A stretch of DNA of 49,320 nt, taken from NCBI GenBank assembly GCA_009693865.1, contig SHWL01000014.1, positions 1 to 49,320 on the forward strand, read 5' to 3'. Both the position numbers and the translations under genes were made by a program. Below are positions 1-49,320 of this stretch, one piece after another. This DNA comes from Acetobacteraceae bacterium. GTDB taxonomy: Bacteria; Pseudomonadota; Alphaproteobacteria; Acetobacterales; Acetobacteraceae. The notes beneath the pieces are model-generated. The model searched no databases. It was not told the origin of the DNA and saw only the letters and a program-made list of their open reading frames with translations. Numbering within the stretch: position 1 is the stretch's first letter; every line of letters begins with the position of its first letter.

Positions 1-147
1 CCTCTACACATTGATGCAGGTGTTTTCGGTGACAGTATTTGAAAAGGCCTCGATAGAATCTGTGATTTCTCAAACAGCTGACAGTTCCGAACATGTCATG
101 GACGATAACCAATTGAATTTATTCAGCTATTGACCGGACAATAGTGG
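1..147. other. AT-richer DNA abutting a truncated permease
   Basis: This stretch is visibly richer in A+T than the rest of the window. I can support no gene in it. It joins directly onto the interior of a ugpE-type permease at about base 148, so it is not the native upstream part of that gene. A short inverted repeat (CTATTG at 127-132, CAATAG at 139-144, 6-nt loop) sits at the junction. It could be the end of an insertion element, a recombination scar or an assembly join at a contig edge. The sequence alone does not decide between these. Confidence 0.5.
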
Positions 148-624
148 CTGCCGATCGAGGTGCGGATCATCCCCACTTACGCGGTCATGGCCGATCTTGG
201 CCTGATCAACACCTTCACCGGGCTTTGGTTGCCGCTGATCGCATCGGCGACGGCGACGTTGCTGTTTCGTCAGGTGTTCGTGGCGATCCCCGACGAACTC
301 GTGGAGGCCGCGCGCATGGATGGTGCCGGACCCATGCGGTTTCTGTGGGATATCGTGCTGCCGGTCTCGGCGGCGAACATCGCCGCGCTGTTCGTCATCC
401 TGTTCATATACGGATGGAACCAATATCTCTGGCCGTTGCTGGTCGCCACCAACCCGAGGCTCGATACGATCGTGATCGGCATCGTCAAAATGATCGCGGT
501 CGAAACCAATACGGACTGGGGGATGGTCATGGCGACCGCCGTGCTGGCGCTGCTTCCGCCCGTTGTGGTCGTCGTGCTGATGCAACGCTGGTTCGTCGCC
601 GGCCTGACCGAGGGCGAGAAATAA
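148..624 (+). pseudogene. ugpE: 5'-truncated sn-glycerol-3-phosphate-type ABC permease (UgpE family)
   Basis: This is the C-terminal half or more of a binding-protein-dependent sugar/glycerol-phosphate permease. From about base 148 the frame reads [10 protein letters not shown], then the typical loop [17 protein letters not shown] (the EAA motif that docks on the ATPase), then [13 protein letters not shown], and ends EGEK. This follows the second half of E. coli UgpE as I recall it, which is about 280 residues. The N-terminal roughly 120 residues, with the first membrane helices, are missing. Upstream of codon LPIE the frame meets a TAG (142-144) and similarity ends. A GTG at 160 could start a 154-residue fragment, but it would lack half the pore. 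The gene ends at 624 and ugpC begins at 625, so it belongs to a ugp-type operon that was cut. Loss of function is inferred. Confidence 0.8.
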
Positions 625-1692
625 ATGGCCACGCTGGAACTGGACGGCCTGCGCAAAAGCTTTGGCGCGACCGAGGTGCTGCGACAGATCGATCTGTCGC
701 TCGTGGATGGGGAAATGCTGGTCATCGTCGGCGCGTCAGGCTGCGGTAAATCAACCCTTCTGCGCATTGTCGCCGGTCTGGAGAGTCCATCGGCCGGACG
801 TATTCTGCTGGACGGGCGGGATATTACCTCGGTCGATCCCGCGGCGCGCGACATCGCGATGGTGTTCCAGAATTACGCGCTATATCCACACATGACCGTG
901 TTCGACAACATGGCTTATGGGTTGAAGATCAGAGGCTTGGCCCGCGAGGATATTTCGAAAAGGGTTGGCGATGCCGCGGCGCTGCTCGGGTTGTCCGAAT
1001 TTCTGGGCCGGAAGCCACGGCAATTGTCCGGCGGCCAGCGGCAACGCGTGGCGATGGGCCGGGCGATCGTGCGCGAGCCGAAACTGTTCTTGTTCGACGA
1101 ACCGCTGTCCAACCTCGACGCGACGTTACGCGTCCACACGCGCGCCGAAATTCGCCGCCTGCAAAAACGCCTGGGCGTCACGAGCCTCTATGTCACGCAC
1201 GATCAGGTCGAGGCGATGACCCTTGGCGACCGGCTGCTGGTCCTGCATCAGGGCCGGTCCGCGCAATTCGCGACACCGATGGAGGTGTTCGATCGTCCGG
1301 CCGATACCTATGTCGCGAGTTTCATCGGGGCTCCGGCAATGAATTTTCTGCCCGCGGTTCTGGCGGGAGGCGGGGCGGCGGCGCGGCTGGACTCCGGGCC
1401 GTTGCTGCCGTTCGCCGACGGAAAGCGGGAGGGGCCCGACGGTAAAGCCCTCACCATCGGGATCAGGCCGGAACATATTCGGATCGACCCCACCGGTTTG
1501 CCGTTCCACATCGACCTGGTCGAGCCTTTGGGATCGGAAACTCTGGTGCACGGCCGGCTGGCCGCGCCGGGAGAAACGAGCCTCGTGATCCGGTTGGCCG
1601 GCCGCGCGCCGGATGGCGAGGTGCTGACCATTGGTTTTCCAACGGAGGAAATCCACGTCTTCGACGCGGCCACAGGGCGGCGTTTGGTTTGA
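625..1692 (+). CDS. ugpC: ABC transporter ATP-binding protein, UgpC/MalK type
   Basis: Cytoplasmic ATPase that powers import of sn-glycerol-3-phosphate or a related sugar or polyol. It is 355 residues, the usual length for this subfamily. Visible motifs: Walker A GASGCGKST near residue 37, Q-loop VFQNYALYPHMTV, signature LSGGQRQRVAMGRA, Walker B LFLFDEPLSNLDA and the switch His in YVTHDQ. The last about 110 residues form the TOBE/MalK-type regulatory domain (IGIRPEHI). The ATG follows the permease stop directly, so translation is probably coupled. The binding-protein and first-permease genes would lie upstream, where the window shows foreign DNA. Substrate is inferred from similarity to UgpC and from the partner permease; MalK-like sugar importers look similar. 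Confidence 0.9.
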   Translation: MATLELDGLRKSFGATEVLRQIDLSLVDGEMLVIVGASGCGKSTLLRIVAGLESPSAGRILLDGRDITSVDPAARDIAMVFQNYALYPHMTVFDNMAYGLKIRGLAREDISKRVGDAAALLGLSEFLGRKPRQLSGGQRQRVAMGRAIVREPKLFLFDEPLSNLDATLRVHTRAEIRRLQKRLGVTSLYVTHDQVEAMTLGDRLLVLHQGRSAQFATPMEVFDRPADTYVASFIGAPAMNFLPAVLAGGGAAARLDSGPLLPFADGKREGPDGKALTIGIRPEHIRIDPTGLPFHIDLVEPLGSETLVHGRLAAPGETSLVIRLAGRAPDGEVLTIGFPTEEIHVFDAATGRRLV

Positions 1693-1782
1693 CGCGAGGG
1701 TATGGATATCAACGTTTTTGTTGTGGTGGCCCGGAGTGACAATAAGTCGATCGTTTTGACTGCTGTTACCGTTTCTCCCAAA

Positions 1783-1865
1783 ACCGTCATGGCCCGGCGA
1801 GTCCGGGCCACCCCTTCCAGCACGGTGCCGCGACGGGTAGCCCGGACTCGCCGGGCCATGACGGT
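1783..1865. repeat. REP-like inverted repeat, 26-bp perfect arms
   Basis: Between ugpC and the convergent pyruvate kinase gene, bases 1783-1808 are an exact reverse complement of 1840-1865 (26 of 26), separated by 31 bases. The arms contain the core CATGGCCCGGCGAGTCCGGG. A third partial copy, CCGGGCCATGACGG, lies at 1922-1935. This resembles dispersed REP/RUP-type intergenic palindromes of alphaproteobacterial genomes. A transcript would fold into a very stable stem that could end transcription from both sides. The rest of the 280-bp gap shows no gene. Confidence 0.75.
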
Positions 1866-1973
1866 AACAAAGGGAACGTCCGCCTCCCAACAAGCTCTAT
1901 CCTGATGCTCATGCTGAGCATCCGGGCCATGACGGCAGAGCGGATGGTATGTCAATAATTATGCACGGTGTCA

Positions 1974-3407
<1,434 letters not shown>

Positions 3408-3417
3408 GAGTGGTCCT

Positions 3418-4695
3418 TCAGGAAATCAGAATCGCGCGAAAGTCGTTGACGTTCGTCAGGGTGGGGCCAATGCGGATCGCGTCGCCGATGGCATCGAAAA
3501 ATCCGTGACTGTCATGGGCGAGGAGCGCGCCGCGCGGGTCAAGACCCTTCGCTCTCGCGCGGGCCAGCGAGTCCGGCGTCATGATCGCGCCCGCGACGTC
3601 GTCCATTCCGTCGATCCCGTCGGTATCGCCCGCGATGGCCCAGGTTCCGGCGGCGCCATCAAGGGCGATGGCGAGGCCGAGTAAGAAGGTGGTGTTGCGC
3701 CCGCCTCGGCCGGTGGCTTTCGATCCCAGGGTTACCGTTGTTTCGCCGCCGGACAGCAGGATCGCGGGTGGGGCGGCGGGTTCGCCATGGCGGCGGATCG
3801 AGCGGGCGATCCCGGCAAGCACGGTGCCCACTTCGCGCGCCTCGCCCTCCTGGGCATCGCCCAGGATGATGGGGGTGAGGCCGAGGGTGAGGGCGGCGGT
3901 GGCGGCGGCGCGTAATGCCATCATCGGCGTGGCGATCAAATGAAAGCTTCCGTGCGGCAGGCTGGCGGGTTTCGGCGTTTCATCGGCTTCCTCGCGCAAC
4001 CGCGCGGCGATGGCGGGAGAGGGCGAGATGCCATACCGCGCGATCAGGGCGCGCGCGTCAGCGAAGGTCGTGGGGTCGGGGACCGTTGGGCCGGAGCCGA
4101 TGACCGCGGGATCGTCTCCGGGCACGTCGCTGATCGCCAGCGTCACCACCCGGGCTGGCGAGGCGGCGGCGGCGAGACGGCCGCCCTTGATCGCGGACAA
4201 ATGTTTGCGGACGGCGTTCATCTCCCCGATGTTGGCCCCGCTCGCCAGTAACGCGCGGTTGATCGACTGTTTGTCGTCCAGCGACAGACTTGGCGCGGGG
4301 GCGGCCAACAGCGCGGAGGCGCCGCCGGATATCAGGGCGATCACCAGGTCGTGTTGGGTGAGGCCTCGCACGCGTTCGAGCAAGCGTTTCGCGCCGCGTT
4401 CGCTGTTGGCGTCGGGGACCGGGTGGGAGGCCTCGATCACCTCGATCCGGCGGGTTGGCACGGCATGCCCGTAGCGGGTGACCACGGTGCCCTCCATTGG
4501 CACGTCTGGCCAGGCATCCTCCAGCGCGGCGGCCATCACGGCCGCGGATTTGCCCCCGCCCACGACGATGCAGCGCCCTCCGGTGGGCTTCGGAGGCAGA
4601 TGCGCCGCCAGCACGCGTCGAGGGTCGGTCGAGGCGATCGCCGTATCGAATAAGTGGCGCAAAGCCACGCGGGCGCGCGCGTCGTCCCAGCTCAT
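3418..4695 (-). CDS. Glycerate 2-kinase (MOFRL/DUF4147 family, TtuD/GckA-like)
   Basis: Phosphorylates D-glycerate, normally to 2-phosphoglycerate, in the glyoxylate, tartrate or serine-cycle branches. Older annotation calls this family hydroxypyruvate reductase TtuD. It is 425 residues, as expected. Visible signatures: the glycine loop GGGKSAAVM near residue 48, SGGASALLAAP, SGPTVPDPT, and in the C-terminal MOFRL domain LLSGGETTVT and AGDTDGIDG. Ten bases separate it from the downstream pyruvate kinase gene, and a kinase/pyruvate kinase pair of this kind is known from tartrate and glycerate utilisation loci. The start ATG at 4695 faces the DUF1244 gene across an 89-bp divergent intergenic region. 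The assignment is firm at family level; the physiological feeder pathway is not visible here. Confidence 0.9.
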   Translation of the reverse strand: MSWDDARARVALRHLFDTAIASTDPRRVLAAHLPPKPTGGRCIVVGGGKSAAVMAAALEDAWPDVPMEGTVVTRYGHAVPTRRIEVIEASHPVPDANSERGAKRLLERVRGLTQHDLVIALISGGASALLAAPAPSLSLDDKQSINRALLASGANIGEMNAVRKHLSAIKGGRLAAAASPARVVTLAISDVPGDDPAVIGSGPTVPDPTTFADARALIARYGISPSPAIAARLREEADETPKPASLPHGSFHLIATPMMALRAAATAALTLGLTPIILGDAQEGEAREVGTVLAGIARSIRRHGEPAAPPAILLSGGETTVTLGSKATGRGGRNTTFLLGLAIALDGAAGTWAIAGDTDGIDGMDDVAGAIMTPDSLARARAKGLDPRGALLAHDSHGFFDAIGDAIRIGPTLTNVNDFRAILIS

Positions 4696-4784
4696 CGCTT
4701 GCTATCTCCAACCGGACGCGGCGACACTATATGGTCAAACGTGACCGCCGGTATCAACCTACAAGCGACGACAGGAGGAACACC

Positions 4785-5096
4785 ATGCCCAACCCCGATC
4801 TGGCCCCCGCCACCACCACCGAACTGGAAGCCGCCGCGTTCCGCCGGTTGGTTCAGCATCTGCGCGAGCGCACCGACGTGCAGAACATCGACATGATGAA
4901 TCTGGCGGGTTTCTGCCGGAACTGCCTCAGCCGCTGGTATCGCGAAGAGGCGGAGGCGAAAGGCATTGGCCTGACCGATCCCGATGCGCGCGAGATCGTC
5001 TATGGCATGCCGTACAAGGAATGGCAGGCGAAGCACCAGAAAGAGGCCTCGCCGGAGCAGAAGGCGGCCTTCGCGAAATCCAACCCTGGTCATTGA
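4785..5096 (+). CDS. DUF1244 family protein
   Basis: A 103-residue protein of the DUF1244 family, found mainly in Proteobacteria. Its biochemical role is not known to me. The conserved family core is plain: FRRLVQHLRER, then MMNLAGFCRNCLSRWY with a C-x2-C pair suited to metal binding, then GMPYKEWQAKHQ. The start is fixed by AGGAGG seven bases before ATG 4785; a longer frame exists upstream but lies in the divergent promoter region. It precedes gapR by 54 bp on the same strand and may be co-transcribed. Cytoplasmic, with no signal peptide or membrane segment. Confidence 0.85.
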   Translation: MPNPDLAPATTTELEAAAFRRLVQHLRERTDVQNIDMMNLAGFCRNCLSRWYREEAEAKGIGLTDPDAREIVYGMPYKEWQAKHQKEASPEQKAAFAKSNPGH

Positions 5097-5150
5097 CCGG
5101 GCGGGGATCGCCCGCTACCTCGCCCGCATTCCAGAAAGTGGGGGCGGGGG

Positions 5151-5417
5151 ATGGCGAAACCGGTTGACCGTGAGGAACTGAAGACCGGTGGCGTTGGCGC
5201 CGACCGTTTGCGGAGCCTCGTCGAGCGGATTGAGCGGCTCGAGGAGGAACGCAAAGCCCTGGGCGCCGATATCAAGGACATTTACCAGGAGGCGAAATCC
5301 GCGGGGTTCGATGTGAAGGCGCTGCGGCAGTTGATCCGGATCCGGAAGCAGGAGGCGTCGGAGGTCGAGGAGTTGGAGACGCTGTTGGATGTTTACCGGC
5401 GGGCGTTGGGGATGTAG
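5151..5417 (+). CDS. gapR: GapR-type nucleoid-associated protein (DUF2312)
   Basis: Small DNA-binding protein of 88 residues. In Caulobacter GapR binds AT-rich and overtwisted DNA ahead of forks and RNA polymerase and supports topoisomerase action and chromosome segregation. The family pattern is clear: a charged coiled-coil helix (LRSLVERIERLEEERKALG), then DIKDIYQEAKSAGFDVKALR, then an arginine/lysine-rich helix LIRIRKQEASEVEEL ending YRRALGM. GapR/DUF2312 is essentially restricted to Alphaproteobacteria, which supports the taxonomic reading of the window. It follows the DUF1244 gene by 54 bp. Confidence 0.93.
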   Translation: MAKPVDREELKTGGVGADRLRSLVERIERLEEERKALGADIKDIYQEAKSAGFDVKALRQLIRIRKQEASEVEELETLLDVYRRALGM

Positions 5418-5465
5418 GGGGCGGCAGCGAAGCGGGCCCTCGCCTTGGAAGATCGCGGACTAACC

Positions 5466-5774
5466 ATGCAGTATGAGATCACGAACGCGATTGCTCATCC
5501 AGACCATACCGTCACCATCACCTGGACGGATGGTGTGCACGGAATTGTCGATTTCTCGCCGTACATCCCGCGAGGCGCGCTGTTTGGTGCGCTTCGGGGC
5601 CCCGGTTACTTCGTGCGCGAGATGAGTGTACTGCGCGGCGGCATTGGCCTGACCTGGCCGAACGAGGTGGACTTTTCCGCCGACGGGTTACGCCGTGACG
5701 CGGTTCCCGATGAGCAAGCTGGCGCGTATGGGAAGTCCGCGACGAGCGTCGAACTCTTGCGACGGGATTCGTGA
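5466..5774 (+). CDS. DUF2442-like small protein
   Basis: A 102-residue protein from ATG 5466. The pattern of a short N-terminal strand (YEITNAIAHPDHTVTITWTDG), DFSPYIPRGALFGALR and the closing GIGLTWPNEVDFSADGLR is that of DUF2442, a beta-rich family often found beside DUF4160 proteins in putative toxin-antitoxin modules. No DUF4160 partner is visible; the next 290 bases hold no convincing gene. It opens a patch (5.4-7.7 kb) carrying an Mrr nuclease and a PemK toxin. Function unknown. Confidence 0.7.
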   Translation: MQYEITNAIAHPDHTVTITWTDGVHGIVDFSPYIPRGALFGALRGPGYFVREMSVLRGGIGLTWPNEVDFSADGLRRDAVPDEQAGAYGKSATSVELLRRDS

Positions 5775-6065
5775 CTTCGCGGTAATCCGGGTACTCGGTC
5801 ACGTGTGGTGCGCCACGCCGATGGATCCCGGTCGGTTTGCCGAGAACGGCTCTTGTCAGGAAGACCACGGCGAAGCTCGGAAGGGTGTGATCGAGTCCGA
5901 CCATTATACGCTCGTGATCGTCTTTGTGGTTGGGCATAACTGACAGCATGACGACGGCGGGAAGATGTGCGACGATGCGCAAGAAGCTAATTCAGCCATT
6001 CGGCGGTTGAAGGTTGTACTTTTGATGTTCGGAGGTGTTGCCGCGAGTTATTGGGGACAAAAACC
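5775..6065. other. Intergenic region without a supported gene
   Basis: No gene is supported between the DUF2442 gene and the Mrr gene. A short plus-strand frame ends at about 5943 with a charged then hydrophobic tail (DHGEARKGVIES...TLVIVFVVGHN). It could be the remnant of a small toxin-like gene, but it has no convincing start. Base composition shifts towards A+T towards the Mrr gene, which suggests an acquired segment begins here. Confidence 0.4.
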
Positions 6066-6968
6066 ATGGCACAAGAAAAATTGTCACCTTCAAGGCAGTT
6101 AGCTTCGCGAGTGATTTTTGCGGCCTTGCAGATACTGAAAGAAAAAGGTGGCGAAGCGCCAGGTCGTGAAGTCGTAGCGGAAGTTGAAAAGCGGGTGCAG
6201 TTTGACGATTGGGCGAAAGCTATCTACGAAAAATCCGGGTATGTGCGGTGGCAGTCGATACTCCATTTCTTTAGTATTGACTGCATTAAGGCTGGTTACC
6301 TCATTAAAAAGAAGGGCGTTTGGTATATTACACCAGAAGGAGAGAACGCGCTCTCTCTGGGAGAAGTTGGCCTATTGAATGCCGCAAGTGCAGCCTATCG
6401 GAAGTGGCAGGAGATAAACCAACCCGTAACGGGGTCGAAAGAAGAGGGAGTCGCAGAAGAAAGCCAGCAGGAACAAGAGGCCACGATTCAGAAGATGGAG
6501 CAGCTTGCAATCGAAGGCCTGAAAAAGCAGATCGCCCTAAAACTCCCCTATGAGTTTCAGGACCTGGCAGCGGCGCTGCTACGTGGGATGGGGTATCACA
6601 CCCCGTTTGTCGCGCCTCTTGGCAAGCACGGAGGAGTAGACATTATCGCTTATCGCGATCCGCTCGGAACAGTATCGCCACGTATCAAGGCGCAGATCAA
6701 ACATCGCCCCAACTCCACTGCGACGGTTCAAGAGGTTCGTCAGTTGATGGGATTGCTGCAGAAAGACGGTGATGTGGGAATTTTTGTTTCGTCGGGTGGT
6801 TTCACGGCTGACGCCAAGACAACAGCCCGTAGTTCGCACGTTCATGTTGAGCTTATTGATCTTGATCGATTCATCGCACTATGGCAGGAATTTCACGTAA
6901 AGCTGTCTGACGAAGACAAATATCGGTTGCCATTGAAACCAATATTCTTTTATGCTCCTTCGGTGTAA
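6066..6968 (+). CDS. mrr: Mrr-type restriction endonuclease-like protein
   Basis: A 300-residue protein with the two-domain plan of Mrr, a type IV enzyme that cuts methylated DNA. An N-terminal winged-helix domain (about residues 10-100: KIKKKGVWYITPEG-like hairpin, read here as LIKKKGVWYITPEGENAL) is followed by a Glu/Gln-rich linker (about 122-145) and a PD-(D/E)XK nuclease domain. The catalytic elements are intact: E163 in YEFQDLAAALLRGMGY, D192 in GGVDIIAY and Q210-x-K212 in AQIKHR, the QxK variant known in Mrr. ATG 6066 is preferred over TTG 6051. GC content is clearly lower than in flanking genes and the codons are less GC3-biased, which suggests horizontal transfer. No methyltransferase is adjacent, in keeping with a stand-alone modification-dependent nuclease. 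Target specificity cannot be read from the sequence. Confidence 0.85.
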   Translation: MAQEKLSPSRQLASRVIFAALQILKEKGGEAPGREVVAEVEKRVQFDDWAKAIYEKSGYVRWQSILHFFSIDCIKAGYLIKKKGVWYITPEGENALSLGEVGLLNAASAAYRKWQEINQPVTGSKEEGVAEESQQEQEATIQKMEQLAIEGLKKQIALKLPYEFQDLAAALLRGMGYHTPFVAPLGKHGGVDIIAYRDPLGTVSPRIKAQIKHRPNSTATVQEVRQLMGLLQKDGDVGIFVSSGGFTADAKTTARSSHVHVELIDLDRFIALWQEFHVKLSDEDKYRLPLKPIFFYAPSV

Positions 6969-7329
6969 GCACCCGCGGGCAACACAGATACCTTGAGACT
7001 GAGGACGGCACGAAACAGCAAAAAGCTGTCTTGTGCTGAGGAACGGCTGCCAGGACCGCTCGATCTGAACGTCCGAATCAGACGCAGGCTCGTCGCGTCG
7101 CCGCCCGGTAGCATGATCATCCCCTTATCGCGAGCTGCGACACGCAGATGTCCTCTGCTTCCCCCAGATACGGCAAAGCCCCGCCATCGCTGACGGGGCT
7201 TCTTACGGTCCTGGAAGGTTTGCCAAACCCGGCACCAGGACCGGCCTCCGAAGAGGTCTTGCAAGCCCGGCGCGGCCCGGAGGCCGTGGAGCGGGAACGA
7301 ACGAGACATAGGTCATCCGGCAGTTGGTT
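6969..7329. other. 361-bp gap with a terminator hairpin and no supported gene
   Basis: This lies between the Mrr gene (+) and the convergent PemK gene (-). A hairpin at 7176-7201 is described separately. A minus-strand frame covers most of the gap (7309 to 6950) but is rich in Arg/Ser/Gly with no recognisable domain, and it overlaps the hairpin. I read it as non-coding. The segment has the look of a conserved intergenic or remnant sequence, but I cannot assign it to a known RNA or element. Confidence 0.4.
7176..7201. terminator. Stem-loop, likely bidirectional terminator
   Basis: AAGCCCCG (7176-7183) pairs with CGGGGCTT (7194-7201) around a 10-base loop, followed by TCTTA-type pyrimidine-rich sequence on the plus strand and AAGC-flanked sequence on the other. 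It sits between two convergent genes (Mrr on plus, PemK on minus), the expected place for a shared terminator. The T-tract is weak. Confidence 0.6.
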
Positions 7330-7722
7330 TCAAGACAAACCCAACGCCGCCTTCACTGCCGCCCCAATCGCCCGCATGTCAGCCGCGGTAAGCCGGAACA
7401 CGTGATATCCACGCGTGCCACCTGGCCCTTTCACCTTCACCCGATCCAATCTGGCAAGCGCCACGGTCGCGATCAGATCTGCCTTCACCCACATCGGTCC
7501 GCGTGCCGGCGGGTAAGCCCCGTCCGGCAGGAGGTAATGCCAGGGCTCTACCAACAAAGGTGCAACGCTGCTGATCGGTACTACTGTCACAAGCTGGCTG
7601 CCGCGCCGCCGGGGGGAAATTACCACCACGGGCCGTACCTTCACCATCTCAGGTGGACGGAAGCCCGTGGAATAGTCGCAAATCACGATGTCCCCTGAAT
7701 GGGGATGAAATGTCAGAGGCAC
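7330..7722 (-). CDS. PemK/MazF-type toxin, apparently without antitoxin
   Basis: A 130-residue protein of the type II PemK/MazF endoribonuclease family, which cleaves mRNA. The beta-barrel opens with GDIVICDY, then VKVRPVVVISPRRRG (the conserved RPVVVIS strand) and VTVVPISS, and ends with a helix DMRAIGAAVKAALG. The ATG lies at 7722. Upstream on the same strand (7723-7885) all three frames are closed by stops, so no antitoxin precedes it in the usual order. A plus-strand frame from 7710 overlaps but is not convincing. It may be a stand-alone PemK-like protein, many of which exist, or an orphan toxin controlled elsewhere. Confidence 0.85.
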   Translation of the reverse strand: MPLTFHPHSGDIVICDYSTGFRPPEMVKVRPVVVISPRRRGSQLVTVVPISSVAPLLVEPWHYLLPDGAYPPARGPMWVKADLIATVALARLDRVKVKGPGGTRGYHVFRLTAADMRAIGAAVKAALGLS

Positions 7723-7885
7723 GACGGCCCGCTTCGATCGATCATCCCGTCCGGCTTTCCTGGCGCAATACCGGCGAACTGTCAGTCGATGACGCCCGCG
7801 GTCACATTGCCAGTTACGCCGATTTCCTTAACGAGCGATTGACGTCAGCGGGAAAACCGAGCGCGGCACGACAAACCACCCCCCC

Positions 7886-9568
7886 CTACCCATGCAACTT
7901 CGCCATCACCTCCACGTTCGCCCGTATGACCAGCATTCGCCTGATCTTCTGCGTCGGCGTCAGCAGCCCGTTCTCCACCGTGAACGGCTCAACCACGGCG
8001 TGACGCCTGATCCGCTCCGTCACGGATAACCGATGGTTCGTCCGGCTGATCGCCAGCGCCGCGGACACATCGTCGTGCCCCTCGGCCGGCACCAGCAGCG
8101 CCGTCAGACCCGCCCGTCCATCCCCAGCCACCACCGCCTGGGCGATTTCCGGCTCCGCCATCAGCATCCCCTCGATCTTCGCCGGGGAGACATTCTCCCC
8201 GCCCGACAGCACGATCATGTCCTTCTTGCGATCCGTGATCCGCAGATTGCCGCGGTCGTCGATTGTCCCGATGTCGCCGGTATGCAGCCACCCGTCCTGG
8301 ATCGCCGCCGCGGTATCCTCCGGCCGGCCCCAGTACCCGTCCATCACCAGGTCGCCGCGCACCAGAATTTCCCCATCCTCGGCGAGCCGCAGATCGACCC
8401 CCTCAAGCGGCGGCCCCACCGTCTCGATCCGGATCGACTCCGGGGGAGTCGCGCTGATCACCGGACCCGCCTCCGTCTGCCCATAGCCTTGCAACAGCAA
8501 CATGCCGAGCGCCAGGAAGAACCGCCCCACCTCAGGCTCCAGCCGCGCGCCGCCGGACACCGCCGCGACCAGCCGCCCACCGAACCTCGCGTGGATTTTC
8601 GCCCGCACGAGGCGATCCAGAATCGGGTCGATCGCCCGCTCCGCCAGCGTCAACGGCACGCCATCCTGGCGCTTGAAGCCAATGGCCAGGGCCCGCTCGA
8701 ACAGACGCTGCTTCCAGGGCGGTTGCCGCGCCACCTGGGCCAATACCCGGCCACGAATGACCTCCAGCACCCGCGGCACCGCGGTCAGAATCGTCGGCCG
8801 GATCGCCAGCATGTCCGCCGCGAGGAACTCGACCCCGCGCGAATACACGATCTCCGAGCCGATGCTGGAGAAGAAGAAGTTGCCGACGGTGTGCTCGTAG
8901 CTGTGCGATAGCGGCAGATAGGACAGATAGATTTCATCCTTCAACCGTAACGGCCGCACCAGCTCGAACGCGCCCCGGCAATTGGACATGATACTGCGGT
9001 GCGGCAGCATCACCCCACGCGGAGCCCCTCCGGTGCCCGACGTGTAAATCAGGCAGGCCATCGCCGTGGGCGGAATCATCGCCGCGTCCCGGGCGATGTC
9101 GTCCTGTGGCGCGGTGTCCGCGAGCATCGCGATCCACTGCTCGCTGCCCATCTCCAGCAACAGGTCCAGACCGCCGGCCTTTTCCCCCGCGGCGCGCACC
9201 CGGTCCGCCAGCGCGCCTGGCGACACTATCGCAGCCCGAGCACCCGAGTCGCGCAGAACATGGGCATGATCGTCGATCGTGTTCGTCGTGTAGGTTGGCA
9301 CCGGCACCGCCCGGATGGCCATCAGGGCGACCTCCGCGATTGGATAATCGGGCCGGTTCTCCGCCGAAATCAGCACTCGGTCGCCCGCCACGATCCCCTG
9401 GGCGCGCAAATGGCGGGCGCATGACGCGGTCATCCTCCCGAATTCGGCCCAGGAGGTGGTGTGCCAGGCGGCGTCGCGGTAGGCGCGGAGAAGGGCCTTG
9501 CGCGGCCATTTTTCCGCCAGGTCGAACATCATTGAGGCCAGATTCGGCCAAATTGGATAGGTCTCCAC
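7886..9568 (-). CDS. Long-chain acyl-CoA synthetase / AMP-dependent ligase (FadD15-like)
   Basis: Activates a carboxylic acid to acyl-AMP and then acyl-CoA. About 560 residues from a GTG at 9568 (preceded by GGGGGA); a longer GTG frame from 9598 is possible. Motifs in order: AMP/P-loop motif LIYTSGTGGAPRGVMLPH, YLPLSHSYEH, LLQGYGQTEAGPVIS (A5-like), WLHTGDIGTIDDRGNLRITDRKKDMIVLSGGENVSPAKIE (A7-A8 region). The overall order fits the long-chain AMP-forming synthetases that stand near PepF in some genomes. The C-terminal catalytic Lys region reads TPTQKIRRM, as in this subfamily. Divergent from pepF across about 100 bp. Substrate chain length is inferred from family only. Confidence 0.9.
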   Translation of the reverse strand: METYPIWPNLASMMFDLAEKWPRKALLRAYRDAAWHTTSWAEFGRMTASCARHLRAQGIVAGDRVLISAENRPDYPIAEVALMAIRAVPVPTYTTNTIDDHAHVLRDSGARAAIVSPGALADRVRAAGEKAGGLDLLLEMGSEQWIAMLADTAPQDDIARDAAMIPPTAMACLIYTSGTGGAPRGVMLPHRSIMSNCRGAFELVRPLRLKDEIYLSYLPLSHSYEHTVGNFFFSSIGSEIVYSRGVEFLAADMLAIRPTILTAVPRVLEVIRGRVLAQVARQPPWKQRLFERALAIGFKRQDGVPLTLAERAIDPILDRLVRAKIHARFGGRLVAAVSGGARLEPEVGRFFLALGMLLLQGYGQTEAGPVISATPPESIRIETVGPPLEGVDLRLAEDGEILVRGDLVMDGYWGRPEDTAAAIQDGWLHTGDIGTIDDRGNLRITDRKKDMIVLSGGENVSPAKIEGMLMAEPEIAQAVVAGDGRAGLTALLVPAEGHDDVSAALAISRTNHRLSVTERIRRHAVVEPFTVENGLLTPTQKIRRMLVIRANVEVMAKLHG

Positions 9569-9666
9569 GAGTCCCCCGCGCGAACTGCCTTGCGGCACGT
9601 CTTTGATGTTAACGCTTCCTACCCTACATCTGAGGGGAACGCAGCAGCCAAGGGGATCGCGCCGCG

Positions 9667-11445
9667 ATGTCAGAAGCCACCGAAGCTCAGACCCTGCCGG
9701 TCTGGAACCTGTCCGACCTTTATCCGGCGCCCGACAGCCCGAAGCTTCAGGCCGACCTGCGGGCGGCCGAGACCTCGGCGCGTGTCTTCAAGGCGCGTTA
9801 CACGGGAAAGCTGGCGTCATGCCCAGGAGCCGAACTCGCCGCCGCCGTCGCCGAATACGAACGGATCGAAGAAACCCTGGGCCGAGTCATGTCGTACGCT
9901 CAGTTGCTGTTTTCGTCGGACAATTCCGATCCCGTTTTCGGTCAGTTTTACCAGACCATGAATGAGCGGGTAACGGAGATCGGCAGCCATCTGATCTTCT
10001 TCACACTGGAAATGAACCGTGTCGACGATGCGGTTTTGGAACGGGAACTGTCGGCGGACGCCGGTTTTGCTCGGTACCGCCCATGGCTACGCGACCTGCG
10101 CGTCTTCCGGGAGCATCAACTCTCCGATGAGGTCGAAGAACTGCTGCACGACAAGGACGTGACCGGTCAGTCCGCGTGGAGCCGCTTGTTCGACGAAACG
10201 ACCGCCGCCATGCGCGTGCCGATCGGCAATCAGTCGTTGACCGTGAACGCCGCGCTGGAAAAATTATCGTCCGCCGACCGCTCGGTTCGCCGCGACGCGG
10301 GTGAGGCCATAGGCGCCGCCTTCAACGAACGCATCCGGCTGTTTTCCCTGATCACCAACACCAAGGCGAAAGACAAGGAAATCATCGACCGGTGGCGGAA
10401 ATATCCGCGGCCCGGAAGTTACCGGAATCGCTCGAACATGGTTGAGGATGAGGTCGTGGACGCGCTGGTGACCGCGGTTGTCGATGCCTATCCCAGGCTG
10501 TCGCACCGGTATTACACCATGAAGGCGAAATGGCTCGGTTTGCCGAAATTGGCGCATTATGACCGGAACGCCCCGCTGCCCGGTGACGACGACCGCAAGA
10601 TCGGTTGGGACGAGGCGCGCGACCGGGTGCTGACCGCCTATGGCGCGTTCAGCCCCGATCTGGCGAATGTCGGAAAACGGTTTTTCGATCAGCCCTGGAT
10701 CGACGTGCCGCCGCGGGAGGGGAAGGCGGGCGGCGCCTTCGCGCATCCGACCGTTCCCTCGGCGCATCCTTACTTGCTTTTGAATTACCACGGCCGCACG
10801 CGGGACGTGATGACCCTGGCACATGAACTCGGGCACGGCGTGCATCAGGTGCTGGCGGGGAACCAGGGATATCTGATGGCCAGCACGCCTTTGACTCTGG
10901 CGGAGACGGCAAGCGTGTTTGGCGAAATGCTGACCTTCAGGGCGTTGCTGGAAACCGCGACGCCTCAGCAGCGGCGCTTCATGCTGACCTCCAAGGTTGA
11001 GGACATGCTCAACACGGTGGTGCGTCAGATCGCCTTCTACCGGTTCGAGGCCAAGATCCACGAGGAACGCCGGTCCGGTGAGTTGTTACCCGACCGGATT
11101 GGCGAAATCTGGCGCGATGTGCAGACGGAAAGCCTGGGGCCGGCGTTCGAGTTCTCACCGGAATACGATGCGTACTGGGCTTATATTCCGCATTTCGTGC
11201 ATTCGCCGTTCTATGTTTACGCGTACGCGTTCGGCGATTGCCTGGTTAACGCGCTGTATTCCGTCTTTCAGTCGGGACATCCGGGTTTCCAGGTGAAATA
11301 TCTGGACATGCTCCGCGCTGGTGGCACGAAACGCCATAAGGAGCTGTTGGCGCCGTTCGGGCTGGATGCGTCCGATCCGGCGTTCTGGACCAAGGGGCTC
11401 GACGTGATCTCGGGGTTCATCGACGAGCTTGAGGCCACGGCATGA
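9667..11445 (+). CDS. pepF: Oligoendopeptidase F, M3 metallopeptidase
   Basis: Cytoplasmic zinc peptidase that degrades oligopeptides. It is 592 residues, typical for PepF. The zinc-binding helix HELGH is at residues 386-390 in LAHELGHGVHQVLA. The M3B family features TPLTLAETASVFGEML (third zinc ligand Glu) and a C-terminal tyrosine-rich segment HFVHSPFYVYAYAFGDCLVNALY are present. The start ATG 9667 has a GGGG-containing upstream region. The UbiB-like kinase gene follows after 6 bp, so the two are likely co-transcribed. Confidence 0.95.
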   Translation: MSEATEAQTLPVWNLSDLYPAPDSPKLQADLRAAETSARVFKARYTGKLASCPGAELAAAVAEYERIEETLGRVMSYAQLLFSSDNSDPVFGQFYQTMNERVTEIGSHLIFFTLEMNRVDDAVLERELSADAGFARYRPWLRDLRVFREHQLSDEVEELLHDKDVTGQSAWSRLFDETTAAMRVPIGNQSLTVNAALEKLSSADRSVRRDAGEAIGAAFNERIRLFSLITNTKAKDKEIIDRWRKYPRPGSYRNRSNMVEDEVVDALVTAVVDAYPRLSHRYYTMKAKWLGLPKLAHYDRNAPLPGDDDRKIGWDEARDRVLTAYGAFSPDLANVGKRFFDQPWIDVPPREGKAGGAFAHPTVPSAHPYLLLNYHGRTRDVMTLAHELGHGVHQVLAGNQGYLMASTPLTLAETASVFGEMLTFRALLETATPQQRRFMLTSKVEDMLNTVVRQIAFYRFEAKIHEERRSGELLPDRIGEIWRDVQTESLGPAFEFSPEYDAYWAYIPHFVHSPFYVYAYAFGDCLVNALYSVFQSGHPGFQVKYLDMLRAGGTKRHKELLAPFGLDASDPAFWTKGLDVISGFIDELEATA

Positions 11446-11451
11446 GCAGTC

Positions 11452-12795
11452 ATGTCAGGCGGTAATTTTCTGCGCGAAATGCGGCGCATGGCCCGAACGT
11501 CAGGCGCGGTTGGCGGCATCGCGGCGCGCGTGGCCGGGGAACGTATGTTCGGTATTCGTACCGATCGCGCCGCGCATGCCGAGGATCTCAAAACCGTACT
11601 GGGCGGCCTGAAAGGTCCGCTGATGAAGGTGGCGCAGTTCCTGTCCTCGGTTCCTGACGCTCTTCCCGCTGAATACGCCGAGGAACTGGCCCAATTGCAG
11701 GCGAATGCGCCGGCGATGGGGTGGAATTTCGTGCGCCGCCGGATGGCGAGCGAACTTGGCCCCGACTGGCGCTCCCGTTTCGCCGAATTTTCCCAGACGG
11801 CCGCGGCTGCCGCGTCCTTGGGCCAGGTGCATCGCGCGACTCTGCCGGATGGGCGGGAGGTCGCCTGTAAGCTGCAATATCCGGACATGCCGAGTACGGT
11901 CGAGGCCGATCTGCGTCAGTTGCGCCTCGCGATGGCCATTTATCACCGGATGGACAATGCGATTCAGCATGGCGAAATCTATAAGGAACTGACCGAACGT
12001 CTGCGGGAGGAGCTGGATTATGAGCGGGAGGCCGCGCAGATGCGGCTGTACCGCCTGATGCTGGCGGATCATCCCGCCGTGCACGTGCCGGAGCCCGTCC
12101 CTGAATTTTGCACGCGGCGTCTGCTGACGATGACCTGGCTCGACGGGCGTCCGTTGATGCATCGGCTGGCCGAGGACCCGCCCCAGGAGGAACGCAATCA
12201 AATCGCCGAGGCATTGTTCCGTGCCTGGTACGTGCCGTTTTACCGTTACGGCGTCATCCATGGTGACCCGCACATGGGGAACTATCAGGCGCGGCCCGAT
12301 GGCTCGGTCAATCTGCTGGACTTTGGCGCGATCCGGGTATTTCAGCCGAAATTCGTTCGGGGTGTGATCGATCTTTACGAGGCCGTGCGGGACAACGATA
12401 ATTCGAAGGCTCACCGGGCTTATGAAACCTGGGGCTTCACCGACATGTCGCAGGAGAAGATGGATGTGCTCGGTCTTTGGGCGCGCTTTCTGTACGAACC
12501 ATTGACCGACGATCGTGTCCGCCGAATTCAGGAAACCGACGATTCGCAATTCGGCCGCGCGGTGGCAGTGGAGGTCCATACCGGGTTGAAGCGGACCGGC
12601 GGGGTCAAACCGCCGCGTGAATTCGTCCTCATGGATCGCTCCGCCATCGGACTGGGCGGAGTCTTCCTTCGACTGCGGGCGGAGTTGAATTGGAGCAAGC
12701 TGTTCCGGGAACTGATCGAGGATTTCGACGAAACCGCGCTGGCCGATCGGCAGAGCGCGGCGCTCGCCGAGGCGGGGGTCCCGCCGGCCGCGTGA
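11452..12795 (+). CDS. ABC1/UbiB-family atypical kinase
   Basis: A 447-residue member of the ABC1 (ADCK/UbiB/AarF) family, whose members support ubiquinone synthesis and other lipid functions as atypical ATPases or kinases. Seen: LKGPLMKVAQFLSSVPDALP (the KxGQ-like motif, here K-V-A-Q), AAAASLGQVHRATLPDGREVACKLQYPDM (the A-rich loop and the ATP-binding Lys), ELDYEREA, VIHGDPHMGNY (catalytic loop) and LLDFGAIR (metal-binding DFG). The Gly-to-Ala change in KxGQ occurs in one subgroup of this family as I know it, so it is not necessarily inactivating. There is no clear C-terminal membrane helix. The gene starts 6 bp after pepF. The client pathway cannot be read here. Confidence 0.88.
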   Translation: MSGGNFLREMRRMARTSGAVGGIAARVAGERMFGIRTDRAAHAEDLKTVLGGLKGPLMKVAQFLSSVPDALPAEYAEELAQLQANAPAMGWNFVRRRMASELGPDWRSRFAEFSQTAAAAASLGQVHRATLPDGREVACKLQYPDMPSTVEADLRQLRLAMAIYHRMDNAIQHGEIYKELTERLREELDYEREAAQMRLYRLMLADHPAVHVPEPVPEFCTRRLLTMTWLDGRPLMHRLAEDPPQEERNQIAEALFRAWYVPFYRYGVIHGDPHMGNYQARPDGSVNLLDFGAIRVFQPKFVRGVIDLYEAVRDNDNSKAHRAYETWGFTDMSQEKMDVLGLWARFLYEPLTDDRVRRIQETDDSQFGRAVAVEVHTGLKRTGGVKPPREFVLMDRSAIGLGGVFLRLRAELNWSKLFRELIEDFDETALADRQSAALAEAGVPPAA

Positions 12796-12868
12796 CAATG
12801 GACGATTCGCCGGAACCGGGTTAACATCGGGGCCAACCACGAACGCCTGAATAAAGAGGATCCAAGGT

Positions 12869-13762
12869 ATGAACGATATGGTGGCACCGAAATTCGACCG
12901 GACTGTCGAGGATCTCGGCAACATCGTTGAGCTTGGCCATGTTAACGTGACTGTGCCGGACCAGGCTTTGGCGACCGCGTACTACATCATGGGGCTCGGT
13001 CTTACCCGGGACCCCTATCTGATGGCAGGCCTGGAAAACATGTGGGTCAATGTGGGCAGGGGCCAGTTCCATCTGCCGACCCGTGGCAAGCAGAGCCAGG
13101 TGGTGCGCGGCACCACGGCGCTGGTGTTGCCGGACCTCGAAGCGCTTCTCCAGCGCCTCCGCTACGCCCAGAAGTTCATGGAGGGCACGCAATTCAGCTT
13201 CCGCGAGGCGAGTGACGTCGTCGAAACGACCTGCCCCTGGGGGAACCGTATCCGTGTTCATGCGCCCGACACCGCGAAGTTCGGTCCGATGCGCGTCGGC
13301 ATGCCCTATGTCGAGTTCGACATTCCCATGGGCACCGACCTGAACGGGATCGCCCGGTTCTACAAAGAAATCCTTGGCGGCATCGCCGGTGTGTCCTCCG
13401 ACGAGCGCGGCGCCTACGCCTGGGCTACCTGCTCTGGCGAATGCAGGGTGACCTATCGGGAGTCCAGCAGGGAACAGCCCGAATATGACGGTCATCATAT
13501 CCAGGTCACGCTGGCGGACTTCTCGGGCCCTCATAAGAAACTGCTGGAGCGCGGTCTGATCGCCGAAGAAAGCGATCAGCATCAATACCGGTTCCTCGAC
13601 ATCGTCGATGTCGACACCAACAAGCCGCTGTTCCGGATTGAGCATGAAACCCGCAGCATGCGGCATCCGATGTTCAACCGGGTGTTCGTGAACCGGAACC
13701 CGGACATGACCAACCGCAACTTCGTTCCGGGTTATGAGGTCGGTCAGTTCGCCCTGAACTGA
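12869..13762 (+). CDS. VOC-superfamily (glyoxalase/dioxygenase-fold) protein
   Basis: A 297-residue protein with the repeated beta-alpha-beta-beta-beta modules of the vicinal oxygen chelate superfamily. The first module starts ELGHVNVTVPDQALATAYYIMGLGLTRDP; a second begins PMRVGMPYVEFDIPMGTDLNGIARFYKEILGG and runs to QYRFLDIVDVDTNKPLFRIEHETRS. Possible metal ligands are H in ELGHVNV and E in RIEHE; a full 2-His-1-Glu set is not certain by eye. It has a purine-rich ribosome site (AGAGGATCCAAGGT) before ATG 12869. The two genes downstream encode a hotdog-fold protein and a thioesterase, suggesting an acyl-CoA or aromatic catabolic cluster. The reaction is not identified. Confidence 0.75.
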   Translation: MNDMVAPKFDRTVEDLGNIVELGHVNVTVPDQALATAYYIMGLGLTRDPYLMAGLENMWVNVGRGQFHLPTRGKQSQVVRGTTALVLPDLEALLQRLRYAQKFMEGTQFSFREASDVVETTCPWGNRIRVHAPDTAKFGPMRVGMPYVEFDIPMGTDLNGIARFYKEILGGIAGVSSDERGAYAWATCSGECRVTYRESSREQPEYDGHHIQVTLADFSGPHKKLLERGLIAEESDQHQYRFLDIVDVDTNKPLFRIEHETRSMRHPMFNRVFVNRNPDMTNRNFVPGYEVGQFALN

Positions 13763-13779
13763 TCTTGAATTTCTGACGA

Positions 13780-13806
13780 GGCCATCCGCGTTCGGCGCGG
13801 ATGGCC
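13780..13806 (+). promoter_or_regulatory. Intergenic 11-bp stem-loop before the hotdog gene
   Basis: GGCCATCCGCG (13780-13790) pairs perfectly with CGCGGATGGCC (13796-13806) around a TTCGG loop. It lies 17 bp after the VOC stop and ends directly at the GGAGG ribosome site of the next gene (13807-13811). Without a T-tract it is more likely an mRNA processing or stability element, or an attenuator that tunes the next gene, than a simple terminator. Confidence 0.6.
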
Positions 13807-13820
13807 GGAGGCCTTACCCC

Positions 13821-14615
13821 ATGCCGCCCTATCACGTTTCCGCCTACAACACCGCGAAATCGTCGGAGAACAAGATTCACGACGACGCGACCGCCAAGCG
13901 CTTTGGATTCAAAGGCGGATTGGTCGGCGGGGTGCATGTTTATGCCTACATGACCCATATGCCCGTGCAGAAATGGGGCCGTGCGTGGCTGGAGCGTGGG
14001 ACCGGCGAAGCCCGGTTCGGCAAGCCGGTCTACGAGGGCGACATAGCGGAGATCACCGCGGTCGACGATGCCGATGGGATGTCGTTGCAGGTCGACAGCG
14101 CGGGCGTTCTGTGCGCCACGGGCCGCGCGGGATTACCGGCCGCGGCGCCGGCCGTTCCGAATATCGGCGATTTCAAATCCGTCGCGGCGCGCGCCAATCG
14201 CACGGCGGCGGACGAACAGTCGCTGAAGATTGGCGATTGGCTGGGGATGAATCCTCTGACGATCACGCCCGAATTCCTGACCCAGGATATCGCCGACACG
14301 CGGGAGGCGGATCCGCTTTATCTTCGCGAGGGCATCGTTCACTCCGGGACAGTTCTGCGTTGCTGCAATTGGGCTTTGTCCCACAATGTGATCCTGCCCG
14401 CCTGGATGCATATGGGCAGCGTCGTCCAGAACCATGGCGTGGCGCTGGTCGGCGATACGCTGAACGTTCTGGCGCTCGTCACGAAGAATTATGAACACAA
14501 AGGCCATAAGTGGGTTGAGATCGATGCGCTGGTGACAGCCAACGAAACGCGGCCAATCGCCCGTGTGACCCATATCGCGATCTATCGGCCTCGGCAGTTG
14601 GCTGAGGCGGCCTGA
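13821..14615 (+). CDS. Double-hotdog, MaoC-like protein of unknown function
   Basis: A 264-residue protein. The N-terminal half carries a MaoC/hotdog-like helix, IHDDATAKRFGFKGGLVGGVHVYAYM, resembling the substrate helix of (R)-specific enoyl-CoA hydratases. The C-terminal half has the strand pattern GDTLNVLALVTKNYEHKGHKWVEIDALV then RVTHIAIYRPR, typical of a second hotdog. The hydratase Asp/His dyad is not obvious, so hydratase activity is not claimed. Start ATG 13821 has GGAGG nine bases upstream. Flanked by the VOC gene and a thioesterase gene (15 bp downstream), so it probably handles an acyl-CoA or related thioester with them. Confidence 0.65.
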   Translation: MPPYHVSAYNTAKSSENKIHDDATAKRFGFKGGLVGGVHVYAYMTHMPVQKWGRAWLERGTGEARFGKPVYEGDIAEITAVDDADGMSLQVDSAGVLCATGRAGLPAAAPAVPNIGDFKSVAARANRTAADEQSLKIGDWLGMNPLTITPEFLTQDIADTREADPLYLREGIVHSGTVLRCCNWALSHNVILPAWMHMGSVVQNHGVALVGDTLNVLALVTKNYEHKGHKWVEIDALVTANETRPIARVTHIAIYRPRQLAEAA

Positions 14616-14630
14616 CGCTTCCGCCGCATC

Positions 14631-15104
14631 GTGAGTAGCCATATCCTCGAATACGAAGATGTTGTGCGCCCGGAGTGGATCGACTCCAACGGACACATGA
14701 ATCTCGCTTATTACGTCGTGGTCTTCGATCTCGCGACGGATAGGCTCTATGCGAAACTGGGCATCGGCGATGCCTACCGGGAGACGACAGGAAACTCCTG
14801 CTTCACCGCGGAAACTCACACCGTCTATGAACGGGAGGTGCGTCTCGGCGAGCGCCTGCGAGTTCACACATGGCTCCTGGGTTCCGACAGTAAACGTCTG
14901 CACTATTTTCATGAGTTGTTCCATGTCGACAGCGGCGAACGCTCCGCCACGCAGGAACTGATGGCGCTGCATATCGACATGCGGGTCCGCCGGGTCGCGT
15001 CATTTCCCGATGACCGGCGCGCGGTCCTGGCGAACGCGGCCGCTCAGTTCGCGCCGGCCGAGCTTCCCAAAGGCGCGGGCCGCCGGATCGCGATGCCGAA
15101 ATAA
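14631..15104 (+). CDS. 4HBT-type acyl-CoA thioesterase
   Basis: A 157-residue single hotdog-fold protein. The signature WIDSNGHMNLAYYVVVFD is the active-site loop and helix of 4-hydroxybenzoyl-CoA/YbgC-like thioesterases, with the catalytic Asp. TETHTVYEREVRLGERLRVHTWLL and RSATQELMALHIDMRVRRVASFP give the remaining strands. The only usable start is GTG at 14631, 15 bp after the previous stop; the next ATG would remove the active site. Last gene of the VOC/hotdog/thioesterase cluster, converging on the GMC oxidoreductase gene with 10 bp between stops. Substrate unknown; carnitine/betaine-linked thioesterases are similar. Confidence 0.8.
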   Translation: MSSHILEYEDVVRPEWIDSNGHMNLAYYVVVFDLATDRLYAKLGIGDAYRETTGNSCFTAETHTVYEREVRLGERLRVHTWLLGSDSKRLHYFHELFHVDSGERSATQELMALHIDMRVRRVASFPDDRRAVLANAAAQFAPAELPKGAGRRIAMPK

Positions 15105-15114
15105 CCGCGGGCGG

Positions 15115-16704
15115 TCACATGTCCGCCCGGATCATCGCTGCACCCTTCTCTCCGATCATGATCGTCGGCGCGTTGGTGTTGCCGGTTGTCAGCGTCGGCA
15201 TGATGGACGCGTCGATCACCCGCAGGCCGCCAATGCCGTGAACCCGCAGTTGGTCGTCCACGACGGCCGAGGGTCCGTGGCCCATGCGGCAGGTCCCAAC
15301 CGGATGATAAATCGTATTACCGAACCGGCGCGCGTAATCGGTCAACTCATCGTCGGTCTGTATCCCCGGGCCTGGCAACGTCTCCTCCACGCTGTGTTGG
15401 GCAATCGCGGCGGCCGCGAAAATGCCGCGCGTGAAACGCAGGCCCGCGATCAGAACACGCGCGTCGTTGGGGTCCGAAAGGTAATTTGGCGTGATGACCG
15501 GCGCCGTGGTGGGGTCAGAGGTGCGCGCCATGATCGTGCCGCGGCTGTCCGGCCGCACGGGACACACCGCGACCGTCATGCCGTCCTCGCGTTCCAACTC
15601 ACCGAACTTCGCGGGATCGTAACTTGCCGGCGTGAACAAAAGTTGCAAATCCGGGCTCGACTTTTCCCCGGTTGACCGGCAAAAAACCTGGGCTGTCGTT
15701 ACGCCGAACGTCAGAGCTCCACGGCCCTCCACGAAAAAACGCACGACTTCCCGCATCAACCGCGGTCCGCGCGCCAGTTTGTTGATCGAGATCGCACCCT
15801 TGACGCGGTGCGACACGCGGGCGACGTAATGATCCTGTAGATTCCCGCCCACGCCGGGCAGATCGCGCACGACCGGCACGCCGATGGATTGCAGATGCGC
15901 CGCGGGCCCAACTCCGGATATGTGCAGCAAATGTGGTGAGTTGATCGCACCGCCACATAAAATGACTTCCTTCGCCGCTCGGACCTCGCGAATGTCCCCA
16001 CCCTGGCGATAGGACACACCCACGCAGCGCCGGCCGTCAAACAGCAACCGCGAAGCCAGCGCATTCGTTTCGACCGTGAGATTGCTTCTTCCCTGCGCTT
16101 CCTTCAAGAACGTCTGCGCGGTCGAGCCTCGCCATTTCCCCTTCCGGGTCATTTGCGAATATCCCACCCCCTCTTGCATTTTGCCGTTCAGGTCCTTGCT
16201 GAACGCGTAACCGGCCTGTTGAGCGCCCTCGATGAAACGATGGGTCAGCGGAAGGATCGTGCGGTAGTCCTCGACTTTGAGAGGGCCACCTTGGCCGCGT
16301 ATGTCGGGGTCGCCGCCTTGCTGGTAGTCCTCCGATTGTTTGAAATACGGCAGTACGTCGTCGAAACTCCAGCCGCGGCATCCCATTTGTGCCCAACCGT
16401 CGTAATCGGCGGGGTTGCCGCGGACATAAAGCATCCCATTGATCGAACTCGAACCGCCGAGGGTCTTTCCACGAGGCCAATGAATTCGCCGCCCGGCGCT
16501 GCCTTCGGTGCCCTCGGCGCTATAGTTCCAGTTCACCAGGGGATGATACAGCAACTTCAACATGGCCGCGGGGATATGGATCCAGGGCAAGGTGTCTTTC
16601 GGCCCGGCTTCCAGCAGGATCACCTTGGCACCGGTTTCCGACAACCGGGCCGCGACCACGCAGCCCGCCGAGCCAGCGCCAACGATGACGTAATCCGCCT
16701 CCAT
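15115..16704 (-). CDS. GMC-family FAD-dependent oxidoreductase (choline dehydrogenase-like)
   Basis: A 529-residue glucose-methanol-choline oxidoreductase, a flavoprotein alcohol dehydrogenase. N-terminal dinucleotide fold DYVIVGAGSAGCVVAARLSE with the acidic end of strand 2 LLEAGP; GMC signature 1 in RGKTLGGSSSINGMLYVRG; signature 2 GGAINSPHLLHISGVGP; C-terminal catalytic region NTIYHPVGTCRMG (His) and TGNTNAPTIMIGEKGA (Asn). No signal peptide. It is the last gene of an operon running esterase, phosphotriesterase-like, MDR, GMC. Its ATG abuts the MDR stop codon with no gap. Probably oxidises an alcohol released by the upstream hydrolases; the substrate itself is not identified. Confidence 0.9.
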   Translation of the reverse strand: MEADYVIVGAGSAGCVVAARLSETGAKVILLEAGPKDTLPWIHIPAAMLKLLYHPLVNWNYSAEGTEGSAGRRIHWPRGKTLGGSSSINGMLYVRGNPADYDGWAQMGCRGWSFDDVLPYFKQSEDYQQGGDPDIRGQGGPLKVEDYRTILPLTHRFIEGAQQAGYAFSKDLNGKMQEGVGYSQMTRKGKWRGSTAQTFLKEAQGRSNLTVETNALASRLLFDGRRCVGVSYRQGGDIREVRAAKEVILCGGAINSPHLLHISGVGPAAHLQSIGVPVVRDLPGVGGNLQDHYVARVSHRVKGAISINKLARGPRLMREVVRFFVEGRGALTFGVTTAQVFCRSTGEKSSPDLQLLFTPASYDPAKFGELEREDGMTVAVCPVRPDSRGTIMARTSDPTTAPVITPNYLSDPNDARVLIAGLRFTRGIFAAAAIAQHSVEETLPGPGIQTDDELTDYARRFGNTIYHPVGTCRMGHGPSAVVDDQLRVHGIGGLRVIDASIMPTLTTGNTNAPTIMIGEKGAAMIRADM

Positions 16705-17634
16705 TCACGCAACTCCCGTACGAAACACCGCTTTGCCCGCGACCTGCCGCGACCGCAACGTTTCCGCGACCTCGGCGAAGTCCGCCCAGTCGCGTTCGGC
16801 TCCAATGACCGGGCGGAGATTGCCGTCCGCGACCAAGGCGACCAAAAGCGCCAGGTCCGGCGCGAACATCTCCTCCGGTCCGGAGGTGAAATAAAAGAAG
16901 CTTTGGATGCGCGCGTTTTGAGCGGGCCGGAAATCCATGAAGCCGATCTCGGACCGTTCGCCGGAGGAGTTGCCGTAGACGGCGATGATGCCGCTTGGTT
17001 CGACGCGCTTCAGGGCCTCCGACAGCGATGTCCCACCCGCCGATTCCAGGATAAGCGCGTAACGTCCCGCCGCGTTTTCGATGCCGTGAACGGTGTCGCG
17101 CGCGCCCAGGCCCGCGATGCCCGCGGCGCGCTCGGGTGCTCCCACCACGGCGGTGACATGGGCGCCGGAGTGGGCCGCGATCTGAATCGCGAGCGTGCCG
17201 ACACCGCCCGCGGCGCCCGTGATCAGCACGCGGCGGCCGGCCAGCGCGCCCCCAAGCCTCACACAACGCAAAGCGGTCAGACCGGCCACGGGTAGCGCGG
17301 CGGCCTGTGCGAAGCTGACGTTGCCGGGCAAGGGAACGACACGGTGCGCGGGTACGGCGACCTGCTCGGCCCAGCCGAACTCGTCGGTCAGGGCGACGAC
17401 GCGTGTGCCGGCGGCCGGGCCACTTCCGTTGGCGGCCTGACGCAGAACCACGCCGCTGACGTCCTGGCCGGGGATCCAACCTTCCCCGTTGTTGATGACC
17501 GATCGCAGCTCCCCGCGATTTAGCGAGAACGCGTGGACGGCGATCAGTGCCTCGTTTGGCGCAGGGGCCGGTTCAGGTACGTCGCGCATTTCGACGGATG
17601 CTTTGCCATTTGGCGTCGTGACCAAAGCGCGCAT
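16705..17634 (-). CDS. MDR-family NADPH:quinone reductase-like oxidoreductase
   Basis: A medium-chain dehydrogenase/reductase of about 309 residues without the structural zinc loop, so of the quinone/enone reductase type. Start MRALVTTPNGKASVEMRDVPEPAP at ATG 17634, one base after the phosphotriesterase-like stop; a longer frame upstream would overlap that gene and is rejected. The nucleotide-binding motif GAAGGVGTLAIQIAAHSGAHVTAVVG is complete. Third gene of the four-gene minus-strand operon; the next gene (GMC) abuts its stop. Likely reduces or oxidises an intermediate of that pathway with NAD(P)(H). Confidence 0.88.
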   Translation of the reverse strand: MRALVTTPNGKASVEMRDVPEPAPAPNEALIAVHAFSLNRGELRSVINNGEGWIPGQDVSGVVLRQAANGSGPAAGTRVVALTDEFGWAEQVAVPAHRVVPLPGNVSFAQAAALPVAGLTALRCVRLGGALAGRRVLITGAAGGVGTLAIQIAAHSGAHVTAVVGAPERAAGIAGLGARDTVHGIENAAGRYALILESAGGTSLSEALKRVEPSGIIAVYGNSSGERSEIGFMDFRPAQNARIQSFFYFTSGPEEMFAPDLALLVALVADGNLRPVIGAERDWADFAEVAETLRSRQVAGKAVFRTGVA

Positions 17635-17635
17635 G

Positions 17636-18631
17636 TCAGGCTCCCGGAAGGGCATCGCCGCCGAAAAAGCGGCGCGGATTATCGTCAAGGATTGAGAAGA
17701 TCTCGGCATCGCTCATGCCCCGGGCGCGCAGCATCGGGAGGAAATCGGTGAAGATATAGCTGTAGGGCGGAGGCCATTTCCCTTCCGCGCGCAGCGTGTC
17801 GATATGGGCCTGCTCTTCGGGTGAGAGCTGACGGGCGAATTTGCCCAACCAGCCGCAATGGCGGTCCTGACTCATCAGAATTTGCGCCCGATGCCCGGAA
17901 CGCACGAGTTTCACCAGATTATCCGCGCGAAGTTCGTCGGGTTGGTAACGTGCCAGGCCGATGCGGTCAAAACCGATATAGGTTCCACCATCGACGATGC
18001 GCTTGTGATAGGCGGGATCGGGGTTGCCACAGCAATGCCCGATCAGGCACCGATGCGCCGGGACACCGCCTTGCTTGAACGCGGCCTGCTGCTCCGGTCC
18101 CGCGAAGCCGTCCTGCGTATGGGTGATGATCGGAACATTGGTGGCCTTCTGGGCGATGCAGGCCGCCTCCAGGAACTTCATTTCAAACGCCGTGATGTCC
18201 GGCGCGCCGGTCGCGACTTTGATCGCTCCCGCGCGGATCCCGGTCGCGCCGACACCGTGAGTGATCTCCCTGATGTAGAGTTCGGCGATTTCCTCAGTTG
18301 TGCGCGCCCGCCAATAAACCGGTAGGCCCATCGCCTCGAAGTAGAACCCGGTGGTGCAGATGATGTTCATCCGCGATTTCTCCGCGATCTCCGCCATCAC
18401 GGTCACGTCGCGCCCGAGTTCGATCGGACAGGGGTCGACGAAACTTTTCACACCGTGTTCGACACGAAGCTGGGTCAGGCGCTTCACGGCTTCCGCGACG
18501 AACGCGGGCCGGTCGTTGGTGGCCGCCGGGTCGAACTCGGCTCCGGGGAAGGCGATGAACAAATGCTCATGCATCAAGGTGCGGCCGAGTTGATCGAGTC
18601 CGATCGGCCCAAGAACGGTCTGAACCTGCAT
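17636..18631 (-). CDS. Phosphotriesterase-family (PTE/PLL) metallohydrolase
   Basis: A 331-residue amidohydrolase-fold enzyme of the phosphotriesterase family, which includes lactonases and organophosphate hydrolases. The full binuclear metal site can be located: H21 and H23 in LMHEHLF, K138 (carbamylated Lys) in GAIKVATG, H171 in IITHTQDG, H199 in IGHCCGNPD and D256 in MSQDRHCG. The C-terminal segment has the usual FLPMLRARGMSDAEIFSILDDNPRRFF helix. It sits between an esterase and an MDR gene with gaps of 7 and 1 bp, so all are translated from one message. A lactonase or ester hydrolase step on a catabolic intermediate is more likely than an organophosphate one; that is inference from context. 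Confidence 0.9.
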   Translation of the reverse strand: MQVQTVLGPIGLDQLGRTLMHEHLFIAFPGAEFDPAATNDRPAFVAEAVKRLTQLRVEHGVKSFVDPCPIELGRDVTVMAEIAEKSRMNIICTTGFYFEAMGLPVYWRARTTEEIAELYIREITHGVGATGIRAGAIKVATGAPDITAFEMKFLEAACIAQKATNVPIITHTQDGFAGPEQQAAFKQGGVPAHRCLIGHCCGNPDPAYHKRIVDGGTYIGFDRIGLARYQPDELRADNLVKLVRSGHRAQILMSQDRHCGWLGKFARQLSPEEQAHIDTLRAEGKWPPPYSYIFTDFLPMLRARGMSDAEIFSILDDNPRRFFGGDALPGA

Positions 18632-18638
18632 GTCAGTC

Positions 18639-20207
18639 TTACCTTGTGCCGGTGATATCTTGCCATAACGCGCGGGTTTCGTCGCGAGGATCGTTCTCGA
18701 TCCGGCATTCGGCGTCCAGCATCAGGGTGGCGCGGTCCGCCGCGTTATAAGCGGGCCAATGCGGGATCGAGGGATGATCGGGCACGCCGTTTCGCGCGAA
18801 CGCGGCCCAGACGCCCGACATGGTCGCGGCGAGCCGCTTCGCGGTGTCGCTGTTATCGGTCGCGTTGGTCAGATCGATCGTGTCGAACGTGAAGGGCACA
18901 TCCATCGCGTGCGGTGCCTTCATCTTGCCGTCGTGCAGCGGTGTTTCCCATTGGAATGAATACATCCAGACCGGCGCGGTCGCGTTTGCCGCCCGCCGTT
19001 GCGCGAGCGTCAGCGACCGGATGCGGAAATTACTGTCCGTGGTCGTGGCGATCAGCCGGTCAGCGGGACCGGCGCCGGGGTACTGGCGGCGATAGGTCTC
19101 TACGACTCGGTTTGTTTCCGGTCCCGCGATGGCTCGCACACGCTCTTCCATTTGCGCCTCGGTCAAAACGCGATTCCAGACCAAATCGTCCGGCGCCAGG
19201 AAGCTCGCCATCTCGTCCTTCATGTCGCCGATGATCAGCGGAATGTCCCGCATGAAATCCGGAGCGGCGGGATCGAAGGGTTGCCGCGGCAGCAGATCGC
19301 CATCGATGACCGGTCCAAACGGGTAACGGTCGAACAAGCGGTGGGCGGAGGCGCCAAGCGCTCGCTCGGCCGGCTTGATCGCCGCCAGAAGGCGCGTGAA
19401 CGGCAGGGCGCGCAGTTGCGCGATCGCGCCGGCCCCGACGCCGAGTTCCTTGAGGACGTGACCGGTCAGTTTCAACGACCGTTCCTTGTCGCGCAGCCGG
19501 ACGGATGCGCCGCTCTGTATGATCGCTTTGTGGAACAAGCCGATGGCGGATGGCATGGCCAGCAGCGTGCTGACTTTTCCGCCGCCACCGGATTCGCCGA
19601 AGATCGTTACATTCCCCGGGTTGCCGCCGAAGCGGGAGATGTTGTCTCGAACCCATTGCAACGCGGCGATCATGTCCAGCACGCCGGCATTCCCGGATTG
19701 CGCATAATCGGGCCCGCCAACCTCCGACAAATCCAGATGACCGAAGATGTTCAGGCGATGGTTCACCGTAACGACCACGACGTCGCCTCGCTTCGCCAGG
19801 CGGCTGCCGCGGAGCCGGTCCGAATTCGCGCTACCGGTTGAGAACGCGCCTCCGTGCAGCCACACCATCACCGGCCGTTTCGCGCCGCCGGAGACGCCGG
19901 GCGTCCAGACATGCAGCGTCAGGCAATCCTCAGAGTCCGGCGAAGGATCCGGCGTCCCGGAAAACGTTTCTAGTTCGGGGCGTTGCGCCGCGCGCAATCC
20001 GGTCTGCGGCGCCCGTCCGGCATACGCCGTGGCATCGCGCACGCCGGCCCAAGGCACGGGTGGCCTGGGCGGCAAGAACCGGAGCGTGCCCGTTGGCGGC
20101 GCCGCGTAGGGAATGGCCTTGAACGCCATGGTTCCGTCGATCATGGTCCCGCGCAGAGCGCCGCATGAAATCTCCACCACCGGTACCGGTGCCGATACGT
20201 CGTTCAT
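18639..20207 (-). CDS. Carboxylesterase type B (first of two)
   Basis: A 522-residue alpha/beta-hydrolase of the type B carboxylesterase family, starting at ATG 20207 with GGAGGA just upstream; a much longer frame reaching 20810 overlaps the divergent gene and is rejected. Seen: oxyanion region VMVWLHGGAFSTG, nucleophile S196 in IFGESGGGGK and the type B pattern SEDCLTLHVW near residue 92 (N-terminal Cys loop). No export signal. First gene of the esterase/PTE/MDR/GMC operon, so it may open the pathway by hydrolysing an ester. A second, clearly related esterase with a Tat-like leader lies at 34017-35648. Confidence 0.9.
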   Translation of the reverse strand: MNDVSAPVPVVEISCGALRGTMIDGTMAFKAIPYAAPPTGTLRFLPPRPPVPWAGVRDATAYAGRAPQTGLRAAQRPELETFSGTPDPSPDSEDCLTLHVWTPGVSGGAKRPVMVWLHGGAFSTGSANSDRLRGSRLAKRGDVVVVTVNHRLNIFGHLDLSEVGGPDYAQSGNAGVLDMIAALQWVRDNISRFGGNPGNVTIFGESGGGGKVSTLLAMPSAIGLFHKAIIQSGASVRLRDKERSLKLTGHVLKELGVGAGAIAQLRALPFTRLLAAIKPAERALGASAHRLFDRYPFGPVIDGDLLPRQPFDPAAPDFMRDIPLIIGDMKDEMASFLAPDDLVWNRVLTEAQMEERVRAIAGPETNRVVETYRRQYPGAGPADRLIATTTDSNFRIRSLTLAQRRAANATAPVWMYSFQWETPLHDGKMKAPHAMDVPFTFDTIDLTNATDNSDTAKRLAATMSGVWAAFARNGVPDHPSIPHWPAYNAADRATLMLDAECRIENDPRDETRALWQDITGTR

Positions 20208-20297
20208 GGTTCCTCCCATTGTGCCACCGCGAGGCCCACAGCATGCTGCCTCTGGACCAGGCCTGTCGAGGGCCAGGCAGAACCGGGGGATTTCATC

Positions 20298-21299
20298 ATG
20301 CTGAACCGGCGGATCACGCTCCAGGCCCGCCCCACCGGGATTCCGGGTCCCGAACATTTCGCCCAGGATGAAACGCCGGCGGGGGTGCCGGAGGCCGGGG
20401 AAGTGCTGGTTGAGACGATGTACATCTCGATCGACCCGGCGATGCGGTCGTGGATCGCCCAGTCCTCGGGTTACACCCGCGGCGTCGAGATTGGAGCGGT
20501 CATGCGGGCCGGCGGGATTGGGCGCGTCCTGACCAGCCGGGCGGAAGGGTTTGCTCCGGGCGACCTGGTGCAAGGCCGGACCGGGTGGCAGTCGCATCCA
20601 ATCCTGCGCGGGCGGGAGACGCAAAAGCTCGACCTTTCGGTTGGCTCGCTGGAGGATTGGATGGGCCCTTTGGGCACGTCGGCGCTGACGGCGTATTTCG
20701 GCCTGCGTGACATCGGGGCGTTGAAGCCGGGTGAGACGTTGTTGGTCTCCGCGGCGGCGGGCGGCGTGGGGCAACTGGCGGCGCAGATTGGATTGATCGA
20801 GGCGTGTCACGTGGTTGGGATCGCCGGCGGGCCAGATAAATGCCGTTTCCTCAATGAAACGTTAGGACTGCACGGGGCGATCGATTACAAGGCGGAAAAC
20901 GATCTTACAGGGGCGATCCGGCGCGAATGCACTGACGGGGTCGACGTTTATTTCGACAACGTCGGCGGCCCGACGCTGGACGCCGCGCTGGCGAATTTGC
21001 GCACCGACGCCCGCGTCGCGATGTGTGGCCGCATTTCGCAAACGGTCGCGCCGGAACCTTACGGCATTCGAAATCTGGGGATGACCGGCGGCAGGCGGAT
21101 CACGCTGCGGAACTTCCTCGTGTTCGACTATCATGACCGGTATCCGGAGGCGCGAGCCTGGCTCGCCGCGCGCATTCGCGAGGGAAGGCTGCGCCAGCGG
21201 CTTCACATCGTGGAAGGGCTGGAAAACGCCCCGCGAGCGCTGGGGATGTTGTTCACGGGCGAAAACACCGGGAAGCTGATTGTTAAGGCGGCGGACTGA
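20298..21299 (+). CDS. MDR-family NADP-dependent enone/prostaglandin-type reductase (CurA-like)
   Basis: A 333-residue zinc-free medium-chain reductase of the CurA/leukotriene B4 dehydrogenase group. Visible: ETMYISIDPAMRSWI (characteristic of this group), MGPLGTSALTAYFGL, the nucleotide motif SAAAGGVGQLAAQIG, YFDNVGGPTLDAAL, and GRISQT. It is transcribed away from the esterase operon across 90 bp. That gap contains a perfect 10-bp palindrome CAGCATGCTG at 20239-20248 that could be part of a shared control region. It probably reduces an alpha,beta-unsaturated carbonyl intermediate; the link to the operon is inferred from position. Confidence 0.9.
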   Translation: MLNRRITLQARPTGIPGPEHFAQDETPAGVPEAGEVLVETMYISIDPAMRSWIAQSSGYTRGVEIGAVMRAGGIGRVLTSRAEGFAPGDLVQGRTGWQSHPILRGRETQKLDLSVGSLEDWMGPLGTSALTAYFGLRDIGALKPGETLLVSAAAGGVGQLAAQIGLIEACHVVGIAGGPDKCRFLNETLGLHGAIDYKAENDLTGAIRRECTDGVDVYFDNVGGPTLDAALANLRTDARVAMCGRISQTVAPEPYGIRNLGMTGGRRITLRNFLVFDYHDRYPEARAWLAARIREGRLRQRLHIVEGLENAPRALGMLFTGENTGKLIVKAAD

Positions 21300-21360
21300 A
21301 CGGTTCGCAACCCGTTGGATGTGGCGCGTCCCGCGGGAAAAGAGTCCGCGCCCCCGTCCC

Positions 21361-21447
21361 TTATCGCTTCACAAGTTTGATGACGATCTTGATTTTCACC
21401 TTGATCACCACCATAATTCGCGACAGGAGGGGAAGATGCTTTCTCAT
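21361..21447 (-). CDS. Candidate 28-residue strongly cationic peptide
   Basis: A short frame from ATG 21447 to TAA 21361-21363, with GAGGT five bases before the start. The product has nine Lys/Arg, one His and no acidic residue (net about +9). Its C-terminal half alternates Lys with Val/Ile (for example VVIKVKIKIVIK, residues 13-24), an amphipathic beta or membrane-active pattern. It lies behind the mre operon, past a strong hairpin at 21467-21497. On the opposite strand the same bases give a hydrophobic 29-codon frame from ATG 21380, with no good ribosome site. No family recognised. The ribosome site and composition favour a real gene; its length makes chance possible. Confidence 0.4.
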   Translation of the reverse strand: MRKHLPLLSRIMVVIKVKIKIVIKLVKR

Positions 21448-21466
21448 CTTATACCTCGGGTTGGTT

Positions 21467-21497
21467 TAGCCGGCGGGGGCCCTTCCCCCGCCGGCTA
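21467..21497. terminator. 13-bp GC-rich stem-loop behind the mre operon
   Basis: TAGCCGGCGGGGG (21467-21479) pairs with CCCCCGCCGGCTA (21485-21497) with a 5-base loop. It sits 34 bp past the 33-codon ORF that follows rodA. The stem is very stable but there is no T-tract on either strand, so it may stop transcription poorly or act as an mRNA 3'-end stabiliser. The plus-strand reductase gene at 21299 also ends towards it, so it could serve both sides. The rest of 21300-21612 holds only the two small ORFs listed. Confidence 0.6.
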
Positions 21498-21530
21498 TCC
21501 CAGGGTGAGCGATTTCGATGAAGGAATCGT

Positions 21531-21632
21531 TTACGCCAGCGAATGTTCGCGCATCATTTCCAACATGAGATCCGCCGCCTCCTGGCAATGGCCTGGCAAC
21601 CGGGTGACGTTGTCACCTGTCGTCGCCGGCAC
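21531..21632 (-). CDS. Candidate 33-residue ORF overlapping the end of rodA
   Basis: A frame from GTG 21632 to TAA 21531, overlapping the last 20 bases of rodA in another frame, with GGAG seven bases before the start. The product reads like a helical soluble peptide (LPGHCQEAADLMLEMMREHSLA at its end), unlike the arginine-rich shadow frames nearby. If real it would be the last gene of the mreBCD-mrdA-rodA transcript. No family recognised; the GTG start and short length keep confidence low. Confidence 0.3.
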   Translation of the reverse strand: MPATTGDNVTRLPGHCQEAADLMLEMMREHSLA

Positions 21633-22758
21633 TCGCGAACTCCACGTCTCGATGCACCTGCACCGACATCAGCACGCCGAAAGCGACCATCATCGTGATC
21701 ATCGCGGACCCGCCATGCGACACAAATGGCAATGGCACGCCGCCCACGGGGATCACACCCATCACCATGGCGATGTTCACAAAGCAATAGAAAAAGAAAT
21801 TGCAGGCGATGCCGAACGCCACGAGCCTGCCATATTGATGTTTGCAGCGTAGCCCGACCAGCAACGCCGTCCAGATGATCAGCACCAGCAGCGCGATGAC
21901 GGCGACGGCGCCGACCAGCCCGAACTCCTCCCCGATCATCGTGAAAATGAAATCGGTTTGCTTTTCCGGCAAGAAATCCAGGTGGCCTTGAGTTCCTTGC
22001 AGGAAGCCTTTGCCCCACATGCCGCCGGAGCCAAGCGCGATTTTGGATTGGATGATGTTGTAGCCCGCCCCAAGAGGATCGCTCTCCGGATTCATGAAGG
22101 TATCGATTCGCGCGCGCTGATAGTCGTGCAAATGCTGATAGCCATAGCGCGCCACAAATGGGACCGGCAGCAGCAGCAGCACGAACTTCCACCACCTCAC
22201 ACCGGCGGCAAAAAACAGCGCGCCGCCGAGCATGACGGTAATCATGGCGGTGCCGAGGTTGGGTTCTTTAAGGATCAATCCGACCGGAATCAGGACCGCG
22301 ATCAACGGCGGCAACAGAAACAGCGGATTGCCGACCCGTTCCCAACTCGCGCGATGGAACCACGCGGCCAGAGCCAGGATCAGGCCCAATTTCATGAGTT
22401 CCGACGGCTGGATTTGTTGCCCACCCAGATCGAGCCATCTTTGGGCGCCTTTGCCTATATGGCCAACCTTGAGCACCAATATCAGCAAACCCACGCCGGC
22501 CGCGTAGGCGACCCAGGATAACCGGGCGATGAGGCGGATATCTGTCAATGCGATGCAGATCATCAACAGAAGGCCGAAGGCGAACCGCACGATGTGGCGG
22601 GTGGCATAGGGATCGGGCGCCCCCCCGGCGGCACTGTAAAGCGCCACGTATCCAACCGTCGCCAGCGCGCAAAGCAGCAGCACCAGCAACCAGTTGATCC
22701 GGAAAATCTTGTTCGTCAGATCGTGCGAGTTTTCCCGCCAAAGGCGACGCTCGATCAT
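21613..22758 (-). CDS. rodA: Rod shape-determining peptidoglycan polymerase RodA
   Basis: SEDS-family glycosyltransferase that builds lateral-wall peptidoglycan with PBP2 under MreB guidance. It is 381 residues with about ten membrane helices (first from NWLLVLLLCALATVGYVALYS). Family signatures: GAQRWLDLGGQQIQPSELMKLGLIL, LKEPNLGTAMI, QTDFIFTMIGEEFGLVG (the catalytic Asp lies in this segment) and the closing GVPLPFVSHGGSAMITMM. It follows the PBP2 gene by 21 bp and is the last large gene of the mre operon. Confidence 0.96.
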   Translation of the reverse strand: MIERRLWRENSHDLTNKIFRINWLLVLLLCALATVGYVALYSAAGGAPDPYATRHIVRFAFGLLLMICIALTDIRLIARLSWVAYAAGVGLLILVLKVGHIGKGAQRWLDLGGQQIQPSELMKLGLILALAAWFHRASWERVGNPLFLLPPLIAVLIPVGLILKEPNLGTAMITVMLGGALFFAAGVRWWKFVLLLLPVPFVARYGYQHLHDYQRARIDTFMNPESDPLGAGYNIIQSKIALGSGGMWGKGFLQGTQGHLDFLPEKQTDFIFTMIGEEFGLVGAVAVIALLVLIIWTALLVGLRCKHQYGRLVAFGIACNFFFYCFVNIAMVMGVIPVGGVPLPFVSHGGSAMITMMVAFGVLMSVQVHRDVEFASAGDDR

Positions 22759-22779
22759 TCGCTCATGCTCCTGGGCCGA

Positions 22780-24636
22780 TCATCGCTTCGCATCCGCGAG
22801 CCGCGCCGGGCCATCGTCCTGCCGGGCGGCGGGATCGCGGCGCAATACCTCGGTCATGATATCCTTCGCCATCGGCGCGGCAGTGGCGGCACCGGCGTTT
22901 CCGTGCTCCACTACCACTGACAGCGCGTAGCGCGGTTGCTCGTAAGGCGCGTACGCGACGAACAAGGCATGCGGCCTGAATTCCCAGGGCAGGCTCTTGC
23001 TATCGTATCCGCTCTCGCGCTGCTTTCGCGACACCCGGCGAACCTGCGACGATCCGGTCTTCCCCGCCATATGGACGTTGCCCGCCAAACGCGCCCTGGG
23101 CGCGGTGCCGCCTTCATTCACGACCGCGAACATGCCGCCTCGCACAGCCTGTAGCATGGGTTCCGGCACGCCGAGGTCCGGCCAGTCTTCCGGCTGGTAG
23201 CCGGGTTGTAGGACGCCCGCGATCCGGCGGGTAAAATGGGGCTGCACGGCCCGGCCGCTGGCGATCCGGGCGGCATAAACCGCGAGTTGCAGGGGCGTAT
23301 TGACGACGTAGCCCTGGCCGATTCCGCTGACCACTGTATCGCCGAGTTGCCAGGGATGGCCTTTACTGATGCGCCAATCCTTGGTCGGAACCTGGCCGAC
23401 ACGCTGGCCAGGAATGTCGATATCCAACTCGATGCCCAGTCCGAGGCGGTGCGACATCGCCGATATACGATCGATGCCCGTCCGCAAGGCAACCTGATAG
23501 AAATAAACGTCGCAACTGTATTTCAGTGCGTTTTTGAGATCGAGCGCGCCGTGACCGCCCTTGGCCCAGCAATGGAACCGGCTGCCGCCAAGATCCAGAT
23601 GTCCGGGACAACTGAGCCTGTCGTGGTAGCCGATGGTCTTGGCGTCCAGCCCGGCCAGCGCCACCGCCATTTTGAATGTCGATCCGGGTGCGTACAGTCC
23701 CGAAGTCGCTTTGTTGATCAGTGGCGTCCGGCGGTCTTTGGTCCAATCCCTCCATTGCGCCTGCGACACGCCGGTCGAAAACAGCGTTGGGTCGTAGGAT
23801 GGATTGGACACCATCGCCATGACCTCGCCATTGCGGCAATCCAGCACAACGGCGCTCGCGGCCTCATCGCCCAGACGCTTTTGAATGGCCTGTTGCAAAC
23901 TGAGATCGAATGTCAGGCTGACATCGTCGCCATTCACGCCATCGGTCCGGTCGAGTTCCCGAATGACCCTGCCCACCGCGTTAACTTCCAGGTGCACCAC
24001 TCCTGGCCGGCCGCGGAGCGTGAGATCGTGGAACTTTTCGACGCCGGAGCGCCCGACCTTCACGCCGGGCAACGCCATCAGCGCATCGCCGTTCATGTCG
24101 GACTCGCTGGGGGGCGCGACATATCCCAGGATGTGGGCCAACTCATAGGGGTAGTTGTAGGTGCGGCTGGTGCCGCCATCGACCAGGATTCCCGGCAGAT
24201 CGGGTGCGTTCACCTCGATTTTCGTCATTGCCTCCCGGCTGAGATATTCCTTGATGAGAACGGGAATGTAACTTTTGCCGTGGCGCACGTCGCGGTCGAT
24301 CCGCGCGCGCTCCGCATCCGTCAGCGGAACGATCGTGGAAAGATTGTCCAGGGTCCGGCGGAAGTTGGCGGTCTGCTCGGTCACGAGCAACGCGCGCCAA
24401 TTGATCAGACTTCCCGCCAGAACATGTCCGAACCGGTCGAGAATGCGGCCTCGCTGGGGTGCCATCATGCGCGCCGTGACGCGATTGTCTTCCGCCATGG
24501 TCGTATAGCGGCTGCCTTCTTCGACCTGCACCTGACGCAAGCGGGCGGCGAGGCCTCCCAGAAGCAGGGTCTGCACTCCTCCGGCCAGCAGGACCCGGCG
24601 GGTGAAGACAGCTCCACGGTTGACGTCGCGGCGCAT
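22780..24636 (-). CDS. mrdA: Penicillin-binding protein 2 (peptidoglycan transpeptidase)
   Basis: Membrane-anchored DD-transpeptidase that cross-links lateral-wall peptidoglycan in the elongasome. 618 residues from ATG 24636, whose A overlaps the TGA of mreD; the longer frame to 25272 is a shadow of mreD. N-terminal TM anchor at about 14-32 (VLLAGGVQTLLLGGLAA), dimerisation region with QRGRILDRFG near residue 61, then the transpeptidase motifs S319-x-x-K322 in APGSTFKMA, S374-C-D in KYSCDVYF, and K526-T-G in AGKTGSSQVR. Partner of RodA, 21 bp downstream. Confidence 0.96.
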   Translation of the reverse strand: MRRDVNRGAVFTRRVLLAGGVQTLLLGGLAARLRQVQVEEGSRYTTMAEDNRVTARMMAPQRGRILDRFGHVLAGSLINWRALLVTEQTANFRRTLDNLSTIVPLTDAERARIDRDVRHGKSYIPVLIKEYLSREAMTKIEVNAPDLPGILVDGGTSRTYNYPYELAHILGYVAPPSESDMNGDALMALPGVKVGRSGVEKFHDLTLRGRPGVVHLEVNAVGRVIRELDRTDGVNGDDVSLTFDLSLQQAIQKRLGDEAASAVVLDCRNGEVMAMVSNPSYDPTLFSTGVSQAQWRDWTKDRRTPLINKATSGLYAPGSTFKMAVALAGLDAKTIGYHDRLSCPGHLDLGGSRFHCWAKGGHGALDLKNALKYSCDVYFYQVALRTGIDRISAMSHRLGLGIELDIDIPGQRVGQVPTKDWRISKGHPWQLGDTVVSGIGQGYVVNTPLQLAVYAARIASGRAVQPHFTRRIAGVLQPGYQPEDWPDLGVPEPMLQAVRGGMFAVVNEGGTAPRARLAGNVHMAGKTGSSQVRRVSRKQRESGYDSKSLPWEFRPHALFVAYAPYEQPRYALSVVVEHGNAGAATAAPMAKDIMTEVLRRDPAARQDDGPARLADAKR

Positions 24637-25190
24637 CAGGCGCGCTCCGGGTCGGCGATCGTACGGTGGGCGAGCATCAGGGGGATCGCCACGACCGGAT
24701 ACATGGCCACCGCGAGACCGGCCTGGAACAGGACCGGCCCGGGCGGCACGAGGGTCAAGGTCAATAGCGAGACCAAAGCCCAGTTCATTGCCGCGATTCC
24801 GCAGGCAACGGTCATGAAAATCAACCAGACCACCGTGAAGCCCTGGCGGGAAAGGAAGCGTCGCAGGCGGTGCGCCAGGCCGTGGGTGGCCAACATGGTC
24901 AGGCCGCCGACGCCCAGAGGCAGAAAGCCCACCAGGTCGAGCAACACGCCGATCAGCAGTACAACCGGCGGCACCATCGCCGCGGGCCGGAACAACGACC
25001 AGAACCAGACACAGGTCAGTGCCACGACCGGCAGCAGGGCCGCCTGGCCCCATAAACCAAATGGCGCCAGCGAAAGCAGCATGAACAGGACGCTGGTTGC
25101 CGCCGGGAATGCATACCGCCAGGCGATATCCAATCGACGGCCGACGGTTTGGTGCGGCCTGATGCCGGGGGTGCGATCGCTCAGCGCCAT
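24636..25190 (-). CDS. mreD: Rod shape-determining membrane protein MreD
   Basis: A 184-residue integral membrane protein of the elongasome, with five or six predicted hydrophobic helices (AATSVLFMLLSLAPFGLWG; LLPVVALTCVWFWSLF; VVLLIGVLLDLVGFLPLG; VVWLIFMTVACGIAA). The internal GVLLDLVGFLPLGVGGLTML is the best-conserved MreD segment. Both ends overlap neighbours by one base (with mreC at 25190 and mrdA at 24636), so translation is coupled. MreD links MreC to the cell-wall synthases; its exact activity is not known. Confidence 0.93.
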   Translation of the reverse strand: MALSDRTPGIRPHQTVGRRLDIAWRYAFPAATSVLFMLLSLAPFGLWGQAALLPVVALTCVWFWSLFRPAAMVPPVVLLIGVLLDLVGFLPLGVGGLTMLATHGLAHRLRRFLSRQGFTVVWLIFMTVACGIAAMNWALVSLLTLTLVPPGPVLFQAGLAVAMYPVVAIPLMLAHRTIADPERA

Positions 25191-26050
25191 CAGCGCCGGC
25201 CCGGGGTGGGTCGCGAGGGTGTCTCGGGCGGGGCGAACCCACCCAGGCCGTAATCGAAGATCCGGACGACATCCAGAACGCGCAGTTGCGCGTCCGGTTC
25301 GATTTCAGGAATGCCGTTTGCGTTGTAACGAATTGTCCCTACCGGCAGGTTCGCGGGAAAGGCGTTGGCCTCGGCGGTGGTGACGACCCTCTCGCCTTCT
25401 TTCGGGATCGTGCCTTCCGTCCAATATTGCAGGCGTGGCCAGGGGCCGTTCGTTCCCGCCATGATCGCGCGGGCCCGGCTGGTTTCAAGGATCACCGGCA
25501 CGCGGCTGTTCATATCGGTGATCAGGAGGACTCGGGCGGTGCGGCTACCAAGTTCGGTGATACGGCCGACGAGGCCGCGTTCATCCAACGCGATCTGCCC
25601 CTTGCGCAGCGCGTGCCGCGGCCCGACCGACAGCAGCACGGCCTTGGCGTAAACTCCTCCGGCGTCCGCGACGACTCTGGCGGTGACGTAGGACGCTTCA
25701 GGGTCGGGGATCCAGCGCAGCGCGGTCTTCAGCCGCTGATTTTCGGAATCGAGCGTCAGGGCGATCGACTGCCAGCGCCGCAATTGTTCGTTTTCGACCC
25801 TAAGCCGCGCATTTTCGTCCCGCAGGCCCCACAGGCCCACGATTTCGGCGATCGCTTTGTTGATCCGTCTCAGCGGCTCGGCCAGTACGGCGTAAACCGG
25901 TGCGCTCATGTCGTAGACTGCGGTGCGCGCGCGCTCCACCAGCACGGTATCGACCTTGCCCACCAGCATCAGCCCGAATGCCGCGACAACCATCGCGGGC
26001 AATGTCAACCGGGCGAGCGCGTGGCGTGCCTGAATGGAAGGCCGGATCAT
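25190..26050 (-). CDS. mreC: Rod shape-determining protein MreC
   Basis: A 286-residue bitopic inner-membrane protein that oligomerises in the periplasm and activates PBP2/RodA. A single N-terminal TM segment (LTLPAMVVAAFGLMLVG) is followed by a periplasmic coiled coil (LRDENARLRVENEQLRRW) and the two beta-barrel subdomains (RVVADAGGVYAKAVLLSVGP; GLVGRITELGSRTARVLLITD). The C-terminus has a Pro/Gly-rich tail. Overlaps mreD by one base and lies 68 bp after mreB. Confidence 0.95.
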   Translation of the reverse strand: MIRPSIQARHALARLTLPAMVVAAFGLMLVGKVDTVLVERARTAVYDMSAPVYAVLAEPLRRINKAIAEIVGLWGLRDENARLRVENEQLRRWQSIALTLDSENQRLKTALRWIPDPEASYVTARVVADAGGVYAKAVLLSVGPRHALRKGQIALDERGLVGRITELGSRTARVLLITDMNSRVPVILETSRARAIMAGTNGPWPRLQYWTEGTIPKEGERVVTTAEANAFPANLPVGTIRYNANGIPEIEPDAQLRVLDVVRIFDYGLGGFAPPETPSRPTPGRR

Positions 26051-26118
26051 GATCCGCGGTCACGTACCAGGAAGTTCGACGCCATGGAGTCCCCGGACCG
26101 GCGCGAGTTCGACCGCCG

Positions 26119-27210
<1,092 letters not shown>

Positions 27211-27418
27211 TTAGACCCCGGCGGCGGGGTTCACAAGGGGGCGGCCCGGTTGGCCTCGGGAGTGGCGGCTTCGTCTGGCCAGTATGACGGCCACCGAATT
27301 CTCCTGGAACACCCTGAGCGGATCGTCTGGCCCGAACAACGCCCCCTGGGCAAGGCCGCGTTTGCGCCGCGAGACCGCGGGCGGTGGATGGTGGGAAACC
27401 CTCTGGACGGCGCGAGAA

Positions 27419-30400
27419 ATGACGATAGATGTCGCGAATTGGCTGCAACAACTCGGCCTTGAGCAATACGGGGCGGCGTTCCGCGACAACGATGTCGACG
27501 CGGACGTTCTACCAGACCTGACGGCCGAGGATCTGATCGGTATGGGCGTGACCTCGATCGGCCATCGCCGCAAGCTCCTGTCCGCCATCGCCTCGCTTGG
27601 CGCCGAAGCGCCGGCCGCGTTACCTCCGGCTGTCGTGGCACCCGCATCGGCGTCCGCTCCGGCACTGGCGCCCGTGCCGCCTCCCGCGCCAGCCGAAGCC
27701 GAACGGCGTCAGTTGACGGTGATGTTTTGCGACCTCGTGGGATCGACCGCGCTCTCTACCGCGATGGACCCCGAAGATTTGCGCGACGTCATCACCTCGT
27801 TCCAGACGCGGTGCGCCGAGGCCGTCCGCCGCTATGACGGCTTCGTCGCGAAGTACATGGGCGACGGCATACTGGTCTATTTCGGTTACCCGCGTGCGCA
27901 TGAAGATGAGCCCGAGCGCGCGGCACGGGCCGGCCTCGACATCGTCGCCGCCATGGCGGACCTGAACGCCGCCGTGCCTCGCCCGCCTGGCGTCGAGCTG
28001 ACGGTTCGGATTGGCATCGCCACCGGCCCCGTCATCGTGGGCGATCAGATCGGCGAGGGCACCGCCTCGGAAACCGCCGTCATCGGCGAAACCCCGAATC
28101 TCGCGGCCCGCCTGCAGGCGTTGGCCGAGCCGAACCAGATCGTCGTCGGCGCCTCCACCCGCGCCCTTCTGGGCGATCATGTCGAATTCCAGGACATGGG
28201 TCCGCACGCGCTGAAAGGTTTCTCCGACCCCGTCCTGGCCTGGCGGGTGCTGTCCGTGCGCGACACCGACAGCCGGTTCGAATCGCGGCAGACCGGCAAA
28301 TCCATCCCCCTCGTCGGGCGGCAGGCCGAAATGGAACTTCTGCTTCGCGCCTGGGACGGCAGCAGTCAGGGCCGCGGCCAGGTCGTGCTGATCCAGGGCG
28401 AGGCCGGCATCGGAAAATCCCGCCTTCTGGAAGCGCTCCGCGACGCCACCGGCAAAGACCGCATGTGGATCTCCATGCGCAGTTCCCAGTTCCATTCCGC
28501 CAGCGCGTTTTATCCCATCATCGAACATTTGAAACGCGTCATGGACTGGCAGCCGGAGGACTCCGCCGCCGGCCGCTTCGCCAAACTGGAAAAAACCCTC
28601 AGCGGCTTCAAAGCCGTGCCGCTGGCCGAAAGCGTGCCCCTGATCGCCAACCTGATGTCCGTGCCCTGGTCCGAGGATCGTTACCCCGCCGCCCAGGTCT
28701 CGGCGCAGCAACGGCGCGAGGCGACGATGGATGTGCTGGCCGCCTGGATGCTGGAAGTCGCCGAGCACGGTCCCGTCCTGATGGTCTGGGAGGACCTTCA
28801 CTGGGCCGATCCCACCACGCTCGAAGCCCTGGGCAACGTCATCGAGCAGGCCCCGACGGTCCCCATGCTGGTGATCGCCACCTACCGCCCGGAACTGTCG
28901 CCGCCCTGGCCCAATCGTTCCTACATGACACCGATCACGCTGAACCGGCTGGAACGCCCGGAGGTGGAGGCGATCGTCGGCCACGCGGTGGACCGCAAGG
29001 CGCTGCCTCGGGAGGTACTCGATCATATCGTCGCCAAATCGGACGGCGTGCCGCTTTATGTCGAGGAACTGACGAAAACCATCATCGGCTCCGGCGTTCT
29101 GGAAGATCGCGGCGATGCCTATGTGCTGAACGGCGCACTGTCGCGGCTGAACATTCCGGAGACGTTGCAGGACTCGTTGATGGCACGGCTGGATCGCGTG
29201 CCGCGACTGCGGGAGGTCGCGCAACTGGGGTCGGTGCTGGGGCGTGAGTTCGCGTACGACATGATCAGCGCGCTGATGGGGATCGAGGAACCGCAGTTGC
29301 AAAGCGGTCTCGGGCAGTTGGTGGTGGATGAGTTGCTGTATCAGCGGGGGCGTCCGCCGCGGTCGAGATATTTGTTCAAGCACGCGTTGATTCAGGACGC
29401 GGCGTATCAGTCGTTGTTGAAGCGGACGCGTCAGCAATATCACCAGCAGGTGGCGAAGCTGTTGGAGGAACGGTTTCCGGATGTGGTGAGTTCTCAGCCG
29501 GAACTGCTGGCGCATCATTACGCGGAGGCGAATTGTCCGGCGGAGGCGATTGGGTATTGGCTCAGGGCGGGCGAAGCCAGTGCGAAGCAGTCCGCGAATG
29601 TCGAGGCGATCGATCAGTTTCGCAAAGGGTTGGAACTGGTCGCGGCGCTGTCCGATCCACGTGAACGAGACCGGCAGGAGCTGGATCTTCTGATGGGCCT
29701 CGGCCCCGCGTTGGCCGCGGCCAAGCGCAATAGCCATCCTGAGTTTGGCCAGGCCTGTACGCGGGCCTGGGAAATCTGCGAACAACTCGGCGATGATATC
29801 AAGGGATTCGCGGCGCTCCGTGGCTTGATGCTCTACCACCTCGCGACAGAGGAATTGGTAAAATCTCAGTTTTTCGCCGAGCAGGCGCTTCGCGCCGCCG
29901 AACGGCTCGAAGATGCGTCCCGTCTGGTCGGAGGGCACATGGCGCTGGGCTCGGTGCTCTACTCCCAAGGGAAACTCGAGCAGGCACCTCTTCATTTCCA
30001 GCTTGCCCTGGAGAAATTCGATCCGCGTGAGTTTAATCTTCCTGATTGGTCCGGCAGCCACCCCGCGATCCAGTGTCAATCATACCTGGCAACCATATCC
30101 TGGATGCTTGGCTACCCGGGTCGATCGCTTGAGGAAGCAGCCGCCGCTGTGAAAAGCGCCGACGCGCTCGGCCATCCGTTACTCACCAGTCGGTATCTTA
30201 AGCTATAAACCATCCTAAACATATAGATATTAACGGGGCATATCCATGGCCGGTGTAGCCTAAAATACCGACTAGTGAGTAAGCCTCGGTCAAACGCTGT
30301 GTTATGCCGCGCTCATCGCCATCCTCCGTAACGAACTGCCCGCGAGCAGGGACTATGCGGCACGGGTCACGCGTGTTCGCGAGGAGCACAGCATCAGTCA

Positions 30401-30932
30401 ATGGGACATGATCGCCGCGTGCATGCACGGCTGGACACTCAGCGTGTCGGGCGAAACGGAAAAAGGACTGGCCCAGATCGCGGGAGTCCTGGAACGTTAT
30501 GGCGCTGGGTCGGTCGCGCATGTGTTGTTCACGCTGCAATCCGATGCGCATTTGAGGGTTGGTAAACCCGAAGCGTCCCTTGTGTCTGCCACAAGCGGGT
30601 TGAAATCAGTGAAAGAGATGGGAGGCGCGCCGTTTGAGGCCGAACTCCACCGCCTCAAGGGCGAGGCCCTACTCGCCGGTGCCGGAACCGCGAGCGAAGC
30701 CGAGGCTTCCATCCAGCAAGGCCTCGCCGTCGCCCGCCGTCAGAACGCGAAATCCTGGGAACTGCGCTGCGCGACGAGTCTGGCCCGCCTGTGGCGGCAA
30801 CGGGGACGGCACGAAGACGCGCTCGCGATGCTGAGCCCGGTCTACAACTGGTTCACCGAGGGCTTCGACACCCACGATCTGCGAACAGCCCGCGCGCTGC
30901 TCGATGAATTCGCCGGAACGACCGGCACGTGA
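27419..30932 (+). pseudogene. SAM-domain class III cyclase / STAND ATPase / TPR protein, split by a MITE
   Basis: One gene interrupted at 30180. Without the 100 inserted bases the frame is continuous, 1,137 residues. N-terminus: SAM-domain helix set WLQQLGLEQYGAAF, LPDLTAEDLIGMGV (about 5-60). Next a class III nucleotide cyclase domain (about 95-270): MFCDLVGSTALS with metal Asp, KYMGDGILVYFGYP with second metal Asp, and GETPNLAARLQA with transition-state Asn and Arg. Then an ATPase with Walker A GEAGIGKSRLLEALR and Walker B VLMVWEDLHWADPTT, followed by TPR-like helices. The split leaves a 929-residue frame ending at TAA 30208, with cyclase and ATPase domains intact, and a tail frame (ATG 30408 to TGA 30932) that carries the last TPR helices. 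The 5' product could still be expressed. Start ATG 27419 is chosen by domain extent. Confidence 0.85.
30180..30281. mobile_element. 98-bp MITE with TA target-site duplication (Tc1/mariner/IS630 type)
   Basis: Terminal inverted repeats: left end 30182 onward and right end 30279 backward share CTCACYAGTCGGTATYTTA (two differences over 19 bases), with similarity continuing to about base 24. The element spans 30182-30279 (98 bp). It is flanked by TA at 30180-30181 and TA at 30280-30281, the target duplication typical of IS630/Tc1-mariner elements. It is AT-richer than the host gene and has no transposase. Removing 98 bp plus one TA (100 bp) rejoins CATCCGTTA to AGCCTCGGT and restores the cyclase frame as GHPLSLGQTLCYAAL. 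This arithmetic fit identifies both ends to the base. Confidence 0.92.
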
Positions 30933-30934
30933 AA

Positions 30935-31462
30935 TCAGAGCGGCCCGTCCGGCGTGAGACGCGCCCGGAGGCGGTCTACCAGGTCATGGAACTCGAAGGC
31001 CTCTCCACAAAGGTCATCGATCTCGAACGGGCAACCCATTTCAAGCCGGGCCATGATTTTATCATCGCCGGGCGCCGGCCCGCTGTGACGATAGAGGGTC
31101 AATTTCAGGGCTGCTTCTCGTACCGCGTGACGCCAGACAATATTCATATCGACACGTTGCCGCATGCTCCGCTGCCAAGCCTGGATTAAATTACCGCGAA
31201 ACGTAAAGACTTCGAAGGTCCAATGCCGCACGGACTCAGCGTCGGCATTCAGCGCGATCAGGATGGTATGCGACAAAATCAGCCGAATAAAGCTGGTGAC
31301 TGCCCGAAAGTGACTGTTCCCCACGTCCTCGATCTCCTCGACGATATTCGCCAGATCGAGTTCGTTCGGCAGGTCCACCCTGGATGCGAAGCCGCGCAGC
31401 GCCGCGGCCTGCTGCTCGGCCCAGGCGCAGATATCGGTTTCATACAGGCTGTCGTGGTCCAT
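30935..31462 (-). CDS. DUF29 family protein
   Basis: A 175-residue protein of DUF29, a common bacterial and cyanobacterial family of unknown function. Visible: LYETDICAWAEQQAAALR, LDLANIVEEIEDVG and the closing DDLCGEAFEFH-type segment. Start ATG 31462 is preferred (an ATG at 31483 would add seven residues). Its stop is 2 bp from the end of the cyclase gene on the other strand, so the two converge tightly. Contains several Trp residues (W15 and W in ESVRHWTFEVF). No signal peptide. Function unknown. Confidence 0.8.
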   Translation of the reverse strand: MDHDSLYETDICAWAEQQAAALRGFASRVDLPNELDLANIVEEIEDVGNSHFRAVTSFIRLILSHTILIALNADAESVRHWTFEVFTFRGNLIQAWQRSMRQRVDMNIVWRHAVREAALKLTLYRHSGPAPGDDKIMARLEMGCPFEIDDLCGEAFEFHDLVDRLRARLTPDGPL

Positions 31463-31620
31463 CGCCGGCCTCCGCCACGACATTAGGGTCGGACACCCCA
31501 TCGGTTCAACCACCGTCCGCCTGGACTCCGACTTGTCCGGCCTCCTGGTCTTGCCGATTGGGGACGGCTCGCAAGGCATTCGATGAACGCGGGGCTCCGC
31601 GCCCGTCCAGGCCGCCCGGC

Positions 31621-33842
31621 CTAACCCTCGAGACTGGCGATCGTCATGTTCGCCAGCCGCAGATTGCGGTCGATCTGCAAAGCGATGCAGGTCAACAAGT
31701 GATACGCCACCTCCGGGCGGTCGCGGCGCAAAACGGCGACCGTCTCGGCGTCGAACCGCAAGCACACCGCCGCCGTCCGCGCGACGACGTCGGCCGAGCG
31801 CGGAGCGCCCGACAGCAACGCCATCTCCCCGACCAGCGTACCCGCGGTGATTGTGGTCAATCGCGTGCGCAGGGCGGCGGTCGAGGTCAGCGGGATCGTC
31901 ACGTCCAGCCGTCCCGACAGCAGCAGGTAGCCCGAACGGGCTTCCTCTCCGGCGCGGATGACCAAATCTCCGATCTCGAAACGAACTTCAGTCAAATGGG
32001 GTAATAAGGCCGAGACAGCGTCCTCGGGCAGGCCAAGACCTCGCAAGGCAGCCTCCGGGGTGAGATTTTCCTGTGCCGCCGTGCCGCTTGCCGTCAGCAA
32101 CGCGGTCTCCACGGCTTCGAGCGCCGCGTCCAATGAGGGAAACACGTGGGATTTCCTCAGGCGGTCCAGAAGCGCGAGTTCTTTGAGGTAGTCCCAGACG
32201 GCCATGCCCGGCCGGACATAGGCCAGAGACAGATGCACGCCCTCCTGCCATAAACGGTTGCAGATCTGCACCAGACGCCGCGCGCCCGAAAGATCGACGC
32301 TGGTGATCCGGCGCGTGTCCAGCACGACGTAATCGGCGCCATCCGCCCGCTCAGCCTCGATCTTGCGCGCGATCGTGTCCACGCTGCCGAAGAAGATCGC
32401 GCCCTCGATCTCGACGACCGCGATGCGCGCGCCTCCAGCAATCAGCACCGCGGTTTCCTGCTCCGGCCAGCGGAGGCGGGACCGGCCGATGGGGTTGCGG
32501 TAGGCGCGGCGGACCAGATCGCGTCCCATGGCGGCGGCGAAGACCACCACGGACAGCGGGATACCGACCCCCACCGCGGCGACCAAAGACCAGCGGATCG
32601 CAATGCCCGCCACCACCAGGATCACCAGCGCGCTGCAAAGAACATCGACCCGGTGCCGCCCGCCATGGCGCAAGGCGCGCCAACCCGGGCGCAGCCCGTC
32701 GAGGTCCACCAGCCGCAGCCCGGTCGCGATCAGCACGCCCGCGATCGCCGCTATGGGAATAACGGCCAAAGCGGGCGACAACACGACGATGAACACCACC
32801 AGAAACACGCAGCGTGGGATCAGCGACAACCAGGTCGTGCCGCCGGCCCGTGTGACCGCGAACGTGCCCGCGACGTTGCCCGTGGTCGCCGAACCGCCGG
32901 CGAAACCGTTCACGATATTGGCAAATCCGGTCGCGATCAGATCGCGGCGCGGCCACGTCACCCGGCCCAGAGTGTCCTGCGGGGCCGAAACCGCCACCAT
33001 CGTCTCGATCATCGTCACCAGCGCCATCGAAATCGCGACCGGCGCGATCTGGGGGCCAAGCTGGAGCGGGTCGATATGTCTCAGTGCGTCGATAGCCTGG
33101 CCGAGATTGCCCTCGCCCGCGGCGACGGACGGCATCGCGCCCAGCATTGGACCCGCCGTGTCCAACCCGATGACCATCGCCAACAGATGATGGACGGCGG
33201 TTCCCGCCAGGATCGCGAGCAGCACCGCCGGTATCTTCGCGACCCAGGATCGGGTCATGCCGGCCGGCAACCCCCATACATCAGCCAAACCACCGTGGCC
33301 GTGACCAGTGGGGCGACCGGCAGCCATAGTCCCGCCTTTTCTCCCGGCCCGCTCCCGAGCGCGCGCTACGCCGTGCTGAAAATCAGCAATACGGCCGCGC
33401 CATTCACGAGGCCCGCGAGGACAGGGTATGGCACCAAGGGAACGATTTTGCCTGCCCCAAGCACGGCTGCCAACATGACCAGAATCCCGCTCAGCACCGT
33501 TGCGATCGCCACCGCGGCAAGCCCGAGGCCGATGGCGCCGGACCCGGGATGGTCCGCGGCGACGGTGCTGACGAGGCCCGCGAGTAACATCGTCAAGGCC
33601 GCGGAAACGCCCAGGGACAGCCCGCGTGTGCCACTGGTCAGGACTCCGATCACCCCGCCAAGCGCCTGGCCGATCAGCACGACGACGATGCCAACTCCGA
33701 CGCCGGCGGCGCCGAACGGCGCGAACAGGACGAGGCCGAACCCGATCGTCGTGGAAACCGACAACAGGGCGCCGGTCAGGCCGCCGTTTACATCGCCCAG
33801 GAAGCGTCCGGGCGCCTTGTTTGCCGTTGGTGTCACGGTCAT
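31621..33842 (-). pseudogene. SulP anion transporter with STAS and cNMP-binding domains, broken by stop and frameshift
   Basis: Reading from 33842 the membrane part (VNGGLTGALLSVSTTIGFGLVLFAPFG; VPYPVLAGLVNGAAVLLIF) stops at TAG 33366-33368. The same frame continues as RALGSGPGEKAGLWLPVAPL...WLMYG until a run of five G (minus strand, 33271-33275), where a one-base loss shifts it into GLPAGMTRSWVAKIPAVLLA. With one G added and the TAG read as Gln, the whole region is 741 codons with a single stop, so both lesions lie in one gene. Downstream are the rest of the transporter, a STAS domain (VVEIEGAIFFGSVDTI...VDLSGARRLVQI) and a cyclic-nucleotide-binding domain with phosphate-cassette pattern VGEMALLSGAPRSADVVA. 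Two separate lesions argue for decay over a single sequencing error, but homopolymer error is possible for the second. Confidence 0.8.
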
Positions 33843-34016
33843 GCGGCTTTCTCCCTGTCGTCCGGACGCCGCGTGTTAAAGAAACGCCAGGGGTGCTGGG
33901 GCGGTCTTCGCGGACGTGTAAATGGGGGCATGATACCGCCCCATACCCTTATACCCGTGCGGACAGGCCACTGGTTAACGCGCTCAATATGCCCAAGGGT
34001 TGTGGTCCGGGCCGCC

Positions 34017-35648
34017 TCAGCGCGAGATCCGGTACATCGGAACCTGCGCCAGCAATTGCCGCTCGTCCCCCCGAAAATCGTTGACCACGCGTGACTTCAC
34101 GTCGAACACCATCGTCGCGCGCTCCGCCGCGCGAAACGGCGGCCAGGGTGGCAAGGTCTTGTTGTTCGGGTTGCCGGTGCGCGCGAAGGCGAGCCAGGCC
34201 GCGCTCATTTGCTCCGCCAGCGCGCGTTGTTCGTCGCCTTTGCCGACCATCGACTCGGATTTGGCGACGTTGTCGAATACGAACGCGAGATCGAGCCCCT
34301 GCGGCGATTGCCATTTTCCGCCATCGACCGGGGTCTGCCAGTCGAGTTCGTACAGCCAGACCGGCGCGGCGTTCTGCGTGGCTTTGCGTTCCGCCTGGAA
34401 CCAGGCCTGCTGCCGGACCCGGCGCGCGCTGGTGATCGCGAAAAACAAATCCGGTGGCGATGCCGCGGGTGCTTGCTTCCGGTACCCGGCGATGACGCGC
34501 TCGATATCGTTCGCGGGTAGCCAGGCCCCGAGTTTCTTGCGCAGGCTCGCGTCGTCCAACACAAACGTGGAGGGATCGCCGGCGCCGATCAGCGCGGTGG
34601 TTTCCGTTTTCGTTGACCCAATGAGCATCGGAATGCTCGCGGAACTCGCGGGCCCATCGGGTATCCACGGCGCTTTTGGCAGAAACCTCCCGTCGACGAC
34701 CGGGCTGAAGTTCGGCCGCGGGCCCGGCCCGGCAGCGATCTTGCGCACTCCGGTCAGCAGTTGCTCGAACGAGAGCCTTTGCAGGCGCGGGAGATCGGTG
34801 ACCGGAACCTCCACGGCTTTAAGGAAGGCGATCGCATGGGCGTTCGCCTCCTCCGGGGCCAGCCCGTCCAGATGCGAACCGCTTTGCACGATCGCACGCT
34901 GGAACAGGCCACGCGTTTGCGGCATGGCCATCAATGTACTGATCTTGGCCCCGCCACCGGACTGACCGAAAATTGTGACATTCGACGGATCGCCGCCGAA
35001 TTCCGCGATGTTGGTGTGGATCCATCGCAGGGCCGCGACCAGGTCGAGAATGCCGAGATTGCCGGACTCGGCGTATTCGGTGCCGCCCAGTTTCGCGAGA
35101 TACAGGTGGCCGAAGATATTCAGGCGGTGGTTGAGGGTGACGATGACGGCATCGCCTTTCCTCGCCAGATTCGTTCCGTCGCAAACCGGGCTGCCGCCGG
35201 AGCCGACGGAAAATCCGCCGCCGTGGATCCAAACCATGACCGGCCGTTTGTGATGATCTCGTAACGCGGGCGTCCAGATGTTCAGAATCAGGCAGTCTTC
35301 GCTCATGGCCAGTTCGACGGCCCAGGAGGCGGCGTAGGAAGGACGGGGGTGGATTTCTTGCGGGCACATGGGGCCGTACGCGACGGTATCCTTGATCCCC
35401 TTCCAGGGCACGGCGGGCCTTGGCTCGCGAAACCGGTTTGGGCCGTCTGTGGCCGCGCCGTAGGGGATGCCCTTGAACGTCCGGATGCCGCCTATGTTGG
35501 TTCCGCGGACCCGGCCCCGGGAGGTTTCCGCGATCACACTCTGCACTTCAGTTTTTTTACGTGGGGCGGCGAAAGCCTGGTTGGCCAGGGCAAACCCGAG
35601 ACCAGCCGAACCAAGAAAATGCCGGCGCCCCGTCAGGATGCTTCCCAC
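34017..35648 (-). CDS. Exported carboxylesterase type B (second of two)
   Basis: A 543-residue type B carboxylesterase. It begins with a Tat-like leader, GRRHFLGSAGLGFALANQAFA, with a likely cleavage near residue 27, so the enzyme is probably periplasmic. Oxyanion region RPVMVWIHGGGFSVGS, nucleophile S230 in TIFGQSGGGAK, and N-terminal loop SEDCLILNIW. Closely related in pattern to the esterase at 18639-20207 (shared RLNIFGHL, NVTIFG, LALVRSG-like helices). The SDR gene follows 15 bp away on the same strand's upstream side. Substrate unknown; a paralogue in a different compartment suggests a shared class of esters. Confidence 0.9.
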   Translation of the reverse strand: MGSILTGRRHFLGSAGLGFALANQAFAAPRKKTEVQSVIAETSRGRVRGTNIGGIRTFKGIPYGAATDGPNRFREPRPAVPWKGIKDTVAYGPMCPQEIHPRPSYAASWAVELAMSEDCLILNIWTPALRDHHKRPVMVWIHGGGFSVGSGGSPVCDGTNLARKGDAVIVTLNHRLNIFGHLYLAKLGGTEYAESGNLGILDLVAALRWIHTNIAEFGGDPSNVTIFGQSGGGAKISTLMAMPQTRGLFQRAIVQSGSHLDGLAPEEANAHAIAFLKAVEVPVTDLPRLQRLSFEQLLTGVRKIAAGPGPRPNFSPVVDGRFLPKAPWIPDGPASSASIPMLIGSTKTETTALIGAGDPSTFVLDDASLRKKLGAWLPANDIERVIAGYRKQAPAASPPDLFFAITSARRVRQQAWFQAERKATQNAAPVWLYELDWQTPVDGGKWQSPQGLDLAFVFDNVAKSESMVGKGDEQRALAEQMSAAWLAFARTGNPNNKTLPPWPPFRAAERATMVFDVKSRVVNDFRGDERQLLAQVPMYRISR

Positions 35649-35663
35649 GCGCGTTCGCGCGCC

Positions 35664-36410
35664 CTACCCGCGCGCGATGAAGGGCATCTTCGTCGCCATG
35701 ATCGTCACGAACTGGATGTTCGATTCCAGTGGGAGATTGGCCATGAACGCGACCTGGTTCCCTACGTGGTTGACGTCCATCCGGGGTTCCACCGCCATCT
35801 GGCCGTACGGCTGCATCTGCCCGTTGGTCGAACGCGCGGTCATCGGTGTCGCCGCGTTGCCAATGTCGATCTGGCCCGAGCAAATGTCGTATTGCCGCCC
35901 GTCCAGCGCGATGGATTTCGTGAGCCCCGTCACGCCGTGTTTGGTCGATGTATAGGCCACCGATCCCGGCCGCGGCACATGCGCGGAAATCGAGCCGTTG
36001 TTGATGATGCGCCCGCCCATCGGGCTTTGGTCGCGCATGATGCGGAACGCCTGATTGGCGCACTGGAACATCCCGTCGAGATTGACCGACACGACGCTCC
36101 GCCACATCTCGAACGTCATGTCGCCGAAATTGGTCGAGGGCACGTTGCCGCCGGCGTTGTTGAACAGCATGTCGACCCGGCCGAATTTGGCTTTGACCGC
36201 GGCGAAGGCCGCGACAACCTGGTTGGGGTCCGAGACATCGGCCGGCACCGCGAAAGTCGTGCCGCCTTTGGCGAGACTGGCGGTCTCCTCCAACGGATCC
36301 TTGCGCCGGCCCAGAAGCGCGACAGACCAGCCGTCCCGGCAAAGCGCGAGCGCTGAGGCCCGGCCGATGCCGCTGCCCGCCCCGGTGATGACCGCGACCC
36401 GATCCGCCAT
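35664..36410 (-). CDS. Short-chain dehydrogenase/reductase (SDR)
   Basis: A 248-residue classical SDR. Glycine-rich cofactor loop TGAGSGIGRASALAL, with GRRK at the end of strand 2 suggesting NADP(H); NNAG, then NNGSIS (catalytic Ser) and AYTSTKHG (Tyr-x3-Lys). Start ATG 36410 with AGGAAAC upstream; the longer frame to 37052 is antisense to the dehydrogenase gene and is rejected. Its 5' end faces the two Gfo/Idh/MocA genes across a 99-bp divergent region with an inverted repeat. It lies 15 bp before the esterase gene and probably shares its message. Confidence 0.92.
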   Translation of the reverse strand: MADRVAVITGAGSGIGRASALALCRDGWSVALLGRRKDPLEETASLAKGGTTFAVPADVSDPNQVVAAFAAVKAKFGRVDMLFNNAGGNVPSTNFGDMTFEMWRSVVSVNLDGMFQCANQAFRIMRDQSPMGGRIINNGSISAHVPRPGSVAYTSTKHGVTGLTKSIALDGRQYDICSGQIDIGNAATPMTARSTNGQMQPYGQMAVEPRMDVNHVGNQVAFMANLPLESNIQFVTIMATKMPFIARG

Positions 36411-36426
36411 GATGTTTCCTCCGTTT

Positions 36427-36449
36427 ACAATGGACTGAGGCCCCATTGT
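36427..36449. promoter_or_regulatory. Candidate operator, inverted repeat in a divergent promoter
   Basis: ACAATGG (36427-36433) and CCATTGT (36443-36449) are perfect reverse complements with nine bases between. They lie in the 99-bp gap between the SDR gene (-) and the first Gfo/Idh/MocA gene (+). A 7-9-7 palindrome at this position suits binding by a dimeric regulator controlling both transcripts. No regulator gene is adjacent and the operator has not been matched to a known family. Confidence 0.45.
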
Positions 36450-36509
36450 GGACCTTGGTTGCGAGACGGGGAAGATGGTGCGAGCCTGTTGCCGCACGGA
36501 GAAAACCTC

Positions 36510-37523
36510 ATGGCTCGCTTCGCCGCGGTCGGACTTGACCATCGCCATGTTTACGACATGACGGCAGGCCTGCTGGCGGCTGGGGCCGAATGCGTGGGCC
36601 ACGATCCGGAGACCACCGACCCACGGGTTCTCGCGGGATTTCGGAAGCGCTTTCCGGATGTTCCGGTGGTATCGAGGGAACGGTTGCTGGACGATCCATC
36701 CGTCGATTTTATCGTCTTGTCCGCGGTACCGCGGGACCGCGCGGACATCGCGATCGCCGCGATGCGCCGGGGGAAGGACGTGATGTCCGATAAGCCCGGC
36801 GTGACCACGGTGGCGCAACTGAACGCGATGCGCGACGCCGTTCGGGAAACCCGGCGGTTGTGGTCGGTTTGCGTTGGGCGCGTCGCCTCCCCCGCGCTGC
36901 AAGCGGCGTTGCGGGTGGTGCGCTCCGGGGAACTCGGGCGGTTGGCGCAGGTGGTCAGCCTCGCCCCGCACCGGCTCAATCGGGACCTCCGGCCGGACTG
37001 GTTCTTCGACCGGCCCGCGTACGGCGGAATCGTGAACGACATTGGGGTGCATTCGATCGATCAGTTCCTCGCTTTGGCGGATATGGCCGAGGCGGAAATC
37101 GAATCCTGCGTGATTGGTGCCTATGGCACCGCGCCGGAAGGCTTTGAGGATTTCGCGGAGTTCACGCTGAGTACATCCCGGGTGCGCGGATATTGCCGCG
37201 TCGATTGGTTTACACCGGATGGGCTGCCGACCTGGGGGGACGGGCGCTTATTCCTGGTTGGCACCGAAGGAACGTTGGAACTACGGAAGAATCTGGATAT
37301 CGAGGGCCGGGCCGGCGCCAATCACATGTTCGTGGCCGGAAAGACAGGCACGCGTCATGTCGATTGCAGCGTGCTGCCGGTGACATATTTCCGGGATTTC
37401 ATAGCCGCCGTGCGATCGCGTGATTTCGCCGCGTTGCCCCAGGAGCAGGTGTTCACGGTCTGCCGCATGGCCCTGGCGGCGCAAGCTTCGGCGAAACGTT
37501 TCGTGGCGGAACGGCCGAAATGA
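36510..37523 (+). CDS. Gfo/Idh/MocA-family oxidoreductase (first of pair)
   Basis: A 337-residue NAD(P)-dependent dehydrogenase of the glucose-fructose oxidoreductase family. N-terminal Rossmann fold starts FAAVGLDHRHVYDM; the conserved Lys/Pro motif is DVMSDKPGVTT (variant of EKP, here DKP). C-terminal sheet holds the substrate segment GGIVNDIGVHSIDQFL (Asp and His, the active-site pattern D-x3-H). Start ATG 36510 has GGAG eleven bases upstream; the longer GTG/ATG frame from 36459 is less likely. ATGA overlap with the second family member shows coupling. Acts on a sugar, inositol or other polyol-like compound; substrate unknown. Confidence 0.9.
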   Translation: MARFAAVGLDHRHVYDMTAGLLAAGAECVGHDPETTDPRVLAGFRKRFPDVPVVSRERLLDDPSVDFIVLSAVPRDRADIAIAAMRRGKDVMSDKPGVTTVAQLNAMRDAVRETRRLWSVCVGRVASPALQAALRVVRSGELGRLAQVVSLAPHRLNRDLRPDWFFDRPAYGGIVNDIGVHSIDQFLALADMAEAEIESCVIGAYGTAPEGFEDFAEFTLSTSRVRGYCRVDWFTPDGLPTWGDGRLFLVGTEGTLELRKNLDIEGRAGANHMFVAGKTGTRHVDCSVLPVTYFRDFIAAVRSRDFAALPQEQVFTVCRMALAAQASAKRFVAERPK

Positions 37524-38515
37524 TCGGAATCGCGGTCATCGGCCTTGGCGCGGCGCTTGCTCCGCACGCGAAAGCCTTGATCGATTTGAACGACCGGGTC
37601 CGTGTCGTGCATGCCGTCGCGCGCAATCCTGAAACACGGCGCGCCGCCGCGGAACAATTCGGCTTCCCGGCCACCGGCGACGCCGCGGCCGCCATCGCCG
37701 ATCCCCGGGTCGATGCCGTGATGATCCTGACGCCGACGAACGCGCATCTGGAACTCGCCGAAGCCGCGTTCGCGGCCGGTAAACATGTGTTATGCGAAAA
37801 ACCGCTGGATGTGACGGTCGAGCGGGCTGAACGCCTTGTCATCGCCGGACGGCGCTCTGATCGGCGCCTCTCCGTCATGCTGCAATTGCGCTTCCGTGCC
37901 GCCAGCCAACGATTGAAATCGTTGTTGGACGTGGGCGCCCTGGGCGAAATTCAGGCCGCGACGATGACCGTGCCGTGGTGGCGCGCGCAAAGTTATTACG
38001 ATCAGCCAGGCCGCGGCGTGAAAGCGCGCGATGGCGGCGGCGTGATGATGATACAAGCGATCCACACGTTGGATTTGTTCCGCTGGTTCGTGGGGGTCGG
38101 ATCTGTCGAAGCATCAATCGTTCGCACCACCGCGCTGCACCGCATGGAGACTGAGGACTACGCCTCGGCCCTGGTTCGCCTCGGGAACGGCGCTCCCGGA
38201 ACCATCGTCGCGACCGTCGCGGCGTATCCCGGCGGGCCGGAACAGATCATGGTGATCGGGTCCAAGGGCATCGCGCGGATGGACGGAAGCAATCTACGGG
38301 TTTCGTATCTGGATGGCACCGAAGAGGTGCTCCGCGACGATGTGGGAACCGGCACCGGAACCGGCTGGATGGCGTTCTCACACGAGCCGCATAAAGCCGT
38401 GATCGGCGATTTCCTCGACGCGATCGAACAGGATCGCGATCCGGCCATTCCGGGCGAGGATGCGCTGGCGACGCAACGTGTCATCGACGATATCGTCAAC
38501 AAGGGTCAACGCTGA
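37520..38515 (+). CDS. Gfo/Idh/MocA-family oxidoreductase (second of pair)
   Basis: A 331-residue member of the same family. Rossmann start IGIAVIGLGAALAPHAKAL, catalytic Lys motif GKHVLCEKPLDVTVE, and C-terminal GGVMMIQAIHTLDLFRWF with His. ATG 37520 overlaps the first gene's stop (ATGA). The two are clearly different in sequence and keep separate motifs (EKP versus DKP), so they are a functional pair rather than a recent duplication. Followed after 17 bp by the CinA-C gene and after another 58 bp by the luciferase-like gene. Confidence 0.92.
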   Translation: MIGIAVIGLGAALAPHAKALIDLNDRVRVVHAVARNPETRRAAAEQFGFPATGDAAAAIADPRVDAVMILTPTNAHLELAEAAFAAGKHVLCEKPLDVTVERAERLVIAGRRSDRRLSVMLQLRFRAASQRLKSLLDVGALGEIQAATMTVPWWRAQSYYDQPGRGVKARDGGGVMMIQAIHTLDLFRWFVGVGSVEASIVRTTALHRMETEDYASALVRLGNGAPGTIVATVAAYPGGPEQIMVIGSKGIARMDGSNLRVSYLDGTEEVLRDDVGTGTGTGWMAFSHEPHKAVIGDFLDAIEQDRDPAIPGEDALATQRVIDDIVNKGQR

Positions 38516-38532
38516 AACAAGGAACATGAGCG

Positions 38533-39018
38533 ATGCAAACTCTTCTGCCTCTGGCTGAACAACTGGGCGCGCGATTGAAAGCGCGTGGCGAAACGATCGC
38601 GATCGCGGAATCATCGACGGGCGGATTGGTGTCCGCGGCATTGCTGTCGGTCAGTGGCGCGTCGGCCTATTTCCGGGGCGGCGGCGTGATCTACACGGCC
38701 TATGCGCGCTCGGGGTTCCTGGACATTCCGAACCCGTTGCCCCCGCCGATCGAACGCGCGTCGACCGAGCCCTACGCGCTGCTGCTGGCGGACACCGTGC
38801 GCGGGCGCCTGAGCGCGACCTGGGGACTGGGTGAGACCGGCGCGACCGGGCCGACCGCCAACCGTTACGGTGACAAAAATGGTCACACCTGCATTGCGTT
38901 GACCGGGCCGGGCTTCTCCAAAGCCATCACCTTTGAGACCGGGAGTTCGGATCGGATCGCCAACATGCGCGCTTTCTCGGCACGCGCGATGCAATTGATC
39001 GCCGAAGCCCTGGGCTGA
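38533..39018 (+). CDS. CinA C-terminal domain protein (nicotinamide-nucleotide amidase type)
   Basis: A 161-residue single-domain protein of the CinA C-terminal (PncC) family, which deamidates nicotinamide mononucleotide in pyridine salvage. Conserved IAIAESSTGGLVSAALLSVSGASAYFRGGGVIYTA and GLGETGATGPTANRYG (active-site region; here GETGATGP rather than the common GIAGPGG). No N-terminal MoCF domain. It sits between two oxidoreductase genes and the flavin monooxygenase gene, an unusual setting for an NMN amidase; the changed active-site loop may indicate a different amide substrate. Confidence 0.85.
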   Translation: MQTLLPLAEQLGARLKARGETIAIAESSTGGLVSAALLSVSGASAYFRGGGVIYTAYARSGFLDIPNPLPPPIERASTEPYALLLADTVRGRLSATWGLGETGATGPTANRYGDKNGHTCIALTGPGFSKAITFETGSSDRIANMRAFSARAMQLIAEALG

Positions 39019-39076
39019 TCCACCATGGGCGCGGCCAGGCCATCGCCGCGCCCGTGCGCTTCTCCGGGAGAATGTC

Positions 39077-40363
39077 ATGAAATTCGGCATGTTCTACGAA
39101 CACCAGTGCCCGCAACCCTGGACCGATGAGTCCGAGCGCGAGCTCATTCAGAACGCTCTCGATCAGGTCGAACTGGGAGACAAACTGGGCATCGATTACG
39201 TCTGGGAGGTCGAACACCACTTCCTGGAGGAATATTCCCACTCCTCGGCACCTGAGGTCTTCCTCGCCGCCTGTTCGCAACGCACCAAACGTATCAGGTT
39301 GGGCCACGGTATTACGCTGATGCCACCGAAATACAACCACCCCGCGCGTGTCGCCGAGCGGATCGCGATGCTCGATCTTGTTTCGAACGGGCGCGCCGAA
39401 TGGGGCACGGGCGAGTCGGCCACGGCACTGGAGATGGAAGGCTTCAACGTCGCGGTGGAAGAAAAAACCGCGATGTGGCGGGAAGCGACGGAACAGGCCG
39501 CCAATATGTTGACGATGCGGCCCTATCCCGGTTTTCGCGGTCAATATTTCGACATGCCGTGCCGAAATCTGGTGCCGAAATCGTATCAAAAACCGCATCC
39601 GCCGATGTGGGTCGCCTGCTCGAAACGCGAAACCATCCATCGTGCTGCCCGCGCCGGGCTCGGGGCGCTGACCTTCGCGTTCATCGAACCCGAGATGGCG
39701 GCGAAATGGGTGCAGGAATATTACGACATCATCCGCTCCGGCGAATGCGTGCCGATCGGCCACGCGGTCAACGCGAATATCGCGCTGGTGTCGGGCATGT
39801 CCTGCCACGACGATGAAGATGAGGCGATCCGGCGCGGCCTTGATGGGTTCCGCTTCTTTGGTTACTCGCTCGGCTATGTCGGGATTTTTGGCGATCACCG
39901 GCCGGGTGTCACCAATATGTGGGAGCGGTTCCTGGAGGTGAAGGACCGCCTGCCGGACAATGCCGGCCGTGGCGGGATCGGCACGCCGGCACAATTGCGG
40001 GCGCACCTGAAATCCTATGAGGATGCCGGCATCGATCAGGTCATCTTCGTGCAGCAGTCGGGCCGTAACAAACACGAGCACATCTGCGAGTCGCTGGAGA
40101 AATTCGCCGCCACGTCATTGCCGGAATTCAAGGAGCGCGACGTGGCGCGGGAGGCGAGGAAGCACGCGGACCTCGCTCCGTACGTCGAGGCGGCGTTGGC
40201 TCGCAAACCGCGCATGGCGCCGATCGATCCGAAAGACGTGCCGGTGGTGGAATCGTTTGGCCGCCGGGGTGGCGGGCTTGGAGCTCAGATGCGCACGACG
40301 TTCGCGTCTGACCGTGGCGGTGCGATTTCCATTCCGGCGGTGGATCCGCGAACGGCGGAATGA
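39077..40363 (+). CDS. LLM-class flavin-dependent oxidoreductase (luciferase-like monooxygenase)
   Basis: A 428-residue bacterial luciferase-fold protein, using FMN or F420-like flavin to oxidise an organic substrate. Seen: MKFGMFYEHQCPQPW, DYVWEVEHHFLEEYSHSSAPEVFLAA (family pattern W-x-x-EHH), IRLGHGITLMPPKYNHPARVAERIAMLD and GRAEWGTGES. The C-terminal ~70 residues are an extension with a Gly/Arg-rich segment. Last of the plus-strand block that begins with the Gfo/Idh/MocA pair. ATG 39077 has a GGGAGAATGTC-type upstream site. Reaction unknown; probably an oxygenase step in the catabolic block. Confidence 0.9.
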   Translation: MKFGMFYEHQCPQPWTDESERELIQNALDQVELGDKLGIDYVWEVEHHFLEEYSHSSAPEVFLAACSQRTKRIRLGHGITLMPPKYNHPARVAERIAMLDLVSNGRAEWGTGESATALEMEGFNVAVEEKTAMWREATEQAANMLTMRPYPGFRGQYFDMPCRNLVPKSYQKPHPPMWVACSKRETIHRAARAGLGALTFAFIEPEMAAKWVQEYYDIIRSGECVPIGHAVNANIALVSGMSCHDDEDEAIRRGLDGFRFFGYSLGYVGIFGDHRPGVTNMWERFLEVKDRLPDNAGRGGIGTPAQLRAHLKSYEDAGIDQVIFVQQSGRNKHEHICESLEKFAATSLPEFKERDVAREARKHADLAPYVEAALARKPRMAPIDPKDVPVVESFGRRGGGLGAQMRTTFASDRGGAISIPAVDPRTAE

Positions 40364-40369
40364 GGGATG

Positions 40370-40384
40370 GCGTGGCCGCCACGC
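40370..40384. terminator. Small stem-loop between convergent genes
   Basis: GCGTGG (40370-40375) pairs with CCACGC (40379-40384) around a 3-base loop, seven bases after the luciferase-like stop and 14 before the stop of the minus-strand hydrolase gene. Placement suits a shared terminator, but no T-tract follows on either strand. Confidence 0.35.
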
Positions 40385-40397
40385 GGGGCAACGAAGG

Positions 40398-41213
40398 TCA
40401 GACCAATAATGTCGGCAAATGCCGGGTCAGAATGCCGGCCGCGTCGCGCAACTCATGCACGATCGTGAAATGGTTCCCGCCCGCCACCGGAATTAACGCC
40501 CCCGGCAAATGTGCCGCGGAGCGCCGCGCATGCAGGTCGCGGCTGTCGGAGACAAGCGGCGGCAGCTCGGCGGTACCATAGGCGATCGCCAGCGGCTTGT
40601 TGGCCATCGGCAGGCGCATCGGCGAGAGTTTGACGATTTCCTCGTCGGTCAGACACAGTTTGTCATTCAAGTACGTGTCCCGGATCGGACCCAACTCAAA
40701 TACGCCCGAGATCGCCAGACCCGCGCGGACCAAAGGATGGTCCAGACACAACGCGGTCAAATGCCCGCCGGCTGACCAACCGGACAGCACGACCGTACCG
40801 CCGATCCCGTGCGCCTTGCCATTCGCCGCGAGCCAGTCCAGCGCGGTGTGAATTTCGGCCGCGATGTCGGTCAGCGAGGCGTCCGGCGCCAGCGTGTAGC
40901 CTGGCAGCGCGGCCGACCAACCCAGAGCGTGAGGCCCGGCGATCAGATTGGCGAACTGGTCCTTGCTGTTGCGTTGCCAGTAACCGCCATGAATGAACAC
41001 GATGCAGGGCGCGTCAGGGTCGGATGCGGGGAACAGATCCCAGGTAGCGCGCTCCCGCGGACCGTAACGACGATCCAAATGTCCAGGATGGGCGGCGCGA
41101 AACTCGGACGACGCCTTCGCCCGGGCCTCGTTCAGCGCCGTGCTGTCCGCGACCGCGTTGGAATTGTCGTACGCGGCGTCCCGTTCCGCCCGGGTCAGGC
41201 TGCCCCAGTTCAT
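40398..41213 (-). CDS. Alpha/beta-hydrolase, kynurenine-formamidase-like
   Basis: A 271-residue alpha/beta-hydrolase. The oxyanion motif HGGYWQRNSKDQF and nucleophile elbow GWSAGGHL are the hallmarks of the arylformamidase/HGGXW esterase group. SRDLHARRSAAHLPGALIPVAGGNHF gives the catalytic Asp/His end. N-terminal TRAERDAAYDNSNAV is also typical. Overlaps the deacetylase-fold gene by four bases (ATGA), so the two are one operon. It may hydrolyse an N-formyl aryl compound or an ester; no other kynurenine genes are in the window, so tryptophan breakdown is not claimed. Confidence 0.85.
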   Translation of the reverse strand: MNWGSLTRAERDAAYDNSNAVADSTALNEARAKASSEFRAAHPGHLDRRYGPRERATWDLFPASDPDAPCIVFIHGGYWQRNSKDQFANLIAGPHALGWSAALPGYTLAPDASLTDIAAEIHTALDWLAANGKAHGIGGTVVLSGWSAGGHLTALCLDHPLVRAGLAISGVFELGPIRDTYLNDKLCLTDEEIVKLSPMRLPMANKPLAIAYGTAELPPLVSDSRDLHARRSAAHLPGALIPVAGGNHFTIVHELRDAAGILTRHLPTLLV

Positions 41214-42073
41214 GCCAGATACCAGTCCATGATTTGCCGTCCTTGCCAGAAAACCGTCCCGGGCCGTCCCGCCATATGCGCGAGCGCCTTTTCGAACCAG
41301 CCGATCCGATGCGGCACGCCGCTGATATAGGGATGCACCGCGAGGCCCATGACCTTCGCGCCCTGCCGCCCGGATTCCTCATACAGCCGGTCGAACTGGG
41401 CTACCGTGCGGTCGAATAATTCCTCGGCGCGGTGGTGCTGGATCATCATGATCGGGATGTCGTTCAGCTCCACGCTGTACGGCATCGTCAGCAGCGGTCC
41501 GTGCGCGGTGCGGATCGTCGCGGGGAGATCGTCGATTACCCAGTCGGCACAGTAACGAATCCCGGCCTCGGCCAGCAGGTCCGGCGTATCCAGGGTCTCG
41601 GTCAGACCCGGGGCAAGCCATCCCACGGGGTCATGCCCGCCCGCCTCGCGCAGCGTATCGATCGCCTGGCGGATCATCGCCCGTTGATCGGCCACCAGAT
41701 GTGTCGCCATCTGATCGAACCCATGTACCATGAATTCCCAACCCGCATCGCGCGCGGCCTTGCTCACCCGAGGATACGCCGCCGGCACCGCTCCGTTGAT
41801 CGCCAGCGTCGGCGCGATGCTGAAATTGTCGAGCGCGGCTTTCAGGCGCCAGAATCCCACGCGCATGCCGTACTCGTGCCAGGCCCAGTTGGGCAGGTCG
41901 GGAAGGACCGACGCGCCTTGTGGGGCGGTCAGCACCTGCCGGGGCATGGCGCGCGCGATATCCCACCGCTCGACGTTCACGACCAGGAATACCGCGACAC
42001 GTTTGCCGTCTGGCAACGTCAGGCGTGGCCGGTCGATACTGGCCTGATACTCGAGGCGATTGGCTGGTTCCAT
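41210..42073 (-). CDS. Polysaccharide-deacetylase-fold (PuuE/allantoinase-like) protein
   Basis: A 287-residue NodB-fold protein. Start ATG 42073 (MEPANRLEYQ); a longer frame to 42169 is rejected because it enters the RES gene. The first NodB motif is FLVVNVERWD rather than TFDDGP, as in the PuuE-like group, so metal binding may differ. WHEYGMRVGFWRLKAAL, FSIAPTLAINGAV, EFMVHGFDQM and VMGLAVHPYISGVPHRI (the H-x-P-x-x-S-G-x-P-x-R type end) fit PuuE. Coupled by ATGA overlap to the alpha/beta-hydrolase. Probably hydrolyses an amide or imide bond; the substrate is not known. Confidence 0.8.
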   Translation of the reverse strand: MEPANRLEYQASIDRPRLTLPDGKRVAVFLVVNVERWDIARAMPRQVLTAPQGASVLPDLPNWAWHEYGMRVGFWRLKAALDNFSIAPTLAINGAVPAAYPRVSKAARDAGWEFMVHGFDQMATHLVADQRAMIRQAIDTLREAGGHDPVGWLAPGLTETLDTPDLLAEAGIRYCADWVIDDLPATIRTAHGPLLTMPYSVELNDIPIMMIQHHRAEELFDRTVAQFDRLYEESGRQGAKVMGLAVHPYISGVPHRIGWFEKALAHMAGRPGTVFWQGRQIMDWYLA

Positions 42074-42104
42074 CCGATTACCATGCCCGCCGTTGCCCGC
42101 CCTC

Positions 42105-42566
42105 TCAAGCCCTCTCGGGAAACAGCCGGGGATTGAGCCGAACCGGTTCTTCGGCACCCACTCGGACACGCGCGATCGCGGGGTGCAGCGGATTGATGAC
42201 CGCGTTTCGGTCCAGGCCGCTGGTCACCGCCGCGGGCACCAGCAGCACCAGCCCCTGGCAGCGCTTCAACCACGCGGTCCCATATCGTTGGGCGGCGTCA
42301 GGCGGGTTGGCGTCCCAGCCTGGCAGATCGGCGGGGTTCACGTGATCGATGGGCACGTCATCGGGAATATCGATCGCGATGAAATTGATCCCGCGCGGCA
42401 CCCTGCCAATGTTGGCGTGCACGATCACCTCCAGCACGCCCATGGCGAACGAGCACGCCGTGTAAATTGCCGGTGTGCCCTTCTGGTTCCAGCGTCCGCC
42501 TTTCAGACGGGCGCCGTCACCGCTCCAAAGTGGGAAGGCGATCCCGGCCAGGCGCCAGAGGCGCAT
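42105..42566 (-). CDS. RES-domain toxin (NAD+ phosphorylase/degrading)
   Basis: A 153-residue RES-domain protein. The RES family toxins degrade NAD+ and arrest growth. The conserved core is intact: R25 in LKGGRWNQKG, Y35 in TPAIYTA, S39 in CSF and E46 in GVLEVIVHA. The start codon follows the antitoxin stop with no gap (TGA then ATG at 42566), so translation is coupled. Alone it would be growth-inhibiting; it is paired with an Xre/MbcA-type antitoxin. Confidence 0.92.
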   Translation of the reverse strand: MRLWRLAGIAFPLWSGDGARLKGGRWNQKGTPAIYTACSFAMGVLEVIVHANIGRVPRGINFIAIDIPDDVPIDHVNPADLPGWDANPPDAAQRYGTAWLKRCQGLVLLVPAAVTSGLDRNAVINPLHPAIARVRVGAEEPVRLNPRLFPERA

Positions 42567-43016
42567 TCACACTGGCAAGCCGTAGAGCAACGAGTCGAGG
42601 ATACGCTCCACGGCCCGCCCACCCATCTCGGTCATCGCCGCGTCCAATGGCCGGCGCCCGCCCAATTCCGGATGCGGCCGGCGCATGAATTCCCGCGCGT
42701 CTTCCTGGTCCTGAAACGCGGCGCACGCCAGATTGAACAGCCGCGACATGCGTTCCGTCTGTTCCCCCTGCGTCAGGGTCAGTTTGCCGCGCCGGTTGAG
42801 GCTGGATTTCGGCACGATGGCATGAGCTAGCTTGTTCGCCTCGACCGTGTCGCCACAGATCCGCAGCGCGACCTCCCGCAGTTCCTCGGCGGGAATTCCA
42901 TCCGCTACCCGGTGATTGTTGAGCCAGTTGATCTCCGTGACCGACTCCGACACACCGCGATTTCTGTGCGGCCGGTCCGGTTCATCGAAATAGCGAGAGT
43001 CCATTTGGTCCTTCAT
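42567..43016 (-). CDS. Xre/MbcA/ParS-family antitoxin of RES pair
   Basis: A 149-residue antitoxin with the Xre/MbcA/ParS toxin-binding domain (DUF2384) at its C-terminus: LTLTQGEQTERMSRLFNLACAAFQDQEDAREFMRRPHPELGGRRPLDAAMTEMGGRAVERILDSLLYGLPV. The N-terminal half (about residues 25-75) is expected to bind DNA, though a clean helix-turn-helix is not obvious. ATG 43016 is preferred; ATG 43004 is the alternative. It neutralises the RES toxin and probably represses the operon. The 139 bp upstream to the hydratase gene contain the promoter. Confidence 0.88.
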   Translation of the reverse strand: MKDQMDSRYFDEPDRPHRNRGVSESVTEINWLNNHRVADGIPAEELREVALRICGDTVEANKLAHAIVPKSSLNRRGKLTLTQGEQTERMSRLFNLACAAFQDQEDAREFMRRPHPELGGRRPLDAAMTEMGGRAVERILDSLLYGLPV

Positions 43017-43155
43017 ACAAGCCCAAACGGACCTCTGATCGCTAAAACTCAAGCGTATTCGCGGTCTACGCCGCGATCCAACGGTTCGGCGCCACGCTGT
43101 GACGATGCGGTCGCCGCGAAAGGGAGCGGCTTCCGCCATTGTCTCGCTCCCGCGG

Positions 43156-43914
43156 TTATGGTTTGGCGAACGTGACTTCCGCCGAGCCCAAACCCTCGAA
43201 CAGGACCCCGCAGACGTCGCCGGGTTTCAGGTAGATCAGACCGGTGAAGGAACCGCAGGTCACGAACTGGCCCGCGCGGACGCCGCCCTTCTCGCGCCAG
43301 ATATTCGCCAGCACGACGGCGACGCCCAGAGGATCACCGGTCGCGTGACCGCCAACTTTCTCGAGCCTGGTTTCGCCGTTCACGGTCAGTTTGACCTTCA
43401 ACTGTCCCAGTTGGAGATCACGCCAATCGGACCGTGGCGTGTCGTGCACCAGGGCGCCGTTGCTGATGGAATCGGCCAATTTCTCCAAATTCGAAACCGG
43501 CGCTTTCTGGGCGAAACGACTGTGCACGACTTCGATCGCGACGCAGGCGTCGAGCACGGCGGCGACCTCGTTGCGGCTGTACGGCGCGGCGCGCGGAGGC
43601 AAATCGCGGCGGAAAACAAACGCGACCTCCCCCTCGACACCGCATTGTGGGACAATCGAGGTCGGGAGGTTGCAAGGTGAGGCCTGGATGGTGCCCCCGT
43701 AAATGATTCCACGCGTCGGGTCGCCCTCGGCGGGCGCCATCGCCTTGAACCCGGCGATCAGACGGCCAAGTTGGTGACTGACGGCGTCCTGGATCGCATG
43801 GGCTTCGTCGATCGTTGTGGGCTTGAGGTCCTCCGGCAGGCCGGCCAGGGGTTTCATGTCGCGCCGCGCCTGAACCAGAATGTGGGCCGCGCGTTCAATC
43901 TGTTGCTTGTTCAT
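43156..43914 (-). CDS. Fumarylacetoacetase-fold hydratase (2-keto-4-pentenoate hydratase-like)
   Basis: A 252-residue MhpD-type protein of the fumarylacetoacetate hydrolase superfamily, which hydrates 2-hydroxypenta-2,4-dienoate in meta-cleavage of aromatics, or decarboxylates 4-oxalocrotonate. Seen: TIDEAHAIQDAVSHQLG, GVEGEVAFVFRRDLP (metal ligands E-x-E type), LDACVAIEVVHSRF and DPLGVAVVLANIW. Start ATG 43914 with GGAAG upstream; the longer frame overlaps ribokinase. Lies 59 bp after ribokinase on the same strand. Which aromatic it serves is unknown; no dioxygenase or decarboxylase is in sight. Confidence 0.88.
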   Translation of the reverse strand: MNKQQIERAAHILVQARRDMKPLAGLPEDLKPTTIDEAHAIQDAVSHQLGRLIAGFKAMAPAEGDPTRGIIYGGTIQASPCNLPTSIVPQCGVEGEVAFVFRRDLPPRAAPYSRNEVAAVLDACVAIEVVHSRFAQKAPVSNLEKLADSISNGALVHDTPRSDWRDLQLGQLKVKLTVNGETRLEKVGGHATGDPLGVAVVLANIWREKGGVRAGQFVTCGSFTGLIYLKPGDVCGVLFEGLGSAEVTFAKP

Positions 43915-43973
43915 GGGCTTCGCTTCCCCTTTTCTGACGATGGGTGGGAACGTGCCACGGCCCGTTCGACTTG

Positions 43974-44864
43974 TCACAGACCCCTTGCCAGAAACGCATC
44001 AGTTTCGGCAGCCACCGGTATACTTCCCTGGCTTCCTGGACTCAGGCAGCAAAGCGCCGCGGCCGCGGTGGCGCGTGTGAGCGCCGCGGTCAACGAGCCG
44101 CCGCGATCGAGAGCCGCCGCCATGACGCCAACAAAACAATCGCCCGCCGCGGTTGTGTCGATGGGCGTGATCGCATGGGCGGGGATTGTTTCGGTACCGG
44201 TGGAGGACGCCGCCTCCAACCCATCGCCACCAAGGGTTTGGATGACGGTGACGCCCAGGCGTTCGTGAAGCGCGGCGGCAGTAAAGGCGCAATCGAATTG
44301 CCCGGCCAGCCAGGCGCCCTCGGTCTCGTTTACCACCAAAATATCGACTTTTCGTAGCGCGTCTTCTGGAAGCGGCGCCGCGGGCGCGAGATTAAGGATG
44401 ATGCGCGCGCCGTTCGCCCGGGCGCGGCGGATGAGCGCGGCGGTTTCCTCCGCGCGAACTTCCATTTGCAGCAGCAGTGTCGTGGTTGGGGTCAGCAGCC
44501 CGTCCTCGATCTGACTTTGGTGGGCGGCGAGGTTCGCGCCTGAACCGACCGCGATGGCGTTGTTGCCCGCGGGATCGACGGCGATCGAGGCGCAGCCAGT
44601 GCTGGTGCCGGTTTCGATGACCCGCGTCAGATCGACGTTCGCGCCTCGCAGCAAAGCCTGAGCGGTGAGCGCGAGACTGTCGCGCCCCACGGCACCAGCC
44701 ATGATGACGTATGCGCCGTCGCGCGCCGCCGCCACAGCTTGGTTCGCGCCTTTGCCGCCGGGCTCAATGCGGATCGACGGCCCGAGAACGGTTTCTCCCG
44801 GCGCCGGAATGTGTGGCACAGGGAAGATCAGGTCGAGGTTGATGGAGCCGAAGACGATGACCAT
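43974..44864 (-). CDS. Ribokinase-like PfkB-family sugar kinase
   Basis: A 296-residue PfkB-family kinase of the ribokinase branch. N-terminal FGSINLDLIFPVPHIPAPGETVLG and the substrate motif GGKGANQAVAAARDGA match ribokinase. The C-terminal ATP/anion-hole motif reads DTTAAGDCFVG, with catalytic D242; family consensus is DTTGAGD, so the first glycine of the anion hole is Ala here. LGGDG and NETEG are the usual middle motifs. It may phosphorylate ribose or another sugar; the Ala substitution might tune rather than abolish activity. Precedes the hydratase gene by 59 bp. Confidence 0.85.
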   Translation of the reverse strand: MVIVFGSINLDLIFPVPHIPAPGETVLGPSIRIEPGGKGANQAVAAARDGAYVIMAGAVGRDSLALTAQALLRGANVDLTRVIETGTSTGCASIAVDPAGNNAIAVGSGANLAAHQSQIEDGLLTPTTTLLLQMEVRAEETAALIRRARANGARIILNLAPAAPLPEDALRKVDILVVNETEGAWLAGQFDCAFTAAALHERLGVTVIQTLGGDGLEAASSTGTETIPAHAITPIDTTAAGDCFVGVMAAALDRGGSLTAALTRATAAAALCCLSPGSQGSIPVAAETDAFLARGL

Positions 44865-44977
44865 GAGGGCTGTTTATCGCCGTGGAGGCGGTCGGCAAAG
44901 CGGCCATGTCGCGGGCTGGCAAATGCTCGAGCCGCGCGCGCCGTGCTGACCAAACAATGCGGTGACGACATCGCTGC

Positions 44978-45006
44978 TTGCCGCCCGGACCAACCGCCGC
45001 TATACG
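44978..45006 (+). promoter_or_regulatory. sigma70-type promoter of tRNA-Pro
   Basis: TTGCCG (44978-44983) and TATACG (45001-45006) are separated by exactly 17 bases, and the tRNA begins 12 bases further on. This fits a strong housekeeping promoter for the tRNA gene. Confidence 0.6.
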
Positions 45007-45017
45007 CGCGCCTCGGT

Positions 45018-45094
45018 CGGAGTGTAGCTCAGCCTGGTAGAGCACTGTGTTCGGGACGCAGGGGCCGGAGGTTCGAATCCTCTCACTCCGACCA
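45018..45094 (+). tRNA. tRNA-Pro (anticodon CGG)
   Basis: A 77-base cloverleaf. Acceptor CGGAGTG pairs with CACTCCG, D arm GCTCAGCCTGGTAGAGC, anticodon stem CTGTG/CGCAG with loop TTCGGGA giving anticodon CGG, T arm GGAGGTTCGAATCCTC, and an encoded ACCA 3' end. Reads the proline codon CCG, frequent in this GC-rich genome. Confidence 0.95.
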
Positions 45095-45142
45095 GCCAAT
45101 TCCCGCATGACGGACGCATCCTGGCGGTGATATCATTGCCGG

Positions 45143-46465
45143 ATGGCCGCCGCACCCGACGACAACACCCCCGATCCATCCATCGCCGAGCTGATCGCCG
45201 CGCGTCCGCATTTGCGCATGCACGCGATGGACGGTCTGACAATGGAAGATGTTCCGCTCGGCCGGATCGCCGATGAGGTGGGCACGCCGACCTGGATCTA
45301 TTCCGCGGGCGCGCTGCGTGCCCGCTATCGCGCGCTGACCGGGGCGTTGAAGGACGCTGGCCTCGACGCGCATCCGCATTATGCCGTCAAGGCCAACGAT
45401 CACCTCGCCATCTTGTCGCTTTTGAGGCGGGAAGGCGCGGGCGCCGACGTGGTCAGCGAGGGCGAGTTGCTCCGTGCTCGCGCCGCCGGCATACCGGCCA
45501 GCCGGATTGTCTATTCAGGCGTCGGCAAGTCGGAGCGTGAGCTCCGCCTGGCGCTGACCGAAGACATTGGCCAGATCAACGTCGAAAGTGGCGAGGAATT
45601 GCGCATGCTCTCGGCCATCGCCGTGTCGATGGACCGGATCGCGCGCGTCGTGCCCAGGATCAACCCGGATGTGGACGCGGGAACGCACGAGAAGATTTCG
45701 ACCGGAAGGGCCCGCGACAAGTTTGGCATCCCCTTCGACGAGGCCATCGCGCTCTACGCCGAAGCGTCTCGCCTGCCCGGCATCGAGCCAGTCGGCATCG
45801 CGACCCATATCGGCAGCCAGATCATGGATTTGGCCCCTTACCGCGCGGCTTTCGGGCGAATCGCTGAGCTGGTCCGCGCGCTACGCGAAAAGGGGCATAC
45901 GGTACGGGTCGTCGACTGTGGCGGCGGGCTCGGCATTCCTTACCGCAATCAGCCCGGACCCAGCCTGGCAGGCCTCGCAGGGGTCATTAAAGCTGCCTTC
46001 CACAATCTCGATGTCCGCGTGGCTCTGGAACCTGGGCGCTGGCTGGTCGGCCCAACCGGGGTACTGCTGGCATCGGTCATTCTTCAAAAACAGGCATCTG
46101 GAGCGCGCTTCGTGGTGCTGGATGCCGCCATGAACGATCTGGTGCGGCCCGCGATGTATGACGCCTGGCACGGGATTGTTCCCGTCGGTTCCGCCGACGC
46201 GGCCGGGCCGGTGTCTCCCGGAGATGTCGTCGGTCCCGTCTGCGAAAGCAGCGATACCTTCGCGCGTGGACGCCTGCTGCCGGATCTCGGCCCAGGCGCC
46301 CTGGTGGCGATCCTTGACGCGGGTGCTTATGGTTCGGTCATGAGTTCTCCTTACAATGCCCGGCCGCGGGCCGCGGAGGTTCTGGTCGACGGGTCCGATT
46401 GGACGGTCATTCGAGCGCGGCAGCCTCATTCCGCGCTCTGGGCGGATGAAATCGTTCCGGCATGA
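45143..46465 (+). CDS. lysA: Diaminopimelate decarboxylase
   Basis: PLP enzyme that makes lysine from meso-diaminopimelate. 440 residues, the usual length. Pyridoxal Lys is K83 in HYAVKANDH; GGLGIPY, HIGSQI and VALEPGRWLVGP mark the PLP and substrate sites; VCESSDTFARGR supplies the conserved Cys-Glu of the active site from the second domain. Start ATG 45143. It overlaps the next gene by four bases (ATGA), so lysA and the TIGR02302 gene are one operon, an arrangement seen in Alphaproteobacteria. Confidence 0.96.
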   Translation: MAAAPDDNTPDPSIAELIAARPHLRMHAMDGLTMEDVPLGRIADEVGTPTWIYSAGALRARYRALTGALKDAGLDAHPHYAVKANDHLAILSLLRREGAGADVVSEGELLRARAAGIPASRIVYSGVGKSERELRLALTEDIGQINVESGEELRMLSAIAVSMDRIARVVPRINPDVDAGTHEKISTGRARDKFGIPFDEAIALYAEASRLPGIEPVGIATHIGSQIMDLAPYRAAFGRIAELVRALREKGHTVRVVDCGGGLGIPYRNQPGPSLAGLAGVIKAAFHNLDVRVALEPGRWLVGPTGVLLASVILQKQASGARFVVLDAAMNDLVRPAMYDAWHGIVPVGSADAAGPVSPGDVVGPVCESSDTFARGRLLPDLGPGALVAILDAGAYGSVMSSPYNARPRAAEVLVDGSDWTVIRARQPHSALWADEIVPA

Positions 46466-48999
46466 CGGAAATGCCGCCCGGGCCGGCCGGACTGCGCTGG
46501 CGCCGCCTGCTGGCCCGCGTTGTCCTGTGGTTCGAGCGTTTGGTCCCCGCGCTTCTGCCAGCCGCGCGCGTCGCGGGGGTATTCGTGTGCGCCGCGCTGC
46601 TGGACCTGCCGCCGTTGCTGCCATGGTGGGGCCATGTGGCACTGCTGGCGGGAACAGCCACGGCGATCGTGACGCTGCTCTGGCGAGGACTTATTCGGTT
46701 GGCGCCGCCCGGCGCAACGGCCGCCGATCGCCGGTTGGAGCGTGATTCTGGCTTGACCCACAGACCCTTGGCGGCGTTGTCTGACAAGCCAGCCACAGAC
46801 GATCCCACCAGTCTCGCGTTGTGGCGGATACATGTCGCCAGGGGACTCGCGCGGGTCAGGCGGCTACGGCTGGATTGGCCGCGCCCGGGCCTCGCCGCGC
46901 TCGATCGGCTCGCGCTTCGCAACGGTGTGTTGCTGAGTTTGCTGACGACATTGGCGATTGCCGGACGCGATGCTCCTGGGCGGCTCATGGCGGCGTTCGA
47001 ACCCGGATTGCCGCGCGCCGCCGCGACGCGGCCCGTGGAGATTCAGGCGTGGATCACACCTCCCGCCTATACCGGACTCGCGCCAGTGTTTCTGAAGCGC
47101 GATCAGGCGTCCATCGCGGTGCCCAGAGGTGCGCGATTGACGGTCAGTCTGACCGGAGGCACCAGCGTGCCGGATTTGGTGAGGGACGGTGAAAGCATCG
47201 CCTTCGCGTCGTTGGATACAGCAAGTTTTCAAATCGAACACGCGCTGACTCAAGGCGGACCGGTCGCGATAACCAGGGAGGGACGGCACCTCGCGGGGTG
47301 GGACATCGCGCTGATCCCCGATCATCCACCCGTGGTCCGGTGGACGGATACGCCCGGGAAATCCGACGCCGGCGGCCGCATACGTTTGCCATGGACTGTA
47401 GGCGACGATTATGGCGTCGTCACATTGCGCGCCGAACTGCGGCTGGCGGCGAGACCCGATGCCCCGCCCATCGAAATCACGGTTCCCCTGCCCAACGGCG
47501 CACCCAAGGCCGCCCATGGCCTCCATCAGCATGATCTCATTGCCCATCCGTGGGCCGGGCTTGGTGTCAGCGGCCGGTTGCTGGCCCGCGATGGCTCCGG
47601 GCAGACCGGCACAAGCGAAGACGCATCGTTCGATCTCCCCGAGCGAGCATTCCACAACGAAATCGCCCGGGCGCTGATCCAGATGCGCAAAGGACTGAGC
47701 CTGCATCCCGACGATCGCGCGGATGCAATGGCGGCATTGGACGATCTGATGCAAAATCCACAGCGCTTCGGGCCCGATTCCGGCGCGTTTCTGAACCTGA
47801 GCGCCCTCTATTACCTCATGGTCAGGAACAAGAGCGCGGGGATGGTCGCCGAGGCGCAAGCGAGGATGTGGGAGCTCGCGATTTATTTGGAGGAGGGCCA
47901 AACGGAAGAATCGGCGCGGGCCCTGGAGACCGCCCGTCAGGCAGTTCGTGACGCCATGGAGAAGCTGGCGAGGGAACCCTCGGATGCCAACCGCGAGGCG
48001 TTGGAACAGCGGCTGAAGGAGTTGCGGGACGCGATCAGCCGCCACATGCGCGCGATGCAGGAAGAGGCGGACCGGAACCATGCGGCGCTGCCTTTCGATC
48101 CTCAAGCAGAACAATTATCCGAGCAGGATCTTGACCGACTCGCCGAGGAGGCCCGCCAGGCGGCGCGCGAGGGCAGGATGGATGACGCGCGCGAGAAGAT
48201 GGCCGAGCTGGAGCGAATGCTCGACCGTCTGAAGCAGGCCCGTGCCGACAAGGGCCAGGGCAATAGCCAGCAGCGCCAGAAGGGTCGCCGTCAGATGGGT
48301 GCGGTACAGGACATGGTATCCCGTGAGGGGGCGCTGCTGGACCACGCGGAGGGCCGGGCTGAGCAGCCTAACCGCCCCGGGCGGATTCCACCCGATTCGG
48401 GCGAGGGGGATCCCGCCGTGCAACGGCCGGCGGACCAGCGTGTCCAACGGGCGCTGCGGCGGGCGTTAGGTGAAATGATGCAGCAATTCGGCGACCTGAC
48501 CGGCGAAATCCCTCCGGCTCTGACCGAGGCGGATCAGGCGATGCGCGAAGCAGGTCAGAGGCTTGGCCAGGGCGATGACAGAGGGGCCGCCGCAGCCGAG
48601 CAGCGGGCGATCGAGGCATTGCAGAAAGGCGCCCGCGAAATGGGCCGCGCGCTTGCCAGCCAATTTGGTCGCGGACAGCAGAACGGGGAGGGCGGCGAGG
48701 GTGACAGCTTCGGCGCCGAGGGTCCGATGGGCTTCATGATGCCCAACGAACGGGGCGAGGGCCGATCCGGCGGCGCGCCCCTGCCAGGGTCGCCGAATCG
48801 TGCCGATTCCCGCGGGAGGGATCCCTTGGGGAGAACGAATCAGGGGAATGGACTGGACAGCGGTGACGTGAGGATACCCGAGGAAGCGGAACGGCAGCGC
48901 AGCCAGGCAATTCAGGAGGAACTGCGCCGCCGTGGGGCGGAGCGGGAGCGTCCGAGGCGGGAATTGGACTACATAGACCGGCTGTTGCGGCAGTTTTGA
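46462..48999 (+). CDS. TIGR02302/DUF4175 family protein
   Basis: An 845-residue alphaproteobacterial protein of unknown function. N-terminus has two or three hydrophobic segments (about residues 18-75: VFVCAALLDLPPLLPWWGHVALLAGTATAIVTLLW), then a beta-rich region (about 185-400; ITPPAYTGLAP, PDHPPVVRWTD). The C-terminal half is helical and strongly charged, with coiled-coil repeats (ALEQRLKELRDAISRHMRAMQEEADRN) and Gln/Gly-rich stretches, ending LDYIDRLLRQF. This layout is typical of the family. Coupled to lysA by ATGA overlap, followed by tRNA-Arg. Probably inner-membrane; role unknown. Confidence 0.88.
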   Translation: MTEMPPGPAGLRWRRLLARVVLWFERLVPALLPAARVAGVFVCAALLDLPPLLPWWGHVALLAGTATAIVTLLWRGLIRLAPPGATAADRRLERDSGLTHRPLAALSDKPATDDPTSLALWRIHVARGLARVRRLRLDWPRPGLAALDRLALRNGVLLSLLTTLAIAGRDAPGRLMAAFEPGLPRAAATRPVEIQAWITPPAYTGLAPVFLKRDQASIAVPRGARLTVSLTGGTSVPDLVRDGESIAFASLDTASFQIEHALTQGGPVAITREGRHLAGWDIALIPDHPPVVRWTDTPGKSDAGGRIRLPWTVGDDYGVVTLRAELRLAARPDAPPIEITVPLPNGAPKAAHGLHQHDLIAHPWAGLGVSGRLLARDGSGQTGTSEDASFDLPERAFHNEIARALIQMRKGLSLHPDDRADAMAALDDLMQNPQRFGPDSGAFLNLSALYYLMVRNKSAGMVAEAQARMWELAIYLEEGQTEESARALETARQAVRDAMEKLAREPSDANREALEQRLKELRDAISRHMRAMQEEADRNHAALPFDPQAEQLSEQDLDRLAEEARQAAREGRMDDAREKMAELERMLDRLKQARADKGQGNSQQRQKGRRQMGAVQDMVSREGALLDHAEGRAEQPNRPGRIPPDSGEGDPAVQRPADQRVQRALRRALGEMMQQFGDLTGEIPPALTEADQAMREAGQRLGQGDDRGAAAAEQRAIEALQKGAREMGRALASQFGRGQQNGEGGEGDSFGAEGPMGFMMPNERGEGRSGGAPLPGSPNRADSRGRDPLGRTNQGNGLDSGDVRIPEEAERQRSQAIQEELRRRGAERERPRRELDYIDRLLRQF

Positions 49000-49045
49000 C
49001 GTCGGGGCTTTTGCTTTCGCATGGGTTGCGGTAAGAGGCCGTCAC

Positions 49046-49122
49046 GGACCCGTAGCTCAGCTGGATAGAGCGTTGCCCTCCGAAGGCAAAGGTCGCACGT
49101 TCGAATCGTGTCGGGTCCGCCA
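49046..49122 (+). tRNA. tRNA-Arg (anticodon CCG)
   Basis: A 77-base cloverleaf. Acceptor GGACCCG pairs with CGGGTCC, D arm GCTCAGCTGGATAGAGC, anticodon stem TTGCC/GGCAA with loop CTCCGAA giving anticodon CCG, T arm around GTTCGAATC, and GCCA 3' end. A run of six T follows directly (49124-49129), a natural end of transcript. tRNA-Arg genes are common integration sites, but no integrase or repeated 3' end is visible in the remaining 198 bp. Confidence 0.95.
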
Positions 49123-49320
49123 GTTTTTTCAATGAGATACCGACTGAACAGCGTTGCTCGAAATCTTCCTGGTACATCTTGCCGGAAGTGGCGACTCGCT
49201 TGAGGCTGGCTAACCGAGTCGCATTTGCCACAGTTTCCCAAAAAGCGATATCGGCTGATCTGATCGCGAATCGGGACTCCGCGAGCTCTGCGAATCGTCT
49301 TCCCAGTCCAGGGGAGGATA
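49123..49320. other. Window end, no supported gene
   Basis: After the T-run of tRNA-Arg the composition becomes less GC-rich. A minus-strand frame is open from the window edge to at least 49123 (with segments such as FAELAESRFAIRS and ANATRLASLKRVATSGKMY) but then runs through the tRNA, which argues against a full gene. It may be the decayed end of a neighbouring gene or chance. I see nothing else. Confidence 0.35.

Follow-up and report, generated by a model that had tools for sequence, protein, structure and literature searches.

The window analysed here, a stretch of 49,320 nucleotides on contig SHWL01000014.1 of an Acetobacteraceae genome, contains a gene for a multidomain nucleotide cyclase that is broken into two frames by a short sequence with inverted ends. 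The locus raises the question of what this sequence is, whether its arrival divided a gene that had been intact, and which transposase could have carried it there. We consider it very probable that the sequence is an IS630-cognate MITE that entered a TTAA target at its TA, within a then intact gene encoding SAM, cyclase and AAA domains with a TPR-like C-terminal region, and that it duplicated the TA and truncated the protein.

The element and the gene it interrupts

Direct reading of positions 30180-30281 gives TA, 98 bp beginning CTCACCAGTCGGTATCTTA and ending TAAAATACCGACTAGTGAG, and TA again, in agreement with the coordinates and sequences of the sequence-only reading. The MITE (30182-30279) and the left and right copies of the duplicated TA (30180-30181 and 30280-30281) are features without strand, as is the ancestral TTAA target, whose outer T lies at 30179 and outer A at 30282. 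The left terminal inverted repeat is CTCACCAGTCGGTATCTTAAGCTATA (30182-30207, plus strand), and the right is CTCACTAGTCGGTATTTTAGGCTACA, read inward on the minus strand (30254-30279). Inverted arms of 27 nt each (30179-30205 and 30256-30282) are 89% complementary with 50 nt between them. The element strand has a folding energy of -36.4 kcal/mol, compared with -19.0 (sd 3.0) for shuffled sequences (z = -5.8; 0 of 200 shuffles equal). When searched by tblastn with four transposases of the matching IS630 group, described below, the 98 bp gave matches of 4 to 9 residues only (E of 2.2 or more).

The 5′ part of the interrupted gene (27419-30208, plus strand) encodes SAM, class III nucleotide cyclase and AAA_16 domains, all of whose matches lie upstream of the insertion. 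The NCBIfam model TIGR03903 (TOMM system kinase/cyclase fusion protein) scored below its cut-off for this part (500.4 vs 705.75), and the name is not used here. As found, the frame halts after eight element-coded codons and a stop, yielding 929 aa from the ATG at 27419 or 974 aa from the ATG at 27284, from which it is also open. The 3′ part (30282-30932, plus strand) lies out of frame with the 5′ part, and within it a 174-aa ORF (30408-30932) has weak TPR matches under the Pfam cut-offs. Deleting 30182-30281 in a script produces a single frame that runs from ATG 27419 to 30932, 1138 codons with the stop counted, and has the junction peptide GHPLSLGQTLCYAAL. This repair takes the 98 bp and 2 bp more, which, together with the flanking TA, fixes the limits of the element to the base.

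Homologues of the cyclase gene were used to examine the junction, with a test set of 34 loci (36 minus the duplicates L166 and L170). The 300 residues around the junction are matched by 23 of the 34, and 22 of these alignments span it, L017 being the one that does not. No gap falls within five residues of the junction in 20 of the 22 spanning alignments, while L024 and L027 have one. Queried alone, the 216 residues after the junction still find counterparts in 22 of the 34 loci, and the 3′ part is therefore the true C-terminus of the cyclase gene. The claim that the element arrived after the gene was intact is thus borne out, both by the single frame obtained on removing 98 bp and one TA and by the mostly gapless alignments. 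A comparison with an empty site in related strains had been proposed. No close orthologue of the gene was found in 59 genomes or in 385 (limit 1e-190), both sets including this genome, and the best homologue is 52% identical, but alignments of the distant homologues mostly cross the junction ungapped. Since these homologues are distant, their alignments are good evidence for the frame rather than a same-site empty allele, and the empty state of the gene is a reconstruction from the frame and the distant alignments together.

Of the 1137 residues of the protein, the insertion leaves the first 921. Cyclase function has probably been lost as a result, and the insertion may be recent. For the host gene, the consequence is that a nucleotide cyclase lacks its C-terminal region in one genome, and nothing wider. 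The sequence-only reading had also stated that excision restores the frame exactly. This holds for removal in silico, which gives the 1138 codons; real excision, judged from the known cleavage chemistry of ISY100, would normally leave a scar. Because joining after excision would leave such extra bases, the statement is best taken to describe the ancestral sequence and not a predicted reversion.

Matching IS630 transposons and their target

Transposases with a DDE_3 domain were found in 84 genomes, the host's among them, out of 145. The ends of 30 DDE_3 loci, one per genome, and of one locus of this genome were compared with those of the MITE; the end-finding rule returned a pair for all 31, many of them plainly by chance. 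One locus stands apart, L041 of G026, a genome of the same genus, which has the TA-flanked ends CTCACCAGTCGGTAATATAG and CTCACCAGTCGTTAATTAAG with a 17/19 match, against at most 14/19 in the remaining loci. The G026 element measures 1056 bp with unread bases, and the automatic end-pair search gave no pair for it at L070. A partial left IS630 end (L041 1174-1290, 93 bp identical) precedes the full element by 198 bp and points the same way; unread bases lie between the two.

The readable part of the G026 transposase matched plasmid elements of Methylocystis, Acidiphilium, Lichenicola and Methylocapsa at 69-83% identity and of Polaromonas at 68%. Six plasmid loci from these genera (two from Lichenicola) have matching ends and lengths of 1101-1103 bp, the Methylocapsa element being without TA on its right side. 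The loci L072 and L073, and two Cupriavidus loci at 64-67% identity, showed no convincing TA-flanked end pair, and elements at 41-44% identity (IS885, ISAzo32, and those of Azotobacter and Rhodococcus) have other ends. NCBIfam identifies the Acidiphilium protein, which has 344 aa and a DDE_3 domain, as an IS630 transposase; used as a query against 397 family genomes, this protein found a match at 1e-40 in 27. In that search, genome G336 has a transposase at C3:100707-101738, with coordinates and strand identical to those in the Lichenicola cladoniae plasmid NZ_CP053710.1, in keeping with a probable Acetobacteraceae placement of the host, with which G336 shares a family. Among 28 Acetobacteraceae loci examined, six have CTCA-type ends at 19-22/26, and the other 22 reach at most 14/26. 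The loci L115 and L116, with transposases 81% identical, showed no matching ends, and by length both loci stop within about 10 bases of the match. In genome G330, nine ends of the group (L148, L154, L157 and L159-L164) each have only a few dozen inner bases before the locus edge, which suggests assembly breaks at a repeated IS.

Across 13 elements of this IS630 group, the right end of the MITE shares 18-22 of 26 bases and the left end 15-20 of 26. The two ways of assigning MITE ends to IS ends score an exact tie, 509 vs 509. The class proposed from the sequence, a non-autonomous IS630/Tc1/mariner-type element, is accordingly upheld by ends that match IS630 elements and by the lack of transposase coding. 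The prediction of an IS630-type transposase with matching ends holds for the sister species G026 and for other proteobacteria; in the assembled host genome, about 81% complete, no transposase with matching ends was found. An autonomous partner in the same genome is usual for MITEs, but it is not required. The host's own IS630 on contig C172 was considered as partner and set aside, since its ends, TACATCTTGCCGGAAGT and TACACCTCGCCGGAAGTT, differ. Judged by eye, that element (L008 1-1388) may have its transposase divided between two frames close to a T/A run at about 590.

The target of the group can be read directly on a plasmid pair, where Acidiphilium cryptum pACRY02 retains the empty site GACTCTTAACACGC and A. 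multivorum holds the filled one, GACTCTTA followed by 1103 bp and TAACACGC. The lengths agree (3717 - 2612 = 1105 = 1103 + 2). The empty site has a single TA, within TTAA, so duplication in this IS group is confined to TA. The TA duplication claimed for the MITE is supported by the TA on both sides of both of its copies in this genome, by the 98 + 2 bp that must be removed to repair the frame, and by this empty site, where the duplication is seen directly, though for an IS of the group only. At both MITE copies a T precedes the left TA and an A follows the right one, so that each has TTA on the left and TAA on the right; the complete TTAA on both sides that a piggyBac-type element would show was not found at either.

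Preference for TTAA was assessed over 20 insertions with both ends read, namely 17 IS, the two MITE copies and one short element of genome G028. In kind, the 17 IS are not all independent: probably a single species supplied six of them, A. multivorum two and M. rosea two, at different sites. TTAA is present at 15 of the 20, the others being TTAG twice, TTAT, TTAC and one without a right-end TA. Of six further elements, five lie in TTAA and one in TTAG. For calibration, TTAA is the target of 3 of 12 IS630 elements that have other ends and were picked from the family loci for clear end pairs (at least 20/26), and 23 of the 765 TA dinucleotides in the window (3%) fall within TTAA. For comparison, ISY100 is described in PMC6400869 as favouring A/T-rich sequence around TA only slightly. 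ISHsp2 of Halomonas shares the TTAA target, but according to PMC3606827 it duplicates all four bases, whereas only TA is duplicated here.

Copies in the genome and competing explanations

The host assembly comprises 4.48 Mb in 209 contigs and is 81% complete. A second copy of the MITE lies at C160:32154-32255, 96% identical and with unrelated flanks; the two differ at 4 of 98 positions (29, 36, 42 and 50), all internal. With up to three mismatches the terminal repeat occurs at four places in the genome, all of them ends of these two copies (reversed control, 0), so the suggestion that the element is repeated is confirmed at two copies. It was also suggested that the element may still be mobile, a possibility for which the assembled genome offers no matching transposase. 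The 102 bp were absent from 144 relatives, none of which carries the same 98 bp in a conserved longer protein, and from the plasmid and phage collections searched. The exact 19-base end had no match in viral_contigs and one in genome_contigs, in Parapedobacter luteus, where the 8-kb locus holds no second AGTCGGTAT and the match was taken as chance.

The strong fold, the short length and the presence of two copies would also suit a hairpin or palindromic repeat of the REP or terminator kind, selected for regulation and resembling a transposon only in appearance. However, any element with long inverted ends folds in this way, and this one sits in a coding frame and breaks it, is flanked by TA, and has ends that match IS630 ends over about 26 nt. 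Over 30000-30500 Rfam returned no family at its gathering score; the sole listed match, to a microRNA family, scored 21.7 bits (E 0.05) where the gathering score is 100. No copy occurs in the 144 relatives, and a regulatory origin is very unlikely. The fragmented state of the assembly could prompt the suspicion that the insert arose during assembly or binning. This explanation is scarcely credible, because the two copies have different flanks and four internal differences, each has TA on both sides, and at one of them removal repairs the frame exactly.

A different alternative accepts the MITE and asks whether it is tolerated in a working split gene, with the 5′ part acting as a functional truncated cyclase and the 3′ part perhaps starting at ATG 30408. 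The position of all the domain matches upstream of the insertion fits such an arrangement, as does the 3′ frame, which is still open and has a third-position GC of 0.73, near the upstream value of 0.77 (0.67 and 0.52 in the other two frames). An open tail of 216 codons is equally expected after a recent insertion, and we regard a working split gene as unlikely. The preferred explanation is that an IS630-cognate MITE truncated an intact gene.

Several other features of the genome were recorded alongside the two copies. About 400 bp from the second copy, at C160:32649-32753 (L003 5650-5754), lies a different hairpin element of about 105 bp with TA at both ends and the arms TACTAATCTCCCAATACTATACCCGACA and TGTCGGGTATAATCTTGGGAGATTAGTA; it has a single full copy in this genome and none in 58 other genomes searched. 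The minus strand of L003 5247-5543 holds a 98-aa ORF, hydrophobic by eye and without a Pfam match, whose stop codon comes from the end of the second MITE copy. Elsewhere in the window, positions 1783-1865 form an inverted repeat of two 41-nt arms, 88% complementary and 1 nt apart.

A proposed mechanism and short elements with shared ends

IS630-cognate MITEs are a well-known kind of element, for which RUP of Streptococcus pneumoniae is the model case. As described in PMC2229807, RUP is 107 bp long with no coding capacity, has inverted ends like those of IS630 and a TA target, and is proposed to be the cognate of IS630-Spn1, a pneumococcal IS; its 108 copies are intergenic. Likened by description, the window MITE agrees with RUP in its length of about 100 bp, its lack of genes, its IS630-like inverted ends and its TA target. 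Unlike RUP, it has two known copies, one of them in a gene, and a partner was found only outside this genome. On the same source and again by description, Correia/NEMIS and ERIC are likewise bacterial MITEs with TA at their ends, found in other hosts. The closest likeness is to the IS630 subgroup of Methylocystis, Acidiphilium, Lichenicola and G026, with its CTCAC(C/A/T)AGTCGGTAATWTAGGCGACA-like ends, with which the MITE shares ends, TTAA target and TA duplication. The subgroup differs in its length of 1101-1103 bp (1056 bp with unread bases in G026) and in carrying a transposase, which the MITE does not. Among the open PubMed Central matches listed, no title or abstract opening names the element. 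The window MITE and the set that shares its ends across the genus form a modest addition to the known kind.

The partner of the 98-bp MITE would be an IS630 of about 1.1 kb with CTCACYAGTCGGTAT ends. A transposase of this subgroup, the obvious candidate for the mover, would have acted in trans from an element that the strain has since lost or never had, or that the assembly lacks. Going by the family, it would bind the ends of roughly 26 bp, cut the MITE from its donor site and join it to a TA. The case is one of a gene disrupted by a bacterial MITE whose limits are exact to the base and whose transposase family is identified.

Short elements with the same ends occur elsewhere in the genus and family. 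Allowing two mismatches, the end was found in six of 299 family genomes besides the host, at 16 places in total (reversed control, 0). Within the genus, 6 of 33 genomes, host included, match a slightly looser end pattern, and 27 of 33 have no match at up to two mismatches (reversed control, 0 of 33). The other complete short elements are one of 106 bp in G016, one of 99 bp in G032 and at least five of 227-309 bp in G028 (L185, L191, L196, L205 and L207), all too small for a transposase gene. One G028 copy was checked and showed no real transposase similarity. The four longer G028 elements are 81-91% identical pairwise and have a further inverted repeat in their interior that is missing from the 227-bp copy.

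The interior of the MITE had no match beyond chance-sized words in nine IS elements and only a weak likeness to the 99-bp element of G032, which 172 of 5000 shuffles equalled for one copy and 378 for the other. These comparisons therefore give no support to an origin by internal deletion of an IS. We tentatively suggest, as somewhat less than an even prospect, that one IS630 subgroup with a strong preference for TTAA, of which only TA is duplicated, serves independent MITE families across the genus (98, 99, 106 and 227-309 bp) that share little but their ends, and that it moves them between species without the autonomous element. With sister species carrying short elements on the same ends, the genus could serve to study how gene-less elements spread where a transposase is resident and where it is not. 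The 99-bp element of G032 lies within a perfect palindrome, GCGACTTA and TAAGTCGC (L188 356-470).
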